Shown: positions 1 through 64,000 of the stretch, piece by piece
Numbering within the stretch: position 1 is the first letter of the stretch
Layout: every line of letters starts with the position of its first letter
Origin: Ideonella livida
Lineage (GTDB): Bacteria; Pseudomonadota; Gammaproteobacteria; Burkholderiales; Burkholderiaceae_C
Assembly: GCF_010499455.1 (NCBI RefSeq)
Contig: NZ_JAAGOH010000002.1
Location: 248,001 to 312,000 of the forward strand
Direction: 5' to 3'
Length of the DNA: 64,000 nucleotides
Translations under genes and position numbers: made by a program
The notes under the pieces: model-generated
What the model saw: the letters and a program-made list of their open reading frames with translations, nothing else
Databases searched by the model: none
Told to the model about the DNA's origin: nothing

Positions 1-2055
1 AAGAGCCAGGAGCTGTATGAAGCGCTGCAGCAGGTGCGCGAATCGGAGCGCCGGCTGCAGATGGCCCTGTGGGCCAGCGGAGAGGGCATCTGGGAATGGC
101 ACGCCGACACCCAGACCTTCGAGGTGAGCGGCCAGGATGTGCGCGGCTTGCCCAACGAGGGCATGCGCCTGGACACCGAGGCGCTGTTGCGGATGATGCA
201 GCCCGAAGACCGGGACACCACCACCCGGGTGTGGCAGCTGCACCTGAAAGGGCAATCCGAGGACATCGACGTCGCCTACCGGGTGGCCACCCCCGCTGGC
301 ATCCGCTGGCTGCGGGTGCGGGGACGGGCCCTGGAGCGCGATGCCCAGGGCCGGCCCTTGCGGGTGACCGGCACCATCAAGGACATCACCGGCCAGCGCG
401 ACGCCGAAAAGACCCTGCACATGCTGGCCCAGGCCTTCGCCTCCACCAGCGACGCCCTGGCCGTGGTGGACGACCGTTGGCAGGTGGTGGAGGGCAACCA
501 AGCCATGGCCCGGCTGCTGGGGCTGACCGGGCCGCCGGCACTGATCGGCCTGGCCCTGGACCAAGCCTTGGGGTTGGCCGCCCCGCCCGGACAGGCCTGG
601 CGCGGCGAACACCGCCTGAGCTGCGGCAACCGCGCGGAGCCCCTGCCGGTCGAGATCACCGTGACCTGGGTGGCGGCGGTGGGGGTGATGGGGCGCTGCG
701 GCGTGGTCTCCGTGCAAGACATCAGCGAGCGCCACGAGGCAGCCCGGCAGTTGGAGCGGCTGGCCCTGAGCGACAACCTCACCGGGCTGGGCAACCGGGT
801 GCTGCTGGAGCGCCAGCTGGCCGCGCGGCTGGCCGGGCCCGACCCCGCAGCCTTCGGCCTGATGTTCATGGACCTGGATGGCTTCAAGGCCGTCAACGAC
901 TCCCTGGGCCATCGCGCGGGCGACGAGCTGCTGCGCAGTGTGGCCGCACGCATCCTGCGCTGCCTGCCGCAGGCCCTGGTGGCCCGCTGGGGCGGCGACG
1001 AGTTTGTCATCGTGCTGCCACCGGACAGCGACGAGGCCAGCGTGCGCGAGGCCGCCCAGGTGCTCATCGCCGCCCTGGCCCAGCCGGTGGAGCTGGTCAA
1101 CGCCCAGGAGGTGCTGGTCAGCCCCTCCATCGGCGCGGTGCTCTGTCCGCAAGACGGCGAGGACACGCCCACCTTGCTGCGCAAGGCCGACACCGCGATG
1201 TACGCCGCCAAGGAACGCGGCAAGAACTGCCTGTGCCTGTATGAACCCGCGCTGGAGCAGGGCGCGCTGCGCCGCGTGCGGCTGCAGGGCCTGCTGCGGG
1301 TGGACGCGGAACGCAGCGCCTTCCAGTTTGTCGCCCAACCCAAGGTCGATGCCCAGGGCCGGCACACCGGCGCCGAACTGCTGATGCGCTGGCAGACGCG
1401 GGAATTCGGCGCAGTCTCGCCGGCGGAGTTCATCCCCATCGCCGAGCAGACCGGTGCCATCGAGCTGTTGGGGCGGCAGGCCCTGCACACCGCAGCGCGG
1501 CTGGCGCGCGACGTGGAGCGGCTGGACGGTCGCGTCAAGGTGGCCGTCAACCTCTCGCCGCGCCAGCTCCAGGGCTCCAGCTTCGAGCGCTTGGCCTTGC
1601 ACGCCTGCGACCGCTACGGCGTGCGCCCCGACCAGCTGGAGCTGGAGCTCACCGAGTCGGCCCTGGCCAGCGGCCTGGACGTGGTGCAACCGCTGCTGCG
1701 GCGCCTGCAGCGCCACGGCTTCGTGCTGGCCCTGGACGACTTCGGCACCGGCTACTCCTCGCTCTCGCACCTGTTGCACCTGCCCTTCAACAAGGTCAAG
1801 ATCGACCGGGCCTTCGTCAAGGACCTGGGCGCCAACGCCCGGGCGATGGCCGTGGTACGCGGCGCGCTGCAGATCTGCCAGGGCCTGGGCATGACCACGG
1901 TGGCCGAGGGCGTCGAGACCCAGGCCCAGTTCGAGCTGCTGCGCGGCCTGGGCATCCACGAGTTTCAGGGCTACCTCTTCTCGCGGCCCATCCCGCCGCA
2001 AGACTGGCTGGACCAGCTGGCCCAGGGCCGCGCCGGTCCGCCCGACACGGCTTGA
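1..2055 (+). CDS. PAS-GGDEF-EAL cyclic-di-GMP protein (5' end outside window)
   Basis: The frame is open from base 1, so the start lies upstream and this is a 3' partial gene. From the window edge the order is two PAS-like segments (about residues 20-120 and 125-230), a GGDEF domain with intact GGDEF at about residue 331, and an EAL domain to the end. The EAL signature reads ELL (E459), which keeps the metal-binding Glu. The other phosphodiesterase motifs (NLSPRQL, ELTES, DDFGTGYSS, KIDRAF, VAEGVET) are present. The stretch before GGDEF reads LPQALVARW, so the inhibitory I-site RxxD is missing. It is expected to make and/or break cyclic di-GMP at the membrane or in the cytoplasm. Which activity dominates cannot be told from sequence. 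Confidence 0.95.
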   Translation, partial: KSQELYEALQQVRESERRLQMALWASGEGIWEWHADTQTFEVSGQDVRGLPNEGMRLDTEALLRMMQPEDRDTTTRVWQLHLKGQSEDIDVAYRVATPAGIRWLRVRGRALERDAQGRPLRVTGTIKDITGQRDAEKTLHMLAQAFASTSDALAVVDDRWQVVEGNQAMARLLGLTGPPALIGLALDQALGLAAPPGQAWRGEHRLSCGNRAEPLPVEITVTWVAAVGVMGRCGVVSVQDISERHEAARQLERLALSDNLTGLGNRVLLERQLAARLAGPDPAAFGLMFMDLDGFKAVNDSLGHRAGDELLRSVAARILRCLPQALVARWGGDEFVIVLPPDSDEASVREAAQVLIAALAQPVELVNAQEVLVSPSIGAVLCPQDGEDTPTLLRKADTAMYAAKERGKNCLCLYEPALEQGALRRVRLQGLLRVDAERSAFQFVAQPKVDAQGRHTGAELLMRWQTREFGAVSPAEFIPIAEQTGAIELLGRQALHTAARLARDVERLDGRVKVAVNLSPRQLQGSSFERLALHACDRYGVRPDQLELELTESALASGLDVVQPLLRRLQRHGFVLALDDFGTGYSSLSHLLHLPFNKVKIDRAFVKDLGANARAMAVVRGALQICQGLGMTTVAEGVETQAQFELLRGLGIHEFQGYLFSRPIPPQDWLDQLAQGRAGPPDTA

Positions 2056-2201
2056 GCCATGTCCGCCGGCGCCGCGCCCCTGCGTGCTATCGTCTTCGCA
2101 GACGCCCGGCATGCAGGGCGCAGGGCGCGCCCGCACGCCGCTCCCCCCTCCGGCCACCCCGGTGGCCGGCCTGACGACCGCTTCCGACTCCGCCGACCCC
2201 C

Positions 2202-2984
2202 ATGAGCTACAACATCGATCTGTCGGGCCGCGTGGCCCTTGTCACCGGCGCCTCCAGTGGCTTGGGCGCCCAGTTCGCCCGCACCCTCTCCCACGCCGGC
2301 GCCGCCGTCGTCCTGGCGGGTCGGCGGGTAGACCGCCTCAAAGACCTGCGCGCCGAAATCGAAGGCGCCGGGGGCGATGCGCATGTCGTGGAGCTGGACG
2401 TGACCGACGTCGACAGCATCAAGTCGGCCGTGGCCCATGCCGAGACCGAAGTCGGCACCCTGGACATCCTGGTCAACAACTCCGGCGTGAGCACCACCCA
2501 GAAGCTGACCGAGGTCACACCGGAAGACTACGACTTCATCATGGACACCAACACCCGGGGCGCCTTCTTCGTGGCGCAAGAGGTGGCCAAGCGCATGATC
2601 GCCCGCTCCCGCGGCGCCGCCCCGGGCACCTTCACCGGCGGGCGCATCGTCAACATCGCCTCCATGGCCGGACTGCGGGTGCTCAGCCAGATCGGCGTCT
2701 ACGCCATGAGCAAGGCCGCCGTCGTGCACATGACCCGTGCCATGGCGCTGGAGTGGGGCCGCCACGGCATCAACGTCAACGCCATCTGCCCCGGCTACAT
2801 CGACACCGAGATCAACCACCACCACTGGCAGACCGAGGCCGGCCAGAAGCTGGTGCAGATGCTGCCGCGCAAGCGCGTGGGCCACCCGCAGGACCTGGAC
2901 GCGGCGCTGATGATGCTCTGCGCCAACGAAAGCCATTTCATCAACGGTGCGGTCATCCAGGCCGACGACGGCTTCGGGGTCTGA
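2202..2984 (+). CDS. SDR-family NAD(P)-dependent oxidoreductase
   Basis: A 260-residue classical short-chain dehydrogenase. The Rossmann glycine motif TGASSGLG is at 15-22. An NNSG variant of the usual NNAG is at 92-95. The catalytic triad is Ser154 (in NIASMAG), Tyr167 and Lys171 (YAMSK). It reduces or oxidises a carbonyl/hydroxyl pair with NAD(P)H. The substrate is unknown; similarity in style is to 3-oxoacyl-(ACP/CoA) reductases. No Shine-Dalgarno sequence is visible before the ATG. The stop is 4 nt before the yceH-like start, so the two are probably co-transcribed. Confidence 0.9.
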   Translation: MSYNIDLSGRVALVTGASSGLGAQFARTLSHAGAAVVLAGRRVDRLKDLRAEIEGAGGDAHVVELDVTDVDSIKSAVAHAETEVGTLDILVNNSGVSTTQKLTEVTPEDYDFIMDTNTRGAFFVAQEVAKRMIARSRGAAPGTFTGGRIVNIASMAGLRVLSQIGVYAMSKAAVVHMTRAMALEWGRHGINVNAICPGYIDTEINHHHWQTEAGQKLVQMLPRKRVGHPQDLDAALMMLCANESHFINGAVIQADDGFGV

Positions 2985-2988
2985 GCCC

Positions 2989-3645
2989 ATGGGTGCCGAC
3001 CTGACCCTCACCCCCCTGGAAGCCCGGGTGCTGGGCGTGCTGGTGGAAAAGCAGCACACCGTGCCCGACACCTACCCGCTCTCGCTCAACGCGCTGGTGG
3101 CGGGCTGCAACCAGAAGACGGCCCGCGCCCCGGTAATGGAGGCCGCCGAGTCCGACGTGCTGGTGGCGGTGGACAGCCTGAAGGCCCACCACCTGGTCAA
3201 CACCGTCAGCGGCACCCGCGTGGCCCGCTTTGACCACAACATGGCCCGGGTGCTGGGCGTGCCCAGCCAGTCCGTCGCCCTGCTGGCCACGCTGATGCTG
3301 CGCGGCCCGCAGACGGCGGCCGAGTTGCGCCTGAACACCGAGCGGCTGCACCGCTTTGCGGACATCTCCTCGGTCGAGGCCTTCCTGGACGAACTGAGCG
3401 AGAAGACACCCGCCCGCGTGGTCAAGCTGCCGCGCGGCCCCGGTGAGCGCGAGGCCCGCTGGGCCCACTTGCTGTGCGGCGAGCCGCAGTTGCCTGCCGC
3501 CAGCATGGCCACCGGCACAGACGCCGGCACGGTGGCGGCCGGTGAGCTGGCCAGCCTGCGCACCGAGGTGGCACGCCTGTCGGCCGAGGTGGGCGAGCTC
3601 AAGGCCGCGCTGGCCGAGGTCAAGCGCGAACTGGGCCTGGCCTGA
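2989..3645 (+). CDS. YceH-family (DUF480) protein
   Basis: A 218-residue protein starting MGADLTLTPLEARVLGVLVEKQ, the conserved opening of the YceH/DUF480 family. It has two winged-helix-like repeats (about 5-80 and 90-165) and a C-terminal leucine-heptad coiled coil (about 185-215, TEVARLSAEVGELKAAL). Molecular function is unproven in the family. I chose the ATG at 2989 because homology begins there; the frame continues upstream into the SDR gene but that part is only its shadow. It sits between the SDR gene and a thioesterase in a tight run. Confidence 0.9.
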   Translation: MGADLTLTPLEARVLGVLVEKQHTVPDTYPLSLNALVAGCNQKTARAPVMEAAESDVLVAVDSLKAHHLVNTVSGTRVARFDHNMARVLGVPSQSVALLATLMLRGPQTAAELRLNTERLHRFADISSVEAFLDELSEKTPARVVKLPRGPGEREARWAHLLCGEPQLPAASMATGTDAGTVAAGELASLRTEVARLSAEVGELKAALAEVKRELGLA

Positions 3646-3661
3646 ACCGGAGCCCACCGCC

Positions 3662-4081
3662 ATGCGCTTCACCCTGCCCGACGACAAGAAGCTGACCCAC
3701 GAGATGATCATCCCCATCCGCTGGGGTGACATGGACATGATGGGCCATGTGAACAACGCGGTGTACTTCCGCTACCTGGAGACGATCCGGGTGGAGTGGC
3801 TGCACCGCATCGGCGCCGAGCCCAACCCGGGCGGCCAGGGGCCGGTGATCATCAACGCCTTCTGCAACTTCCTGCGGCAGCTGGAGTACCCGGGCGATGT
3901 GCTGGCGCGGCACTATGTGGCCAACCCCGGCCGCAGCAGCTTTGACACCTTCATCACCCTGGAGCGCACCGACATGCCGGGTGTGATCCATGCCGAGGGC
4001 GGCGCCACCACGGTGTGGGTGGACTTTCCCAGCGGCAAGTCCACGCCCATGCCCGACTGGGTGCGCCAACTCGTCGGCTGA
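3662..4081 (+). CDS. Acyl-CoA thioesterase, hotdog fold (YbgC/4-HBT type)
   Basis: A 139-residue protein with the 4-hydroxybenzoyl-CoA thioesterase core RWGDMDMMGHVNNAVYFRYLE near the N terminus; the Asp in this motif is the family's catalytic residue. It should hydrolyse an acyl-CoA in the cytoplasm; the acyl chain cannot be predicted. The start at 3662 follows GGAG (in ccggagcccaccgcc) and is 16 nt after the yceH stop. It ends convergently with the PAS-LuxR gene, with a long hairpin between the two stops. Confidence 0.88.
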   Translation: MRFTLPDDKKLTHEMIIPIRWGDMDMMGHVNNAVYFRYLETIRVEWLHRIGAEPNPGGQGPVIINAFCNFLRQLEYPGDVLARHYVANPGRSSFDTFITLERTDMPGVIHAEGGATTVWVDFPSGKSTPMPDWVRQLVG

Positions 4082-4096
4082 GGGTCGGCCGGCTTG

Positions 4097-4131
4097 ACGC
4101 CGCCTCTGCGCGCCGCTTGGCGCGGCGGCGT
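4097..4131. terminator. Bidirectional hairpin between convergent genes
   Basis: ACGCCGC (4097-4103) pairs with GCGGCGT (4125-4131), and inside it CGCGCC (4109-4114) pairs with GGCGCG (4119-4124) across a GCTT loop with a small bulge. It fills the space between the thioesterase stop and the PAS-LuxR stop. There is no long U-tract, so termination is inferred from position and structure. Confidence 0.5.
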
Positions 4132-4677
4132 TCAGCCCTGCAGCAGCCGGTGCACCAGATCGGGCGTGGTGTGCGCGCCCACCTTGCGCATCAGGCGGGC
4201 CCGGTACACGTCCACCGTGCGGGGGCTGATGCCCAGCTTGCGGCCGATCACCTTGCTGGTGTCGCCTTCCACCAGCAGCGCGGCGATCTCGCGCTCCCGG
4301 GCCGTGAACTCCACCTTCAGCACCCGCCGGGCTGAGAGGTCCTCAAAGCTCCAGATGCCGGCCGCGTGGGGATCGTCGGCCTGCAGGGCCCGGCCAGAGA
4401 CGTGGCACCAGAACAGCTCGCCGTTCATGCGCTTCATGACCCGGTCATCGGCATAGCGGCCGTCCTCCCCCAGCGCGGCCACGATGCGCTCGCCGGTGCG
4501 CTGGTATTCATCGGCACTCGGATACATCACCTCAAAGGACTGGCCGATCAGTTCGTCGCGATGGGCGCGGAACATGGCCAACACCTGCTGGTTGCAGTCC
4601 ACCACCAGCCGGTGGCGCGAGAGCACCAGGCCGATGGGCGCCAGGTCAAAGGCAGTGCGGTAATCCAGGTCGGGCAT
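4132..4677 (-). CDS. PAS domain / LuxR-type HTH transcriptional regulator
   Basis: A 181-residue protein when started at MPDLDYRTAFDLAPIGL (4677). The N-terminal PAS fold (about 1-105) includes the start GLVLSRHRLVVDCNQQVLAMF and a PAC-like end. The C-terminal GerE/LuxR helix-turn-helix (about 115-178) contains FTAREREIAALLVEGDTSKVIGR and the recognition helix SPRTVDVYRARLMRK. There is no receiver domain, so it probably senses a small ligand or redox state through PAS. It is divergent from scoAB with 136 bp between, and that gap carries three TACGTA boxes. Control of scoAB and of itself is the natural inference. An upstream ATG at 4701 is possible. Confidence 0.88.
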   Translation of the reverse strand: MPDLDYRTAFDLAPIGLVLSRHRLVVDCNQQVLAMFRAHRDELIGQSFEVMYPSADEYQRTGERIVAALGEDGRYADDRVMKRMNGELFWCHVSGRALQADDPHAAGIWSFEDLSARRVLKVEFTAREREIAALLVEGDTSKVIGRKLGISPRTVDVYRARLMRKVGAHTTPDLVHRLLQG

Positions 4678-4741
4678 GGGGACTGCCGGCCCTGCCCGCA
4701 CCCGCCTTGCGGGGCCCGGGGGACCGGTCCTTAGTCAAATC

Positions 4742-4772
4742 TACGTACTGACTACGTAATGTGTTACGTAGT
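4742..4772. promoter_or_regulatory. Triple TACGTA operator between PAS-LuxR gene and scoA
   Basis: TACGTA occurs at 4742-4747, 4753-4758 and 4765-4770, steps of 11 and 12 bp, about one helical turn each. The last two lie in a perfect inverted repeat, ACTACGTAA-TGTG-TTACGTAGT (4751-4772). This is an AT-rich patch in 70% G+C DNA, 41 bp upstream of the scoA start. It is a strong candidate binding site for the divergent LuxR-type regulator. Confidence 0.7.
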
Positions 4773-4813
4773 ACGCTGCACGCCTATCCGAACAAGCCCT
4801 GAAGGCGATCCGA

Positions 4814-5515
4814 ATGAACAAGGTTTACCCGAGCGCCGCCGCGGCGCTGGAAGGCATCGTGCGCGACGGCCAGCTGATGGCGGTGGGCGGCTTTGGCCTG
4901 TGCGGCATCCCCGAGGCCCTGATCGAGGCGCTGCGCGACAGCGGCGTCAAGGACCTGACGGTGATCTCGAACAACGCCGGCGTCGACGACTTCGGCCTGG
5001 GCAAGCTGCTCACCACCCGCCAGATCAAGAAAATGATCTCCAGCTACGTGGGCGAGAACAAGGAGTTCGAGCGCCAGTACCTGAGCGGTGAGCTGGAACT
5101 GGAATTCACCCCCCAGGGCACCCTGGCCGAGAAGCTGCGCGCCGGTGGTGCCGGCATCCCCGCCTTCTTCACCAAGACCGGCGTGGGCACCCTGGTGGCC
5201 GAAGGCAAGGAAACCCGCGAGTTCGACGGCGAGGTCTACCTGATGGAGCGCGCCCTCAACCCCGAGGTGGCGCTGGTCAAGGCCGATGTGGCCGACATGT
5301 CCGGCAACCTGCGCTTCAACAAGACCGCGCGCAACTTCAACCCGGCCGCGGCCATGGCCGGCAAGATCTGCGTGGTCGAAGTCGAGCGCCTGGTGCCCAC
5401 CGGCACCATCGAGCCCGATGACGTGCACCTGCCCGGCATCTATGTGCACCGGATCGTGGTCAATGCCACGCCCGAGAAGCGCATCGAAAAGCGCACCACC
5501 CGCGACCGCAAGTAA
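4814..5515 (+). CDS. scoA: Succinyl-CoA:3-ketoacid CoA-transferase subunit A
   Basis: A 233-residue alpha subunit of the family I CoA-transferases. It carries the CoA-binding signature [10 protein letters not shown] at 25-34 and the conserved ISNNAG segment. With ScoB it moves CoA from succinyl-CoA to acetoacetate or a similar 3-keto acid, allowing growth on ketone bodies and poly-hydroxyalkanoate breakdown products. The ATG follows GAAGG. ScoB starts 14 nt downstream after AGGAGA, so the two form an operon. Control is likely through the TACGTA operator and the divergent PAS-LuxR protein. Confidence 0.95.
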
Positions 5516-5529
5516 TCAGGAGACCCTTC

Positions 5530-6168
5530 ATGGCCTGGACCCAAGACCAGATGGCCGCCCGCGCGGCGCAGGAACTGCAGGACGGCTTCTACGTCAACCT
5601 CGGCATCGGCATCCCCACCCTGGTGGCCAACCACGTGCCCGACCACATCGAGGTGTGGCTGCAGAGCGAGAACGGCATGCTCGGCATCGGCCCCTTCCCC
5701 TATGAGGACGAGGTGGACCCCGACCTCATCAACGCCGGCAAGCAGACCGTCACCACGATGAAGGGCTCGTCGATCTTCGGCAGCCACGACAGCTTCGCCA
5801 TGATCCGCGGCGGCAAGATCAACCTGTCCATCCTCGGTGCCATGCAGGTCACCGGCCAGGGCGACCTGGCCAACTGGATGATCCCCGGCAAGATGGTCAA
5901 GGGCATGGGCGGTGCCATGGACCTGGTGGCCGGCGTCAAGCGCGTGATCGTGCTGATGGAGCACGTGGCCAAGAAGAAGGACGGCACCACCGACCTGAAG
6001 ATCCTGCCGCAGTGCACCCTGCCGCTGACCGGCGTGGGCGTGGTCGACCGCATCATCACCGACCTGGGCGTGATGGACGTCACCCCCGAAGGCCTGAAGC
6101 TGGTGGAGCTGGCCCCCGGCGTGAGCCGCGAGGAGATCCAGGGCAAGACCGGCGTGCCGTTGCTCTGA
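5530..6168 (+). CDS. scoB: Succinyl-CoA:3-ketoacid CoA-transferase subunit B
   Basis: A 212-residue beta subunit. It holds the active-site motif SENGMLG with Glu47, the residue that forms the glutamyl-CoA thioester in this family, and the GIGIPT motif near residue 25. Length and motifs are typical. It is translated from a clear AGGAGA site directly after scoA. A G+C-rich hairpin followed by T residues lies about 25 bp past the stop. Confidence 0.95.
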
Positions 6169-6191
6169 AGCGCCTTCACCGCGCTTGACCC

Positions 6192-6232
6192 CCGGGCCCC
6201 GGCTGGCGACAGTGCGGGGCCCGGTCGTTTTC
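6192..6232 (+). terminator. Intrinsic terminator of scoAB
   Basis: A perfect 9-bp stem, CCGGGCCCC (6192-6200) with GGGGCCCGG (6216-6224), has a 15-nt loop and is followed by TCGTTTT. It lies 24 nt after the scoB stop. Confidence 0.7.
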
Positions 6233-6311
6233 CGGGGCCAGCCGGGCGGCGCTGCGCCCGCAGGCCACCCCTTTCCCCCCTGCCCGCCCACCACCACCTG
6301 CGCGCCTGCCC

Positions 6312-7415
6312 ATGCCACTGCCCCCTGCCGACGCCCGCCCCCCGCTCAAAGACGACCTGCTGGGCGAAGCCCAGCGCCGGCAGGTGGTGCAGGTGCTGGC
6401 CGCAGCCGGCCTGCCCGCCGCTGCCCTGGAGGCCGACACCGCGCCCGGTTGGGCGGCGCTGGCGCTGATGGCACGGCTGGCGCGCCTGGGCCAGGCCATC
6501 TGCGACCACGGCCCGGCCGACTTCCGGGCGCTGGTGGACCTGGCCGAGGCGGTGGCACCGGCCTTGCCCGCCGGCTTTGCGCCTCTGGCACTGTGCGACG
6601 CGGTCAGCCGCCGCGGCCACCCCGACGATGCCCAGACCCTGGCCGCCCTCGCCCGCCTGACCCGCTTCGGCACAGCCGAGTTCGCGGTGCGGCCCCTGCT
6701 GGCGCGGGACCCGGCGCGGGTGCTGCACCAGGCTCGGGTGTGGGCCAGCGACCCTGATGCCCATGTGCGCCGGCTGGCCAGCGAAGGCACCCGCCCACGC
6801 TTGCCCTGGGGCCAGCGGCTGGACGCCCTGGCCCGGGACCCCAGCGGTCAGCGGCCCATCCTCCGCGCCCTGTGGGCCGATCCCAGCGAGGACGTCCGGC
6901 GTTCGGTGGCCAACCACCTCAACGACATCGCCAAGGTCCACCCCGCGTGGGTGCTGGAGCAACTGGCCACCTGGCCCTGCACCACGCCCGCCGCGCGGGC
7001 CACCCTGCGCCACGCCCTGCGCGGCCTGATCAAGCAAGGGCACCCGGGCGCCCTGGCCCTGGTGGGCGCCGGCCAGGCCGCGCAGGTGACCGTCAGCGGC
7101 TGGCAGGTCAGCCCGACGCCGTTGCACCTGGGTGAGGCCGCCCTGCTGCAGGTCACGCTCACCGGCCTGGGGCCCGGCACCCAGACCCTGGAGGTCGACT
7201 ACGGCGTGCATTTCGTCAAGCACGACGGCAGCGCCCGTCGCAAAGTCTTCAAGTGGCGCGCGCTGTCCCTGGCGCCGGGGCAGTCTTTGGAGTTGCATCG
7301 TCGCCACCGCGTCGCCGACTTCACCACCCGACGCCACCATGCCGGTCGACATACGGTGGACCTGATCGTCAACGGGCAGACCCTGGCCCAGGGACACTTC
7401 GACCTGGTGTGCTGA
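6312..7415 (+). CDS. DNA alkylation repair protein, AlkC-like (HEAT repeats plus Ig-like tail)
   Basis: A 367-residue protein. Residues about 20-260 are alpha-helical HEAT-like repeats with the family block VRRLASEGTRPRLPWGQRL and DVRRSVANHLNDI. Residues about 265-367 are beta-rich and look like the immunoglobulin-like domain of AlkC enzymes. The family removes alkylated purines (3-methyladenine type lesions) by glycosylase chemistry without base flipping. No other ada/alk gene is nearby. Assignment to AlkC rather than AlkD rests on the C-terminal beta domain. Confidence 0.8.
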   Translation: MPLPPADARPPLKDDLLGEAQRRQVVQVLAAAGLPAAALEADTAPGWAALALMARLARLGQAICDHGPADFRALVDLAEAVAPALPAGFAPLALCDAVSRRGHPDDAQTLAALARLTRFGTAEFAVRPLLARDPARVLHQARVWASDPDAHVRRLASEGTRPRLPWGQRLDALARDPSGQRPILRALWADPSEDVRRSVANHLNDIAKVHPAWVLEQLATWPCTTPAARATLRHALRGLIKQGHPGALALVGAGQAAQVTVSGWQVSPTPLHLGEAALLQVTLTGLGPGTQTLEVDYGVHFVKHDGSARRKVFKWRALSLAPGQSLELHRRHRVADFTTRRHHAGRHTVDLIVNGQTLAQGHFDLVC

Positions 7416-7460
7416 GGGCACCCACCCGCCGTCCATACGCCGCCCACGAGCTCCGCCGCC

Positions 7461-9359
7461 ATGCCCCACCCCTCGACGTCCCCTCTCCGGTGGGGGGCTG
7501 GCCTGGCCTGGGCCACCGCCGTCCTGGTCGTCCCCCTGGCAAGCCCTGCGGCCGCTGCCGCGCAGGCTGCCGCCCCGCTGGCTGTACCTGAAGGCGCCAG
7601 CGGCTGGACGCCCAAAGCCGCGGTGGAGTTCACACGCCACGCCGTGGCCACCGCCCACCCCCTGGCCAGCCAGGCCGGCCTGGCCATGCTGCGCCAGGGC
7701 GGCTCGGCGCTGGACGCGGCCATTGCCGCCCAGCTGGTGCTGGCCCTGGTGGAGCCGCAGTCCAGCGGCCTGGGAGGCGGGGCCTTTCTTCTGCACTGGG
7801 ACGGGCGGCAGACCCAGGCCTGGGACGGACGCGAGACCGCACCGGCTGCGGCCCTGCCCGGCTTGTTCCTGCAGGCCGATGGGCAGCCGCTGCCCTTCGC
7901 CCTGGCGAGGGCCAGCGGCCTGGCGGTGGGCGTGCCCGGCGTGCTGCGCATGCTGCAGGCCGCCCACGGTCAGCATGGCCGTCTGCCCTGGGCCACGCTG
8001 TGCCAACCCGCCCTGCGTCTGGCCGAGGAGGGCTTCGAGGTCTCACCCCGCCTGCATGCGCTGCTGACCCAGGACACGGTCCTGGCACAGGACCCGCAGG
8101 CCCGGGCCTACTTCTATGCGCCACCCGGTGACGCCCCCCACGGCAGCACGGTGCAACCCTGGCCGGTGGGCCACCGCCTGCGCAACCCCGCCCTGGCCGC
8201 GGTGCTGCGCCGGCTGGCCGCCGAAGGGGCCGACGCCCTCCACCAGGGTCCGGTGGCCGAGGACGTGGTGCGACGCGTGCGCCACCATGCACGCCCCGGC
8301 GGCCTCAGCCTGGCCGATCTGGCGGGCTACCGCCCGGTGCTGCGCCAAGCCTTGTGCACCGACTGGGGCCCGCGCTGGCGGGTCTGCGGCTTTCCGCCGC
8401 CCTCCTCCGGCCACCTGGCGCTGATGCAGCTCCTGGGCCTGCTGGCCGACCCGGCGCAGGAGGGCGCCCGCGCGGTGCCGCTGCAGGGCCAGGGAGCGGG
8501 CCTGCAGCCCGACGCCGCCTGGCTGCACCGGTACGCCCAGGCCGCGCGCCTGGCCTTTGCCGACCGGGCCCAGCATGTGGCCGATCCGGACTTCGTACCG
8601 GCCCCGGGCGGAGACTGGCGCAGCCTGCTGCATCCCGACTACCTGGCCCAGCGCGCCCGGCTGATGGGCCCGCGCGACAACGGCCCGGCCCGCGCCGGCC
8701 AGCCGCCGGCCTGGCCCGGTTCCCCCACGCCCGGCCAGGCACAGGCCTGGGCGCCCCAGCCCGAGCAGCCCGAGTACGGCACCAGCCACCTCAGCGTGAT
8801 CGATGCACAGGGCCAGGCCGTCGCCCTGACCACCAGCATCGAGGCCGCCTTCGGCAGCGGCCTCATGAGTGACGGCGGCACCGGCCTGCCGGGCGGCTTC
8901 CTGCTCAACAACCAGCTCACCGACTTCTCGCTGCAGCCGCAGGACGCCCAGGGCCGGCCGGTGGCCAACCGGGTGCAGCCGGGCAAGCGCCCGCGCTCGT
9001 CCATGAGCCCCACCCTGGTCTTCGATCGCGCCAGCGGACGCCTGGTGGCCACGCTGGGCTCGCCCGGGGGGCCGGCCATCATCCACTACACCGCCAAGGC
9101 CTTGCTGGGCAGCCTGGCCTGGGGCCTGGCACCGCAGGCGGCACTGGACCTGCCCAATGCGGTGCATGTGAACGGCGCCGCCTTCATCCTGGAGGCCGGA
9201 CGGCTGGACGCGGCCAGCCGCGCCGCCCTGACCGCGCGTGGCCACACGGTGGTGGAGCAGGCCCTGACCAGCGGTGTGCAGCTGCTGCTCGCCCCCGGCC
9301 CCGGCCCGGGACGTGGCGGCGCCGACGCCCGGCGCGAAGGCGTGGTGCTGGGCGACTGA
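7461..9359 (+). CDS. ggt: Gamma-glutamyltransferase, exported
   Basis: A 632-residue precursor. An N-terminal signal peptide ends near an AAAAAQA run (about 30-38). The N-terminal nucleophile family core follows. Thr441 in YGTSHLSVID is the expected autocleavage site and nucleophile, and LGSPGGPAII forms the oxyanion/product-binding region. It cleaves the gamma-glutamyl bond of glutathione in the periplasm and transfers or hydrolyses it. It begins 45 nt after the AlkC-like gene and ends 37 nt before dnaE. Confidence 0.93.
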   Translation: MPHPSTSPLRWGAGLAWATAVLVVPLASPAAAAAQAAAPLAVPEGASGWTPKAAVEFTRHAVATAHPLASQAGLAMLRQGGSALDAAIAAQLVLALVEPQSSGLGGGAFLLHWDGRQTQAWDGRETAPAAALPGLFLQADGQPLPFALARASGLAVGVPGVLRMLQAAHGQHGRLPWATLCQPALRLAEEGFEVSPRLHALLTQDTVLAQDPQARAYFYAPPGDAPHGSTVQPWPVGHRLRNPALAAVLRRLAAEGADALHQGPVAEDVVRRVRHHARPGGLSLADLAGYRPVLRQALCTDWGPRWRVCGFPPPSSGHLALMQLLGLLADPAQEGARAVPLQGQGAGLQPDAAWLHRYAQAARLAFADRAQHVADPDFVPAPGGDWRSLLHPDYLAQRARLMGPRDNGPARAGQPPAWPGSPTPGQAQAWAPQPEQPEYGTSHLSVIDAQGQAVALTTSIEAAFGSGLMSDGGTGLPGGFLLNNQLTDFSLQPQDAQGRPVANRVQPGKRPRSSMSPTLVFDRASGRLVATLGSPGGPAIIHYTAKALLGSLAWGLAPQAALDLPNAVHVNGAAFILEAGRLDAASRAALTARGHTVVEQALTSGVQLLLAPGPGPGRGGADARREGVVLGD

Positions 9360-9384
9360 CCGCCGGTGCGTGCGGGCGGCTCCC

Positions 9385-9390
9385 TAGAAT
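9385..9390 (+). promoter_or_regulatory. Candidate -10 box (TAGAAT) directly before dnaE
   Basis: TAGAAT ends 6 nt before the dnaE ATG. A start site 7 nt past a -10 box would fall on the ATG itself, and there is no Shine-Dalgarno sequence in the gap (CCCGGG). It is a candidate leaderless promoter; no -35 is evident. Confidence 0.45.
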
Positions 9391-9396
9391 CCCGGG

Positions 9397-12300
9397 ATGG
9401 CCTTCGTACACCTCCGCACCCACTCCGAATACTCCGTCGTCGACGGCACCCTGCGCATCGACGACGCGGTTCAGGCCGCCAAGCAGGACGGCCAGGTCGC
9501 CCTGGCCATCACCGACCTGGCCAACCTGTTCGGCGCGGTCAAGTTCTACAAGGCCTGCCGGGGCAAGGGCCTCAAGCCGGTGCTGGGCGCCGACGTCTGG
9601 ATGGAGCCGCTGGAGTCCGGTGGCGCCGCCACCCGCCTGCTGCTGCTGGTGCAGGACCGGCGCGGGTACCACAACCTGAGCGAACTGCTGGCCCGGGGCT
9701 GGACGGTCAATGTGCAGCGCAACCAGGCTTGGCTGAAGTGGGAGTGGTTTGACGAGCTGGGCGACGGCTTGATCGCGCTGTCCGGCTTCGAGCACGGCGC
9801 CGTGGGCCAGGCCTTGCTGGCCGGCGACGTGGCCCGCGCCCGCACCACCGCCCGCCAGATCGCCGAGCGCTTCCCGCGCCGCTTCTACCTGGAGTTGCAG
9901 CGCGGCGGCCTGCCACAACACGAAACCCTGGTGCGCGCCACCGTGCCCCTGGCCGCCGAGCTGCGCCTGCCCGTGGTGGCCACCCACCCGGTGCAGTTTC
10001 TGGAAGCCGACGACTTCGAGGCCCATGAGGCCCGGGTGTGCGTGGCCGAAGGCGAGACCCTGGGCAACCCCAAGCGCATCAAGCGCTTCTGCGCCGAGCA
10101 GTACTTCAAGAGCCAGGCCCAGATGGAGGCGCTGTTTGCCGACATCCCCAGTGCCATCGTCAACACGATCAAGATCGCCGAACGCTGCAGCCTGACCCTG
10201 GTGCTGGGCAAGCCGCGGCTGCCGGATTTCCCCACCCCGCTGCTGCCCGACGGCAGTCGGATGCCCATCGAGCAGTTCTTCCGCGAGGAAAGCCACCGCG
10301 GGCTGGACTTCCGCCTGCACCAGCTGTTCGCCGATCCGGTCAAGCGCGAAGCCGAACGCCCGCGTTATGTGGAGCGCCTGGAGTTCGAGCTGAAGACCAT
10401 CCTGAACATGGGCTTCCCGGGCTACTTCCTGATCGTGTCGGACTTCATCAAGTGGGCCAAGGAAAACGGCTGCCCGGTGGGCCCGGGCCGGGGCTCCGGG
10501 GCGGGCTCCCTGGTGGCCTACGCGCTGCTCATCACCGACCTGGACCCGCTGCAGTACAACCTGCTGTTCGAGCGTTTCCTCAACCCCGAGCGGGTGTCGA
10601 TGCCCGACTTTGACATCGACTTCTGCCAGGCCAACCGCGACCGGGTGATCGACTACGTCAAGGACAAGTACGGCCGCCCGGCCGTCAGCCAGATCGCCAC
10701 CTTCGGCACCATGGCCGCCAAGGCGGCGCTGCGCGACATCGGCCGGGTGCTGGGCATGGGCTTTGGCCATGTGGACAGCATCGCCAAGCTGATTCCGGCC
10801 CCGCCCGGCAAGACCGTGACCCTGGCGCCACTGCCGCCCAACTTCGACCCCGCCAAGGCCAAGATGGTCTACGCGCGCCACGAGGCGCCCGAGATCGAGG
10901 AACGCGAGAAGGCCGACGAGGAGGTCGCCGAGCTGCTCAAGCTGGCCACCCGCGTGGAGGGCATGGTGCGCAACATCGGCATGCACGCCGGTGGCGTGCT
11001 CATTGCCCCGGGCAAGATCACCGACTTCTGCCCGCTCTACCAGCAGCCCGGCAGCGACAGCGCGGTCAGCCAGTACGACAAGGACGACGTGGAGGCCATC
11101 GGCCTGGTGAAGTTCGACTTCCTGGGCCTGGCCACCCTGACCATCCTGGAGCTGGCCAAGGAATTCATCGTCGAGCGCTACCCCGACCAGAAGGACTTCG
11201 CCTTCGAGAAGCTGCCGCTGGACGACAAGGCGGTCTACAAGCTGTTCTCCGACGGCCTGACCGAGGCGGTGTTCCAGTTTGAATCCCGCGGCATGCAGGG
11301 CATGCTGCGCGACGCCAAGCCCAGCCGGCTGGAAGACCTGATCGCCCTGAACGCGCTCTACCGCCCGGGCCCGATGGACCTGATCCCCAGCTTCGTCAAC
11401 CGCAAGCACGGCAAGGAGGTGGTGGAGTATCCGCACCCCCTGGTCGAGCCGGTGCTGGCCGAGACCTACGGGATCATGGTGTACCAGGAGCAGGTGATGC
11501 AGACCGCCCAGGTGCTGGGTGGCTACAGCCTGGGCGGCGCCGACATGCTGCGCCGCGCCATGGGCAAGAAGAAGGCCGAGGAGATGGCCGAGCACCGCGC
11601 GATCTTCCGCAAGGGCGCGGCCGAGAAGGGCATCTCGCAGGACAAGGCCGACGAGGTCTTTGACCTGATGGAGAAGTTCGCGGGCTACGGCTTCAACAAG
11701 TCGCACGCCGCCGCCTACTCCCTGCTGGCGTACCACACCGGCTGGCTCAAGGTGCACTACACGGCCGAGTTCTTCGCGGCCAACATGACCAACGAACTCA
11801 GCGACACCGACAAGCTCAAGGTGCTGCTGAACGACGCGACCAAGAACTTCCGCATCGAGTTCGAACCGCCCAACGTCAACCGGGGCGTCTACCGCTTCGA
11901 GCCCCTACCCGGGGCTGAAGGCCGGCGCAAGATCCGCTACGGCCTGGGCGCCATCAAGGGCACCGGCCAGGGCGCCATCGAGGCCATCGTCGCCGCGCGC
12001 CAGGAGGGTGGCCCCTTCCGCAGCCTCTTCGACTTCTGCGCCCGCATCGACAAGGGCCGCATCAACAAGCGCGTGGTCGAGGCCCTGATCAAGGCTGGCG
12101 CCTTTGACGAGCTGCACCCCGACCGCGCCGCCACCCTGGCCAGCATCGGCCTGGCCTTCGACTGGGCCGAGACCCAGGCCGCCCATGCCCTGCAGGGCGG
12201 CCTGTTCGACATGTTCGACGACGGCGATGCCCACGGCTCGCACACCGTGGAACCCCCCCTGGCCACGGCCGAACCCCAAAGCGTTCGTGAGCGCCTGAGC

Positions 12301-12945
12301 CTCGAGAAGACGGCGCTGGGGTTCTACCTCTCGGGCCACCTGTTCGACCAGGACGAGAAGGAAGTGCGCCGCTTCTGCAAGCGCCGCATCGCCGATCTGG
12401 CCGACTCGCGCGAACCCCAGCTGGTGGCCGGCATTGTGGCCGAGCTGCGCATCATCAACGGCCAGCGCGGCCGGGTCGCCATCTTCAAGCTCGACGACAA
12501 CAGTGAACCCATCGAGGCCGTGGCCGGCGAGGAACTGCTCAACGCCCACAAGGAGCTGCTGACCGACGACAGCTTGATCATTGTCCAGGGCAAGGCCAAA
12601 CCCGACCGATTCTCCGGCGGCCTGCGGCTGGACGTGAGCGCTGTCTGGGACCTGCCCGGCGCACGGGCCCGCTTTGCCCGCCATTTGCTGCTGCCCCTGG
12701 CCCCGCCCACCCCGGAACACGCGCAGGCGCTGCAAGACCTGGTGCAGGCCTATCCCGCCCGCGAGACCAGCAGCGAGCAAGGCCCTGTGCGCCAGGGCGT
12801 GCCCCTGCGGGTGGCCGCGCGCACCGCGAGCGCGCAAGCCGAGCTGGACTTGGGCGGGGCGTCACGCCTGTGGCCCAGTGACGAGGCACTGGCCCGGCTG
12901 CGCGCCGTGGCGCCCGGTGCGGCCCTGGTGTACGAAGCGTCCTGA
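9397..12945 (+). CDS. dnaE: DNA polymerase III alpha subunit
   Basis: A 1182-residue replicative polymerase of normal length. The PHP domain begins at residue 1 (FVHLRTHSEYSVVDG). The polymerase core has catalytic Asp404 and Asp406 in MPDFDIDF and a third acidic residue, Asp574, in KFDFLGL. Next come a helix-hairpin-helix region around NIGMHAGGV/KSHAAAYS and a C-terminal OB-fold segment (about 1010-1100). It extends the new DNA strand as part of the holoenzyme. It stands alone and has its own TAGAAT box. Confidence 0.98.
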   Translation: MAFVHLRTHSEYSVVDGTLRIDDAVQAAKQDGQVALAITDLANLFGAVKFYKACRGKGLKPVLGADVWMEPLESGGAATRLLLLVQDRRGYHNLSELLARGWTVNVQRNQAWLKWEWFDELGDGLIALSGFEHGAVGQALLAGDVARARTTARQIAERFPRRFYLELQRGGLPQHETLVRATVPLAAELRLPVVATHPVQFLEADDFEAHEARVCVAEGETLGNPKRIKRFCAEQYFKSQAQMEALFADIPSAIVNTIKIAERCSLTLVLGKPRLPDFPTPLLPDGSRMPIEQFFREESHRGLDFRLHQLFADPVKREAERPRYVERLEFELKTILNMGFPGYFLIVSDFIKWAKENGCPVGPGRGSGAGSLVAYALLITDLDPLQYNLLFERFLNPERVSMPDFDIDFCQANRDRVIDYVKDKYGRPAVSQIATFGTMAAKAALRDIGRVLGMGFGHVDSIAKLIPAPPGKTVTLAPLPPNFDPAKAKMVYARHEAPEIEEREKADEEVAELLKLATRVEGMVRNIGMHAGGVLIAPGKITDFCPLYQQPGSDSAVSQYDKDDVEAIGLVKFDFLGLATLTILELAKEFIVERYPDQKDFAFEKLPLDDKAVYKLFSDGLTEAVFQFESRGMQGMLRDAKPSRLEDLIALNALYRPGPMDLIPSFVNRKHGKEVVEYPHPLVEPVLAETYGIMVYQEQVMQTAQVLGGYSLGGADMLRRAMGKKKAEEMAEHRAIFRKGAAEKGISQDKADEVFDLMEKFAGYGFNKSHAAAYSLLAYHTGWLKVHYTAEFFAANMTNELSDTDKLKVLLNDATKNFRIEFEPPNVNRGVYRFEPLPGAEGRRKIRYGLGAIKGTGQGAIEAIVAARQEGGPFRSLFDFCARIDKGRINKRVVEALIKAGAFDELHPDRAATLASIGLAFDWAETQAAHALQGGLFDMFDDGDAHGSHTVEPPLATAEPQSVRERLSLEKTALGFYLSGHLFDQDEKEVRRFCKRRIADLADSREPQLVAGIVAELRIINGQRGRVAIFKLDDNSEPIEAVAGEELLNAHKELLTDDSLIIVQGKAKPDRFSGGLRLDVSAVWDLPGARARFARHLLLPLAPPTPEHAQALQDLVQAYPARETSSEQGPVRQGVPLRVAARTASAQAELDLGGASRLWPSDEALARLRAVAPGAALVYEAS

Positions 12946-13093
12946 GGCAGCGCCTGCCACGGCACCACGGCCCCTAGGGGGGCAGGCCGGTCAACGCCGA
13001 CCCCACCCGGCGGGTTGAAGACGCAGCGCGCGGCACCCTGCCGCGGTGCCACTCCCCCCCGCTGAACCCGACCCCTCGACCCACGCTGCTGCC

Positions 13094-13693
13094 ATGCCCC
13101 TGCTCCAGACTGTGCTCCCCACCCTGCCCCTTGCGCAGCCGGATCGGACCGCCCCCACCGGCCAGACGAGTCCGCGCGGCCGGGCCTGGCTTGCCGCGGC
13201 CTCGCTGGCCCTGGCGGGACTGGGCACCGCCCTGCCGGCGCCGGCCGCCGACGTTGGCGTCTCGGTCACCATCAGCCAGCCCGGCGTCTACGGTCGGGTG
13301 GACATCGGCCGCTTCCCGCAGCCCCAGGTGGTGGTGGCACGCCCGGTGGTGGTGGTCGCGCCAGCACCGCGCATGGCGCCCCCGCCCCCGGTCTACATGT
13401 GGGTGCCGCCGGGCCACCGCAAGCACTGGCACAAGCACTGCCACCGCTACGAGGCCTGCGGCGTGCCGGTGTACTTTGTGCAGGACGGCTGGTATGAGCG
13501 CCACGTCCGCCCTGCCGCGGCGCAGGGACCCGGCCAAGCGGGAGAGCCGCGCAGCCTGCGCGCGGACGAGCCCCCGCGCGAGCGCGGCCAGGGCAGGGGT
13601 CATGGCGAAGGCCACGGTCATGGCGAAGGCCGCGGTCATGGCGACGGCCGCGGTCATGGCGAAGGCCGCGGCCACGGCAAGGGCCACGACTGA
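13094..13693 (+). CDS. Secreted His-rich hypothetical protein with Gly-His repeat tail
   Basis: A 199-residue protein started at MPLLQTVLP (13094); an in-frame ATG at 13046 is also possible. A hydrophobic export segment (AWLAAASLALAGLGTALPAPAA) suggests a periplasmic or secreted product. The middle has a Val/Pro/Ala-rich stretch. Then comes a conserved-looking core, MWVPPGHRKHWHKHCHRYEACGV followed by VYFVQDGWYERHV, dense in His and Cys. The C terminus is five units of GHGE(G)R/H from an 18-bp DNA tandem repeat. The His clusters could bind divalent metal. No function is known to me. Confidence 0.75.
   Translation: MPLLQTVLPTLPLAQPDRTAPTGQTSPRGRAWLAAASLALAGLGTALPAPAADVGVSVTISQPGVYGRVDIGRFPQPQVVVARPVVVVAPAPRMAPPPPVYMWVPPGHRKHWHKHCHRYEACGVPVYFVQDGWYERHVRPAAAQGPGQAGEPRSLRADEPPRERGQGRGHGEGHGHGEGRGHGDGRGHGEGRGHGKGHD
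13598..13687 (+). repeat. 18-bp tandem repeat, five units, in coding sequence
   Basis: The unit GGTCATGGCGAAGGCCGC runs head to tail at 13598, 13616, 13634, 13652 and (more diverged) 13670. The length is a multiple of three, so copy-number change would keep the frame and only change the number of GHGEGR units. Confidence 0.9.
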
Positions 13694-13782
13694 GCGCGAC
13701 CGCAGCGTTTGGACCTGCACGGTCCGGGAACTGCGCCACGCCAGGGCAGGAGTTCCCCGATTCCGGCGCGCAGCCGGCGTCC

Positions 13783-13788
13783 TAGACT
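13783..13788 (+). promoter_or_regulatory. Candidate -10 box (TAGACT) directly before patatin gene
   Basis: TAGACT ends 6 nt before the ATG at 13795, the same geometry as at dnaE. There is no Shine-Dalgarno sequence in the gap CCGGAC. Confidence 0.4.
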
Positions 13789-13794
13789 CCGGAC

Positions 13795-15024
13795 ATGCCT
13801 GACGCCCATCCGGTCACCGGCCTCATCCTCACCGGCGGCGGGGCACGCGCGGCCTACCAGATCGGCGTGCTCCAGGCCCTGCTGCGCCTGCGGCCCGGGC
13901 CGGCCCAGGCACCCAGCCCCTTTCCGGTGATCGCCGGCACCTCGGCCGGGGCGATCAACGCCAGCGCCCTGGCGGCCGAGAGCGACGACTTCTCCCGTGC
14001 CGTGGCCCGCCTGGCCAACGTGTGGGAGAACTTCCACGCCGACCATGTCTACCGCGCCGACTCCCTGGGCGTGGCCCGCACCGGTGCCGGCTGGCTGACG
14101 ATGATGTCCATCGGCTGGATCATCGCCCGCTGGCGCCGGCTCAAGCCGCGCTCGCTGCTGGACAACTCCCCCCTGGGGGGCCTGCTGCAGCACATGGTGC
14201 GACTGGAGCGCCTGGACACCCTGATGGCCGATGGCCACCTGCAGGCCCTGGCGGTCAGCACCTCCAGCTACTCCAGCGGGCAGCACGTCACCTTCTACCA
14301 GTCACGCCATGCGCCCACGCCCTGGGTGCGCAGCCAGCGCCTGGCGGTACGCACCCAGATCACGGTGGAGCACCTGATGGCCTCCTCGGCCATTCCCTTC
14401 GTCTTCCCCACGGTGCAGCTGCCCTTGGCCGGACGCCTGGAGTGGTTTGGCGACGGCTCCATGCGCCAGGCCGCGCCCATCTCGCCGGCCATCCACCTGG
14501 GTGCCGAGCGGGTGCTGGTCATCGGCGCCGGCCGCATGCACGAGCCCCCGGGCGAGCGGCCGGTCAGCGACCAGCCGCCCCCCATGGCGCAGATCGCCGG
14601 CCATGCCCTGTCCAACATCTTTCTGGACGCCCTGGCGGTGGACGTGGAGCGCCTGCAGCGCATCAACAACACCCTGCGCCTGCTGCCGCCCGAGGCCCTG
14701 GCACGTACGCCGCTGCGGCCCATCGACGTGCTGGTGATCGCCCCCAGCCAGCGCCTGGACGACCTGGCCGCCCGGCACCTGCATGCCCTGCCCGCACCGG
14801 TGCGGGCGCTGCTGCGCGGGGCCGGCGTGAGCGGCCAGGGGCCGGCCACGCAGGGTTCCGCCCTGGCCAGCTACCTGCTGTTCGAGGCCGACTACACCCG
14901 CGACCTGATCGCCCTGGGTGAAGCCGACACCCTGGCCCGCCGTCAGGAGGTGCTGCGGTTCTTCGGCTGGGACGGGGCGCCGCCTGCGGACGGTGCCGTC
15001 TCCCCGGCCGGCGCCAGGGGCTGA
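13795..15024 (+). CDS. Patatin-like phospholipase family protein
   Basis: A 409-residue patatin. The oxyanion-hole glycine motif GGGARAAYQ is at 14-22. The nucleophile elbow GTSAG has Ser50. The dyad partner is Asp220 in FGDGSMRQ. It is expected to hydrolyse acyl esters of phospholipids. No signal peptide or transmembrane segment is evident, so a cytoplasmic or injected enzyme is possible. Its last 82 bases overlap the 3' end of the ComEA-like gene on the other strand. Confidence 0.88.
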   Translation: MPDAHPVTGLILTGGGARAAYQIGVLQALLRLRPGPAQAPSPFPVIAGTSAGAINASALAAESDDFSRAVARLANVWENFHADHVYRADSLGVARTGAGWLTMMSIGWIIARWRRLKPRSLLDNSPLGGLLQHMVRLERLDTLMADGHLQALAVSTSSYSSGQHVTFYQSRHAPTPWVRSQRLAVRTQITVEHLMASSAIPFVFPTVQLPLAGRLEWFGDGSMRQAAPISPAIHLGAERVLVIGAGRMHEPPGERPVSDQPPPMAQIAGHALSNIFLDALAVDVERLQRINNTLRLLPPEALARTPLRPIDVLVIAPSQRLDDLAARHLHALPAPVRALLRGAGVSGQGPATQGSALASYLLFEADYTRDLIALGEADTLARRQEVLRFFGWDGAPPADGAVSPAGARG

Positions 15025-15389
15025 CCGTCCAGCCGCAGCCCGGCGGCCGAGAGCCGGCGGGCCGTGTGCGGCCCCAGGCCGGGCACCCGGACCACCAGGT
15101 CAGACCAATCACGAAACGGCCCGGCGGCCCGAGCCTGCAGGATGCGCTCGGAGAGTTGCGGGCCGATGCCGCGCACCATCTCCAATTCGGCCTGGCTGGC
15201 CCGGTTGACGTCGATGTGCCAGGGAGGCCGCGGCGGCGCATCGCCCGCCGGTAAGGTGGCGGATGCGGCTGGCGCCCCCTGCGCCATGGCGGCCGGCAGG
15301 CCCGCCAGCGGCAACAGGCCGGCCACCGCTGCGGCCCACACCACCCACCAGCCCGCGGCCCGGCGGGTTGGCCCCCCGTGTCGGTTCAT
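14943..15389 (-). CDS. ComEA-family helix-hairpin-helix DNA-binding protein
   Basis: A 148-residue protein started at MNRHGGPTRRAAG (15389). A signal/anchor segment (about 12-37) is followed by an Ala/Pro linker and then two helix-hairpin-helix units (VNRASQAELEMVRGIGPQLSERIL and LVVRVPGLGPHTARRL). ComEA proteins bind incoming DNA in the periplasm during natural transformation; short homologues may have other roles. The Ser/Pro/Lys-rich C terminus is encoded across the patatin 3' end in antisense. Confidence 0.82.
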   Translation of the reverse strand: MNRHGGPTRRAAGWWVVWAAAVAGLLPLAGLPAAMAQGAPAASATLPAGDAPPRPPWHIDVNRASQAELEMVRGIGPQLSERILQARAAGPFRDWSDLVVRVPGLGPHTARRLSAAGLRLDGQPLAPAGETAPSAGGAPSQPKNRSTS

Positions 15390-15451
15390 CGTCGACTCCC
15401 ACCCGCCAGCCATGGCGGCATCCATCGCATTTTGCAATTGAGGGGCGAAAC

Positions 15452-15480
15452 AAAAAAGGGCTGCGCCGGAGCGCAGCCCT
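15452..15480 (-). terminator. Intrinsic terminator of the PQQ dehydrogenase gene
   Basis: Read on the minus strand, AGGGCTGCGC-TCCG-GCGCAGCCCT is a perfect 10-bp stem with a tetraloop followed by a run of T. It lies 54 nt past the dehydrogenase stop. It is a textbook rho-independent terminator. Confidence 0.9.
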
Positions 15481-15533
15481 GTCAAGAAAGCTGTGAGGGG
15501 AGGTCAGCGTCCGCGCGGGACGCCGCACCGTCC

Positions 15534-17276
15534 TTACTTCATCAGCTTGAACACCCAGACGGAGCCCCCTTGCTCCAGGTAGTTCACCTTCTTGGCCACG
15601 TCCCCGCCCCACAGCGGCACAGCGCCGCCCCAGCCGGAGACCACAGCCACATACTGCTCGCCGCCTTCTTCCCAGGTGACCGGGGGCGCCACGATGCCGG
15701 AGCCGGTCTGGAACTTCCAGACCACCTTGCCGGTCTTGGCGTCGGCCGCCTGCAGATAGCCCTCCGGCGTGCCCCAGAACACAAGGCCACCGCCGGTGGT
15801 CAGCACACCACCCCACAGCGGGGCGTTGTTCTTGACTTCCCAGACGATCTTGCCGGTCTTGGGGTCCACCGCGCGCATCGCGCCGATGTAATCGTCATTG
15901 ATGGTCTTGATGGTGAAACCGGCACCCAGGTAGGCCGCGCCCTTCTTGTAGGTGATGGGCTCGTTCCAGATCTCCATGCCCCATTCGTTGGCCGGCACGT
16001 AGAACAGCTTGGTGTCCGGGCTGTAGGCCATCGGCATCTGGTTCTTGCCGCCCAGGAAGGACGGGGCGGAGAACACGGTCTGGCCCTTCTTGCCGTCGGC
16101 GCCGGCGGTCGGATCGCCCGGGCGGTTCTCAGGCACGAAGTTCGGGCGGCCGGTCTTCAGGTCGATGCCGGTGGCCCAGGTGATCTTCTTGACGAAGGGG
16201 AAGGCGTTCTCCAGCTTGCCGGTCTTGGCGTCCAGCACATAGAAGAAGCCGTTGCGGTCGGCCTTGCCGCCCAGGATCTTGCCGCCACCCGCGTCATAGG
16301 TGACGAACTCGTTGACGCCGTCGAAGTCCCAGCCGTCGTTCGGGGTGCTCTGGTAGTGCCAGACGATCTTGCCGGTCTTGACGTCGATGGCCACGGTCGA
16401 GCAGCTGAACAGGTTGTCACCCTTGCGCAGGTGGCTGTTCCACGGCGCCGGGTTGCCGGTGCCGAAGTAGGCCAGACCGGTGCGCTTGTCGTAGGTGCCC
16501 CCCAGCCAGGTGGCGGCGCCGCCGGTCTTCCACAGGTCACCCGGCCAGGTCTGGTTGGTCGTGCCGGAGATGCCGTTTTCCTTGGGGTTGCCGTCCTTGT
16601 CGTAGGTGTAGCCCATGTGGCCTTCCACCGTCGGGCGGCTCCACACCAGGGCGCCGGTCTTGGCATTGCGCGCTTCCACGCGGCCCACCACGCCGAACTC
16701 ACCGCCGGACACGCCAGTCAGCACCAGGCCGTTGGCGATGATCGGGGCGGCCGAGGCGGAGTAGCCGGCGGCGTAGTTGTCGATCTTCTCCTTCCAGACC
16801 ACGTCGCCGGTGTCCTGGTTCAGGGCCACGATCTGCGCGTCCAGGGTCATGAAGATGACCAGGTTGTCGTACAGCGCCGCACCGCGGTTGATCACGTCGC
16901 AGCAGGGCATGATGCCGTCGGGCAGGCGGTGCTCGTACTTCCAGAGCTTGCGGCCGGTCTTGGCGTCCAGCGCGAAGATCCGCGAGTAGGAGCCGGTCAC
17001 GAACATCTTGCCGTTGTGGATCACCGGCTGCGATTCCTGACCACGCTGCTTTTCACCCCCAAACGAGAAGGACCAAGCCGGCACCAGCTTGCCGATGGAG
17101 CCCGGGTTGATCTTCTTCAGCGGCGAGTACCGCTGACCCTCGGTGCCCACACCCCAGGACAGGACGTCGCCGGTGGTGGCGGCATCGTTCTCGATCATCT
17201 GGTCGGTCACCACGGCCTGGGCCGCGGTGGCGGCCATGCCCAGGCTGACCAGCAGGCTCAGCAGTTTCACGCGCAT
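15534..17276 (-). CDS. PQQ-dependent alcohol dehydrogenase, lanthanide-type signature
   Basis: A 580-residue quinoprotein. Signal peptide [21 protein letters not shown], then an eight-bladed propeller with repeated DAKTGK(x)VW tryptophan-docking motifs. Visible features are a vicinal disulfide CC ([10 protein letters not shown]), a metal-ligand Glu in [10 protein letters not shown], Asn in GTGNPAPWN, catalytic Asp317 and a second acid Asp319 in [11 protein letters not shown]. The D-x-D pattern is that of XoxF/ExaF/PedH enzymes, which use a rare-earth ion; calcium enzymes lack the second Asp. It oxidises an alcohol in the periplasm and passes electrons to a cytochrome c, not encoded here. The start at 17276 follows GAAGGAGA. 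A near-consensus sigma54 promoter lies upstream. Confidence 0.92.
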
Positions 17277-17351
17277 GGGTTGTCTCCTTCTCTCGGAAAG
17301 GCGCTGTTGTTGCACCGGCGGACAGTGCCGGCGCTTCGGGAAGCATTCCCG

Positions 17352-17366
17352 GCAACAAGCGTGCCA
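17352..17366 (-). promoter_or_regulatory. Sigma54 (-24/-12) promoter of the PQQ dehydrogenase gene
   Basis: On the minus strand TGGCACGCTTGTTGC matches the TGGCACG-N4-TTGC consensus, with the required GG-N10-GC spacing. Transcription would start near 17340, giving a leader of about 65 nt that includes the GAAGGAGA ribosome site. Confidence 0.8.
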
Positions 17367-17473
17367 TGCGCTATCGGCCGCCCGCAGGGGGTCCTCGCTG
17401 CTCGCATTCCCTAGTCGCGCTGGGGGAAACCCGCGCGGCATTGCTCCAGCCTTGCACAGTGGGCGCCGCTGCC

Positions 17474-17514
17474 CCTGTGACAGGCCCGGCGACGGGCGGC
17501 AGGGGACAGGTCCC
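17474..17514 (-). promoter_or_regulatory. Candidate upstream activator sites for the sigma54 promoter
   Basis: Two short palindromes, CCTGT-G-ACAGG (17474-17484) and GGGAC-AG-GTCCC (17503-17514), have centres about 30 bp apart (three turns), 110-150 bp upstream of the -24 box. Position suits an NtrC-family activator; the sequences are not a known consensus. Confidence 0.35.
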
Positions 17515-17537
17515 ATGGCGCAGGGCCGGCCCCGGCC

Positions 17538-18989
17538 TCAGGCGCGGCGCGTGGCGATGCCCAGGCGGGCCATCTTGTCGTAGAGCGTCTTGCGCGGCAG
17601 CTGCAGGCGCTCGGCCGCCGCGGCCACCTGGCCGGCACAGGCCGTGAGCGCGGCCTCGATGAGCTGGCGCTCCACCTGCTCCAGCGTGCGGGCCAGACCG
17701 TCGCCGGTCCATGGCACCAGCGGCGAAGGCGCGGTGCCCTCCCCGACCCCGACCCCGGGGCCCGGGGCGGGGGGCTCGGCCTCGGGCTCCAGCCCCAGGC
17801 ACAAGCGGTGGGCGGTGTTCTTGAGCTCGCGCACATTGCCCGGCCAGTCCTGGGCCTGCCAGCGGGCCATCTGCGCCGGCGTCCAGCCCGGCACGGCGGC
17901 CAGGTGGTAGCGGGCTGCGGCCTGGGCCAGGAAGTGGGCCATCAGCAGCGGAATGTCCTCGCGGCGCTGGCGCAGCGGGGGCAGCGGCAGGCAGGCCACA
18001 TGCAGCCGGTAGTACAGGTCAGCGCGGAAGCGGCCCTCGTCGCTCCAGGCTTTGAGGTCCACCTTGCTGGCGGCCACGATGCGGCAATCCACCGCCACCG
18101 GCTGGTTGCCCCCCAGGCGCTCCAGCACGCCCTGCTGCAGCACCCGTAGCAACTTGACCTGCAGGGCCAGGGGCATGGACTCGATCTCGTCGAGGAACAG
18201 CGTGCCGCCTTGTGCATGCTCGATCTTGCCGATGCGCCGGCGGGCCGCGCCGGTGAAGGCCCCGCTCTCGTGGCCGAACACCTCGCTCTCGAACACCGAC
18301 TCCGGCAGGGCGCCGCAGTTGAGTGCCACGAAGGGGCCGCGCCGGCCGCTGGCCTGGTGCAGGGCACGGGCCACCTCTTCCTTGCCGGTGCCGGTTTCGC
18401 CATAGAGCAGCACCTCCACATCCAAAGGCGCCAGGGCCTGGATGTGGCGCCGCAGGGCCCGCATGGCCGGCGCCTGGCCCACCAGCGCGGGCCCATCCTG
18501 CGTCTGCTGGCTGACCTGGGCCAGGCGCTCGCGCAGGGCCTGGTTCTCCAGGAGCAGGCGGCGCTTGTCCAGCGCGCGGCGCACCACATCGGCCAGGCGG
18601 TCCCCGCTGAAGGGCTTTTCCAGGAAGTCGTAGGCGCCGTCGCGCATGGCCTGCACGGCCATGGCGATGTCGCCGTGACCGGTCATGAGGATGACCGGCA
18701 GCCCGGGCGCCTGCACCTGCAGCCCGCGCAGCACGGCCATGCCGTCCTGACCGGGCAGGCGCACATCGCTGACCACCGCGCCCCAGCAGCGGGCGGGGTC
18801 GGCGGCCAGCAGCGCCAGGGCGGCCTCGGCGTCGGCCACGGCCACCACCGGCAGGTCTTCCAGCCTCAGCGCCTGGGCGCAGGTGCGGCGCACGTCGGGG
18901 TCGTCCTCCACCAGCAGCACCTCCAACGGGGGCGGCGGGCAGCCGGGCACGAGGGGGGTGGCGGGCAGGGCAGGATCGGCTGCAGGCAT
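17538..18989 (-). CDS. Sigma54-dependent response regulator, DctD/NtrC family
   Basis: A 483-residue activator. The receiver domain (about 23-140) has phospho-acceptor Asp75 in VVSDVRLPG. The AAA+ domain has Walker A GETGTGKE at 197-204 and the sigma54-contact loop GAFTGA at 243-248. A Fis-type helix-turn-helix lies at the end (AAAERLQLPRKTLYDKMARLG). When phosphorylated it should drive sigma54 promoters. The partner kinase ends 31 nt upstream in the same direction. The nearest sigma54-type promoters are those of the PQQ dehydrogenase and of the Bug gene, so these are the likely targets. The resemblance to DctD does not prove dicarboxylate sensing. Confidence 0.93.
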   Translation of the reverse strand: MPAADPALPATPLVPGCPPPPLEVLLVEDDPDVRRTCAQALRLEDLPVVAVADAEAALALLAADPARCWGAVVSDVRLPGQDGMAVLRGLQVQAPGLPVILMTGHGDIAMAVQAMRDGAYDFLEKPFSGDRLADVVRRALDKRRLLLENQALRERLAQVSQQTQDGPALVGQAPAMRALRRHIQALAPLDVEVLLYGETGTGKEEVARALHQASGRRGPFVALNCGALPESVFESEVFGHESGAFTGAARRRIGKIEHAQGGTLFLDEIESMPLALQVKLLRVLQQGVLERLGGNQPVAVDCRIVAASKVDLKAWSDEGRFRADLYYRLHVACLPLPPLRQRREDIPLLMAHFLAQAAARYHLAAVPGWTPAQMARWQAQDWPGNVRELKNTAHRLCLGLEPEAEPPAPGPGVGVGEGTAPSPLVPWTGDGLARTLEQVERQLIEAALTACAGQVAAAAERLQLPRKTLYDKMARLGIATRRA

Positions 18990-19020
18990 GTCTGGATCGG
19001 TCGACGCGCGGTCGGGCCGG

Positions 19021-21069
19021 TCATGTGGACGGGGTGGAGGTGGTGGAGGTGACCCCGGTGGGCAGGCCGTCGGGGGCCGGCACGGCCTCCAGGCTCAGGG
19101 TGAAGCAGGCGCCGCCCCCCTGGTCCGGGGTCGCGGAGCCGGCCTGCAGCTGTCCGCCCAGGCTCTGGGCGATGGCACGGGAGACGGCCAGCCCCAGGCC
19201 CAGGCCGCCGGCGCCGGCGCGGGTGGTGAAGAAGGGCTCGAACAGCCGGGCCAGTACCTGCGGCGGCAGGCCGGGACCGCCATCGGCCACCGCGATGCGC
19301 ACCCAGGCGTCGTCGCGCCAGGCCCGGACCTGCAGCGGCCGGGGCGCCTCGGGCGGCAGCGCCTCCAGGGCGTCCAGGGCGTTGCGCAGCAGGTTGACCA
19401 GCACCTGCTCCAGGCGGGTGCGGTCGGCCAGCACCTGCAGGGCGTCATCGTCCAGCAGGACCTGGAGCTGCGCACCGCTGTCCTTGAGCCGCGGGCCCAG
19501 CAGCAGGGTGGCCATGCCCAGGGCCTCGGCCAAGGGCACCGGATGGCGCTGCGGCGTGCCGGCGCGGGCAAAACCCTTGAGCGGGGCGACGATGCGGCCC
19601 AGGCGCTGGGTCAGGCCCTGCATCAGGTCCAGGGACTCGCGCAGGTCCTCGTGGTGCTGGCGCTCCAGCTGCTTGGCGGCGTTGCTGGCACAGGTGGCCA
19701 GGGCGGCGAGCGGCTGGTTGAGCTCGTGGCTGATGCCGGCGGCCATCTGGCCCAAGGCGGCCAGCTTGCCGGCCTGCACCGCCTGGTCGCGGGTGGCGTG
19801 CAGGATGCGTTCGGTCTCGTGCAGGGCCTGCACGCGGGCCTGCAAGGCCTCGTTGGCCTGGGTCAGGGCCTGGGTGCGCTCGGCGATGCGGGCCTCCAGC
19901 TGCTCGTGGGCGGCCCGCAGTGCCCGGTCTGCCTCGCGCCGCTCACGACGCCGGCGCCGCTGCACGCGGCCCAGGCCCAGGGCGGTGCCTGCCAGGGCCA
20001 CGGCCAGGGCCGCCACGGTGGCCTCCAGGGCGGCGGCCTGACGGGCGCTGGCCAGCTCGGTCAGCAGCAGCAAGCGCCATCCCGGCGGTCCGGCCGGTCC
20101 CGCCTGCAGCAGGCTGGGCAGGGGCTGACCCGGGGGCAGCTGCGCCGGCCCGTCCAGCCGCAAGGTCTGGTCGCCGGCCGCGTCTGAGGCCAGCTGCAAG
20201 GCAGGCGCCAGGGGCTCCACCGGCTGCTCGCCATACCGCCGGCTGGCCTGGAGCCCCTGGCGCTGGGCCCGGGACAGGGGCTGGGCGCTGCGGTAGCGCC
20301 AGGTCGGATCGCTGCTCAGGATGACCACGCCCTGGTCGTCCAGCAGGGCCACGCCCCGGCCCGGGCCGTCGGCCCAGGTGCGCTCCACGGCCTGCAGATC
20401 CACCTTGACCACCACCACGCCCAGCACCTCGGCCGCCGGCGCGGCCCGCACCGGCCAGGACAGGAACAGGCCGGGACGGCGGGTGGTCACCCCCACGGCG
20501 TAGAGCAGGCCGGGCCCGCCGGCCAGGGCCTGCTGGAAGTAGGGCCGGAAGCCGTAGTGGTGGCCCAGGTAGCTGCCGGGCTGGCGGTGGTTGCTGGTGG
20601 CCAGCACCTGGCCGTGGCGGTCCATCAGGTAAGCGGCCTCGATCTGGCTGACCTCCACCGCTTCGCGCAGGTACTCGCTGGCAACCAGGGCCACGCCCTG
20701 GGCCGCACCGGCGCCGCCGGCGGCCTCGGCCGCCCCGGGCCCGGGGTCGGCGCCCGGGGCCTGCAGCAGCGGCAGCAGGCGGGGCTCCAGCGCCAGCAGC
20801 CGGGGCAGGTGCTGGTGGCGTTCAAAGAGCTGGGTCAGCGCTGCCGCGTGGGCGGCCAGCCGGGCCGCCCCTTCTGCCGCCATGCGGGCCTGGGCCTGGG
20901 CCGCCCGCCACTGCCAGGCCAGCAGGCCGGCGGCCAGGGCGGCCAGCAACACCGCCGCCAGCACCCAGGGCAGCGGCAGCGCGGCACCGCGGCGCAGGCC
21001 GCGCCAGCCGGGCCAGGAGGCGGAGTCTTGCGGGTAGGCCATGCGGGTCCAGGTCGTCGGGGCGGTCAT
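19021..21069 (-). CDS. DctB-like sensor histidine kinase with periplasmic double-Cache domain
   Basis: A 682-residue kinase started at MTAPTTWTRM (21069); a longer frame reaches 21156. Transmembrane helix 1 is at about 33-58. A large periplasmic region (about 60-305) contains Cache-like YLMDRHGQVLATSN and GVVVVKVDLQAVERTW segments. Transmembrane helix 2 is near 310-335, followed by a coiled coil. His448 lies in GISHELNQPLAAL, the DctB-type H-box, and an HATPase domain reaches the end (GPGLPPQVLARLFEPFFTTR). It should sense a periplasmic small molecule and phosphorylate the adjacent regulator. It starts 44 nt after the Bug receptor gene, suggesting one transcript. Confidence 0.9.
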   Translation of the reverse strand: MTAPTTWTRMAYPQDSASWPGWRGLRRGAALPLPWVLAAVLLAALAAGLLAWQWRAAQAQARMAAEGAARLAAHAAALTQLFERHQHLPRLLALEPRLLPLLQAPGADPGPGAAEAAGGAGAAQGVALVASEYLREAVEVSQIEAAYLMDRHGQVLATSNHRQPGSYLGHHYGFRPYFQQALAGGPGLLYAVGVTTRRPGLFLSWPVRAAPAAEVLGVVVVKVDLQAVERTWADGPGRGVALLDDQGVVILSSDPTWRYRSAQPLSRAQRQGLQASRRYGEQPVEPLAPALQLASDAAGDQTLRLDGPAQLPPGQPLPSLLQAGPAGPPGWRLLLLTELASARQAAALEATVAALAVALAGTALGLGRVQRRRRRERREADRALRAAHEQLEARIAERTQALTQANEALQARVQALHETERILHATRDQAVQAGKLAALGQMAAGISHELNQPLAALATCASNAAKQLERQHHEDLRESLDLMQGLTQRLGRIVAPLKGFARAGTPQRHPVPLAEALGMATLLLGPRLKDSGAQLQVLLDDDALQVLADRTRLEQVLVNLLRNALDALEALPPEAPRPLQVRAWRDDAWVRIAVADGGPGLPPQVLARLFEPFFTTRAGAGGLGLGLAVSRAIAQSLGGQLQAGSATPDQGGGACFTLSLEAVPAPDGLPTGVTSTTSTPST

Positions 21070-21113
21070 TGTGCGCCCCGGGCGGCGGCGGAACGGCCGG
21101 CCAGCAGGCCCAC

Positions 21114-22136
21114 TCAGTCGATGGTGGCGCCGCTCTGGCGGACCAGGCGCGACCACTTCTCGGTCTCGGCCTTGACGAAGGTGGCGAAGTTGGCGGTGGT
21201 GTCGCCGACGAACTCCGAGCCGGTGTCGGCCAGCACCTGCTGGAACTCCGGCGTCTTCATGGCCTTGACCGCCTCGGCGTTGATCTGCTGCAGCACGGCC
21301 GGCGGGGTGCCGGCCTTGGCAAACAGGCCGTACCAGGCGTAGGTTTCGACGCCGGGCAGACCCGCCTCGGCCAGCGTGGGCACGCTCGGCAGCAGGCTGG
21401 AGCGGCGGGCCCCGGTCTGCGCCAGGGCCTTGACCTTGCCGGACTTGATGTGCGGGGCAATGGAGGCCAGGCTGTCGAACATCATGGGCACATGCCCGGC
21501 CAGCAGGTCGGCAATGGCAGGCGCCGAGCCCTTGTAGGGCACGTGGACCATCTTGACGCCGATCTGGTCGGAGAACAGGTCGCCGGTGAGGTGCTGCGGG
21601 GTGCCGTTGCCGGAAGAGGCGTAGATGTACTCACCAGGCTTGGCCTTGATCAGCGCCAGCAGGGCCTTGACGTCGGCCGCCGGCACGCTGGGATGGGTCA
21701 CCAGCACCAGCGGCACACGCAGCACATTGGTCACCGGCGCCAGGTCCTTGGCCGGGTCAAACGGCATCTTCTTGTAAAGGCTGGGGTTGATGACCACCGT
21801 GGCGCTGGAGGTCAGCAGCAGGGTGTGGCCGTCGGCCGGGGCCTGCAGCATCATGGCCGCGCCGATGTTGCCGCTGCTGCCGCCCTTGTTGTCGATCACG
21901 AAGGGCTGGTGCAGGGCATCCTGCATGAGCTTGGCCAGGGGACGGGCACCGATGTCGGTGGGGCCGCCGGCGGGCCAGGGCACGACGATGGTGACGGGCT
22001 TGGCCGGCCAGCTCTGCGCCAGGGCGGGGGTGGCCAGACCGGCGCTCAGGCCGGTGGCGGCGGCCGCTGCAGCGGTGGCCAGCAGGTGGCGGCGGTTCAG
22101 GGTGGGCAGGGCAAGGGTGTCGGTCTTGAAGGCCAT
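21114..22136 (-). CDS. Bug-family (TctC-like) periplasmic solute receptor
   Basis: A 340-residue precursor with a long Ala-rich export signal (RRHLLATAAAAAATGLSAGLATPALAQ, Tat-like twin Arg) and the Bug fold. Family markers are WPAKPVTIVVPWPAGGPTDIGAR, VIDNKGGSSGNIGAAMM and FDSLASIAPHIKSGKVKALA. Bug proteins bind carboxylates, amides or vitamins. No TctA/TctB membrane partners are in the window, so it may feed a remote transporter or act as a receptor for the kinase encoded directly after it. A sigma54-type promoter lies 42 bp upstream of the ATG. Confidence 0.92.
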   Translation of the reverse strand: MAFKTDTLALPTLNRRHLLATAAAAAATGLSAGLATPALAQSWPAKPVTIVVPWPAGGPTDIGARPLAKLMQDALHQPFVIDNKGGSSGNIGAAMMLQAPADGHTLLLTSSATVVINPSLYKKMPFDPAKDLAPVTNVLRVPLVLVTHPSVPAADVKALLALIKAKPGEYIYASSGNGTPQHLTGDLFSDQIGVKMVHVPYKGSAPAIADLLAGHVPMMFDSLASIAPHIKSGKVKALAQTGARRSSLLPSVPTLAEAGLPGVETYAWYGLFAKAGTPPAVLQQINAEAVKAMKTPEFQQVLADTGSEFVGDTTANFATFVKAETEKWSRLVRQSGATID

Positions 22137-22177
22137 GGGGCGTGTCTCCGTGGGGTGATGTCAGGAGCATGCCTTAC

Positions 22178-22192
22178 GCAGGGGCCGTGCCA
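22178..22192 (-). promoter_or_regulatory. Sigma54-type promoter of the Bug-kinase-regulator operon
   Basis: On the minus strand TGGCACGGCCCCTGC has a perfect -24 element and GG-N10-GC spacing; the -12 element is CTGC instead of TTGC. The predicted start is near 22166, giving a leader of about 30 nt. Confidence 0.6.
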
Positions 22193-22293
22193 AGAGGGCG
22201 CACCCGGGGAGGCGCGCGGGCAGCGCCCCCGTCACCGCAGGCGCACCGTGGGGTGGACACGCCGCCGCCGGCCGGGGCGCAGCGGACCGGACG

Positions 22294-22313
22294 TGCGGTT
22301 TGCCAGAACCGCA
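22294..22313 (-). promoter_or_regulatory. Inverted repeat upstream of the Bug sigma54 promoter
   Basis: TGCGGTT-TGCCAG-AACCGCA is a perfect 7-bp inverted repeat about 100 bp upstream of the -24 box. It is a candidate enhancer for the neighbouring NtrC-type regulator. It differs from the palindromes before the dehydrogenase gene. Confidence 0.3.
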
Positions 22314-22355
22314 GCGGCGTCTTGTGCGGATTTCCGGAACAAGGGCAGCCGCGCG

Positions 22356-22382
22356 CAGGGCCCTGGCCGTGGCAGGGCCCTG
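22356..22382 (-). terminator. Hairpin after the OmpR-type kinase gene
   Basis: The palindromic 10-mer CAGGGCCCTG occurs at 22356-22365 and 22373-22382, separated by 7 nt, so it can fold into a 10-bp stem 4 nt past the kinase stop. There is no T-tract; terminator function is inferred. Confidence 0.4.
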
Positions 22383-22386
22383 CCGT

Positions 22387-23946
22387 TCAGGCCAGCCGGC
22401 GCGAAGCCGGCAGCCGGATCTGGAAGCAGCTGCCGCCCCCGTCGCGGGCCAGGCAGCGCACCTCGCCACCATGGTGGCGGGCGATCTGGCGCACCAGGGC
22501 CAGGCCCAGGCCCACGCCCCCATCGCGTTCGGCATGTCCGGGCAGGCGGTAGAAGGGTTCGAAGATGCGCTCGCGTTCGGCCTCGGGCACGCCGGGGCCG
22601 CGGTCGCAGACCTCCACCAGCACCTCGGCGCCGGGGCCCTCGGCCAGGCGCAGCAGCACCTCATCGCCGCCATAGCGGCGGGCGTTCTCCAGCAGGTTGC
22701 GCACCGCGCGGCGCAGCAGGCGGTCGCTGGCGCGCAGCTGCAGCTCGGGGCCTTCCAGCTCAGCCCCCACCCGGGCGCATTCCTCCACCGCCAGGCCCAG
22801 CAGGTCCACCACGTCCTCGGCGGGCATGGCAGCGCCGGCCTCCAGGCGGCTGGAGAGCAGGACCTCGTCGACCAGGGCGTCCAGCTCGCGGATGTTGGTG
22901 TCCACCTCCTGCTGCAGGCGGGGCAGCTGTGCAGCGGACGCGCCGCCCAGCATGGCCGCAGCCATCTTCAGCCGGGCCAGGGGCGAGCGCAACTCGTGGC
23001 TGGCGTTGGCCAGCAGGCGTTGGTTGCTGCGCACCAGGGCCTCGATGCGCTCGGCCGCCTGGTTGAAGCTGCGCGCCAGGGTCGAGACTTCATCACGCCC
23101 TTCCACCGGCACGCGGTGGCCCAAGTCGCCAGCGCCAAAGGCTTCCACCCCCTGCTGCAGCGATTCCAGCCGGCGTGTCAGGCGCCGCACCACCGGGTAG
23201 GCCCCCACGGCCACCGCCAGGAACAGCAGCCCGCCCAGGGCCAGCAGGCCGATCTGGGCCGACCAGGGCCCGGTCAGGCCGGGCAGGTTCAGGCCCTCCG
23301 GACCGTCCAGGCCACCGGGCCCGCGCAGGTCGGGTGGCGGCCCTTGGGGACCGTCCAACCGCCCCGGTGCCTGGGTCCAGGGCATGCCCGCCTCCGGGGC
23401 CTGGGGGCCCGGCCCACGGGGAAAACGCGCCGCCGGCGGCACTTGGCGCGCGTCCGGCACCGAGTCGGCCGGCTGCAACGCTTCACGGGACCCCTGGGGA
23501 CCGGAGGCCGCGCGCCCCGGCAGGGGCAGGCGATCCAGGTCGGGCGGCAGGCGCCGCCAACCCGGCCGGAAGACCCACAGCGTGCGGCCATCGGACAGCC
23601 GCAGGGCCACCGGGCGGCGCTGGCGCATCACCCCGTCGCGCTCCATGTGGGCGAAAACCTCGGAGGTGCCGATGCGCCGGCCCTGGGCATCGTCCAGGGC
23701 CATGGGCAGCTTGAGGCGGTCAGACCAGGCCTCGATGCGGGCGGCCTGGTCCTCGGCCGGGGCACCGGCCTGCGGCAGCGAATCCTCGATCATCAACGAC
23801 CAGCCGGCCAGCCGCTCGGCCAGCAGGGCATCGGCCTGGGCGCGCTCCTGCGCCAGGTGGTGCTGCACCAGCCAGCCCGCGGCCAGCGCAAACAGCGCCA
23901 GCGCGGCCACCACGGTGAGCCAGATGCGCAGGTAGAGTGACTTCAC
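22387..23946 (-). CDS. Sensor histidine kinase of an OmpR-type system
   Basis: A 519-residue kinase with a GTG start that overlaps the regulator's TGA by 4 bp. Transmembrane helix 1 is at about 8-28. The periplasmic region (about 30-230) ends in a Gly/Pro-rich stretch. Transmembrane helix 2 is at about 232-258, then HAMP. His317 is in ANASHELRSPLARLK, and N, G1 and G2 boxes follow (LLENARRYG, DRGPGVPEAERERIFEPFYR, GVGLGLALVRQI). The layout resembles CpxA/RstB-type envelope sensors. It is partner of the response regulator directly upstream. Confidence 0.9.
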   Translation of the reverse strand: MKSLYLRIWLTVVAALALFALAAGWLVQHHLAQERAQADALLAERLAGWSLMIEDSLPQAGAPAEDQAARIEAWSDRLKLPMALDDAQGRRIGTSEVFAHMERDGVMRQRRPVALRLSDGRTLWVFRPGWRRLPPDLDRLPLPGRAASGPQGSREALQPADSVPDARQVPPAARFPRGPGPQAPEAGMPWTQAPGRLDGPQGPPPDLRGPGGLDGPEGLNLPGLTGPWSAQIGLLALGGLLFLAVAVGAYPVVRRLTRRLESLQQGVEAFGAGDLGHRVPVEGRDEVSTLARSFNQAAERIEALVRSNQRLLANASHELRSPLARLKMAAAMLGGASAAQLPRLQQEVDTNIRELDALVDEVLLSSRLEAGAAMPAEDVVDLLGLAVEECARVGAELEGPELQLRASDRLLRRAVRNLLENARRYGGDEVLLRLAEGPGAEVLVEVCDRGPGVPEAERERIFEPFYRLPGHAERDGGVGLGLALVRQIARHHGGEVRCLARDGGGSCFQIRLPASRRLA

Positions 23947-24731
23947 GCGTTGTCCGCGTCCTGCTTCTTGGCAAAGACGTAGCCGGTGCCACGCACGGTG
24001 ATCACCCGCTTGGGCGACTTGGGATCCTCCTCGATCACCGCCCGGATGCGGGAGATGTGGACGTCGATGGAGCGGTCAAACGCCTCCATGGGGTGGCCCT
24101 TGAGGGCGTCCATGATCTGGTCACGGGTCAGCACGCGGCCCGGGCTGCGGGCCAGCACCAGCAACAGATCGAACTGGTGGCCGGTGAGGTCACAGCGCTG
24201 GCCGTCCAGACGGGCCTCGCGGGCGCCCACATCGATCTCCAGCCGTCCAAAGCGCAGCACGTCGTCGGAGGCGGGATCGGGCGAGGCGCGGCGCAGCAGG
24301 GCCTTGACCCGCGCCAGCAGTTCCCGGGGCTCGAAGGGCTTGGGCAGGTAGTCGTCGGCGCCCAACTCCAGGCCCAGGATGCGGTCCATGGGCTCACCGC
24401 GGGCGGTGAGCATGAGCAGGGGCAGGCGGCGGGTGCGGGCGTCCTGGCGCAGCTCGCGGGTCAGGTCCAGGCCGTCGCCATCGGGCAGCATCAGGTCCAG
24501 CACCAGGGCGTCGAACAGGGTGGCCTTGAGCTGGGCGCGGCCTTGGGCCAGGCTGCCGGCCGTGGTGACCGTGTAGCCCTGCTGGCGCAGGTAGTCGCCC
24601 ACCATGGCGGTCAGGCGGGCGTCGTCATCGATCAGGAGGAGGTGGGCGGACATGGCTTCTGCGGTGGAGACCTGCAGGGCGGCGTTCAGGCGGGCCGCTC
24701 GGGTGCTGGCCGTCGTGGCGGAAACGTTCAT
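23943..24731 (-). CDS. OmpR-family response regulator
   Basis: A 262-residue regulator when started at MNVSATTAS (24731), which has GAGAGGA 7 nt upstream. A start at MSAHLLLIDDD (24653) would give the usual family N terminus but lacks a ribosome site. The receiver domain has acidic pocket IDDD and phospho-acceptor Asp79 (VLDLMLPDGDG). The C-terminal winged helix ends KRVITVRGTGYVFAKK. It should bind direct repeats; CpxR-like GTAAA-N5-GTGAA repeats sit in its own promoter region, so autoregulation and control of the divergent DUF1841 gene are likely. Confidence 0.92.
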   Translation of the reverse strand: MNVSATTASTRAARLNAALQVSTAEAMSAHLLLIDDDARLTAMVGDYLRQQGYTVTTAGSLAQGRAQLKATLFDALVLDLMLPDGDGLDLTRELRQDARTRRLPLLMLTARGEPMDRILGLELGADDYLPKPFEPRELLARVKALLRRASPDPASDDVLRFGRLEIDVGAREARLDGQRCDLTGHQFDLLLVLARSPGRVLTRDQIMDALKGHPMEAFDRSIDVHISRIRAVIEEDPKSPKRVITVRGTGYVFAKKQDADNA

Positions 24732-24815
24732 GGTAGTCCTCTCAGGCATGCGCGCCGGCCCCGCCGGGACGGCGCCCCGGCGTGTGAAGGCACGCTGTAT
24801 CGACCGCGCATCTTG

Positions 24816-24862
24816 GTGAAGCGCGGTCAAAGCCTCTTGCCAGCCCGGTAAAGAAACGTGAA
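24816..24862. promoter_or_regulatory. Two CpxR-like direct-repeat boxes
   Basis: GTAAA-gaaac-GTGAA (24848-24862) and GTGAA-gcgcg-GTCAA (24816-24830) both follow the GTAAA-N5-GTAAA pattern bound by CpxR, with one and two mismatches. They are 32 bp apart, three helical turns, between the regulator gene and the divergent DUF1841 gene. Confidence 0.5.
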
Positions 24863-24904
24863 GCCCCTGCACCAGGCGGGGCGCAGCCCACGGGGAGGAC
24901 AATC

Positions 24905-25345
24905 GTGGGCACCATGTTCCAGCCTTCCCAGCACGACGTCCGCCGCTTCTTCTGCGAGGCCTATGCCAAGCAGCGCGCCGGCCAGCCCCTGACCCCCATC
25001 GAGACCCTGGCCGCCGGCTGGATCGACGAGCACCCCGAGTACGCCGCGGACCTGGCCGACGTGGACGCGGCGCTGGCGGCCGTCTTCACCGTGGACGAGG
25101 GCCGCACCAACCCCTTCCTGCACCTGGCCATGCACCTGAGCGTGAGCGAGCAGTGCTCCATCGACCAGCCCCGCGGCATCCGCCAGGCGGTGGAACTGCT
25201 GGCGGCCAAACGCAACAGCCTGCACGACGCCCAGCATGAGGTGATGGAATGCCTGGGCGAGATGATCTGGGCCTCGCAGCGCAGCGGCCTGCCGCCGGAC
25301 GGCCACGCCTACCTGGACGCGGTGCGCCGCCGGGCCACGCGCTGA
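24905..25345 (+). CDS. DUF1841 family protein
   Basis: A 146-residue protein of unknown function, betaproteobacterial DUF1841. Family homology begins at MFQPSQHDVRRFFCEAY (ATG 24914), but a GGGGAGGA ribosome site is better placed for the GTG at 24905, so I give the longer form. It is soluble and mostly helical, with a conserved NPFLHLAMHLSVSEQ centre and a LHDAQHEVMECLGEMIW C-terminal part rich in His and acidic residues. It is divergent from the OmpR-type regulator gene and shares its control region. Confidence 0.85.
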   Translation: MGTMFQPSQHDVRRFFCEAYAKQRAGQPLTPIETLAAGWIDEHPEYAADLADVDAALAAVFTVDEGRTNPFLHLAMHLSVSEQCSIDQPRGIRQAVELLAAKRNSLHDAQHEVMECLGEMIWASQRSGLPPDGHAYLDAVRRRATR

Positions 25346-25596
25346 ACACCCCGCGCCGCCGGGCTGAGCTGGCGCCGCGCTACGTGGCGGCCCTGACCCA
25401 GACCGACCCGCATTTCGCCAACATGGCCGCGCAGCAGGCGCTGCTGGCCGAGGTGAGCGGCCTGGTGGAGGCCGGCCGGGTGCGCAGCAGCCGCGGGGAG
25501 CACCTGGGCCGCATCACCGCGGCCCACCTGCGGCAGGCCCATGCGCTGCAGGAAAGCGGGCGCACCCGCGGCAAGATCGTGCTGGAGGGCTTCTGA
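25346..25596 (+). pseudogene. 3' remnant of a zinc-type (MDR) alcohol/quinone dehydrogenase
   Basis: From about 25366 the frame reads like only the last 75 or so residues of a medium-chain dehydrogenase (MAAQQALLAEVSGLVEAGRVR, then ITAAHLRQAHALQESGRTRGKIVLEGF and a stop). The nucleotide-binding and catalytic parts are absent. Upstream the frame runs into the DUF1841 gene, whose stop abuts it, and there is no start codon with a ribosome site. It is best read as a gene cut down to its 3' end by an old deletion. Confidence 0.7.
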
Positions 25597-25603
25597 GCCG
25601 CAA

Positions 25604-25798
25604 TCAGTCCGCGGCCGGATAACCCTCTTCGGCCAGGGCGGCCTTGAAGGCCGCGGCCGGCTGCTGGCTGGCGATTTCCACGTGGTGGCGGGGCAGGTCG
25701 ATCGTCAGCGTGGCGGTGGGGTCCACCTGCTGGACGGTGGCGGTGACGGACTTGACGCAGTGACCGCAGGTCATGTCGGGCAGGGTCAGGGAAATCAT
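25604..25798 (-). CDS. copZ: CopZ-like heavy-metal-associated domain protein
   Basis: A 64-residue single HMA domain started at MISLTLPDMTCGHCVKSV (25798). The MTCGHC motif binds Cu(I) through two Cys. It should ferry copper to the CopA pump encoded divergently 131 bp away. The His in the motif (CGHC) is common in such chaperones. The stop is 7 nt from the dehydrogenase remnant. Confidence 0.9.
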   Translation of the reverse strand: MISLTLPDMTCGHCVKSVTATVQQVDPTATLTIDLPRHHVEIASQQPAAAFKAALAEEGYPAAD

Positions 25799-25917
25799 GG
25801 CGCAGGGCTCCACAACAACAAACACACAGGGGGGCGGCCGCCAGGCCGCCTGGTACGGCCCCAAGTATCGCCCTGGTGCCCGAGCGCCCTCTTGAAACGC
25901 CGCAAAGTCCGGCGCAC

Positions 25918-25923
25918 TACAGT
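25918..25923 (+). promoter_or_regulatory. Candidate -10 box (TACAGT) directly before copA
   Basis: TACAGT ends 6 nt before the copA ATG. No Shine-Dalgarno sequence lies in the gap GGGCCC. A TTGAAA element at 25892-25897 is 20 bp upstream, a long spacer of the kind used by MerR-type (CueR) promoters, but no clear dyad is seen between them. Confidence 0.4.
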
Positions 25924-25929
25924 GGGCCC

Positions 25930-28398
25930 ATGATCACCCTGCCCGTCCACGGCATGACCTGCGCCAGCTGTGCTGGCCGGGTGGAGCGTGCCCTGAAGAA
26001 ATTGCCCGGCGTGACGCAGGCCAGCGTCAACCTGGCCACCGAAACCGCGGCGGTCGAGGCCCCCGGCGTCGCCATGGCCGAGCTGACCGCCAGCGCCAGC
26101 GCCGCCATCGAGAAGGCCGGCTACGAAGTGCCCCGCAGCGAAACCGCCCTGGCCGTGGAGGGCATGACCTGCGCCAGCTGCTCCGGCCGGGTGGAGCGCG
26201 CCCTGGCCAAGGTGCCCGGCGTGCTGCAGGCCCGGGTGAACCTGGCCACCCAAGAAGCCCTGGTGGACCACCTGGCCCTGCCGGATCTGCCCGAGACCCT
26301 GATCGCCGCGGTGCAAAAGGCCGGCTACGAGGCCCACCCGCGCGATGACGCAGGGCCCACCGGCCCCAGCCCCACCGCGCCAACACACCGTCGCACCGGC
26401 CTTGCCGCCGTACCTGAAGGGTGGCAGGTGCTGCTGGCCGCCTTGCTCAGTGCCCCGCTGGTGCTGCCCATGCTGGGTGACTTGTTGGGCCGGCACTGGA
26501 TGCTGGCGCCGCTGTGGCAGGCGGTGCTGGCCACGCCGGTGCTGCTCATCTTTGGCGGGCGCTTTTTTGTGGCCGGGGCCAAGGCCCTGCGCGCCGGCAC
26601 CGCCAACATGGACGTGCTGGTGGCCCTGGGCACCGGCGCCGCCTGGGGCCTGTCGCTGGCGCTGTGGTGGCGTGACGACACCGGCATGCCGCACCTCTAC
26701 TTCGAGAGCGCCGCCGTCGTCATCACCCTGGTGCGCTTTGGCAAGTGGATGGAAGCCCGCGCCAAGCGCCAGACCCTGGCCGCGCTGGACGCGCTGCAGG
26801 CCCTGCGCCCGGCCACCGCCACCGTGCTGCGCAAGGGTCAGCCCGTCCACCTGCCCATCGCCCAGGTGAAAAAGGGCGACCTGGTGCAGGTGAAACCCGG
26901 CGAGCGCCTGCCGGTGGACGGCCGCGTGCTGGAGGGCCGCAGCCATGTGGACGAATCCCTGATCACCGGCGAGAGCCTGCCGGTGGCCAAAGGCCCGGGC
27001 GACGCCGTGACCGGCGGTGCCGTCAACGGCGAGGGCCTGCTCACCGTGCAGGCCACCGCCCTGGGCGCGGAGAGCCAGATCGCCCGCATCGTGCGCCTGG
27101 TGGCCAATGCCCAGGCCGCCAAGGCGCCCATCCAGCAGCAGGTGGACCGCGTCTCGGCGGTCTTTGTGCCGGTGGTCATGGCGCTGGCGGCGCTCACCTT
27201 CATCGGCTGGTGGTGGAGCGGCGCCGGGCTGCCCACGGCCACGATCCATGCGGTGAGCGTGCTGGTCATCGCCTGCCCCTGCGCCCTGGGCCTGGCCACA
27301 CCCGCCACCCTGATGGTGGCCAGCGGCCTGGCCGCCCGTCGCGGCCTGCTGGTGCGCGACGCCAGCGCCCTGGAGCACCTGCGCGATGTGGCGGTGGTGG
27401 CCTTTGACAAAACCGGCACCCTCACCGCCGGCCAGCCCCGCCTGCTGGCCACCCTGACGCCGGCCGCCGGCCCGTCGGAAGGTGAAGCCCTCACCCTGGC
27501 CGCCGCCCTGCAAGCCGGCAGCGAGCACCCGCTGGCCAAGGCCGTGCTGGCCGCACAGGCCGGCGCGGCCAGTCCGTCAGCCCCCCCCGCCCCGCTGCCG
27601 CCCACCACCGGCCTGCGCGCTGTGGCCGGGCGCGGCGTCACCGGGCAGATCGCCCATGCGGCGGTGCCCCGCACCCTGGCCCTGGGCAGCGGCCCCTGGA
27701 TGGCCGAGCTGGCAGTGGACCGCAGCGCCCTGCAGGCCGCCGCCGACGCCCAGGCCGCCCTGGGTCGCACCGTCTCGTGGCTGGCCGATGTCAGCCCTGG
27801 CCAGCCCCCGGCCCTGCTGGCCAGCTTCGCCTTTGGCGACCCAGCCCGGGCTGAATCGGCCACCACCGTGGCCGCGCTGCAGGCCCAGGGCCTGCGCTGC
27901 GTGCTCATCAGCGGCGACAACCCCGGCGCCGCCCACCACCTGGCCCAGGCCGTGGGCATCACCGAAGTGCACGCCGAAGTGCGCCCCGAAGGCAAATCCG
28001 CCCTGGTGGCCGAGCTGAAGGAAAGCCTGCCCCCCGGCCAGCGCGTGGCCATGGTGGGCGACGGCATCAACGACGCCCCCGCCCTGGCCGCTGCCGACGT
28101 GGGCCTGGCCATGGCGCACGTTGACGGTGGCACCGACGTGGCCATGCACACCGCCGGCCTCACCCTGCTGCGCGGCAATCCCTGGGGCGTGGTGGAAGCC
28201 ATCGCCCTGGCCCGCGCCACCGGCCGCAAGATCCGCCAGAACCTGTTCTGGGCCTTCGCCTACAACGTCGTCGGCATCCCGCTGGCCATGCTGGGTCTGC
28301 TCAGCCCCATGGTGGCCGGCGGTGCCATGGCCCTGTCCAGCGTGTGCGTGGTGAGCAATGCGCTGTGGTTGGGGCGGTGGAAGGCGCCGGCGCCATGA
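25930..28398 (+). CDS. copA: Copper-translocating P1B-type ATPase
   Basis: An 822-residue Cu(I) exporter. Two N-terminal HMA domains carry MTCASC (Cys11/Cys14 and Cys81/Cys84). Eight transmembrane helices include the CPC transport motif at 449-451. Other landmarks are the phosphorylation site Asp493 in DKTGT, the SEHPLAKAV motif and GDGINDAP at about 710. It pumps Cu(I) from cytoplasm to periplasm. It starts at 25930 rather than upstream because MITLPVHGMTCASC is the family N terminus. Its stop overlaps the arfB start (ATGA). Confidence 0.97.
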   Translation: MITLPVHGMTCASCAGRVERALKKLPGVTQASVNLATETAAVEAPGVAMAELTASASAAIEKAGYEVPRSETALAVEGMTCASCSGRVERALAKVPGVLQARVNLATQEALVDHLALPDLPETLIAAVQKAGYEAHPRDDAGPTGPSPTAPTHRRTGLAAVPEGWQVLLAALLSAPLVLPMLGDLLGRHWMLAPLWQAVLATPVLLIFGGRFFVAGAKALRAGTANMDVLVALGTGAAWGLSLALWWRDDTGMPHLYFESAAVVITLVRFGKWMEARAKRQTLAALDALQALRPATATVLRKGQPVHLPIAQVKKGDLVQVKPGERLPVDGRVLEGRSHVDESLITGESLPVAKGPGDAVTGGAVNGEGLLTVQATALGAESQIARIVRLVANAQAAKAPIQQQVDRVSAVFVPVVMALAALTFIGWWWSGAGLPTATIHAVSVLVIACPCALGLATPATLMVASGLAARRGLLVRDASALEHLRDVAVVAFDKTGTLTAGQPRLLATLTPAAGPSEGEALTLAAALQAGSEHPLAKAVLAAQAGAASPSAPPAPLPPTTGLRAVAGRGVTGQIAHAAVPRTLALGSGPWMAELAVDRSALQAAADAQAALGRTVSWLADVSPGQPPALLASFAFGDPARAESATTVAALQAQGLRCVLISGDNPGAAHHLAQAVGITEVHAEVRPEGKSALVAELKESLPPGQRVAMVGDGINDAPALAAADVGLAMAHVDGGTDVAMHTAGLTLLRGNPWGVVEAIALARATGRKIRQNLFWAFAYNVVGIPLAMLGLLSPMVAGGAMALSSVCVVSNALWLGRWKAPAP

Positions 28399-28799
28399 GC
28401 CCCGCCCCCACGGTCAACCCCGACGAGGTGGACTTTGTGGCCATCCGCGCCCAGGGGCCCGGCGGGCAGCATGTCAACAAGGTGTCCTGCGCGGTGCACC
28501 TGCGCTTTGATGTGGCCGCCTCGTCGCTGCCCGAGGCGGTCAAGGCGCGGCTGCTGCAGACCGGCGACCAGCGCATCAGCAGCGAGGGTGTGGTGGTGAT
28601 CAAGGCCCAGGAATCGCGCAGCCTGGCGCAGAACAAGGCCGACGCCCTGGCCCGCCTGCAAGCCCTGGTGGACGCTGCTGCGCGCGTGCCACGCACCCGG
28701 CGTGCCACCCGACCCACCTACGGCTCACAACAGCGGCGGCTCTCGGCCAAGGCACAGCGCGCTGGTGTCAAGGCCGGGCGGGGCAAGGTGGTGGACTGA
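28395..28799 (+). CDS. arfB: Peptidyl-tRNA hydrolase ArfB (ribosome rescue)
   Basis: A 134-residue release-factor-like protein. It has the catalytic GGQ at 23-25 (GPGGQHVNKVS) and a basic C-terminal tail (RRLSAKAQRAGVKAGRGK) that in ArfB enters the empty mRNA channel. It frees peptides from ribosomes stalled without a stop codon. Translationally coupled to copA through a 4-bp ATGA overlap, although the two functions are unrelated. Confidence 0.93.
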   Translation: MSPAPTVNPDEVDFVAIRAQGPGGQHVNKVSCAVHLRFDVAASSLPEAVKARLLQTGDQRISSEGVVVIKAQESRSLAQNKADALARLQALVDAAARVPRTRRATRPTYGSQQRRLSAKAQRAGVKAGRGKVVD

Positions 28800-28824
28800 C
28801 CGCCCCCGCACGCTGCCTGGCTCT

Positions 28825-29244
28825 TCACAGCCCCTGCGCGCGGGCCCGCCGGGCCGCCTGGGTGCGGCCGCCGTAACCCCAGGCGGCCGGGTGCAGGTCC
28901 TGCACCTGCAGGTAGCTCACCTCATGCAGGCCGGGCAGGTGGTGGCCCAGGCTGGCCTGCACCGCGGCCAGCCAGGCGGCCTTCTCGGCGTCGGTGTTGG
29001 TGTCGTCGGTCACACGGATCTCCACCGCCGCACTGGGCTGACCCAGCTCAGGGAGGGGTCGACCGGCGATGAACCACTGCTGCGCCGGCACCAGCTGCAC
29101 CACGATGGCAGTGAGGTCGGCGCGCTTGTGCAGGTGGTCCACGGTGTGGGCCAGCAGGTCGCTGGCCACCGATTGGCACAGGCGCTGGGCCGCGGGTCCT
29201 TCCAGGGCGGGAACGGGACTGAGCAGCACGTTGAGCAAGGGCAT
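28825..29244 (-). CDS. Tautomerase-family protein (4-oxalocrotonate tautomerase-like)
   Basis: A 139-residue protein that starts MPLLNVLLSP. Removal of Met would expose Pro1, the catalytic base of the tautomerase superfamily. It appears to hold two beta-alpha-beta units, with the second from about AVEIRVTDDTNTDAEKAAWLAAV. The ATG at 29244 has GGAGAAA upstream. It may isomerise an enol/keto acid from aromatic breakdown; the substrate is unknown. It lies downstream of a small gene and both are divergent from a LysR regulator. Confidence 0.75.
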   Translation of the reverse strand: MPLLNVLLSPVPALEGPAAQRLCQSVASDLLAHTVDHLHKRADLTAIVVQLVPAQQWFIAGRPLPELGQPSAAVEIRVTDDTNTDAEKAAWLAAVQASLGHHLPGLHEVSYLQVQDLHPAAWGYGGRTQAARRARAQGL

Positions 29245-29306
29245 GACGGTTTCTCCAAATCCGCAAGGCCACGAGGCAGGGGCAAGGAAAGCGGGGGCGC
29301 GGGCTC

Positions 29307-29582
29307 TCAAGGCGCCCGACGGCGCAGGGCGGCGGCCAGACGACGGGCGCTGCGGCCCATGCGGCACAGGCCACGGTCCAGCAGCGCATCGGCGCCGCGC
29401 CAGAAGTCGTCCACCGCGGCCTGCCGCAGGGTCTGCGCCCGCTGGCGGGCGGCTTCCTGCACGGCGGGACTGAGGGGCACAGGCGCCATGGGGCCCGCAG
29501 GCGGCCGTTGAGGGGCCGGTGCGGTCGCGGTGCGGCGCGGTGGGGTCTGCAGCAGGCGCAAGGCAGGCGGGTGGGCGGACAT
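29307..29582 (-). CDS. Small Arg/Ala-rich hypothetical protein
   Basis: 91 residues from MSAHPPALRLLQTPP (29582), with CGGAGA before the ATG. The N-terminal half is Pro/Ala-rich; the C-terminal half is helical and basic (VQEAARQRAQTLRQAAVDDFW, then ARRLAAALRRR). I do not recognise a family. Its position between the LysR promoter and the tautomerase gene, with a 62-nt gap to the latter, suggests it is the first gene of that unit. Confidence 0.55.
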   Translation of the reverse strand: MSAHPPALRLLQTPPRRTATAPAPQRPPAGPMAPVPLSPAVQEAARQRAQTLRQAAVDDFWRGADALLDRGLCRMGRSARRLAAALRRRAP

Positions 29583-29691
29583 GGTGGTCTCCGGCAGGTG
29601 GCGCCGCCGCAAGGGCTTGGGCGCCGGGGGGGTATCGATGGTTTTGATTTTTATGTGTTGTCCAACGGTCGGAAACTGGCCTGTAAGGCAA

Positions 29692-29718
29692 TTGGTTTTG
29701 CAGTTTCAGCAAAACCAA
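29692..29718. promoter_or_regulatory. LysR-type T-N11-A operator (10-bp inverted repeat)
   Basis: TTGGTTTTGC (29692-29701), AGTTTCA spacer, GCAAAACCAA (29709-29718): a perfect 10-bp inverted repeat whose core TGC-N7-GCA fits the LTTR T-N11-A box. It lies 14 bp before the lysR start and in the AT-rich divergent promoter region. Confidence 0.7.
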
Positions 29719-29732
29719 GGCAGCATGGCGGC

Positions 29733-30668
29733 ATGGAACCGACCGCCTTGAGACTGGATGACGTGGCCCTGTTCGTGCGGGTGGCTGAGCTGGGCAGCCT
29801 GTCGGCTGCTGCCCGCGAGCGCCAGTTGGCGGTCAGCCAGGTCACCCGGGCCCTGGCCCGGCTGGAGGGCTGTTGCGGCCTGCGCCTGATGCACCGCAGC
29901 ACCCACGGCCTGAGCCTGACCGACGAGGGCGACACCTTCCTGACCCATGCCCGGCAGCTGCTGGACACCCAGGCCCAGCTGCAGGCCGAGCTGACCGGCA
30001 AGCTGGGCGGGCCGCGGGGCTGGGTCCGGGTGAGCGTGAGCCCGGTGCTGGCCGAGGCCGTGATCGCCCCCAGCCTGGCGGCGCTGCACGCCGCCCACCC
30101 GGGCCTGCAACTGGACATCTGCGCGGATGACCGCATCATCGACATGGCGCGCGACGGCATCGACGTGGCCCTGCGCACCGGCAGCCCGGCCAGCGAGGCC
30201 CTGGTGGCCCGCCAGATCGGCACCCTGGGCCGCGGCCTGTACGCCTCACCGGCCTACCTGGCCCGCCATGGCACGCCCGCCAGTGTGGCCGCCCTGCAAG
30301 ACCCGGCGCACCGCCTGATCGGCAACACCGCCAGCCCGGTGCTCAACCGCTGGCCGCTGCTCGACAGCGGGCACCCCTGCGAGGTGCTGATCCGCCCCCA
30401 CACCCGGGCGGACAACACCGCCGTGGTGGTGGCACTGGCCCGCCACGGCGCCGGCATTGCGCGCATCACCCACTTGGCGGCCCGACCCTGGGTGGTGGCC
30501 GGCGAGCTGGTGCCAGTGCTGCATGCGCAAGTGCCCGCCGAGGGGGTGCCGATGTACGCGGTCATGCTCAAGGAGCGCCACCGCCTGCCCAAGGTGCGCG
30601 CCTGCATCGAGCACTGGGCGGCCTGGCTGCAGGCGGCCGGCGCCGGGCCGGCCGGTGGTGTCCCCTGA
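29733..30668 (+). CDS. LysR-family transcriptional regulator
   Basis: A 311-residue regulator started at MEPTALRLDDVALFVRVAELGSLS. The winged HTH (about 1-65) has SAAARERQLAVSQVTRALARLE. The effector-binding domain (about 95-300) is of the DNA-binding-transcriptional-regulator CrgA/PA0477 type (RIIDMARDGIDVALRTG). It probably governs itself and the divergent small gene/tautomerase unit through the palindrome directly upstream. The effector is unknown. Confidence 0.92.
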   Translation: MEPTALRLDDVALFVRVAELGSLSAAARERQLAVSQVTRALARLEGCCGLRLMHRSTHGLSLTDEGDTFLTHARQLLDTQAQLQAELTGKLGGPRGWVRVSVSPVLAEAVIAPSLAALHAAHPGLQLDICADDRIIDMARDGIDVALRTGSPASEALVARQIGTLGRGLYASPAYLARHGTPASVAALQDPAHRLIGNTASPVLNRWPLLDSGHPCEVLIRPHTRADNTAVVVALARHGAGIARITHLAARPWVVAGELVPVLHAQVPAEGVPMYAVMLKERHRLPKVRACIEHWAAWLQAAGAGPAGGVP

Positions 30669-30710
30669 TCTGGCGTCCTGGAAACGACGCCTCCATCCTC
30701 TTGGACCCCA

Positions 30711-30795
30711 TACATTAGGGTGATGCAAGCGCCGGGGGATCGGCCCACTTGCATGGCGACTGTTCATGGGGCCCCTTGCCGGGGCCCCCTTTTTT
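30711..30795 (+). ncRNA. Structured leader / possible riboswitch-attenuator before the antiporter gene
   Basis: A TACATT box (30711-30716) would start RNA near 30722. From there ATGCAAG (30723-30729) pairs with CTTGCAT (30748-30754) around an inner GCCG-GGGGAT-CGGC hairpin. Alternative pairing of GGTG (30719-30722) or GGCG (30755-30758) with CGCC (30730-30733) is possible. A strong terminator follows. I do not match it to a named RNA class. It could instead be a small RNA or just the lysR 3' end. Confidence 0.4.
30768..30795 (+). terminator. Strong intrinsic terminator between lysR and the antiporter gene
   Basis: GGGGCCCC-TTGCC-GGGGCCCC followed by C and six T (30790-30795). It lies 99 nt after the lysR stop and 90 nt before the antiporter ATG. 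It either ends the lysR transcript or acts as an attenuator in the antiporter leader. Confidence 0.9.
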
Positions 30796-30885
30796 GCTGC
30801 TGCCCTCGGAATGCAGCGCGTGACGGAACCTTGCGGCGCGGGTGCACTCCGCTCTAGGTCGACCCATCTGACCGGCCCCCTCACC

Positions 30886-32145
30886 ATGTCCCCACCCAGC
30901 ACCTTGCACCTGATCGCCACGGTCCTCTTCGCCCTGGCCTTGGTCCACACTTTCTCCACCAAGTTCTTCGAGCGCCTGGCCCACCGGCATCCACGTCACG
31001 CCGGCCTGTGGCACCTGCTGGGCGAGGTGGAAGTGGTGTTTGGCTTCTGGGCCATGGTGCTGGTGGTGGTGATGTTCGCCCTGCAGGGCAAGGCCGAGGC
31101 CACGGCCTACCTGGATGGCCGCAACTACACCGAGCCCCTGTTCGTCTTTGCCATCATGGTCGTGGCCGGCACGCGGCCCATCCTGCAGCTGGCCGCCACC
31201 AGCGTCATCCGCCTGGCGCAGTGGCTGCCGATGGCCGCGGCGCCGGCCCAGGTCTTTCTGCTGCTGGCCCTGGTGCCGCTGCTGGGCTCCTTCATCACCG
31301 AGCCGGCGGCCATGACACTGGCCGCCCTCATGCTGCGTGACTTGGTCTTCAGTCAGGCCGTCAGCACCCGGCTGAAATACGTGGTGCTGGGCACCCTGTT
31401 CGTCAACGTGTCCATCGGCGGCACGCTCACGCCGTTCGCCGCACCGCCGGTGCTCATGGTGGCCGGCGTCTGGGGCTGGGACCTTGCCTTCATGGTGGCC
31501 CACTTCGGCTGGAAATCGGCGGTGGCCGTGGTGGTCAACGCCCTGGCGGTGGTCTGGCTGTTCCGGCACGACCTGCGGGGCGTGCAGGCGGCGCGCCCAG
31601 GCACTGAAGCCCCGGTGCCCGCCAGCGTGGTGGGGGTGCACCTGCTGTTCCTGGCCGGGGTGGTGACCTTTGCGCACCATCCGCCGGTGTTTCTGGGCCT
31701 GTTCCTGTTCTTCCTGGGCTTCACCGCCGCCTACCAGCGCCACCAGAGTCCCCTGATCCTGCGCGAAGCGCTGCTGGTGGCCTTCTTCCTGGCCGGCCTG
31801 GTGGTGCTGGGAGGCCTGCAGGCCTGGTGGCTCTCCCCGCTGTTGCTGGGCATGGACAGCACCACCGTGTTCTTCGGCGCCACCGCGCTGACGGCCATCA
31901 CCGACAACGCCGCCCTGACCTACCTGGGTTCGCTGGTGCCCGGTCTGCCGGAAGACTTCAAGATCGCGCTGGTGGCCGGGGCCGTGACGGGCGGCGGGCT
32001 GACCGTGATCGCCAACGCCCCCAACCCGGCGGGCGCGGCCATCCTGCGGGGCAGCTTTGAAGACCAGACCATCCATCCCGGTGGGCTGCTCCTGGCGGCC
32101 TTGCCCCCCACCGCCGTGGCGGTGCTGGCCTTCCAGCTGCTTTGA
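30886..32145 (+). CDS. Putative Na+/H+ antiporter (Na_H_antiport_3-like membrane protein)
   Basis: A 419-residue polytopic protein with about 11 hydrophobic segments, started at MSPPSTLHLIATVLF. Recognisable blocks are FTKFFERLAHRHP-like HTFSTKFFERLAHRHPRHA, LLGEVEVVFGFWA, NVSIGGTLTPFAAPPVLMVA and ITDNAALTYLGSLVPGL, with charged or polar residues inside membrane helices as in ion antiporters. Family assignment is from these blocks; ion specificity is untested. A structured leader and terminator precede it. A MarR gene follows 73 nt later on the same strand. Confidence 0.78.
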   Translation: MSPPSTLHLIATVLFALALVHTFSTKFFERLAHRHPRHAGLWHLLGEVEVVFGFWAMVLVVVMFALQGKAEATAYLDGRNYTEPLFVFAIMVVAGTRPILQLAATSVIRLAQWLPMAAAPAQVFLLLALVPLLGSFITEPAAMTLAALMLRDLVFSQAVSTRLKYVVLGTLFVNVSIGGTLTPFAAPPVLMVAGVWGWDLAFMVAHFGWKSAVAVVVNALAVVWLFRHDLRGVQAARPGTEAPVPASVVGVHLLFLAGVVTFAHHPPVFLGLFLFFLGFTAAYQRHQSPLILREALLVAFFLAGLVVLGGLQAWWLSPLLLGMDSTTVFFGATALTAITDNAALTYLGSLVPGLPEDFKIALVAGAVTGGGLTVIANAPNPAGAAILRGSFEDQTIHPGGLLLAALPPTAVAVLAFQLL

Positions 32146-32206
32146 GCCGGGGGCTCGGCCTGGCCCCAAGCCCCTGGGCCACGGGCCCGCACCGCCTGGC
32201 CACCCG

Positions 32207-32212
32207 TAACAT
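32207..32212 (+). promoter_or_regulatory. Candidate -10 box (TAACAT) directly before marR-type gene
   Basis: TAACAT ends 6 nt before the ATG at 32219, with no Shine-Dalgarno sequence in the gap GCCTGC. Same geometry as dnaE, copA and the ABC1 kinase gene. Confidence 0.35.
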
Positions 32213-32218
32213 GCCTGC

Positions 32219-32704
32219 ATGCCCCCCACTTCCGCCCAGCCCGCGCCCCAGCAGGCCAGCCGCGTGCTGCGCCAGTTCCGCCAAGTGTTCAACACTGTGC
32301 GGGCCCATTTTCAACAGGTGGAGAAGCATGCCGGCGTGAGCGGCGCACAGCTTTGGGCGCTGAGCCTGGTGGCGGCGGAGCCCGGCCTGGGCGTCGGCGC
32401 CTTGGCCCAGGCCATGGACGTCCACCCCTCCACCGCCAGCAACCTGGTGCGCGCGCTGCAAGGGGCCGCGCTGCTGGAAGCACGCCGCGAGGGCCCCGAC
32501 CGCCGCGCCGTGCAACTGCACCTCACGCCCCAAGGTCAGGACGTGCTGGCACGGGCGCCTGCGCCGTTCAGTGGCGTGCTGCCGCAGGCGCTGGCGGCAC
32601 TGGATGCAGACTGTCTGGGCCGGCTGGAGCGGGACCTGGCGCAGTTGCTGCGCCATCTTGAGGCCGATGCACGGGCCGCCCGGACCCCCTTGGCCGACCT
32701 GTGA
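32219..32704 (+). CDS. MarR-family transcriptional regulator
   Basis: A 161-residue winged-helix regulator. N-terminal dimer helices (RVLRQFRQVFNTVRAHFQQVEKHAG) are followed by the HTH (GVGALAQAMDVHPSTASNLVRALQGAALLEARR) and wing (REGPDRRAVQLHLTPQGQDVL). It is likely a ligand-responsive repressor. The next gene, 58 bp downstream, is the ClC fusion, whose -10 box is covered by an AT-rich palindrome that suits a MarR dimer. Confidence 0.9.
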   Translation: MPPTSAQPAPQQASRVLRQFRQVFNTVRAHFQQVEKHAGVSGAQLWALSLVAAEPGLGVGALAQAMDVHPSTASNLVRALQGAALLEARREGPDRRAVQLHLTPQGQDVLARAPAPFSGVLPQALAALDADCLGRLERDLAQLLRHLEADARAARTPLADL

Positions 32705-32732
32705 GGCCGCCCCAGGCACTGCGCCCGGGAAT

Positions 32733-32753
32733 TTATATTTAGACAAATATAAT
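32733..32753. promoter_or_regulatory. AT-rich palindrome over the consensus -10 box of the ClC gene
   Basis: TTATATTT-AGAC-AAATATAA (32733-32752) is a perfect 8-bp inverted repeat. The right arm overlaps a perfect TATAAT (32748-32753). It is the most AT-rich spot in the area and lies between the marR-type stop and the ClC ATG at 32763. It is a likely repressor site. Confidence 0.7.
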
Positions 32754-32762
32754 CTGGCACCT

Positions 32763-34631
32763 ATGACAGCGCCGGCCCCTGCTCCCTGCCAAGCCGCCCA
32801 TCGGACATGCACCGGGTGGGCAGCAGCCCTGCTGGCCAAGTGGCGGCGTGGCCGGCGGCTGCTGTGGCTGTTCTGCGCTGGTGGATGGCGCGCCCTGCGG
32901 GACGTGGAGCCCGCGTTCTGGGCGCAGTTGCAGCAGGAAGCGGTGGCCTGGCGCCCCTGGGCCGATCGGGCCGTGGTGCTGGGCGCCGCCCTGCTGACCG
33001 GCGCGGCGGTGGTGACCTTCACGCTGCTGGCGGAGGCGGCCGGCCATGCCGCGCAGGCCCTCTCCAACGCCACGCCGCTGGGGCCCTGGGTCATGCTGGC
33101 CTGGACGCCGCTGCTCACCGTCGGGCTGCTGGGCTGGACGCGGCGCTGGGCCCCTACCGCGGCCGGCAGCGGGATCCCCCAGGTGTTGTCTGCACTGGAC
33201 GAGCACACCCCAGGCTGGCGCCGAGCGCAGCTGGTGGGCTGGTCCGTCGCGCTGCACAAGATCGGCCTGGTCTGTGGTGGCCTGCTGGCCGGCCTGTCCA
33301 TGGGCCGAGAAGGCCCCACGGTGCAGGTGGGTGCGGGCCTGATGGTGCAGGCCCGCCGCTGGCTGAGCGATCGGACCACGCTGGACGCCCACGACCTGAT
33401 GGTGGCCGGAGCCGCTGCGGGGGTGGCCGCCGCCTTCAACACGCCCTTGGGCGGCATCGTCTTCGCGCTGGAGCAGCTGACCCGCCGCCGACACTTGACG
33501 CACAGCAGCCTGGTGATCGCCGCCATCGTGCTGGCGGGCCTGGTGGCGGTGGCGGTCTTCGGCCAGGACAGCTATTTCGGGCACCTGGGCACCACGGTCT
33601 GGCCAGCCGGGCTCTGGTGGCCGGCCCTGCTCACGGCCCTGGCCTGCGGCTTGGCGGGGGGCCTGTTCGCCCGCCTGTTGGTGTTGTCTGCCCGGCCCCT
33701 GGGTGGACGACTGGGCCGCTGGCGACAGCATCATCCTTACCGTTTCGCAGCGGTCTGTGGGCTGGCGGTGGCGGTCATCGGCGCGGTGAGCGACGGCGCC
33801 ACGGCCGGCGCCAGCTACCAAACCACCCGCCAACTGCTGGAGGGCGGCGCCGACACGCCTCTGCTCTACACCCTGCTGAAGTCCTGTGCCACCTGGCTGA
33901 GCGCCTGGGCAGGGGTGCCGGGCGGCGTCTTTGCGCCCTCCCTGGCCATCGGCGCAGGCATCGGCCATGACATGGCGCAGTGGTGGGCCTTGCCGCAGGC
34001 TTCGGCGGTGGTCCTGGTGGCCCTGGGCATGGCCGGGTTTCTGGCGGCCAGCACCGGCGGCCCCATCACCGCCTTCATCATCGTGATGGAGATGGTGGGG
34101 GGCCAGTCCCAGGTGCTGGGCCTGATGGCCTGCGCGCTGCTGGCTACTGGCGTCTCACGGCTGATCTCCCGGCCGCTGTATCTGGAGCTGGCTGTGGGTT
34201 GGTCCGTCACGCCCAGCGGCAGTCTGTCGGACCCGGGCCCCGATGGCGGGGCTCCGGTGGCAAGATCGCCTGCAGCATTGCCCCCTGGGCAGCACGGGAG
34301 ACCCGCCATGAGCCTGATCGACGACCTGACCCGACTGGACCAACTGCACCGCGAGGGCGCCTTGAGTGACGACGAGTTCCGGCAAGCCAAGGCGCGTCTG
34401 CTGGACGTGCCCCTCGGGGCGCAGGTGCAGGCGCCGAGCTTGGTGCAGGGCGTCAACCGCCTGCGCCGCAGCGTCGCTGACCGCTGGCTGGGCGGCGTGT
34501 GCGGCGGCCTGGCGCAATCGACAGGTATCGAGGCGTGGGTGTGGCGCCTGGGGGTGGTGGTGCTGGCCCTGTTCGGCGGCTCAGGCCTGTTGGCCTATGC
34601 CCTGCTGTGGCTGTTTGTGCCCAGCGAGTAG
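32763..34631 (+). CDS. ClC-family chloride channel/transporter fused to SHOCT and PspC domains
   Basis: A 622-residue protein. The ClC core (about 45-485) has GSGIPQ, GREGPTVQVGA with the gating Glu183, FNTPLGGIVFALEQ and GVPGGVFAPSLAIGAG. In the ALEQ motif Gln238 stands where the proton-relay Glu (E203 of E. coli ClC-ec1) is usual. After a Pro/Gly-rich linker the same frame continues into a SHOCT-like helix pair (518-546) and a PspC domain (about 572-622: WLGGVCGGLAQSTGIEAWVWRL, then a hydrophobic helix). An internal ATG at 34308 with CGGGAG before it could also make the 107-residue SHOCT-PspC part alone. The start at 32763 follows the promoter palindrome. Confidence 0.88.
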   Translation: MTAPAPAPCQAAHRTCTGWAAALLAKWRRGRRLLWLFCAGGWRALRDVEPAFWAQLQQEAVAWRPWADRAVVLGAALLTGAAVVTFTLLAEAAGHAAQALSNATPLGPWVMLAWTPLLTVGLLGWTRRWAPTAAGSGIPQVLSALDEHTPGWRRAQLVGWSVALHKIGLVCGGLLAGLSMGREGPTVQVGAGLMVQARRWLSDRTTLDAHDLMVAGAAAGVAAAFNTPLGGIVFALEQLTRRRHLTHSSLVIAAIVLAGLVAVAVFGQDSYFGHLGTTVWPAGLWWPALLTALACGLAGGLFARLLVLSARPLGGRLGRWRQHHPYRFAAVCGLAVAVIGAVSDGATAGASYQTTRQLLEGGADTPLLYTLLKSCATWLSAWAGVPGGVFAPSLAIGAGIGHDMAQWWALPQASAVVLVALGMAGFLAASTGGPITAFIIVMEMVGGQSQVLGLMACALLATGVSRLISRPLYLELAVGWSVTPSGSLSDPGPDGGAPVARSPAALPPGQHGRPAMSLIDDLTRLDQLHREGALSDDEFRQAKARLLDVPLGAQVQAPSLVQGVNRLRRSVADRWLGGVCGGLAQSTGIEAWVWRLGVVVLALFGGSGLLAYALLWLFVPSE

Positions 34632-34654
34632 GCCACCCCGCAGGCCGGTGACGC

Positions 34655-36145
34655 TCAGGCGATCTTCACGTACTCGTAGTCCACGGGCTGCTGGTTGATG
34701 CCCATGCGCGGCGGGGCGATCCAGCTGGCGTACTGGCCGGGCTGGTGGCAAGGCCGCATCAAGCTCTGGATGAAGGCGATGTCCTCGGCGTTGGGCAGGA
34801 ATTCGTCCTTCAGTGCGGCCCAGGTCTCCTCGCCCACGACCTCGCCGGCTGGGGTGATGCGGTGGCCGGCAAACTCACCAATGCGGCGGTTGAAGCCCTT
34901 GTGCGGCTGGCTGAAGCGGAAGTGGAGGCCCGCCTTTTCGATGACCTTGTTCCAGCGGTCCAGGCCCCCCTGGCAGTCGGCTATGTAGTCGTCCAGCAGG
35001 CGGCTGTTGATGGCGCGCAGGGCGGGCACGTCCTCCCACACCAGCTCGCCTTGGACGACGCGCTGCACCGGGTAGGTGGCGTCCTGCAGCTGGTGGTCGT
35101 CCTGGAGCTGGGCCTCGTGGTAGCGGCCCTTCAGTCCGGCGTTGAAGGACTCGGCGGCGTTGGAGGAAATCTCCGAGCCGAACAGGTCGCGGGTGACGCT
35201 CATGTGGAAGTTGGCCTTGCGCTGCAGCAGCGGCAGGTCCACCACGCCCAGCCGGCGGATGGCAGCGGTGTCGTAGGGGTCGGTGATGCCCGCCTTGACC
35301 ATGGCCTCCACCGTGGCCTGCACGGTGCGGCCCACGCCGGTCTCGCCCACAAACAGATGGTGCGCCTCTTCGGTCAGCATGAAGCGGCAGCTGCGCGAGA
35401 GGGGGTCGAAGCCGCTCTCGGCCAGCGCAGCCAGCTGCATCTTGCCGTCGCGGTCGGTGAAGTAGGTGAACATGAAGAAGGACAGCCAGTCCGGGGTCTT
35501 CTCGTTGAAGGCGCCCAGGATGCGCGGGTTGTCCTGGTGGCCGCTGCGGCGCTCCAGCAGGGCCTGGGCTTCTTCGCGGCCGTCCTTGCCAAAGTACTTG
35601 ACCAGCAGGTAGACCATGGCCCAGAGGTGGCGGCCCTCCTCCACATTGACCTGGAACAGGTTGCGCAGGTCATACAGGCTGGGGGCGGTGGCGCCGAGCC
35701 AGCGCTGCTGCTCCACGCTGGCGGGCTCGGTGTCGGCCTGGATGACGATCAGGCGCTTGAGCAGCGAGCGGTATTCACCCGGCACCTCCTGCCAGGCCGG
35801 CTCGCCCTTGTGTCGGCCATGGGGGATGGTGCGGCCAGGCACCGCGGGCGCCAGCAGGATGCCCCAGCGGTAATCGGGCATCTTCACGTAGCCGAACTTG
35901 GCCCAGCCGGCCGGGTCCACGCCCACCGCGGTGCGCAGGTACACGTCGGCCTCCTGGAAGCCTTCGGGGCCCATGTCCTTCCACCAGTCGATGTAACCGG
36001 GGTGCCAGCCCTCCAGCGCGCGCAGCAGCTGGCGGTCGGAGGAGAGGTTGACGTTGTTGGGAATAGCGTCGTCGTAGCTGACTTCAACGAAGTTCTCGGC
36101 CACTACGGCCTCGGTGGCCTCGATCAAGGTGTCGTCCTGGCTCAT
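34655..36145 (-). CDS. boxB: Benzoyl-CoA 2,3-epoxidase, oxygenase subunit BoxB
   Basis: A 496-residue protein started at MSQDDT (36145, after CGGAGA). The body matches BoxB from IPNNVNLSSDRQLLRALEGW onward, including DMGPEGFQEADVYLRTAV and PDYRWGILLAP. Two EexxH-like clusters, E169-E170-G-R-H173 and E259-E260-A-H-H263, are the expected diiron ligands. With the BoxA reductase it converts benzoyl-CoA to its 2,3-epoxide under oxygen. BoxA, BoxC, BoxD and the benzoate-CoA ligase are not in the window, so this copy is an orphan here. Four TGCA-N6-TGCN elements lie in its upstream region. Confidence 0.95.
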   Translation of the reverse strand: MSQDDTLIEATEAVVAENFVEVSYDDAIPNNVNLSSDRQLLRALEGWHPGYIDWWKDMGPEGFQEADVYLRTAVGVDPAGWAKFGYVKMPDYRWGILLAPAVPGRTIPHGRHKGEPAWQEVPGEYRSLLKRLIVIQADTEPASVEQQRWLGATAPSLYDLRNLFQVNVEEGRHLWAMVYLLVKYFGKDGREEAQALLERRSGHQDNPRILGAFNEKTPDWLSFFMFTYFTDRDGKMQLAALAESGFDPLSRSCRFMLTEEAHHLFVGETGVGRTVQATVEAMVKAGITDPYDTAAIRRLGVVDLPLLQRKANFHMSVTRDLFGSEISSNAAESFNAGLKGRYHEAQLQDDHQLQDATYPVQRVVQGELVWEDVPALRAINSRLLDDYIADCQGGLDRWNKVIEKAGLHFRFSQPHKGFNRRIGEFAGHRITPAGEVVGEETWAALKDEFLPNAEDIAFIQSLMRPCHQPGQYASWIAPPRMGINQQPVDYEYVKIA

Positions 36146-36163
36146 GGGGTGTCTCCGGTTTGA

Positions 36164-36299
36164 TGCACTTTTATGCCCACTCAAGCGAGCACATGCATCA
36201 TCTTGCTCATCACAAGACATCCCCTTGAGCCAGATCAGAGAACGGCACTCCAGTGCATCAAACGATCAACCCCTGAAACAAAAAGCGCACTTCGATGCA
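36164..36299. promoter_or_regulatory. Four TGCA-N6-TGCN elements upstream of boxB
   Basis: Plus-strand elements are TGCACTTTTATGCC (36164-36177) and TGCATCATCTTGCT (36194-36207). Minus-strand elements are TGCACTGGAGTGCC (36244-36257) and TGCATCGAAGTGCG (36286-36299). Each has one exact TGCA and a second TGC 6 nt on. TGCA repeats are, from memory, what BzdR/BoxR-type benzoyl-CoA regulators bind. The region is AT-rich compared with its surroundings. Confidence 0.5.
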
Positions 36300-36305
36300 T
36301 CCCAC

Positions 36306-36821
36306 TCAACCCACCTGGCGCCAGACGCGGGTTCGACCCTGGCGGTCCACCAGCAGCACCGCGAAGGGATCGCGCCGCCCCTGGTAGGCCGCGCCATCCA
36401 TGCCCGGCGAGCCCACGGGCATGCCGGGCACAGCCAGGCCGGCTGCGTCCGGACGCTCACGCAGCAGGCGCCAGACATCCTCGGCGGGGACATGCCCTTC
36501 CAAGGCGTAGCCCATCACCCACCCGGTGTGGCAGGAGCCCAGGCGCAGGGGAATGCCCAGGCGCTGGCGCGCCTCGGTGTTGCCTTCGTCGTGCACCGGG
36601 CCGATGTCCAGGCCGTGCCGGCGCAGGTGCGCCATCCAGTCGTGGCAGCACTCGCAGCTGGGCCCCTTCCAGATCTCCACCTGCGGCCGCTGCTGCGCGC
36701 CCACCCATCCCGGCCAGGCCCCCAGGCCCCATGCCACACCGCCGGCGGCCATGGCCCGGCCCACCCGCAGCATCCCACGCCGGCCGGCGTCATCCGGCCC
36801 CTTCCCGTCCATCATCGACAT
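36306..36821 (-). CDS. DUF411 family metal-binding protein, exported
   Basis: 171 residues from MSMMDGKGPDDAGRR (36821), with GGAGGT 8 nt upstream. The signal is weakly Tat-like (GRRGMLRVGRAMAAGGVAWGLGAW). The mature part opens VEIWKGPSCECCHDWMAHLRRHG, the CxCC signature of DUF411, followed by the conserved GSCHTGWVMGYALEGHVPAEDVWRLL. Family members are linked with copper or other metal handling; function is not established. It sits between boxB and the feruloyl-CoA synthase gene without an obvious link to either. Confidence 0.88.
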   Translation of the reverse strand: MSMMDGKGPDDAGRRGMLRVGRAMAAGGVAWGLGAWPGWVGAQQRPQVEIWKGPSCECCHDWMAHLRRHGLDIGPVHDEGNTEARQRLGIPLRLGSCHTGWVMGYALEGHVPAEDVWRLLRERPDAAGLAVPGMPVGSPGMDGAAYQGRRDPFAVLLVDRQGRTRVWRQVG

Positions 36822-37001
36822 CGCTTGCACCTCCAGGCTCAGCCGCCCACGCGCGGCAGCCGGCGGCATTGCAGCATGCAGCGCCTTTGCCTGCCTTGCC
36901 GCGGGACAAGCACGGCGGGCGTCAGGGCCGCCGACCCGGGGCGCTGAGCCCTGCAAATCGTTCAGTACATGAAGTATTTCACTCAGGGAATTCACGTACT
37001 T

Positions 37002-37037
37002 TAGTGCTTATCGCTTCACAAACGTAAGCACTATACT
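37002..37037 (+). promoter_or_regulatory. Inverted repeat and -10 box of the feruloyl-CoA synthase gene
   Basis: TAGTGCTTA (37002-37010), 14-nt spacer, TAAGCACTA (37025-37033): a perfect 9-bp inverted repeat whose right arm overlaps TATACT (37032-37037). Arm centres are 23 bp apart, about two turns. No strong -35 is seen. The ATG is 83 nt past the -10 box. Confidence 0.6.
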
Positions 37038-37120
37038 GCCTATCATGCGCTGCACGGCCCGCTTGCCGGCCGGCCACCTCGACCCCGACCACGGGGCGCC
37101 CGACACCCCAGGAGACACGC

Positions 37121-38920
37121 ATGCCCCACTTCTTCGACGACCCTGCCGCCCTGGCGCCACCCCAGGTGCTCAAGCAGCCGCTGTCCGATGGCAGCTTCGT
37201 GCTGCGCTCGCCCGAGGCGTTGCAGCCCTATGCACGCTGCGTGGGCGAATGGCTGGAGCAATGGGCTGCGCAGACGCCCGAGGCCACGGCCTTTGCCGAG
37301 CGTGACGCCCAAGGGGGCTGGCGTCGCCTGACTTGGGCGCAGACCCGTCGGGCCGTGGGCAGCGTGGCCCAGGCACTGCTGGGCCTGCACCTGCCGCCTG
37401 GCCGGCCGGTGGTGGTGCTGTCGGACAACTCGCTGGACCACCTCATCCTGATGCTGGCAGCGCTGCACATCGGCCGCCCGATCTGCACGGTGAGCAGCGC
37501 CTACTGCCGCCTCACCCAGGACTTCAGCAAGATCAGCCATATCCTGGAGATGCTGGACCCCGCGCTGCTCTATGCCTCGGACGGCGCGGTCTACGGCCCG
37601 GCCATCCGGGCCTGCGACCGAGACGCCGTGGTGGTGCTGGGCCAGGGCGTGGACCGGGTGCCCGGCGCCTTCCCCTACGACGCCCTCACCGCCGTGCACG
37701 AGGGGCCGGGGGTCATGAAGGCCTTTGCCGAGCTGATGCCCGACCACCATGCCAAGTACCTGCTCACCTCCGGCAGCACCGGGCATCCCAAGGTGGCCAT
37801 CAACACCCACCGCATGCTCTGCGCCAACCAGCAGATGATGAAGCAAACCTGGCGCTTCCTGAAGGACGAAAAGCCCGTGCTACTGGACTGGCTGCCCTGG
37901 AGCCACACCTTCGGCGGCAACCACAACCTGAACATGGTGCTGGCCCACGGCGGCACGCTCTACATCGACGAAGGCCGGCCCATGCCCGGCCTGATCGAGA
38001 AGACCGTGCGCAGCCTGCAGGAGGTCAAGCCCAACCTGCTGTTCAATGTGCCACGCGGCTTTGACATGCTGCTGCCCTACCTGGAGCAGGACCTGCACCT
38101 GGCCCGCGAGGTGCTGCAAGGCCTGAAGGTGGTGTTCTACGCTGCCGCCGCCCTGCCGGCGGCCACCTGGCACCGGCTGCAGGCGGTGGCCAGCCAGGTG
38201 CGCGACACCCCGCTGTGGTTCACCACCTCCTGGGGCTCCACCGAGACAGCCCCCGCCGTCACCACCGCCCACTGGAAGCTCGACGGCGCCGGCAACATCG
38301 GCCTGCCGCTGCCAGGCGTGGACCTGAAGTTCATCCCCAACGGCGAGAAGCTGGAGCTGCGTGTGCGCGGGGTCAGCGTCTTCCCCGGTTACCGCCACAA
38401 CCCCCGCCTGACCGCCGAGGCCTTCGACGAGGAAGGCTTCTACAAGATCGGCGACGCCGGCCTGCTGGCCGACCCGGACCGGCCGGAGAAAGGCGTGTTG
38501 TTCAATGGCCGCGTGGCCGAGGACTTCAAGCTCACCACCGGCACCTGGGTGTCGGTGGGCACGCTGCGCCTCAAGCTGGTGTCGGCCCTGTCGCCGCTGG
38601 CCACGGACGCGGTCATCACCGGCCATGACCGGGACCAGATCGGCGCCATCGTGTTCCTGAGTGCCGCGGCGCAGGCCCTGCCGCCAGCCCAGCTGCGCGG
38701 CCATGTGGGCGAAGCCTTGCACCGCCTCAAGCTCGAGGGCGGCGGCTCGTCGCAAGCGGTGGGCCGGGTGCTGCTGAGCACCCAGGCCCCCAGCCCCGAC
38801 GCCGGCGAGATCACCGACAAGGGCTATGTGAACCAGCGCGCCGTGCTGAACCGTCGCGCCGCAGACGTGACCGTGCTCTACACCGACCCGGGCGACGCCC
38901 GGGTGGTGCTGGCGCCCTGA
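37121..38920 (+). CDS. fcs: Feruloyl-CoA synthase
   Basis: A 599-residue acyl-adenylate-forming ligase. The ATP motif YLLTSGSTGHPK ends at Lys224 and is followed by VAINTHRMLCANQQMMKQTW and LDWLPWSHTFGGNHN, blocks typical of feruloyl-CoA synthases rather than general acyl-CoA ligases. It activates ferulate and related hydroxycinnamates with CoA and ATP. AGGAGA precedes the ATG. The usual partners (enoyl-CoA hydratase/aldolase, vanillin dehydrogenase) are absent from the window. A palindrome-covered promoter lies upstream; its regulator is not adjacent. Confidence 0.88.
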   Translation: MPHFFDDPAALAPPQVLKQPLSDGSFVLRSPEALQPYARCVGEWLEQWAAQTPEATAFAERDAQGGWRRLTWAQTRRAVGSVAQALLGLHLPPGRPVVVLSDNSLDHLILMLAALHIGRPICTVSSAYCRLTQDFSKISHILEMLDPALLYASDGAVYGPAIRACDRDAVVVLGQGVDRVPGAFPYDALTAVHEGPGVMKAFAELMPDHHAKYLLTSGSTGHPKVAINTHRMLCANQQMMKQTWRFLKDEKPVLLDWLPWSHTFGGNHNLNMVLAHGGTLYIDEGRPMPGLIEKTVRSLQEVKPNLLFNVPRGFDMLLPYLEQDLHLAREVLQGLKVVFYAAAALPAATWHRLQAVASQVRDTPLWFTTSWGSTETAPAVTTAHWKLDGAGNIGLPLPGVDLKFIPNGEKLELRVRGVSVFPGYRHNPRLTAEAFDEEGFYKIGDAGLLADPDRPEKGVLFNGRVAEDFKLTTGTWVSVGTLRLKLVSALSPLATDAVITGHDRDQIGAIVFLSAAAQALPPAQLRGHVGEALHRLKLEGGGSSQAVGRVLLSTQAPSPDAGEITDKGYVNQRAVLNRRAADVTVLYTDPGDARVVLAP

Positions 38921-38959
38921 ACCCGCCGGCGGCGGCCCCCGCACGCCGCCGGCCTTGGG

Positions 38960-38965
38960 TACAGT
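38960..38965 (+). promoter_or_regulatory. Candidate -10 box (TACAGT) directly before rsuA-like gene
   Basis: TACAGT ends 7 nt before the ATG at 38973. The gap GGCGCCC has no Shine-Dalgarno sequence. Confidence 0.35.
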
Positions 38966-38972
38966 GGCGCCC

Positions 38973-39704
38973 ATGAAACTCAGCCAGATCCTGTTCTCCC
39001 AGGGCTTCGGCACCCGCCGGGCCTGCGAAGGCCTGGTGTGGAACGAGCTGGTGCGCCTGGGCACCGGCCCCGACGCCCGCCTGCTGGACGACCCCCACGA
39101 AGACCTGCCCACCGAGGGCCTGGTGCTCACCGTCGAGGGCAAGCCCTGGCCCTTCCATGCCAAGGCCCTGGTGCTGCTGCACAAGCCCGCCGGCTACGAG
39201 TGCTCGCAAAAGCCCAAGCACCACCCCAGCGTGATGACCCTGCTGCCCGCCCCGCTGCGTAACCGCGGCGTGCAGCCCATCGGCCGGCTGGACGAGGACA
39301 CCACCGGCCTGCTGCTGCTCACCGAGGACGGCACCCTCATCCACAAGCTCACCTCACCCAAGCACCATGTGCCCAAGGTCTACGAGGTGCGCTGCAAGCA
39401 CCCGGTGGAACCGGCCCAGGTGCAGCGCCTGCTGGACGGCGTCGTGCTCGATGACGACCCCGCCCCGGTGCGCGCCGCGGCCTGCGAGGCGGTGGACACC
39501 CACCACCTGCGCCTGACGCTGACCGAGGGCAAGTACCACCAGGTCAAGCGCATGATCGCCGCCATCGGCAACCGCTGCGAAGGCCTGCACCGCAGCGCCT
39601 TCGGCCACCTCACCATCCCGGCGGCGCTGGCCCCGGGCCAGTGGTGCTGGGTGGACGGCTGGCAGCCGCCGGCCACCCCGGCCGCCCCCGCACCACAGGC
39701 CTGA
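38973..39704 (+). CDS. rsuA: RsuA-family 16S rRNA pseudouridine synthase
   Basis: A 243-residue enzyme started at MKLSQILFSQGFGTRRACEGLV, an S4-like RNA-binding domain. The catalytic domain has Asp107 in GRLDEDTTGLLLLTEDG, then VPKVYEVRCKHPVE and GKYHQVKRMIAAIGNRCEGLHR. The family isomerises U516 of 16S rRNA. RsuA is preferred over RluB/E/F by the KPAGYECSQKPKHHPSVM block. It is 52 nt after fcs but appears to have its own promoter. Confidence 0.87.
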   Translation: MKLSQILFSQGFGTRRACEGLVWNELVRLGTGPDARLLDDPHEDLPTEGLVLTVEGKPWPFHAKALVLLHKPAGYECSQKPKHHPSVMTLLPAPLRNRGVQPIGRLDEDTTGLLLLTEDGTLIHKLTSPKHHVPKVYEVRCKHPVEPAQVQRLLDGVVLDDDPAPVRAAACEAVDTHHLRLTLTEGKYHQVKRMIAAIGNRCEGLHRSAFGHLTIPAALAPGQWCWVDGWQPPATPAAPAPQA

Positions 39705-39720
39705 GGCTTCCCCGCCGTCC

Positions 39721-41640
39721 ATGGCCGCCACCGCGCCCCAGCCGCCCACGGTCGTGCCCTCGGTCGTGCCCGCGGCGCAGGCGCAGCCCCCGGCCGCCAC
39801 CGCGCCGGGCCCCAGCGCCGAGGCACGCGAGCGGGCGGCCCTGGACCAGGTGACCGCCCTCTACCGGCAATCGGTCTACCGCTGGCTGGGGGGCGCTGGC
39901 TTTGCCGGCCTGCTGGCCTGGTCGCTGGCCATGATCGACGCCCGCAGCGCCTGGCTGTGGCTGGCGATCAAGGCCACCGTGCTGGCCGGCGAGTTGGCCA
40001 ACGCCTGGGCCTGGCACCGCGGCGCGGCCACCCGGCTTGCCCCGGCCGTCTGGCGCCGACGCCACGGGCTGGGCTCCACCCTGGACGGCCTGGGCTGGGG
40101 GCTGGTGGCCCTGTGGTTCCTGCCCAGCGTGGACGGCTGGCGCGACGGCCTGCTGGTGGCCGGCCTGCTGGGCATCGCCTCACTGGGCATGTTCTCCCTG
40201 TCGGCGGTGTCGGCCCACGCGGTGCGCTTCATGGCCGGCGCGCTCGGCCCCCTGGTGCTGACCCAGGTGCCGCGCTGGCCGGAACCCGACGCCCTGGTCA
40301 TGGGGGTGGGCATCCTGATCTACATGGCCGTGGTGGCCCTGCAGGGCCGGCGAACCGAGGCGCGGCAGGTGGAGCTGCTGCGCCTGCGCTTTGACAATGC
40401 CCGGATGCTGGCGCAGCTGGAGCAGGCGCTGGCCGCCGCCCGGGAATCCGACGCCACCAAGACCCGCTTTCTGGCCACGGTGAGCCACGAGCTGCGCACC
40501 CCGCTCAACGGCGTCACCGGCCTGACCCAGCTGCTGCAGCTCGAACCCCATCTGCCGGGCCAGGTGCCCCGCCTGACCGCCCTGCGCCAAAGTGCCGACC
40601 ACCTGCACCTGCTCATCAACGACGTGCTGGACCTGGCCCGCAGCGAGTTTGGCCGCCTAGCCCTGGCGCCGGTGCCCACCGCGCTGGCGCCGCTGGTGCA
40701 GGGCATCGCCGCCTTGCTGCACGGCGTGGCCCATGACAAGGGCCTGACGCTGCAGCTGCGGCTGCAGCCCGGCCTGCCCGACTGCGTGGCGGTGGACCCG
40801 GCGCGCCTGCGCCAGATCCTGCTGAACCTCCTGGGCAATGCCCTGAAGTTCACCCCCCAGGGCGAGGTCTCGCTGACCGTGGCCCGCGAGGGCGACTGGC
40901 TGCAGTTTGTGGTGCAGGACGGCGGACCGGGCGTGCCACCCGCCGAGCGGGAACGCATCTTTGAGGCCTTTGCCCAGGGCCAGGCGGCCCACCACAGTGC
41001 GCAGCCTGGCAGCGGCCTGGGGCTGACCATCGCCCGCGAGCTGGCCCATGCCATGGGCGGCGGCTTGGCGTGCGTGGACAGCCCGGCACCGGGCGCCCGC
41101 TTTGAGCTGCGCCTGCCCTGCCGGCCGGCCCCAACACCGTGCGCCCCGCCCGCGGAGCCTCCCGCAGAACCCCACGCAGAACCCCCCGCACAAGCGCACG
41201 CGCCCTTGACGCAGGCCCCCACCGCCCGGGCAGGCGCGGACATCCTGGTGGCCGAGGACAACGCGGTCAACGCCGAGATCACCCTGGCCCTGCTGGACCA
41301 CCTGGGCCACCGCGGCCAGTGGGTGCCCGACGGCTACCATGCCCTCCAGGCGCTGCGCGAGCGGGCACAGCAGGGCCAGCGGATGTACGACCTGGTGCTC
41401 ATGGACGGCCAGATGCCCCTGCTGGACGGCTGGCAGGCCACACGCCAATGGCGGGCCCAGGAAGCCGCCGCCCCCGACGGCCGGCCCCGTCTGCCCATCG
41501 TCGCGCTGACCGCCAGCGCCCTGCCCGGCGACCGCGAGCTGGCGCTGCTGGCCGGCATGGACGACCTGCTGGCCAAGCCCTTCACCCGCGAGGCCCTGGC
41601 ACAGTTGCTGGACCACTGGCTGCCCGCCGCGCACGGATAA
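39721..41640 (+). CDS. Hybrid sensor histidine kinase with C-terminal receiver
   Basis: 639 residues. A Pro/Ala-rich start is followed by about six membrane helices (about 55-205) with little periplasmic loop, so the signal is probably sensed in the membrane. The H-box has His256 (ATVSHELRTPLNG), then an HATPase domain (NLLGNALKFTPQG, DGGPGVPPAERERIFEAF, GSGLGLTIA). An AEPPAEP-rich linker (about 475-495) joins the receiver, whose acceptor is Asp562 (LVLMDGQMPLLDG). No HPt domain or regulator gene is adjacent, so the output route is unknown. It starts 16 nt after rsuA. Confidence 0.9.
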   Translation: MAATAPQPPTVVPSVVPAAQAQPPAATAPGPSAEARERAALDQVTALYRQSVYRWLGGAGFAGLLAWSLAMIDARSAWLWLAIKATVLAGELANAWAWHRGAATRLAPAVWRRRHGLGSTLDGLGWGLVALWFLPSVDGWRDGLLVAGLLGIASLGMFSLSAVSAHAVRFMAGALGPLVLTQVPRWPEPDALVMGVGILIYMAVVALQGRRTEARQVELLRLRFDNARMLAQLEQALAAARESDATKTRFLATVSHELRTPLNGVTGLTQLLQLEPHLPGQVPRLTALRQSADHLHLLINDVLDLARSEFGRLALAPVPTALAPLVQGIAALLHGVAHDKGLTLQLRLQPGLPDCVAVDPARLRQILLNLLGNALKFTPQGEVSLTVAREGDWLQFVVQDGGPGVPPAERERIFEAFAQGQAAHHSAQPGSGLGLTIARELAHAMGGGLACVDSPAPGARFELRLPCRPAPTPCAPPAEPPAEPHAEPPAQAHAPLTQAPTARAGADILVAEDNAVNAEITLALLDHLGHRGQWVPDGYHALQALRERAQQGQRMYDLVLMDGQMPLLDGWQATRQWRAQEAAAPDGRPRLPIVALTASALPGDRELALLAGMDDLLAKPFTREALAQLLDHWLPAAHG

Positions 41641-41649
41641 TCCCGCTCC

Positions 41650-42615
41650 ATGCTTGTCTACCGAGGCCATCGCCCCCCCCTGGCCGGCGACCCCGGCTGC
41701 GCCCTGACCATCGGCAACTTCGATGGCGTGCACCGCGGCCACCAAGCCATGCTGGCGCTGCTGAACAACGAAGCCCGCCACCGCGGCCTGCGTAGCTGCG
41801 TCATGACCTTCGAGCCCCATCCGCGCGACTGGTTCGCGGCGCAGGCCGGCAAGCCCGAGCAGGCGCCCCTGCGCATCGCCACCCTGCGCGACAAGCTGCA
41901 GGAACTGGAGCGCTGCGGCGTCGACGAGGTGGTGCTGATGCGCTTTGACCCGCGCCTGGCCGGCCAGAGCCCTCAGGACTTCATCTCCCAGGTCCTGGTG
42001 GGGGGCTTCCACGCACGCTACGTGCTGGTGGGCGATGACTTCCGCTTCGGCGCCAAGCGCGCCGGCGACTACACCCTGCTGGACACGGCCGGCGGACTGC
42101 AGGGCTTTGACGTGGCCCGCATGATGAGCTATGAAGTGCACGGCCTGCGCGTGTCCTCGTCGGCCGTGCGCGAGGCCCTGGCCGCGGGCGACATGCGCGG
42201 CGCCGCCCGCCTGCTGGGCAGGCCTTACGCCATCACCGGCCATGTGGTGCATGGCCGCAAGCTGGGCCGCGACCTGGGGTTCCGTACCCTCAACCTGCGC
42301 TTTCCCTCGCGCCGCCCGGCGGCCATGGGCATCTTTGTCGTGGCGGTGCATGGCCTGGGGCCCAGCCCGCTGCCGGGCGTGGCCAGCCTGGGCGTGCGGC
42401 CCACGGTGGAAGATGCCGGCCGGGTGCTGCTCGAGGTCCACTGCCTGGACTGGCCCGCGGGGCTGGCCCTGGAGGGCGGCTACGCCCGCATCCTGCAGGT
42501 GGACCTGATGCACAAGCTGCACGACGAGCGCCGCTACCCCTCGCTGGAAGCCCTGCGCGAGGGCATCGCCCAGGACGTGACCGACGCCCGCGCCTGGTGG
42601 CGCACCCAGGGCTGA
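41650..42615 (+). CDS. ribF: Bifunctional riboflavin kinase / FAD synthetase
   Basis: A 321-residue enzyme. The N-terminal FMN adenylyltransferase domain has TIGNFDGVHRGHQAML (HxGH-type) and VGDDFRFGAKRAGD. The C-terminal riboflavin kinase domain has GRPYAITGHVVHGRKLGRDLGFRTLNL and the ASLGVRPTVEDAGRVLLEVH block. It makes FMN and then FAD from riboflavin. It lies 9 nt after the hybrid kinase gene and upstream of ileS, the usual betaproteobacterial order ribF-ileS-lspA. Confidence 0.96.
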   Translation: MLVYRGHRPPLAGDPGCALTIGNFDGVHRGHQAMLALLNNEARHRGLRSCVMTFEPHPRDWFAAQAGKPEQAPLRIATLRDKLQELERCGVDEVVLMRFDPRLAGQSPQDFISQVLVGGFHARYVLVGDDFRFGAKRAGDYTLLDTAGGLQGFDVARMMSYEVHGLRVSSSAVREALAAGDMRGAARLLGRPYAITGHVVHGRKLGRDLGFRTLNLRFPSRRPAAMGIFVVAVHGLGPSPLPGVASLGVRPTVEDAGRVLLEVHCLDWPAGLALEGGYARILQVDLMHKLHDERRYPSLEALREGIAQDVTDARAWWRTQG

Positions 42616-42645
42616 GGCCCACGCGGCACCGGTCGCCCCCCCACT

Positions 42646-42651
42646 TAGAAT
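42646..42651 (+). promoter_or_regulatory. Candidate -10 box (TAGAAT) in the ribF-ileS gap
   Basis: TAGAAT ends 7 nt before an ATG at 42659 that opens a 51-codon frame, the same geometry as at dnaE. It could instead be an ordinary ileS promoter with a leader of about 300 nt. Confidence 0.4.
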
Positions 42652-42658
42652 GCCGCGC

Positions 42659-42814
42659 ATGCCCGCCACCCCGCCATCGCCGCCCGACCTGCGCCATCCC
42701 GGCGCCGTGCCCGCCGGCCGTGGCCGCATCAGCCCACGCCGGGGCTGCCTGCGCTGGCACACCGCCACCCGCCGCCAGACCACCCGCGACCGAATTCTGG
42801 CCGGCGTCGCCTGA
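42659..42814 (+). CDS. Possible small protein or leader peptide before ileS
   Basis: The 347-bp gap between ribF and ileS holds one plus-strand frame with a plausible start signal: 51 codons, MPATPPSPPDLRHPGAV... ending TRDRILAGVA. It is basic and rich in Pro/Arg; about 45 of 51 third positions are G or C, as in real genes here, though any G+C-rich frame can show this. It is not Ile-rich, so classic attenuation is not suggested. I recognise no family. The rest of the gap holds a GAAGGCG ribosome site for ileS and no other clear feature. Confidence 0.3.
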   Translation: MPATPPSPPDLRHPGAVPAGRGRISPRRGCLRWHTATRRQTTRDRILAGVA

Positions 42815-42962
42815 TCCCCAGGCGGCGCTGACCCCCGCCGCGCCATGCCGCGGCCAACGGGACACCGCCGGTCCGGGACTTTCCCTGACCAGCCCCCAAA
42901 GGCCGCAATTAGTGCTGAATTTCCGCCCAGACGCGCCGATCTCCTGAAGGCGCGAGCACGCC

Positions 42963-45902
42963 ATGACCGATTCCAAACCCACCCAAGCCCCCAAGACCGA
43001 CGCCCCCGCCTCGGATCTGCGCGCCACGCTGAACCTGCCCGACACCCCCTTCCCCATGCGTGGGGACCTGCCCAAGCGCGAACCCGCGTGGGTGCAGGAC
43101 TGGAACAGCCAGGACCTCTACCTGAAGCTGCGCGAGGCCCGCAAAGGCGCACCGCTGTTCGTGCTGCACGATGGCCCGCCCTATGCCAACGGCAAGCTGC
43201 ACATCGGCCATGCGCTCAACAAGGTGCTCAAGGACATGATCGTCAAGAGCCGCCAGCTGGGCGGCTTTGACGCGCAATACATCCCCGGCTGGGACTGTCA
43301 CGGTCTGCCCATCGAGAACGCCATCGAAAAGCTGCACGGCCGCAACCTCGGCCGTGACGCCATGCAGGCCAAGAGCCGCGCCTACGCCACCGAACAGATC
43401 GAGCAGCAGCGCGAAGACTTCAAGCGCCTGGGCGTGCTGGGCGACTGGGAACGCCCCTACCGCACCATGGACCCGGCCAACGAGGCCGGCCAGATCCGCG
43501 CCTTCAAGCGCGTGATCGAGCGCGGCTTTGTCTACCGCGGCCTCAAGCCGGTGTACTGGTGCTTTGACTGCGGCTCCAGCCTGGCCGAGTTCGAGATCGA
43601 GTACGCCGACAAGCAGAGCGATACCCTGGACGTGGCCTTTGAGGCCGATGACGCCGCTGCCCTGGCGCGCGCCTTCGGCCTGACCACACTGCCGGAGTCC
43701 CTGGCTTCGGGCGGCAAGAAGGCCTTTGCCGTCATCTGGACCACCACTGCCTGGACCATCCCTGCCAACCAGGCCCTGAACGCCCACCCCGAGCTGGACT
43801 ACGCGCTGGTCGACACGCCGCGCGGCCTGCTGCTGCTGGCCCAGAGCCTGGTGGACAAGTGCCTGGAGCGCTTCGGCCTCACCGGCGAGGTCATCGCCAC
43901 CGCCAAGGGCGAGGCCCTGCGCGGCCTGGTCTTCCGCCACCCGCTGCATGACACGGTCAGCGCCGAGGAAGGCGGCAAGTACAGCTACCAGCGCAAGAGC
44001 CCGCTCTACCTGGCTGACTATGTGACGGCCAGCGACGGCACCGGCATCGTGCACTCGGCCCCAGCCTACGGCGTGGACGACTTCAACTCCTGCGTGGCGC
44101 ATGGGCTGAAGTACGACGACATCCTCAACCCGGTGCAGGGCAACGGCGTCTACGCCGACGAGCTGCCCTTCTTTGGCGGCCAGCACATCTGGAAGGCCGT
44201 GCCGCGCATCTTGGAAGTGCTGGCGCAGAGCGACCGCCTCTTCGCCACCCAGAAGATCACCCACAGCTACCCGCACTGCTGGCGTCACAAGACGCCGGTG
44301 ATCTACCGCGCCGCCGCCCAATGGTTTGTGCGCATGGACGAGGGCGAAGGGGTCTTCACCCAGGACAAGGCCCCCAAGACCCTGCGCCAGCTGGCCCTGG
44401 AGGCCATCGACCACACTGCCTTCTACCCCGAGAGCGGCCGCGCCCGCCTGCGCGACATGATCGCCAACCGGCCGGACTGGTGCATCTCGCGCCAGCGCAG
44501 CTGGGGCGTGCCGGTGCCCTTCTTCCTGCACAAGGACTCGGGTGAGCTGCATCCGCGCACCATGGCCATCCTCGACCAGGCGGCCGACATCGTGGAGCGC
44601 GGCGGCATCGAGGCCTGGAGCCGTGTCACGCCCGAGGAGATCCTGGGCGCCGAAGACGCGGTGCACTACACCAAGAGCACCGACATCCTGGAGGTGTGGT
44701 TCGACTCCGGCTCCACCTTCTGGCATGTGCTGGGCCACCGCACCGGCAGCCACGCCAAGAACTATCCCAACGGTGCCTGCCATGCCGAAGGCCCCGAGGC
44801 CGACCTGTACCTGGAAGGCCATGACCAGCACCGCGGCTGGTTCCACAGCTCGCTGCTGCTGGGCTGCGCCATCTACGGCCGCGCGCCCTACAAGGGCCTC
44901 TTGACCCACGGCTTTGCCACCGACGGCCAGGGCCGCAAGATGAGCAAGAGCCTGGGCAACACCGTCGAGCCGCAGTCGGTCACCAGCAAGCTGGGCGCCG
45001 AGATCGTGCGCCTGTGGGTGGCCGCCACCGACTACTCGGGCGACCTGAACATCGACGACAAGATCCTGGCCCGCGTGGTGGACGCCTACCGGCGCGTGCG
45101 CAACACCCTGCGCTTCCTGCTGGCCAACGTGTCGGACTTCAACCCCGCCACCGACGCCGTGCCCCTGGCCGAGATGCTGGAGATCGACCGCTGGGCCCTG
45201 GCCCGCGCGGGTGAACTGCAGGCCGACATCCTGCGCCACTACGACGCCTACGAGTTCCACCCGGTGGTGGGCAAGCTGCAGGTGTTCTGCTCCGAAGACC
45301 TGGGCGCCTTCTACCTCGACGTGCTCAAGGACCGGCTCTACACCACCGCGCCCAAGAGCTTGGCCCGCCGCAGCGCCCAGACCGCCCTGTGGCAGATCAG
45401 CCACGCCATGCTGCGCTGGATGGCGCCCTTCCTCAGCTTCACCGCCGAGGAAGCCTGGCCCGTGCTGGCCGGCAGCGCCAACCGCGGCTCCATCTTCATG
45501 GAGACCTACTGGCCGTTCACTTCGCCGGATGAGGCGCTGCTGGCCAAGTGGGCGCGCATCCGCGCCATCCGGGAGCTGGCCAACAAGGAGATCGAGGCGG
45601 TGCGCGGCACCGGCGCCGTCGGCGCCTCGCTGCAGGCCACGCTGGCCATCACCGCCGGCCCGGACGACGCAGCCCTGCTGCGCAGCCTGGGCGAGGACCT
45701 GAAGTTCGTCACCATCACCTCCGCCGCGACGGTGGTGGACGGCGAGCATCTGGCCATCACCGTCACCCCCAGCACCGCCCCCAAGTGCGAACGCTGCTGG
45801 CACTACCGCGAGGATGTGGGCGCCCACGGCGACCACCCCACGCTGTGTGGCCGCTGCGTCAGCAACCTGCACGGCGACGGGGAAGCCCGCCACATCGCCT
45901 GA
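42963..45902 (+). CDS. ileS: Isoleucyl-tRNA synthetase
   Basis: A 979-residue class I synthetase of bacterial type. HIGH is at 80-83 ([11 protein letters not shown]). KMSKS is at 659-663 ([10 protein letters not shown]). The editing domain lies between. A C-terminal zinc finger has Cys942, Cys945, Cys962 and Cys965 (CERCW ... CGRC). It charges tRNA-Ile. lspA follows 10 nt after the stop. Confidence 0.98.
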
Positions 45903-45912
45903 CCTCAAGCCC

Positions 45913-46479
45913 ATGGCCACACCCAGCAACGCCAGCACCGTCACGATGAGCCGAACCGCCGCCCCCCGTCCCCGTGCCCCGCGCCGCTCCGGCGGTTCCT
46001 CCTCCGGTGCGGGCATGGGGGTCTGGCTGGGCCTGGCCGCCGTGCTGGTGCTGCTGGACCAGTTCACCAAGGTCCTGATCCTGGGCCACTTCCAGCTGGG
46101 TGACAGCGTCACCGTCACCTCGTTTTTCAACGTGGTGCGGGTGCACAACCCGGGCGCGGCCTTCTCCTTCCTGGCAGACGCCTCAGGCTGGCAGCGTTGG
46201 TTCTTCACCGGGCTGGCGGTCGTGGCTTCGGGCTTCATCGTCTGGATGCTCAAGAAGCACCCCGGCCAGACGCTGTTCTGCCTGGCCATCAGCCTGATCC
46301 TGGGGGGCGCCATCGGCAACGTGATCGACCGGGTGCTCTACGGTTACGTGGTGGACTTCGTGCAGTTGCACTACGGCGGCTGGGCCTTCCCGGCCTTCAA
46401 TGTGGCCGACTCGGCCATCACCGGCGGCGCCATCGGCCTGATCTGGGACGAGCTGCGCCGCGTGCGCAAGGGCGCCTGA
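45913..46479 (+). CDS. lspA: Prolipoprotein signal peptidase (signal peptidase II)
   Basis: 188 residues from the ATG at 45913 (an ATG at 45946 would also work). After a polar, Arg/Pro-rich N-terminal tail of about 35 residues come four membrane helices. The catalytic aspartates lie in [11 protein letters not shown] and [11 protein letters not shown]. Family block LDQFTKVLI is present in helix 1. It removes signal peptides from lipidated prolipoproteins at the inner membrane. Coupled to ileS as in many bacteria. The N-terminal tail is longer than usual. Confidence 0.95.
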
Positions 46480-46524
46480 GCGCCCGCCGGCTACCCTCCG
46501 GGGCCGGATCACGGCGCGGGCTCC

Positions 46525-46530
46525 TACACT
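46525..46530 (+). promoter_or_regulatory. Candidate -10 box (TACACT) directly before the ABC1 kinase gene
   Basis: TACACT ends 6 nt before the ATG at 46537. The gap GGCCCG lacks a Shine-Dalgarno sequence. Confidence 0.35.
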
Positions 46531-46536
46531 GGCCCG

Positions 46537-48270
46537 ATGCTGAGCGACGTCCTGGCCTCCACCCGCGATCTGGGCCGCCTGGCCGAGATCGCCGGCATCC
46601 TCATCCGGCACGGCCTGGGCGACGCGGTGCGCCGCCTGGGCCTGGCCGACGCCTTGGCCGCCGCCGGCCACACCCTGCATTGGCCACATGCCGCCGACCT
46701 GGCGCGCCTGCCCCCGCCGGTGCAACTGCGCCGGGCGCTGGAGGAACTGGGCCCCACCTTCGTCAAGTTCGGCCAGATCCTGGCCGGTCGGGCCGATCTG
46801 CTGCCACCCGAGACTTTGCACGAGCTGGAGCAGCTCCAGACGCGGGTGCCGGCCCTGCCGCTGGTCGAACTGCTGCCCCAGCTTTGTGAAGACCTGGGCG
46901 GTGAGCCCGGCACCGTCTTCGCCCACTTCGACCCCCAGCCCCTGGCCGCCGGCAGCATCGCCCAGGTACACCGCGCCCGCCTGCCTGATGGCACCGAGGT
47001 GGTGGTCAAGATCCGCCGGCCCGGCATCGAGCCGGTGATCGAGGCCGATCTGCGCCTGCTCGAACGCCTGGCCGGCCTGGCCGAGCAGCGCCTGCCCGCG
47101 CTGGCGCCCTACCGGCCTCAGGCCCTGGTGCGCGAATTTGGCCGCTCACTGCGGCGGGAGCTGGACCTGGCCCAGGAAGGCCGCCACGCCGAACGCATGG
47201 CCGCCAACCTGGCGCCCCTGGGCTTCGTGCGCATCCCCCGGGTGCACTGGCCGCTCACCGGGCCGCGGCTCCAGGTGCAGGAGCACATCCAGGGCCTCTC
47301 GGCCCAAGACGTCGGCGCCCTGGGCGCCGCCGGACTGGATCGGCGCCTGCTGGCCCGGCGCGGGGCACAGGCAGTGCTCAAGATGATCGTCGAAGACGGC
47401 TTCTTCCACGCCGACCCCCACCCGGGCAACGTCATCTACCTGCCCGGCAACCAGGTGGCCTTCATCGACTTCGGCATGGTCGGCAGGCTGAGCGCCCGTC
47501 GCCGCGGCGAGCTGCTGGACCTGCTGCTGGGCCTGGTGCAGCGCGAACCTGAACGCGTGGCCGAGGTGCTGATGGACTGGACCGGCGACGCCAGCGGCGC
47601 CCGGCCAGCGGCACTGGAGGCCGAGATCGAGGACTTTGTGGACGAGCACCACGGCACCCCGCTGGCCCAGCTGGACCTGGGCCGGATGCTGGGACAGATC
47701 ACCCAGATCCTGCGGCACCACCAACTGGCCCTGCCGGCCGACCTGGCCCTGCTCATCAAGGCCTTCATCACCCTGGAGGGTCTGGGCCGGGCCCTGGACC
47801 CGGACTTCAACATGGCCAGCGCTGCCCTGCCCCAGCTGCGCCGGCAATTGCGCGCCGGCTACCAACCCGCAGCCCTGGCGCGCCAGGGCTGGCAGGGCCT
47901 GCTGGGCTTGGGGCGGCAGCTGCGGCGCCTGCCCGCCGATCTCGGACGCCTGCTGCGGCGGGCCCGCCACGGGCGGCTGGCCGTGGCGGTGGAGGTGCCG
48001 CACCTGCAGACCCTGGGCCGCCAACTCGACCGGGCGGCCAGCCGCCTGTCGCTGGCACTGGTCACTGCGGCACTGATCATCGGCTCCTCCATCGCCATGA
48101 CGGTGCAGGGCGGCCCGACCCTCTGGGGCCTGCCGGCTTTCGGGCTGCTGGGCTTCCTGGGCGCGGTGATGGGCGGCATGTGGCTGCTGCATGCCATCGC
48201 CCGCGACGGCCGCCGCGCCGAGACCGACACCGAACCGCACGGCCGTCCCCCCGACAGGTTCCAGGATTGA
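46537..48270 (+). CDS. ABC1/AarF/UbiB-family atypical kinase
   Basis: A 577-residue protein. The KxGQ motif is in GPTFVKFGQILAGRADLLP, the Ala-rich loop is AAGSIAQVHRARL and the lysine is in EVVVKIRRPGI. The catalytic/metal block is FFHADPHPGNVIYL ... AFIDFGMVGRLS. Two C-terminal membrane helices (about 508-565) anchor it. UbiB supports ubiquinone synthesis. Because ubiE/ubiJ are not adjacent, I keep the family name rather than ubiB. Confidence 0.88.
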   Translation: MLSDVLASTRDLGRLAEIAGILIRHGLGDAVRRLGLADALAAAGHTLHWPHAADLARLPPPVQLRRALEELGPTFVKFGQILAGRADLLPPETLHELEQLQTRVPALPLVELLPQLCEDLGGEPGTVFAHFDPQPLAAGSIAQVHRARLPDGTEVVVKIRRPGIEPVIEADLRLLERLAGLAEQRLPALAPYRPQALVREFGRSLRRELDLAQEGRHAERMAANLAPLGFVRIPRVHWPLTGPRLQVQEHIQGLSAQDVGALGAAGLDRRLLARRGAQAVLKMIVEDGFFHADPHPGNVIYLPGNQVAFIDFGMVGRLSARRRGELLDLLLGLVQREPERVAEVLMDWTGDASGARPAALEAEIEDFVDEHHGTPLAQLDLGRMLGQITQILRHHQLALPADLALLIKAFITLEGLGRALDPDFNMASAALPQLRRQLRAGYQPAALARQGWQGLLGLGRQLRRLPADLGRLLRRARHGRLAVAVEVPHLQTLGRQLDRAASRLSLALVTAALIIGSSIAMTVQGGPTLWGLPAFGLLGFLGAVMGGMWLLHAIARDGRRAETDTEPHGRPPDRFQD

Positions 48271-48426
48271 AGGCGAGGGCAAGGCGTCCGGCACCGCGGT
48301 CGTTCCGTCAGAGCCCCTTGTCCCGGCAGGGCCTCCGGATCAACCCTCTGGCGCCCCTGGGCCTGCTGGTTGACATTGCGCAAGCAGGACGGCGTCGCCG
48401 GCCTGCCGCACCAGGAGGTCGATCCC

Positions 48427-49266
48427 ATGCAGGTCCAGCCGCTTCCCGAGTCCCCGGCGCCCCTGACCGCCGAAACGGCCGGGCAGACCACCGCCCACGC
48501 CACGGCCTTCGACATCCGCCTGCGCCCGCTGGGCTGGGACCGACCGCTGCAGTGGCTGCAGCAAGGCTGGGCAGACTTCCGGCGCTGCCCCGCCCTGGGC
48601 CTGTTCTACGGGGCCTGTTTTGTGGTGATGGGCTGGGGCCTGTTGGCGGTCTTCCAGCACGCACCAGCCTATACCCTGGCCCTGTCGGCGGGCTTCCTGC
48701 TCATGGGTCCCTTTCTGTGCCTGGGTCTGTATGACGCCAGCCTGCGCCTGGAGCGGGGGGAGACGCCGCGCCTGGCCCAGTCCCTGGTGGCCTGGAACCG
48801 GCGCACCGGCACCCTGGCCATCTTCGGCTTCGTGCTGCTGGTCATGGAAATGCTCTGGGGCCGCGCCGCCCTGGTGGTCTTCGCCGTCAGCTTTGATGGC
48901 ATGCCCGATTTCAAGGGCTCGCTCATGGCCCTGCTGGACCCGGAGAACCTGGGCTTCATCGTCGCCTACATCGTGGTGGGTGGGGTCTTCGCCGGGCTCA
49001 TCTTCGCCATCAGCGTCATCAGCATGCCCATGATCCTGCACCGGCAGACCGACGCCATCACGGCCGGCCTGACCAGCATGCGCCTGGTGCTGACGCAAAC
49101 CGGCGTCATGCTGTGGTGGGGCGCGCTGCTGACCTTGTTGACCGTGCTGGCCCTGCTGCCGGGTTTTCTCGGCCTGCTGGTGGTTGGCCCGGTGCTGGGC
49201 CATGCCAGCTGGCATGCCTACCGCGACGCGGTCATCGACGAGCCCGGGAGCCAGGCCCCGGCCTAG
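48427..49266 (+). CDS. DUF2189 family membrane protein
   Basis: 279 residues from MQVQPLPES (48427), chosen because AGGAGGT sits 7 nt upstream. After a polar N terminus of about 45 residues come about six membrane helices. The conserved opening RPLGWDRPLQWLQQGWADFRRCPALGLFYG and GPFLCLGLYDASLRLERGE mark DUF2189. Function unknown; family members are predicted integral membrane proteins. It ends convergently, 24 bp from the permease gene. Confidence 0.85.
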   Translation: MQVQPLPESPAPLTAETAGQTTAHATAFDIRLRPLGWDRPLQWLQQGWADFRRCPALGLFYGACFVVMGWGLLAVFQHAPAYTLALSAGFLLMGPFLCLGLYDASLRLERGETPRLAQSLVAWNRRTGTLAIFGFVLLVMEMLWGRAALVVFAVSFDGMPDFKGSLMALLDPENLGFIVAYIVVGGVFAGLIFAISVISMPMILHRQTDAITAGLTSMRLVLTQTGVMLWWGALLTLLTVLALLPGFLGLLVVGPVLGHASWHAYRDAVIDEPGSQAPA

Positions 49267-49290
49267 CGGGCCCGGGGCCGCCCCGTGCGG

Positions 49291-51825
49291 TCATTCGGCC
49301 GCACGCCTCAGGGTGCTGATGACCGGCCGCCCCAGCACCTCGCGCAGGCTCCACCAGCCCGCCGCCCAGGCCAGAAACGCCCCCGCCACCACCCCCACGG
49401 CCACCGCCCACAGCGGTGCGGTCCACGGAAACTCGAACACCCAGCGGGTCAGCGCCCAGCCCACCACCAGGGCGCAGGCCGTGGCCAGGCCGCCGGCCAG
49501 GCCGCCCACCAGCAGCAGCTCCACGCGTTGCACCCGGCCCAGCAGCTGGCTGGAGGCGCCGCAGGCCCGCATCACCGCGTACTCGTGGGCACGGGCCTCG
49601 CGCGTGGCGCTGACAGAAGCAAAGAGCACCACCGCGCCGGCAGCCACGGTGAAGTAGAAGAGGTACTCCACCGCCCGCACCACCTGGTCCAGCACCCGCT
49701 GCACCTGGGCCAGCGACGCCGACACGTCCACATTGGTCACGTTGGGATAGTCGCGCAGCAGCTGGTTGTCCCAGCCGGCGCGCTCAGGCGCACGGAAGGC
49801 GGTCATGTAGGTCACGGGCAGGTCGTCCAGCCGGGCGCGCGGCACCATGACGAAGAAGTTGGCCCGCAGCGAGCCCCACTCGACCTTGCGCAGGCTGGTG
49901 ATGCGGCCCGCCAGCGGCTGACCGGCCACCTCGAAGACCATCTGATCGCCCAGCTTGAGCCCCAGCCGCTCGGCAAAGCCGGCCTCCACGCTGAAGGCGT
50001 CGGGCTCCTCGGCCTGCCACTGGCCAGCCACCACCGGGTTGTGCCCGGGCACCACCGCACTGTGGCTGAGGTTGAGCTCCCGCTCGGCCGAGCGGCGGGC
50101 CTCGGGGCGCCCCGCCAGGGCCTGGTCCACCGGCACGCCGTTGAGGGTCAGCAGCCGGCCGCGGAACATGGGGTACCAGTCGTAGCCCTGCACGCCAGCA
50201 CCATCCAGCCGCTGGCGGAAGGCCTCGGCCTGGTCGGGCTGGATGTTGATGACAAAACGGTTGGGCGCATCCTGCGGCGTGGCCTGGCGCCAGCTGTTGA
50301 TGAGGTCGGTGCGCAGCAGCACCAGCAGGGCCAGGGCCATCAGCCCCACCGCCAGTGAAGCCACCTGCAGCACGGCATAGGCCGGCCGGGCGGTGAGCTG
50401 GCGCACGGCCAGCGTCCACCAGGCGGGCTGCCGCGCCTCCGACAGGCTGGCCCGCAGGGCCTTGACGCCCACCCAGGCCAGCACCGCAAACAGCAGCACC
50501 GCCAGCGCGAAGCCACCCACCGCCACCGCCCCCAGCACCAGGTCCCGCGAGGCCGCCAGCAGCAGCAGGCCGAAAGCCAGTGCGCCGGTCAGCAGCACAC
50601 CGGCCGAGGCCGGCCGCACCGCGCCCAAATCACGCCGCAGCACCCGCAGGGGCGGCACCTGGGCCATCTGGAAGACCGTGGGCAGGCCAAAGCCCAACAA
50701 CAGCACCTGACCCACGCCCAGGCCGAACAGGGCGGGCCACCACCCCGGGGGCGGCAGATCCGGCGGCACAAAGTCGGCCAGCAGGCGCAGGAACAGCCCG
50801 TGCAGGCCCAGGCCCACCGCCACGCCCACCCCACCGGCCAGCAGGCCCATGCCGACAAACTCCAGGGCCAGCGCCGCGGCAATGCGCCGCCGTGGCAGGC
50901 CCAGCACCCGCAGCAGGGCGGCATCGTCCAGGTGGCGCTGGGCAAAGTCGCGCGCGGCAATGGCCACCGCCACCGCCGCCAGCAAGGCGGCCAGCAAAGC
51001 CACCAGATGCAGGAACTTGTCGGCCCGCTCCAGGGTCTGCCGCATCTCCGGGCGCCCCTGGGAGAGGGTCTCCAGGCGGATCCCACGCTCGCCCGTGGCC
51101 TCCAGCCGGCCCCGTGCCCAGGCGGCGTAGCGGCTCACAGCCTGTGCCTGGTCGGCCCGGCCGGACACCGCCAGGCGCCAAGTCACCCGGCTGGCTGGCT
51201 GCACCAGACCGGTGGCGGGCAGGTCCCGGGCATGGAGCATGACCCGCGGCGCAAAGCTCAGGAAGCCGGCCCCGCGGTCAGGCTCCAGGTGGAGAAGACG
51301 GGCGATGCGCAGACGCGCCTCACCCAACTCCAGCATGTCGCCGGCCTGCAGGCCCAGCAGCTCGGGCAAGCCGGCATCCACGAACACCGTGCCCGGCTGC
51401 GGCCCCTGCCCCACCGCCTCCTGGAGCCCCTGGGCCGAGGCCGAGACCGTCAGCCGGCCACGCAGCGGATAGGCGTCATCCACCGCCTTGACGGCCACCA
51501 GCCGGGTGGCGCCGCCCTGGGCATCGGGCGCCCGGGCCATGCTGGGAAAGACCGCGGAGACCGAGACGGTCAGCCCGGACTGCCGGGCCTGGGCCAGGTA
51601 CTCCTCAGGCACAGGATGGTCGCTGTTGACGACCACGTCGCCACCGAGCAGCTGCGCGGCATCACGCTGCAGCCCGGACTGCAACCGGTCGGCGAAGAAG
51701 CCCACCGAGGTCAACGCCGCCACGGCCAGCAGCACCGCCACCCACAGCAGGCGCAATTCACCGGCCCTGAAATCCCGCAGCGCCTGCTGGCCCGCCAAGC
51801 GCCAGACGGACATCGAACTCTGCAT
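49291..51825 (-). CDS. FtsX-like ABC transporter permease (YbbP type)
   Basis: 844 residues from MQSSMSVWRLAGQQALRD (51825; AGGGGTGA upstream). There are two FtsX/MacB repeats. Membrane helix 1 is near 25-45, with a large periplasmic region (about 45-255), three helices, a central membrane block, a second periplasmic region (about 540-700) and three C-terminal helices. This matches the YbbP/LolE-like export permeases that pair with a YbbA/LolD ATPase. No ATPase gene is adjacent, so the partner is elsewhere. Possible roles are lipoprotein or toxic-compound extraction; none is shown. Confidence 0.85.
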   Translation of the reverse strand: MQSSMSVWRLAGQQALRDFRAGELRLLWVAVLLAVAALTSVGFFADRLQSGLQRDAAQLLGGDVVVNSDHPVPEEYLAQARQSGLTVSVSAVFPSMARAPDAQGGATRLVAVKAVDDAYPLRGRLTVSASAQGLQEAVGQGPQPGTVFVDAGLPELLGLQAGDMLELGEARLRIARLLHLEPDRGAGFLSFAPRVMLHARDLPATGLVQPASRVTWRLAVSGRADQAQAVSRYAAWARGRLEATGERGIRLETLSQGRPEMRQTLERADKFLHLVALLAALLAAVAVAIAARDFAQRHLDDAALLRVLGLPRRRIAAALALEFVGMGLLAGGVGVAVGLGLHGLFLRLLADFVPPDLPPPGWWPALFGLGVGQVLLLGFGLPTVFQMAQVPPLRVLRRDLGAVRPASAGVLLTGALAFGLLLLAASRDLVLGAVAVGGFALAVLLFAVLAWVGVKALRASLSEARQPAWWTLAVRQLTARPAYAVLQVASLAVGLMALALLVLLRTDLINSWRQATPQDAPNRFVINIQPDQAEAFRQRLDGAGVQGYDWYPMFRGRLLTLNGVPVDQALAGRPEARRSAERELNLSHSAVVPGHNPVVAGQWQAEEPDAFSVEAGFAERLGLKLGDQMVFEVAGQPLAGRITSLRKVEWGSLRANFFVMVPRARLDDLPVTYMTAFRAPERAGWDNQLLRDYPNVTNVDVSASLAQVQRVLDQVVRAVEYLFYFTVAAGAVVLFASVSATREARAHEYAVMRACGASSQLLGRVQRVELLLVGGLAGGLATACALVVGWALTRWVFEFPWTAPLWAVAVGVVAGAFLAWAAGWWSLREVLGRPVISTLRRAAE

Positions 51826-51980
51826 CGTCACCCCTGTTGGCATGTCTTGCTGCCCGCACGGTAGCCGAAAAGTGGGGGGCGCCGATGACGCGGGGGCTTG
51901 CCGGGGGCCCGCCCGGGACCGAACACTTCATTCAACGCCACCGAATGCCGACCCGCTGCCGCGGTGCTGCAATCCTCTTC

Positions 51981-52853
51981 ATGAACACCGTTGCTCCCCT
52001 CCCCCTGCCCAGCCTCTACATTTCGCACGGCTCGCCCATGACGGCCCTGGAGCCCGGTGAAGCCGGTGCCGCCTGGCAGGCCCTGGGGCCGGCCCTGGAC
52101 CGGCTGCACGGCCGCCCGCGGGCCATCGTGGTGGCCTCCGCCCATTCACTCACCCGGGAGCCGGTGGTGCTGGGCGCCGCCCGCCAGGAGACGGTGCATG
52201 ACTTCTACGGCTTTCCCGATGCGCTTTACCAGCTGCGCTACGACACCGCCGGCTCCCCGGCGGTGGCCGCGCGCGTGGCGGCGCTGATCCGCGCAGCCGG
52301 CCTGCCCGTGCATGAGCTGGACGAGGGCGGCATGGACCATGGGGTGTGGACCCCGCTGCGCAGCATGTACCCGGAGGCCGACATCCCGGTGGTGCCGCTG
52401 GCCTGGCCGCCCAACTGGACGCCGGCCCAGTTGCTGGCCCTGGGCCAGGCGCTGGCGCCGCTGCGCCACGAGGGCGTGCTGGTCATCGGCAGCGGCGCCA
52501 TTACCCACAACCTGCGACTGTGGGCCGGCGGCCGGGGCGACCCGGACCAGGCGGAGTGGCCGCAGTGCGCCGAGTTCAGGGGCTGGATCGAGGAACGCAG
52601 CCGCACCCATGACTGGGACGCGCTGCTGGACTACCGCCGGCAGGCGCCCCACGCGGTGATGATGCACCCGACCGACGAGCACTTCGTGCCCTTCTACATC
52701 GCCGCCGGTGCGGCCGGCTCCACCCAGGCCCCGGCCGCCCGGGTACACGCCAGTGTGACCTGGGGCCACCTGGGCATGGACATCTACGCCTTTGGCGAGG
52801 GTGCCCAGGCGCTGCAGTCGGCCCTGGAAACCGGCGCGGCAGCCGTCGTCTGA
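51981..52853 (+). CDS. Class III extradiol dioxygenase (LigB/4,5-DOPA dioxygenase type)
   Basis: 290 residues from MNTVAPLPLPSLYISHGSPM. His residues of the non-haem metal site lie in YISHGSP, ASAHS and DHGVWTPL, and a later HPTDEHFVPFY block is typical of YgiD/DODA proteins. It should open catechol-like rings or act on DOPA-like substrates with oxygen. The ATG has no Shine-Dalgarno sequence; TGCAAT ends 7 nt upstream. A G+C-rich hairpin follows the stop. Confidence 0.9.
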   Translation: MNTVAPLPLPSLYISHGSPMTALEPGEAGAAWQALGPALDRLHGRPRAIVVASAHSLTREPVVLGAARQETVHDFYGFPDALYQLRYDTAGSPAVAARVAALIRAAGLPVHELDEGGMDHGVWTPLRSMYPEADIPVVPLAWPPNWTPAQLLALGQALAPLRHEGVLVIGSGAITHNLRLWAGGRGDPDQAEWPQCAEFRGWIEERSRTHDWDALLDYRRQAPHAVMMHPTDEHFVPFYIAAGAAGSTQAPAARVHASVTWGHLGMDIYAFGEGAQALQSALETGAAAVV

Positions 52854-52856
52854 AGG

Positions 52857-52876
52857 CCGCGGGCCCGAGCCCGCGG
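52857..52876. terminator. Hairpin between convergent dioxygenase and rng genes
   Basis: CCGCGGGC-CCGA-GCCCGCGG is a perfect 8-bp stem with tetraloop, placed between two converging stops. There is no T-tract. Confidence 0.5.
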
Positions 52877-52886
52877 CGAGACAGGC

Positions 52887-54362
52887 TCAAAGCAGCACGA
52901 TGTCGTACTGCTCGGGGTTCATGCCGGGCTCGGCCATCAGGGAGATGGGCTTGCCGATGAAGGCGGAGAGGTCGGCCAGGTGGCCGCTCTCCTCGTCCAG
53001 CAGCATCTCCACCACCGCGGCGCTGGCCACCACACGAAACTCCTTGGGGTCGAACTGCCGTGCCTCGCGCAGGATCTCGCGCAACACCTCATAGCAGACG
53101 GTGCGGGCGGTCTTGACCTGACCCCGGCCGTCGCAGGTGGGGCAAGGCAGGCAGAGCATGTGGGCCAGGCTCTCGCGGGTGCGCTTGCGGGTCATCTCCA
53201 CCAGGCCGAGCTGGGTGAAACCGCTGACCGTGGTCTTGGTGCGGTCGCGCCCCAGCTGCTTGCGGAACTCCTGCAGCACGGCTTGGCGGTGCTCGTCGCG
53301 GGCCATGTCGATGAAGTCGACGATGATGATGCCGCCCAGGTTGCGCAGCCGCAGCTGCCGGGCGATGGCCAGCGCCGCCTCCAGGTTGGTCTTGAAGATC
53401 GTGTCGTCAAAATTGCGCGCACCGACGAAGCCACCGGTATTGACGTCGATGGTGGTCAGCGCCTCGGTCTGGTCGACGATCAGGTAGCCACCGCTCTTGA
53501 GGTCGACCCGCCGCGCCAGGGCCCGGGAGATCTCCTCCTCGACGTTGTATAGGTCGAAGATCGGGCGCTCGCCCTTGTAGTGCAGCAGCTTGGCCAACGA
53601 GGTGGGCGTGTAGGCCTGACCGAACTCGGTCAGGCGCTCGAACTGCAGCCGCGAATCGATGCGGATGGTCTGGGTCTGCTCGCTGGCCATGTCGCGCAGC
53701 ACCCGTTCGACCAGGCTCAGGTCCTGGTGCAGCAGGCTGCCGGCGGGACGAGCCACCGCCAGCTGCCGGATCTGCGACCAGGTCTTGCGCAGGTAGGCGA
53801 TGTCGTCGGCCAGTTCGGGGTCGCTGGCCTCTTCCGCGTTGGTGCGCAGGATGAAGCCGCCGCCGCCGCCGTCCTCGGGCCGACCCACCAGGGCCTGCAT
53901 GCGCTGGCGCAGCTGCTCGCGGGTCTCCACCGAGCCGATCTTCTGGGAGATGCCGATGTGGTTGTCCTGCGGCAGGAACACCAGCATGCGGCCCGCGATG
54001 CTGATCTGGGTGGAAAGGCGTGCGCCCTTGGTGCCGATGGGGTCCTTGATGACCTGGACCATGAGCGTCTGGCCCTCAAAGACCTGACGCTCGATGGGCA
54101 CCGGGGGCTGGCCCTCGTGGCGGGCGGCCGGGCCCGGATGGGTGTGCAGGTCTGCCACATGCAGGAAGGCGGCACGCTCGAGCCCGATGTCGATGAAGGC
54201 GCTCTGCATGCCCGGCAGCACCCGGGCGACCTTGCCCAGGTAGATGTTGCCCACCAGGCCGCGCTCCAGGGCGCGTTCGATGTGCAGCTCCTGCACCGCG
54301 CCGTTCTCGATGATGGCGACGCGGGTCTCCTGCGGAGCCCAGTTGATGAGGATGTCGTGCAT
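52887..54362 (-). CDS. rng: Ribonuclease G
   Basis: A 491-residue member of the RNase E/G family, with RNase G length and no scaffold tail. The S1 domain is at about 35-125 (GNIYLGKVARVLPGMQSAFIDIGLERAAFLHV). The DNase I-like catalytic region has GGYLIVDQTEALTTIDVNTG and GGIIIVDFIDM. The zinc-link is CLPCPTCDGRG. It processes the 5' end of 16S rRNA and turns over mRNAs. It is the last gene of the housekeeping block. Confidence 0.96.
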   Translation of the reverse strand: MHDILINWAPQETRVAIIENGAVQELHIERALERGLVGNIYLGKVARVLPGMQSAFIDIGLERAAFLHVADLHTHPGPAARHEGQPPVPIERQVFEGQTLMVQVIKDPIGTKGARLSTQISIAGRMLVFLPQDNHIGISQKIGSVETREQLRQRMQALVGRPEDGGGGGFILRTNAEEASDPELADDIAYLRKTWSQIRQLAVARPAGSLLHQDLSLVERVLRDMASEQTQTIRIDSRLQFERLTEFGQAYTPTSLAKLLHYKGERPIFDLYNVEEEISRALARRVDLKSGGYLIVDQTEALTTIDVNTGGFVGARNFDDTIFKTNLEAALAIARQLRLRNLGGIIIVDFIDMARDEHRQAVLQEFRKQLGRDRTKTTVSGFTQLGLVEMTRKRTRESLAHMLCLPCPTCDGRGQVKTARTVCYEVLREILREARQFDPKEFRVVASAAVVEMLLDEESGHLADLSAFIGKPISLMAEPGMNPEQYDIVLL

Positions 54363-54416
54363 GTCGCTCGACCGCCACCGGCAGGACAGCGGCGGCGGCC
54401 TCCAGGGCCGGTGGCG

Positions 54417-55079
54417 CTAGGGCAGCACGCCGGCGTCGCGCAGCAGCTGGGTCGTCTCGTAAAGGGGCAAACCCATGATACCGGAGTAGCTTCCGCGGAT
54501 CGTCGGGATCCACCCGGCCAGGCTGCTCTGGATGGCGTAGGCGCCGGCCTTGCCAAAAGGTTCACCACTGGCCACGTAGGCGTGCAGCACCTCCTCGGGC
54601 ACGGCGGCGAAATCGACGCTGGAGCGGCTCAGCGCCAGCCGGGCCTGGCCACCGGCCTGCAGGGCCACGGCGGTGAACACCTCGTGGGTCTGTCCGCTGA
54701 GCAGGCGCAGGGTGCGCAGGGCATCGGCGGCATCGGCAGGTTTGCCCAGGATGCGGTCGCCCAGTGCCACCGTGGTGTCGGCGCACAGCACCGGCGCCTC
54801 AGGCAGGCCGCGGCACTGGCGGCGCGCACAGGCGGCCTCCAGCTTGGCCAGGGTGACACGGCGCACATAGACCTCGGGCGGCTCGCCCGGGCGCTCGGCC
54901 TCCAGGGCCTCGGCGTCCTCCTGCGGCCCCGGCAGCAAGGTCTGCGGGCTCAGGCCGAGCTGGGCCAGCAGCTGCAGGCGGCGCGGGCTTTGCGAGGCCA
55001 GGTAGAGGACCGGGGGCACCGGCGCGGCACCGGCGTCGGCGAGCGACGGCACGGGCGGGGGGAGCAAGGGAGCGGACAT
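54417..55079 (-). CDS. maf: Maf-family nucleoside triphosphate pyrophosphatase
   Basis: 220 residues from MSAPLLPPPVPS (55079). The signature LYLASQSPRRLQLL and the blocks VLCADTTVALGDRILGKP and GKAGAYAIQSSLAGWIP(T)IRGSYSGIMGLPLYET are present. The family hydrolyses dTTP/UTP or modified NTPs to monophosphates and pyrophosphate. The N-terminal extension of about 22 residues is Pro/Ala-rich. CACAAT ends 7 nt before the ATG, a weaker example of the leaderless-type geometry. Confidence 0.92.
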   Translation of the reverse strand: MSAPLLPPPVPSLADAGAAPVPPVLYLASQSPRRLQLLAQLGLSPQTLLPGPQEDAEALEAERPGEPPEVYVRRVTLAKLEAACARRQCRGLPEAPVLCADTTVALGDRILGKPADAADALRTLRLLSGQTHEVFTAVALQAGGQARLALSRSSVDFAAVPEEVLHAYVASGEPFGKAGAYAIQSSLAGWIPTIRGSYSGIMGLPLYETTQLLRDAGVLP

Positions 55080-55126
55080 GGCCGCGATTGTGCCCAGCGC
55101 CCGGGCACGGGCGCCGACCGCGCCGC

Positions 55127-55594
55127 TCACTCCCGGTGGTAGGGGTGCCCGTTGCGCAGTGACCAGGCGCGGTAGAGCGCCTCGGCCAGGAACACCCGCA
55201 CGAAGGCATGCGGCAGGGTGAGGTCGGACAGGCGCAGGGTTTCGTCGGCCGTGGCCTTGAGGGCCGGATCCAGGCCGTCGGGCCCGCCCACCAAGAAGAC
55301 CAGGTCCCGGCCATCGCCCAACCAGAACTCCAGCCGCCGCGCCAGCTCGGTGGTGGTCATGCGGGTGCCACGCTCGTCGAGCACCACCCGGCGCGCGCCC
55401 TTGGGCACCGCGGCCTCCAAGCGCACAGCCTCGGCGGCCATGAGCTGCTCGGCGGACTTGCCGCCGCGCGGCTCGGCCTTGACGGCCTTGAGCAGCAGCG
55501 GCAGCTCGGCAGGGAAGCGCTTGGCAAAGTCTTCGTAGGCCAGGTCCGCCCAGGCGGGCTGCTTCTGGCCCACGGCGGCGATCAGCAGTCGCAC
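55127..55594 (-). CDS. rlmH: 23S rRNA (pseudouridine1915-N3)-methyltransferase
   Basis: A 155-residue SPOUT-class methyltransferase. It has the RlmH start [15 protein letters not shown], the SAM-binding trefoil knot [23 protein letters not shown], and the C-terminal [34 protein letters not shown]. It methylates pseudouridine 1915 in helix 69 on assembled ribosomes. It sits next to rsfS, as is usual. Confidence 0.97.
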
Positions 55595-55617
55595 GTCGGG
55601 TCCCGGGACTCAGCCGC

Positions 55618-56487
55618 TCAGGCGGCAGGTTTGCGGGCCGGGGTCTTGCGGGGCGCGGCCTTGCGGGCGGGTGCCGCCGGCGCCGCGGCGGCGCTGGACA
55701 CGCCGCCGGTGGTGCGCTTGCGGGCCGGCTTGGGCGCGGCGGGCTTCTCGACCGGCTTGTCCTGCGGCTCCACGCCCTTGGCCGCACGGCTGGCGGACTT
55801 GGGGGCGGTCGCCGGCTTGGCCGCGGGCTTGATCGCCGGCTTGCGGCGGCTGCTGGCCCCGTCGGCCTTGACGATCAGGGTGCCGACAACCGGCGGCTCG
55901 ACGGGCTTGGCCCGGCGGGTGGTCTTGCGCGGTGCCTTGGCCGCGGGGGCGTCGACCTCGGCCGCAGCCTTCTTGCGGGCCGGGGCCTTGGCGGGCTTGG
56001 CACCGGCCAGGGCGGCTTGACCGGCCTCGGTGTCGGCCGTGGCGGTGCGGCGCACGCGGGTCTTGGCAGGCTTGGGCGTGGACGGCACGTCCTCGTCCTC
56101 ATCCTCCTCGGCGGCCTCGGCCTTGACCAGGCCGGTCTTGCCGCCGCCGATCTTCATCTTCACCGCCTTGCCACCCCAGATCTCCTCCAGGTGGTAGTAC
56201 TGGCGGATGGCGGGCTGCATGATGTGGCACACGGCCTGGCCGCAGTCCACGATGATCCATTCGCCGTTGTCCTCGCCTTCCATGCGGGGCACCGGGGCGC
56301 CGATGGCCTTGACGGCCTCGCGCACGCTGGAGGCCAGGGCCTTGGTCTGCCGGTTGCTGTTGCCCGAGGCAATGATGACCCGCTCGAACAGCGAGGACAG
56401 GTGGGTGGTGTTGAAGACGACGATGTCCTGCGCCTTGACGTCTTCAAGGCCATCGACGATGGCGCGTTGCAGCTTGCGAATGTCCAT
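55618..56487 (-). CDS. rsfS: Ribosomal silencing factor RsfS with long basic C-terminal tail
   Basis: 289 residues. The first 120 or so are a normal RsfS (MDIRKLQRAIVDGLEDVKAQDIVVF ... NSNRQTKALASSVREAV ... WIIVDCGQAVCHIMQP ... YYHLEEIWGG), which binds L14 and blocks subunit joining in starvation. An acidic EEDEDEDV stretch then leads into about 160 residues rich in Lys, Ala, Pro, Arg and Thr with histone H1-like PAKxxxRK motifs. The tail is over half the protein. There is no frame break, and the stop is close to rlmH. Confidence 0.93.
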   Translation of the reverse strand: MDIRKLQRAIVDGLEDVKAQDIVVFNTTHLSSLFERVIIASGNSNRQTKALASSVREAVKAIGAPVPRMEGEDNGEWIIVDCGQAVCHIMQPAIRQYYHLEEIWGGKAVKMKIGGGKTGLVKAEAAEEDEDEDVPSTPKPAKTRVRRTATADTEAGQAALAGAKPAKAPARKKAAAEVDAPAAKAPRKTTRRAKPVEPPVVGTLIVKADGASSRRKPAIKPAAKPATAPKSASRAAKGVEPQDKPVEKPAAPKPARKRTTGGVSSAAAAPAAPARKAAPRKTPARKPAA

Positions 56488-56538
56488 GGGGTGACCGGGT
56501 GCGATCCCGGTGGTGTTGGGCCTTGTGGCCGGTGCCGA

Positions 56539-57132
56539 TCAGGCCCGGCGGCGGTAGAGGCCGTGTTGGTCGAGGTAGTGTGCCACCGCGGGGCCGACGA
56601 GGTCGATCACAGACCGACCCTCGGCCAGTTCTTCACGGATCTGGGTGGCACTCAGATCCGTGCGCGGCAGCGGCAGCGCCACCACGGGAAAGCGGGGAAT
56701 GGGCAGCAGCGGGTCTGCCTGGGGCGATTGTCCCTCACGCGCCGCCACGGCGAGGTGGACCCGGTCCACCAGCTCGGCCGCACGGTGCCAGGTGTGCAGC
56801 CGGGCCAGCTGGTCCTGGCCGATGATGAGCCACAACTCGGCCCCGGGCCGCTCGGCCGCCAGGGTCAGCACGGTGTCCAGGGTGTAGCTGGGCCCCTGGC
56901 GCCGCAGCTCGCGCGTGTCGAGCTCAAAGCCGGGCTCGTCCCGGATCAGGGCCTGCACCATGGCCGCACGGTGCTCGCCGGGCGCCAACTGGCCCGCCGG
57001 CTTCTGCCACGGGGCGCCGGCGGGCAGCCACAGCAGGCGGTCGAGCCCCAGGTGGTCGCGGGCCAGCCGCGCCAGGGCCAGATGGGCCTGGTGCGGCGGG
57101 TTGAAGCTGCCCCCGAAGAGTCCGAGTCGCAT
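56539..57132 (-). CDS. nadD: Nicotinate-nucleotide adenylyltransferase
   Basis: A 197-residue nucleotidyltransferase with MRLGLFGGSFNPPHQAHLALAR (the GxFxPxHxxH motif), LLWLPAGAPWQKP and the C-terminal LPRTDLSATQIREELAEGRSVIDLV (ISSTxIR-like). It joins nicotinate mononucleotide and ATP to form deamido-NAD. It is 26 nt after hemF and 51 nt before rsfS in the same direction. Confidence 0.95.
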   Translation of the reverse strand: MRLGLFGGSFNPPHQAHLALARLARDHLGLDRLLWLPAGAPWQKPAGQLAPGEHRAAMVQALIRDEPGFELDTRELRRQGPSYTLDTVLTLAAERPGAELWLIIGQDQLARLHTWHRAAELVDRVHLAVAAREGQSPQADPLLPIPRFPVVALPLPRTDLSATQIREELAEGRSVIDLVGPAVAHYLDQHGLYRRRA

Positions 57133-57158
57133 GGGCCGGTGCCGCTGGCAGGCCAGGC

Positions 57159-58085
57159 TCAGGCTGCGGCCACCGGGCCGTCGGCCCAGTCGCGCGGCCG
57201 CAGGAAGTCGGTGTAGAGCCGGGCCTCGGGCGTGCCCGGCTCGGGGGCCCAGTCGTAGCGCCAGTGGACCACCGGCGGCATCGACATCAGGATGGCTTCG
57301 GTGCGTCCGCCGGACTGCAGGCCGAAGAGGGTGCCCCGGTCGAAGACGAGGTTGAACTCGACGTAACGGCCGCGCCGGTAGCCCTGGAAGCCACGCTCGC
57401 GCTCACCGTAGGGCGTGTCACGACGGCGCTCGGCAATGGGCAGGTAGGCGCCCAGGAAGGCGTCGCCCACGGCCCGGGTCATGGCAAAGCTCTCCTCGAA
57501 GCCCAGCTCGTTGAAGTCGTCAAAGAAGATGCCGCCGACGCCCCGGGGCTCCTGGCGGTGCTTGAGGTAGAAGTACTCGTCGCACCAGGGCTTGAAGCGC
57601 GCGTGCAGGCCGGGCCAGGGCGCCAGCGCCTGGCGGCAGGCCTGGTGGAAATGCACCGCATCCTCTTCGAAGCCGTAGTAGGGCGTCAGGTCCATGCCAC
57701 CGCCGAACCACACCACCGGCTCACGTCCGGCCGGCAGGGCGGCGAAGCAGCGCACATTCATGTGCACCGTGGGCACATAGGGGTTGCGCGGGTGGAAGAC
57801 CAGGGACACGCCCATGGCCTCGAAGGGCGCGCCCGCCAGCTCCGGCCGGTGGGCGGTGGCCGAGGGTGGCAGGGCCTTGCCCTTGACGTGGCTGAAGTTG
57901 CAGCCACCACGCTCAAGCAGCCCGCCGTTCTCGATCAGGCGGGTGATGCCGTCACCCTCCAGACGGCCGCCGGGCTCCCGGGTCCAGGCGTCGGTCAGGA
58001 AGGGCTGGCCGTCCAGGGTCTCGGCCCCGGCGACGATGCGCCGCTGCAGGTCGAGGAAATAGGCACGCAGGGCCTGGGTGTCCAT
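57159..58085 (-). CDS. hemF: Oxygen-dependent coproporphyrinogen-III oxidase
   Basis: A 308-residue enzyme of normal length. Conserved blocks are [52 protein letters not shown] and [35 protein letters not shown]. It oxidatively decarboxylates coproporphyrinogen III to protoporphyrinogen IX in haem synthesis. Its start overlaps the acyltransferase stop (58085). Confidence 0.98.
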
Positions 58086-58721
58086 CAGGGGGTCTCCGAA
58101 GGCGGTTTGAGCCTCACCGGGCCGGCCAGATCGGGCCGGGCGCCATGGGCGCGGCGGGCGTAGTAGTCGGCCAGGGCGGCCATGTCAGCGTCACGGTCGC
58201 CGCTGAGCACCACGAAGCGCTCCACGCCGACCTCGCGCTTGGCGTAGTCAAAGAAGGCCAGCCCCACCGGCACGCCGGAAGCGTGGGCCACGGGATAGAA
58301 GCCGCTCTTCCAGTGCTCCACCCGGCTGCGTGTGCCCTCGGGGGCCAGGGCCAGCCAGAGGAACCGGTCCTCGGCGCGGGCTTCACGGAATCGCACGGCC
58401 ATGTCGGCGGCGATGCCCCGGGCACCGCTGCGGTCCACGGGGATGCCGCCCACCCAGCGCATCCAGCGACCCAGCAGCGGCACGCGGAACAGGCTGTCCT
58501 TGCCCCAGAAGTGCGCCGGGACGCCCATGGCCCACTTGGCCAGGATGCCGACGATGAAGTCCCAGTTGGAGGTGTGCGGGTAGGCCACCAGCACGCCCTG
58601 CCGGGCGGGCAGTCCGTCCCAGACCAGGGTCCAGCCCGCCAGGCGCAGTGCGGCACGCGCCAGGGTGCTTCCGCGCAGCTGGACCGGGCGCTCCTGCAGC
58701 AGGCGCGGCCCGGTGCCGGGC

Positions 58722-58738
<17 letters not shown>
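58085..58738 (-). CDS. Lysophospholipid acyltransferase family protein (PlsC-like)
   Basis: 217 residues if started at the GTG at 58738, which overlaps the end of purD by 17 bp. The open frame runs to 58831, but that part only shadows purD. The acyltransferase motif H-x4-D is in YPHTSNWDF and the second motif is LAPEGTRSR. It should acylate a lysophospholipid or related glycerolipid at the inner membrane. The start codon is uncertain because no ribosome site is clear. Confidence 0.82.
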
Positions 58739-60001
<1,263 letters not shown>

Positions 60002-60005
<4 letters not shown>

Positions 60006-60727
60006 TCCTGGATGTCCGCGTTGTGGTAGACGTTCTGCGTGTCGTCCAGATCTTCCAGCATGTCCAGCAGCTTCTGCATGCGTGCGGCGTCATCGCCTGT
60101 CAGGGCGATGGTGTTCTCGGCACGCATGGTGACCTCGGCCACCTCGGCCTCCAGGCCGGCGGCCTTGAGGGCATCGCGCACAGCCTCGAAGTCGGCCGGT
60201 GCCGTCAGCACCTCGAAGGAGCCGTCGTCGTGGGTGACCACGTCGTCAGCGCCGGCCTCCAGCGCAGCCTCCATCAGCTTGTCCTCGGAGGAGCCGGGGG
60301 CAAACAGCAACTGCCCGCAGTGCTTGAACTGGAAGGCCACCGAGCCTTCCGTGCCCAGGTTGCCGCCGCATTTGCTGAAAGCGTGGCGCACTTCGGCCAC
60401 GGTGCGCACGCGGTTGTCGGTCATCGTGTCGACGATGATGGCCGCGCCGCCGATGCCATAGCCCTCGTAGCGGATTTCCTCGTAGGTCACCCCTTCGAGG
60501 TTGCCCGTGGCCTTGTCCACGTTGCGCTTGATGTTGTCCGCGGGCATGTTGGCGGCCTTGGCCTTGTCGATGGCCAGCCGCAGGCGCGGGTTCATGTTGA
60601 TGTCACCGCCACCCTGGCGGGCGGCGACGATGATTTCGCGGGTGATGCGGGTCCAGACCTTGCCGCGCTTCTCGTCCTGCCGGCCTTTGCGGTGCTGGAT
60701 GTTGGCCCATTTGGAATGACCAGCCAT
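60002..60727 (-). CDS. YebC/PmpR-family protein
   Basis: 241 residues from [25 protein letters not shown], the family hallmark; an upstream in-frame ATG at 60754 is less likely. Members act as transcriptional regulators or, as shown more recently for some, in translation of proline-rich stretches. The [31 protein letters not shown] and [11 protein letters not shown] blocks are intact. It is the first gene of the block running to rng. Confidence 0.96.
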
Positions 60728-60799
60728 GGTGTTCTGCTCCTGCTGCCGCAGCACAGCGGCCGGGCATGGGTGGGTAGGTAGGTTCTTGGATAGACTGCA

Positions 60800-60805
60800 A
60801 TTTTA
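60800..60805 (-). promoter_or_regulatory. Candidate -10 box of the yebC-purD block
   Basis: TAAAAT on the minus strand, 73 nt before the yebC-type ATG, in the only AT-rich part of the divergent gap. No good -35 is seen. Confidence 0.3.
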
Positions 60806-60906
60806 CTGGGCGAGCCGGACCTGCCTGGCCAAAGGCATTGCGCCCGTGGCCACACGGCAGCTGTGCGGACCCCTTCTCCCTGTTGCCCCACCCGCTGAGA
60901 CCCCCC

Positions 60907-62454
60907 ATGGCCGAGCCCCTGCTTCTTGGACAACACGGCAGCACCCAGGTGCATCTGCTGCCCCAGCTGGCCAACCGCCACGGCCTGATCACTGGCGCCA
61001 CCGGCACCGGCAAGACCATCACCCTGCAGCAGCTGGCCGAAAGCTTCTCGCAGATCGGTGTGCCGGTGTTCATGGCCGACGTCAAGGGCGACCTGACCGG
61101 TGTGACCCAGCCCGGCCGTGTCAGCCCCAAGCTGGCGGCCACCCTGCAGGAGCGCGGCCTGCCACAGCCCGATCCCGTCACCTGCCCGGCCACGCTGTGG
61201 GACGTGTTTGGCGAACAGGGCCACCCGGTGCGTGCCACCGTCAGCGACCTGGGCCCGCTGCTGCTGGCCCGCATGCTGGCGCTCAACGAAACCCAGCAGG
61301 GCGTGCTGAACCTGGTGTTCAAGATCGCCGACGACCAGGGCCTCTTGCTGCTGGACCTGAAGGACCTGCGGGCCATGCTGCAGCACGTGGGCGACAACGC
61401 GGCCGAGTTCACCACCGAATACGGCAATGTCAGCGCCGCCAGCATCGGTGCCATCCAGCGCGGGCTGCTGCAGATTGAGCAGCAGGGCGGCGACCGCTTC
61501 TTCGGCGAGCCCATGCTCGACATCGCCGACTTCATGCAGACGGTGGACGGCAAGGGCGTGATCAACATCCTGGCGGCCGAGAAGCTGATGGCGGCGCCGC
61601 GCCTGTACGCGACCTTCCTGCTGTGGATGCTCTCGGAGCTGTTCGAGACCTTGCCCGAGGTGGGGGACCTGGACAAGCCCAAGCTGGTGTTCTTCTTCGA
61701 CGAGGCCCACCTGCTGTTCAAGGACGCACCGGCCGTGCTGGTCGAGCGCATCGAGCTGGTGGTGCGCCTGGTGCGTTCCAAGGGTGTGGGCGTGTACTTC
61801 GTGACCCAGAACCCGCTGGACGTGCCCGACACCATCCTGGGCCAGCTGGGCAACCGGGTGCAGCACGCGCTGCGCGCCTTCACCCCGCGCGACCAGAAGG
61901 CGGTCAAGTCGGCCGCCGAGACCATGCGCGCCAACCCCGCCCTGGACCTGGCCACCGCCATCACCGAGCTGGGCGTGGGCGAGGCCCTGGTGAGCTGCCT
62001 GGACGACAAGGGGCGACCCTGCGTGACGCAGCGGGTGTGGATGCGTCCGCCCGGCAGCCAGATCGGCCCCATCAGCCCCGAGCAGCGGCAGGCCTTGCGC
62101 CAGGACTCGCTGGTGGCCGGCGTCTATGAGCAGGTGGTGGACCGGGAGTCTGCCTACGAGAAGCTCAAGGGCCGGGCCGTCCACAGCGGTGAGCTGGCTG
62201 CCCAGGCCCGCGGGGCCGCACGCGAGCAGGCCCAGGGCGCCGCCGAGGAAGCCGGCGGTGGCCTGATGGGCGGTCTGGGTGAGCTGCTGTTCGGCAGCAC
62301 CGGCCCGCGGGGCGGCCAGCGTGACGGCCTGGCCCAGGTGCTGATCCGCTCCACGGTGCGCACCGTGGGCTCCGCCGTGGGCCGCGAGATCGTCCGCGGC
62401 GTGCTGGGCTCCCTGCTGGGCGGCAGCAGCGGTGGCGGACGCCGCCGGCGTTGA
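60907..62454 (+). CDS. HerA-like helicase/ATPase, DUF853 family
   Basis: 515 residues from [20 protein letters not shown] (60907). Walker A is GATGTGKT at 30-37. Walker B has Asp265 in [12 protein letters not shown]. The [18 protein letters not shown] sensor region and DUF853 block [19 protein letters not shown] are present. The C terminus is Gly/Ala-rich ([20 protein letters not shown]) and ends in a basic run. A hexameric pump-type ATPase is expected; no NurA-like nuclease is adjacent and the role is unknown. Confidence 0.9.
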
Positions 62455-62508
62455 CGGGGACCTGACCGGGCGCCCACCCCGGTTCGCACCGGGCTGTCGC
62501 AACAGCAA

Positions 62509-62518
62509 GGGTTAACCC
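62509..62518. promoter_or_regulatory. Palindrome GGGTTAACCC upstream of the hemerythrin gene
   Basis: A perfect 10-bp palindrome in an otherwise G+C-rich gap, 109 nt before the bacteriohemerythrin start. It may be an operator; nothing else supports this. Confidence 0.2.
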
Positions 62519-62627
62519 CGACCACGGGACGGCACCTGCCTTGACCCCCATCAGCCGGAGGTGCCCCCCGGCTCTCCATGATCCCTGCCCCACAGCAAGC
62601 ACCGCCTGGGGCGGACGAGGAGAACCG

Positions 62628-63086
62628 ATGGGAATCACGTGGACGACCGACCTCAACACCGGCATCGAGGTCATCGACAACCAGCACCGGCGCATCGTCG
62701 AGTACATCAACCAGCTGGAGCAGGCGGCGCTGCGGCGCGACATGCCCTCGGTGGGCCGGGTGTTGGAGGACCTGGTGGACTACACCCAGTCCCACTTCGC
62801 GTTCGAGGAAAGCCTGCAGGAGGAAGTGGGCTACCAGTACGCCAAGCCGCATAAGGCGGTGCATGAGATGTTCATCAAACGCGTCAGCGGCTACCAGCAG
62901 CGCCACGCCGCCGGGGAGAACGTCATCGAGGCGCTGCACACCATGCTGAGCACCTGGTTGATCCACCACATCAAGCGCGACGACATGGCGTATGTGCGGG
63001 AGGTGGGGGTCAAGGCCCAGGCGGCCACCCAGCCCACACAGACCGGTGGCTGGCTGGGGCGCTCACTCAAGCGCTTCTTCGGCTGA
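62628..63086 (+). CDS. Bacteriohemerythrin
   Basis: 152 residues from MGITWTTDLNTGIEVID (62628, GAGGAGA upstream). The diiron ligands are His20, His56, Glu60, His75, His79, His113 or His114 and Asp118 or Asp119, in the pattern H...HxxxE...HxxxH...HxxxxD. It is a four-helix oxygen-binding protein for oxygen storage, sensing or delivery. A basic tail (SLKRFFG) ends it. A perfect 12-bp hairpin follows. Confidence 0.95.
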   Translation: MGITWTTDLNTGIEVIDNQHRRIVEYINQLEQAALRRDMPSVGRVLEDLVDYTQSHFAFEESLQEEVGYQYAKPHKAVHEMFIKRVSGYQQRHAAGENVIEALHTMLSTWLIHHIKRDDMAYVREVGVKAQAATQPTQTGGWLGRSLKRFFG

Positions 63087-63092
63087 TCCTGT

Positions 63093-63123
63093 CGCCGGCG
63101 GGCCGTTCCCAGGCCCGCCGGCG
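63093..63123 (+). terminator. Perfect 12-bp hairpin after the hemerythrin gene
   Basis: CGCCGGCGGGCC (63093-63104), loop GTTCCCA, GGCCCGCCGGCG (63112-63123). It starts 7 nt past the stop. Very stable but without a T-tract. Confidence 0.5.
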
Positions 63124-63255
63124 GCTGCAGCTCGCGCCGCGGCAGCGCCGGTTCACGCCGAAAACGCCCACCTCATCGCGGCCCGCTCGCGGTGGCCACA
63201 GGCCACGCCCACACTGGCGTCCATGCCCTGTCCCCACCGCCCCAAGGAGCCCGCG

Positions 63256-63879
63256 ATGTCTGACTTCACCCCCACAGGCCGGCGTCACGCCACCACCCTG
63301 CTGCTCATCGGCTTGCTGGTCGGCGCCGCGCCCGCCTGGGCGCAGGCGCCCACGGCCGCACCGGCGGTGCCGTCGGCCTCAGCCGCACCGGCCGCCACGC
63401 CCCTGAGCCCGGCGCTGAGTACCGCCTTCGGCCAGTTCCAGCGGGCCGCCGAGGGCGACAAGGAGGCGATGGAAGCCGCCGCCGAGGCCCTGGCGGCCGC
63501 CCTGCGCCAGCAGCCCGCCAACCTGACCCTCCTGGCCTATGCAGGCGCCTCGCAGACCATGCTGGCCAACACCACGATGCTGCCCTGGAAGAAGATGCGC
63601 TTTGCCGACGACGGCCTGGCGCAGCTGGACAAGGCGCTGGCCCAGCTGAACGCCGCCCACGAGGCCCCGGACCTGCGTGGCGTGCCCACGGTGCTGGAGG
63701 TCAAGCTCCTGGCCGCCAACACCTTCCTGGCGGTGCCGGGCTTCTTCAACCGCAGCGAGCGCGGCGCCCGCCTGCTCCATGAAGTGCTGCGCAACCCCCT
63801 GTTGGCCAGCGCGCCGGCCAGCTTCAAGGAGTCGGTGGCCGCCGCACAGAAGCGCCACGCCGACAAGCTGGGCCGCTGA
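63256..63879 (+). CDS. Exported hypothetical protein, TPR-like
   Basis: 207 residues from MSDFTPTGRRHATTLLLIGLLVGAAPAWAQA, a clear signal peptide, with AGGAG before the ATG. After an Ala/Pro spacer the mature part is helical and repeat-like (FGQFQRAAEGDKEAMEAAAEALAAALRQQPAN ... LLAYAGASQTMLANTTMLPWKKMRFADDGLAQLDKALAQL). I know no function. The next gene is an ABC-type ATPase 75 nt downstream, so it may be a periplasmic accessory of that transporter. Confidence 0.8.
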   Translation: MSDFTPTGRRHATTLLLIGLLVGAAPAWAQAPTAAPAVPSASAAPAATPLSPALSTAFGQFQRAAEGDKEAMEAAAEALAAALRQQPANLTLLAYAGASQTMLANTTMLPWKKMRFADDGLAQLDKALAQLNAAHEAPDLRGVPTVLEVKLLAANTFLAVPGFFNRSERGARLLHEVLRNPLLASAPASFKESVAAAQKRHADKLGR

Positions 63880-63954
63880 ACCCACCGCCCCAGACCCGGG
63901 GCGGCCCCGCCACCCGCGGCCCCCATCCGGCCCCCCCCTGAATTGAAAGCTGCC

Positions 63955-64000
63955 ATGACCGCCAATTTCCCTGTGCTGCGCCTGCGCGGCCTGCACAAGA
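63955..64000 (+). CDS. Start of a probable ABC transporter ATP-binding protein (3' part outside window)
   Basis: Only 15 codons are visible: MTANFPVLRLRGLHK. The L-R-L-R-G-L-x-K pattern is the usual beginning of an ABC ATPase (xLRxLxKxF). Continuation past the window edge would decide. Confidence 0.5.
   Translation, partial: MTANFPVLRLRGLHK

Follow-up and report, generated by a model that had tools for sequence, protein, structure and literature searches.

A ClC gene open into a SHOCT-PspC gene in Ideonella livida, and the glutamine shared by its ClC clade

How could a single bacterial gene come to encode both a chloride transporter and a PspC protein, and what would that transporter do with glutamine at the position of E203 in ClC-ec1? 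Both questions are raised by a locus of Ideonella livida, which we examined within a window of 64,000 nucleotides (contig NZ_JAAGOH010000002.1, positions 248,001 to 312,000; coordinates below count from the first letter of this window). An initial annotation had read a ClC core, a SHOCT helix pair and a PspC domain in one open frame, and both the stop-free ORF and the Pfam domains confirm it.

A single frame from the ClC start to the PspC stop

The frame runs uninterrupted, as a single ORF of 622 codons (622 residues), from ATG 32763 to the TAG at 34629-34631. A mechanical ORF call begins farther 5', at GTG 32571 within the MarR gene; ATG 32763 is the likelier start of the ClC frame. The features of the locus are as follows.

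32219 to 32704, forward strand: MarR-family regulator gene, directly 5' of the ClC gene (Pfam MarR_2, E 1.9e-9)
32733 to 32752, no strand: perfect 20-nt AT-rich palindrome TTATATTTAGACAAATATAA between the MarR and ClC genes, overlapping a TATAAT-like -10
32763 to 34307, forward strand: ClC transporter part, residues 1-515, with E183 (Glu-ex), E237 and Gln238; tail/linker from about residue 477
34191 to 34307, forward strand: linker between ClC and SHOCT-PspC, residues 477-515, including the Shine-Dalgarno-like site; low pLDDT, no frame preference
34296 to 34300, forward strand: GGGAG Shine-Dalgarno-like site, 7 nt before ATG 34308
34308 to 34631, forward strand: SHOCT-PspC part, residues 516-622, equivalent to a complete stand-alone SHOCT-PspC protein

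A Pfam scan of the 622-residue product places Voltage_CLC at residues 125-466 (E 2.3e-81), SHOCT at 522-547 (27.3 bits, barely above the cut-off of 27) and PspC at 566-622 (E 1.8e-20; 72.9 bits against a cut-off of 25, which makes this a PspC-domain protein). A single hydrophobic stretch, at about 595-612, follows the SHOCT helices in the C-terminal part. The AlphaFold model, built from an alignment of 40 rows of which seven are PspC rows, is confident in the ClC part, mostly of low pLDDT at residues 485-513, confident again at 521-550, SHOCT included (block means 83-94), and poor in the PspC part, where pLDDT is mostly <50. All 50 PDB matches listed by Foldseek are ClC-ec1 or Salmonella ClC chains, 2fec among them, with TMt 0.74-0.80 across these 50; Pfam domain and ClC fold thus both place the protein in the Voltage_CLC family.

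The MarR gene recurs beside ClC genes of this kind. A MarR homologue adjoins ClC in 27 of the 76 relatives with enough upstream sequence (19 of the 27 in the same direction) and in five of six ClC loci of a separate locus comparison. Similar palindromes lie 5' of ClC in 14 of 80 relatives, a count made with a pattern derived from earlier examples and without a chance control. The palindrome at 32733-32752 is a candidate MarR operator, through which the regulator may control ClC. Just 5' of the MarR and ClC genes, a putative Na+/H+ antiporter (30766-32145; PF07399, E 1e-186) has no match in the 15 relative loci compared. Downstream, a convergent gene on the reverse strand (34658-36220), which may be BoxB, has a weak PaaA_PaaC match (27.1 bits, Pfam cut-off 28.5).

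Occurrence of the fusion and of its two parts

We read the best 80 of 411 ClC relatives from named genomes, each with flanks of at most 6 kb, shorter at contig ends. Every one of these ClC genes ends at its own stop codon, shortly past the Y473 region, and none of the 80 loci holds a fusion or a SHOCT-PspC gene; the best SHOCT-PspC scores within them are 37-59, as against 277-327 for orthologues. The full protein was also searched against whole genomes, in overlapping sets: 60 genomes at first, 16 of the genus, 399 of the family and 399 of the order (handles to G795). Among the matches listed in these searches, a stop-free run from ClC into PspC occurs in the window's own match alone, and a second genome with this junction did not turn up among the genomes searched. 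The family and order searches scored no more than three candidates in any genome, and the first look was by similarity to the query protein, so fusions of weak similarity may lie outside the matches listed. Several alignments that run past residue 516 (in genomes G314, G032, G622, G498, G160, G086, G144 and G780 and at loci L097 and L121) proved to be extensions over stops or tails, with no SHOCT-PspC nearby. No ClC-PspC fusion was found among the open-licence papers listed, and the words 'clc' and 'chloride' are absent from the main text of a survey of Psp proteins (PMC11237479). The fusion looks specific to the window's lineage.

Its C-terminal part has a separate existence. In 13 genomes, 12 from the genus and one from the family, SHOCT-PspC forms a separate gene 106-124 codons long. 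These 13 proteins are 52-66% identical to residues 516-622 and share the same two domains (in the two of 13 that were Pfam-scanned). All 13 have an ATG aligned with Met516, and in 11 of the 13, as in the window, GGAG, GAGG or AGGA precedes it by 5-13 nt; the base rate of such a site is 74 of 1493 window ATGs, ATG 34308 included. The aligned ATGs are probably the true starts of the stand-alone genes. The internal ATG 34308 with its GGGAG, earlier put forward as a possible second start, is thus present and falls where a stand-alone gene begins in each of the 13 relatives read. The stand-alone genes differ from the fused part in standing apart, in other and varying neighbourhoods (nine loci compared), and no gene order is conserved between the window and these nine loci.

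As far as searched, then, the homologues are two genes: none of the 80 nearest ClC genes is fused, and in seven genomes of the genus (G001, G005, G008, G009, G010, G013 and G015) a ClC of this type and SHOCT-PspC lie on different contigs or megabases apart. A further genome (G014) keeps stand-alone SHOCT-PspC, with ClC only as remnants with stops (G014:C22:196311-196659), and in four others with SHOCT-PspC (G002, G003, G004 and G012) we found no match to a ClC of this type.

In the window's own genome (99.22% complete, 104 contigs) the ORF is the only ClC detected, with 9 of 9 first-look candidates scored, and the only PspC detected, with 41 of 41 scored. PspA was not found there (16 candidates scored, none matching; the control was positive in 9 of 14 known genomes). 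Within the genus, PspA was found in two of 16 genomes; the other 14 include the window's. The locus shares the PspC domain with the envelope-stress system of PspA, PspB, PspC and PspF, in a genome with no detected PspA, and the PspC itself falls short of the E. coli type (TIGR02978, 34.2 bits against a cut-off of 104). The proposal of a built-in envelope-stress module finds no footing as an established architecture, given 0 of 80 relatives with a fusion and no PspA found in the genome.

Origin of the join and its possible products

We think it probable that a MarR-linked ClC with glutamine at the E203 position was joined, in one lineage, to a SHOCT-PspC gene that brought its own start, and that both products may be made. 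A SHOCT-PspC gene would first have come to sit downstream of the ClC gene; the ClC stop would then have disappeared, or a shift of frame would have avoided it, and the ClC frame would have continued into PspC. Given adjacency, one lost stop or one frame change would suffice. ATG 34308 and its Shine-Dalgarno-like site would have been retained through these events, and because both are kept, the transcript would probably yield ClC-SHOCT-PspC from 32763 and free SHOCT-PspC from 34308. Against this origin, there is no sign of an ancestral ClC stop between the domains, and base composition does not decide the matter.

We looked for such signs in the linker and in the sequence leading up to ATG 34308. 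Of single-base shuffles of the linker (34194-34307, 114 nt), 55% are stop-free, so an open linker is not improbable. Its third-position GC shows no preference for its frame, which could have been taken as a sign of formerly non-coding sequence; we rejected this, because equally low values occur in 18 of the 70 free tails from relatives (10 of the 80 loci have no usable or distinct tail), and the measure therefore says nothing about the linker's past. When the leader of ATG 34308 was compared with the 13 stand-alone leaders, Shine-Dalgarno region included, its score was reached by only 4 of the 1493 ATGs in the window (itself included). Without the last 14 nt the leader is ordinary, 246 of the 1493 scoring as high, and we rejected any likeness beyond the Shine-Dalgarno region, where the linker has none that is detectable.

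A rival reading keeps the two as separate neighbouring genes and puts the join down to one base misread or misassembled in the GC-rich tail. Such an error would account for the join simply, and so would a recent mutation. The fusion comes from one genome only among the relatives searched, the PspC part retains its aligned start and Shine-Dalgarno-like site, and a stop for the ClC ORF does exist in one other frame, TGA 34309-34311, which overlaps the start of PspC in an ATGA. Nothing points directly to an error, however: frame 0 reads correctly up to Y-L-E-L-A and then from Met516 onward, and the shuffles show a linker free of stops to be unremarkable. We regard an error as unlikely, though as an alternative of real weight.

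More doubtful is an extension of the preferred origin, joining and retention of both starts, to function: the gene would make two overlapping products from the genome's sole ClC and sole PspC, the free form might associate with its fused counterpart, and a PspA-independent PspC would sense or set, at the membrane, the activity of a ClC from a natural Gln-in clade. It is very doubtful that the fusion was selected as such, with PspC and SHOCT sensing the state of the membrane or else tethering or regulating the ClC dimer. That the only detected ClC and the only detected PspC share one ORF speaks for such a role. The ClC C-terminus is cytoplasmic, and the position of the one hydrophobic stretch, after SHOCT, fits it. 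PspC is also known, from the survey cited above (PMC11237479), in fusions with signalling and membrane domains. Yet a second instance is absent from the 80 relatives and among the matches listed, the genome has no detected PspA, and most of the modelled PspC part stays at low confidence.

Glutamine at the inner glutamate position

Gln238 aligns with E203 of ClC-ec1 in a gap-free block (HMMER against Salmonella and E. coli ClC, including 2fec, by its title the E203Q mutant of ClC-ec1), so this assignment by the initial annotation is borne out, as is its claim that the gating glutamate is kept: Glu183, in the motif GREGP, occupies the E148 position. Glu237 corresponds to E202, Tyr473 to Y445, S136 to S107 and, in the same alignment, Leu142 to E113. 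The window protein thus shares with ClcA/CLC-ec1 (PDB 1ots) the ClC core, Glu-ex and the E202, Y445 and S107 positions; it differs in Gln at E203, Leu at E113 and the C-terminal SHOCT-PspC. Of the two glutamates expected of a ClcA-type exchanger, Glu-ex (E148) is present as Glu183 and Glu-in (E203) is replaced by Gln238. Identity to ClC-ec1 is 25-27%, and the score against the NCBIfam ClcA equivalog PRK05277 (159.5 bits) lies below the curated cut-off of 350. In CLC-ec1, E113 is the hydrogen-bond partner of E203 (PMC7253180); across all 107 rows of our wider alignment this column holds V, M, L, I or K.

That alignment comprises the window and the 106 rows kept from 131 candidate loci after duplicates and weak or short matches were dropped. 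The E203 position is Q in 63 rows, E in 39 and K in five; the Glu183 position is Glu in 106 of 107 and the Glu237 position in all 107. Among the nearest 80 relatives the counts are 60 Q, 18 E and 2 K, which lean to the window's own type because these were picked as nearest. On a tree built without the E203 column, by a quick method that leaves many weakly supported forks and some long branches, the three states require eight changes, and one branch of 65 rows that includes the window (SH-aLRT 100) holds 59 Q, 5 K and 1 E. Family labels on this branch are Sphaerotilaceae (29), Burkholderiaceae (8) and Lysobacteraceae (1), the others having no named family; four Q rows fall outside it, three of them Aquabacterium. 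By this comparison Gln238 is a state common to its clade, held by dozens of relatives, and because Q predominates there and the Glu183 and Glu237 positions are kept, it is a long-kept state rather than damage to the window gene. The ClC part may itself be unusual, given its long branch (0.65 against a median of 0.18). By title and abstract, the open-licence papers listed for MarR and ClC include none on this Gln-in clade.

Two side observations concern the variation around these residues. Lysine stands at the E203 position in L082, L089, L140, L142 and L144, inside the mostly-Gln branch. One locus, L006 (G030:C1:355461-356846), reads GRQGPS, with Gln at the gating-Glu position and Glu at the E203 position, and is a natural E148Q-like ClC of the same family.

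What glutamine would mean for transport can be judged from work on CLC-ec1. An absolute need for E203 protonation was claimed in PMC3519907, which describes E202 as a water organiser, and was revised by a 2020 paper (PMC7253180). It is highly improbable that Gln238 turns the window ClC into a Cl- channel instead of an exchanger: E203Q strongly degrades coupling in CLC-ec1, to a poor Cl-/H+ ratio of ~75 (PMC7253180), and CLC channels have Val at the E203 position (PMC3519907), but Cl--driven H+ pumping persists in both E203Q and E203A, several natural CLCs pump H+ without a titratable residue there (PMC7253180), Glu-in is described in a 2025 preprint as beneficial without being essential (PMC12248016), and our rows keep Glu-ex in 106 of 107 cases and the E202-position Glu in all. 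Since E203Q still pumps H+, if weakly, 'channel' does not follow from glutamine, and the earlier 'channel-like' label, drawn from Gln238 in a protein that keeps Glu-ex, falls away. A Cl- transporter that is gated, and whose coupling to H+ is weak or altered, is a plausible expectation; in the preferred origin the transporter part would move Cl- in this way under the Glu183 gate.

Should the fusion prove real, it would represent a recently formed gene with two products. The more useful part is the Gln-in clade, in which dozens of genomes keep Gln, sometimes Lys, at Glu-in. CLC-ec1 needs Glu-in for good coupling, and the neighbouring E202-position Glu is invariant in our 107 rows. The Gln-in ClCs can serve as natural test proteins for whether Glu-in acts as a proton-transfer site or as a helper of the water path.
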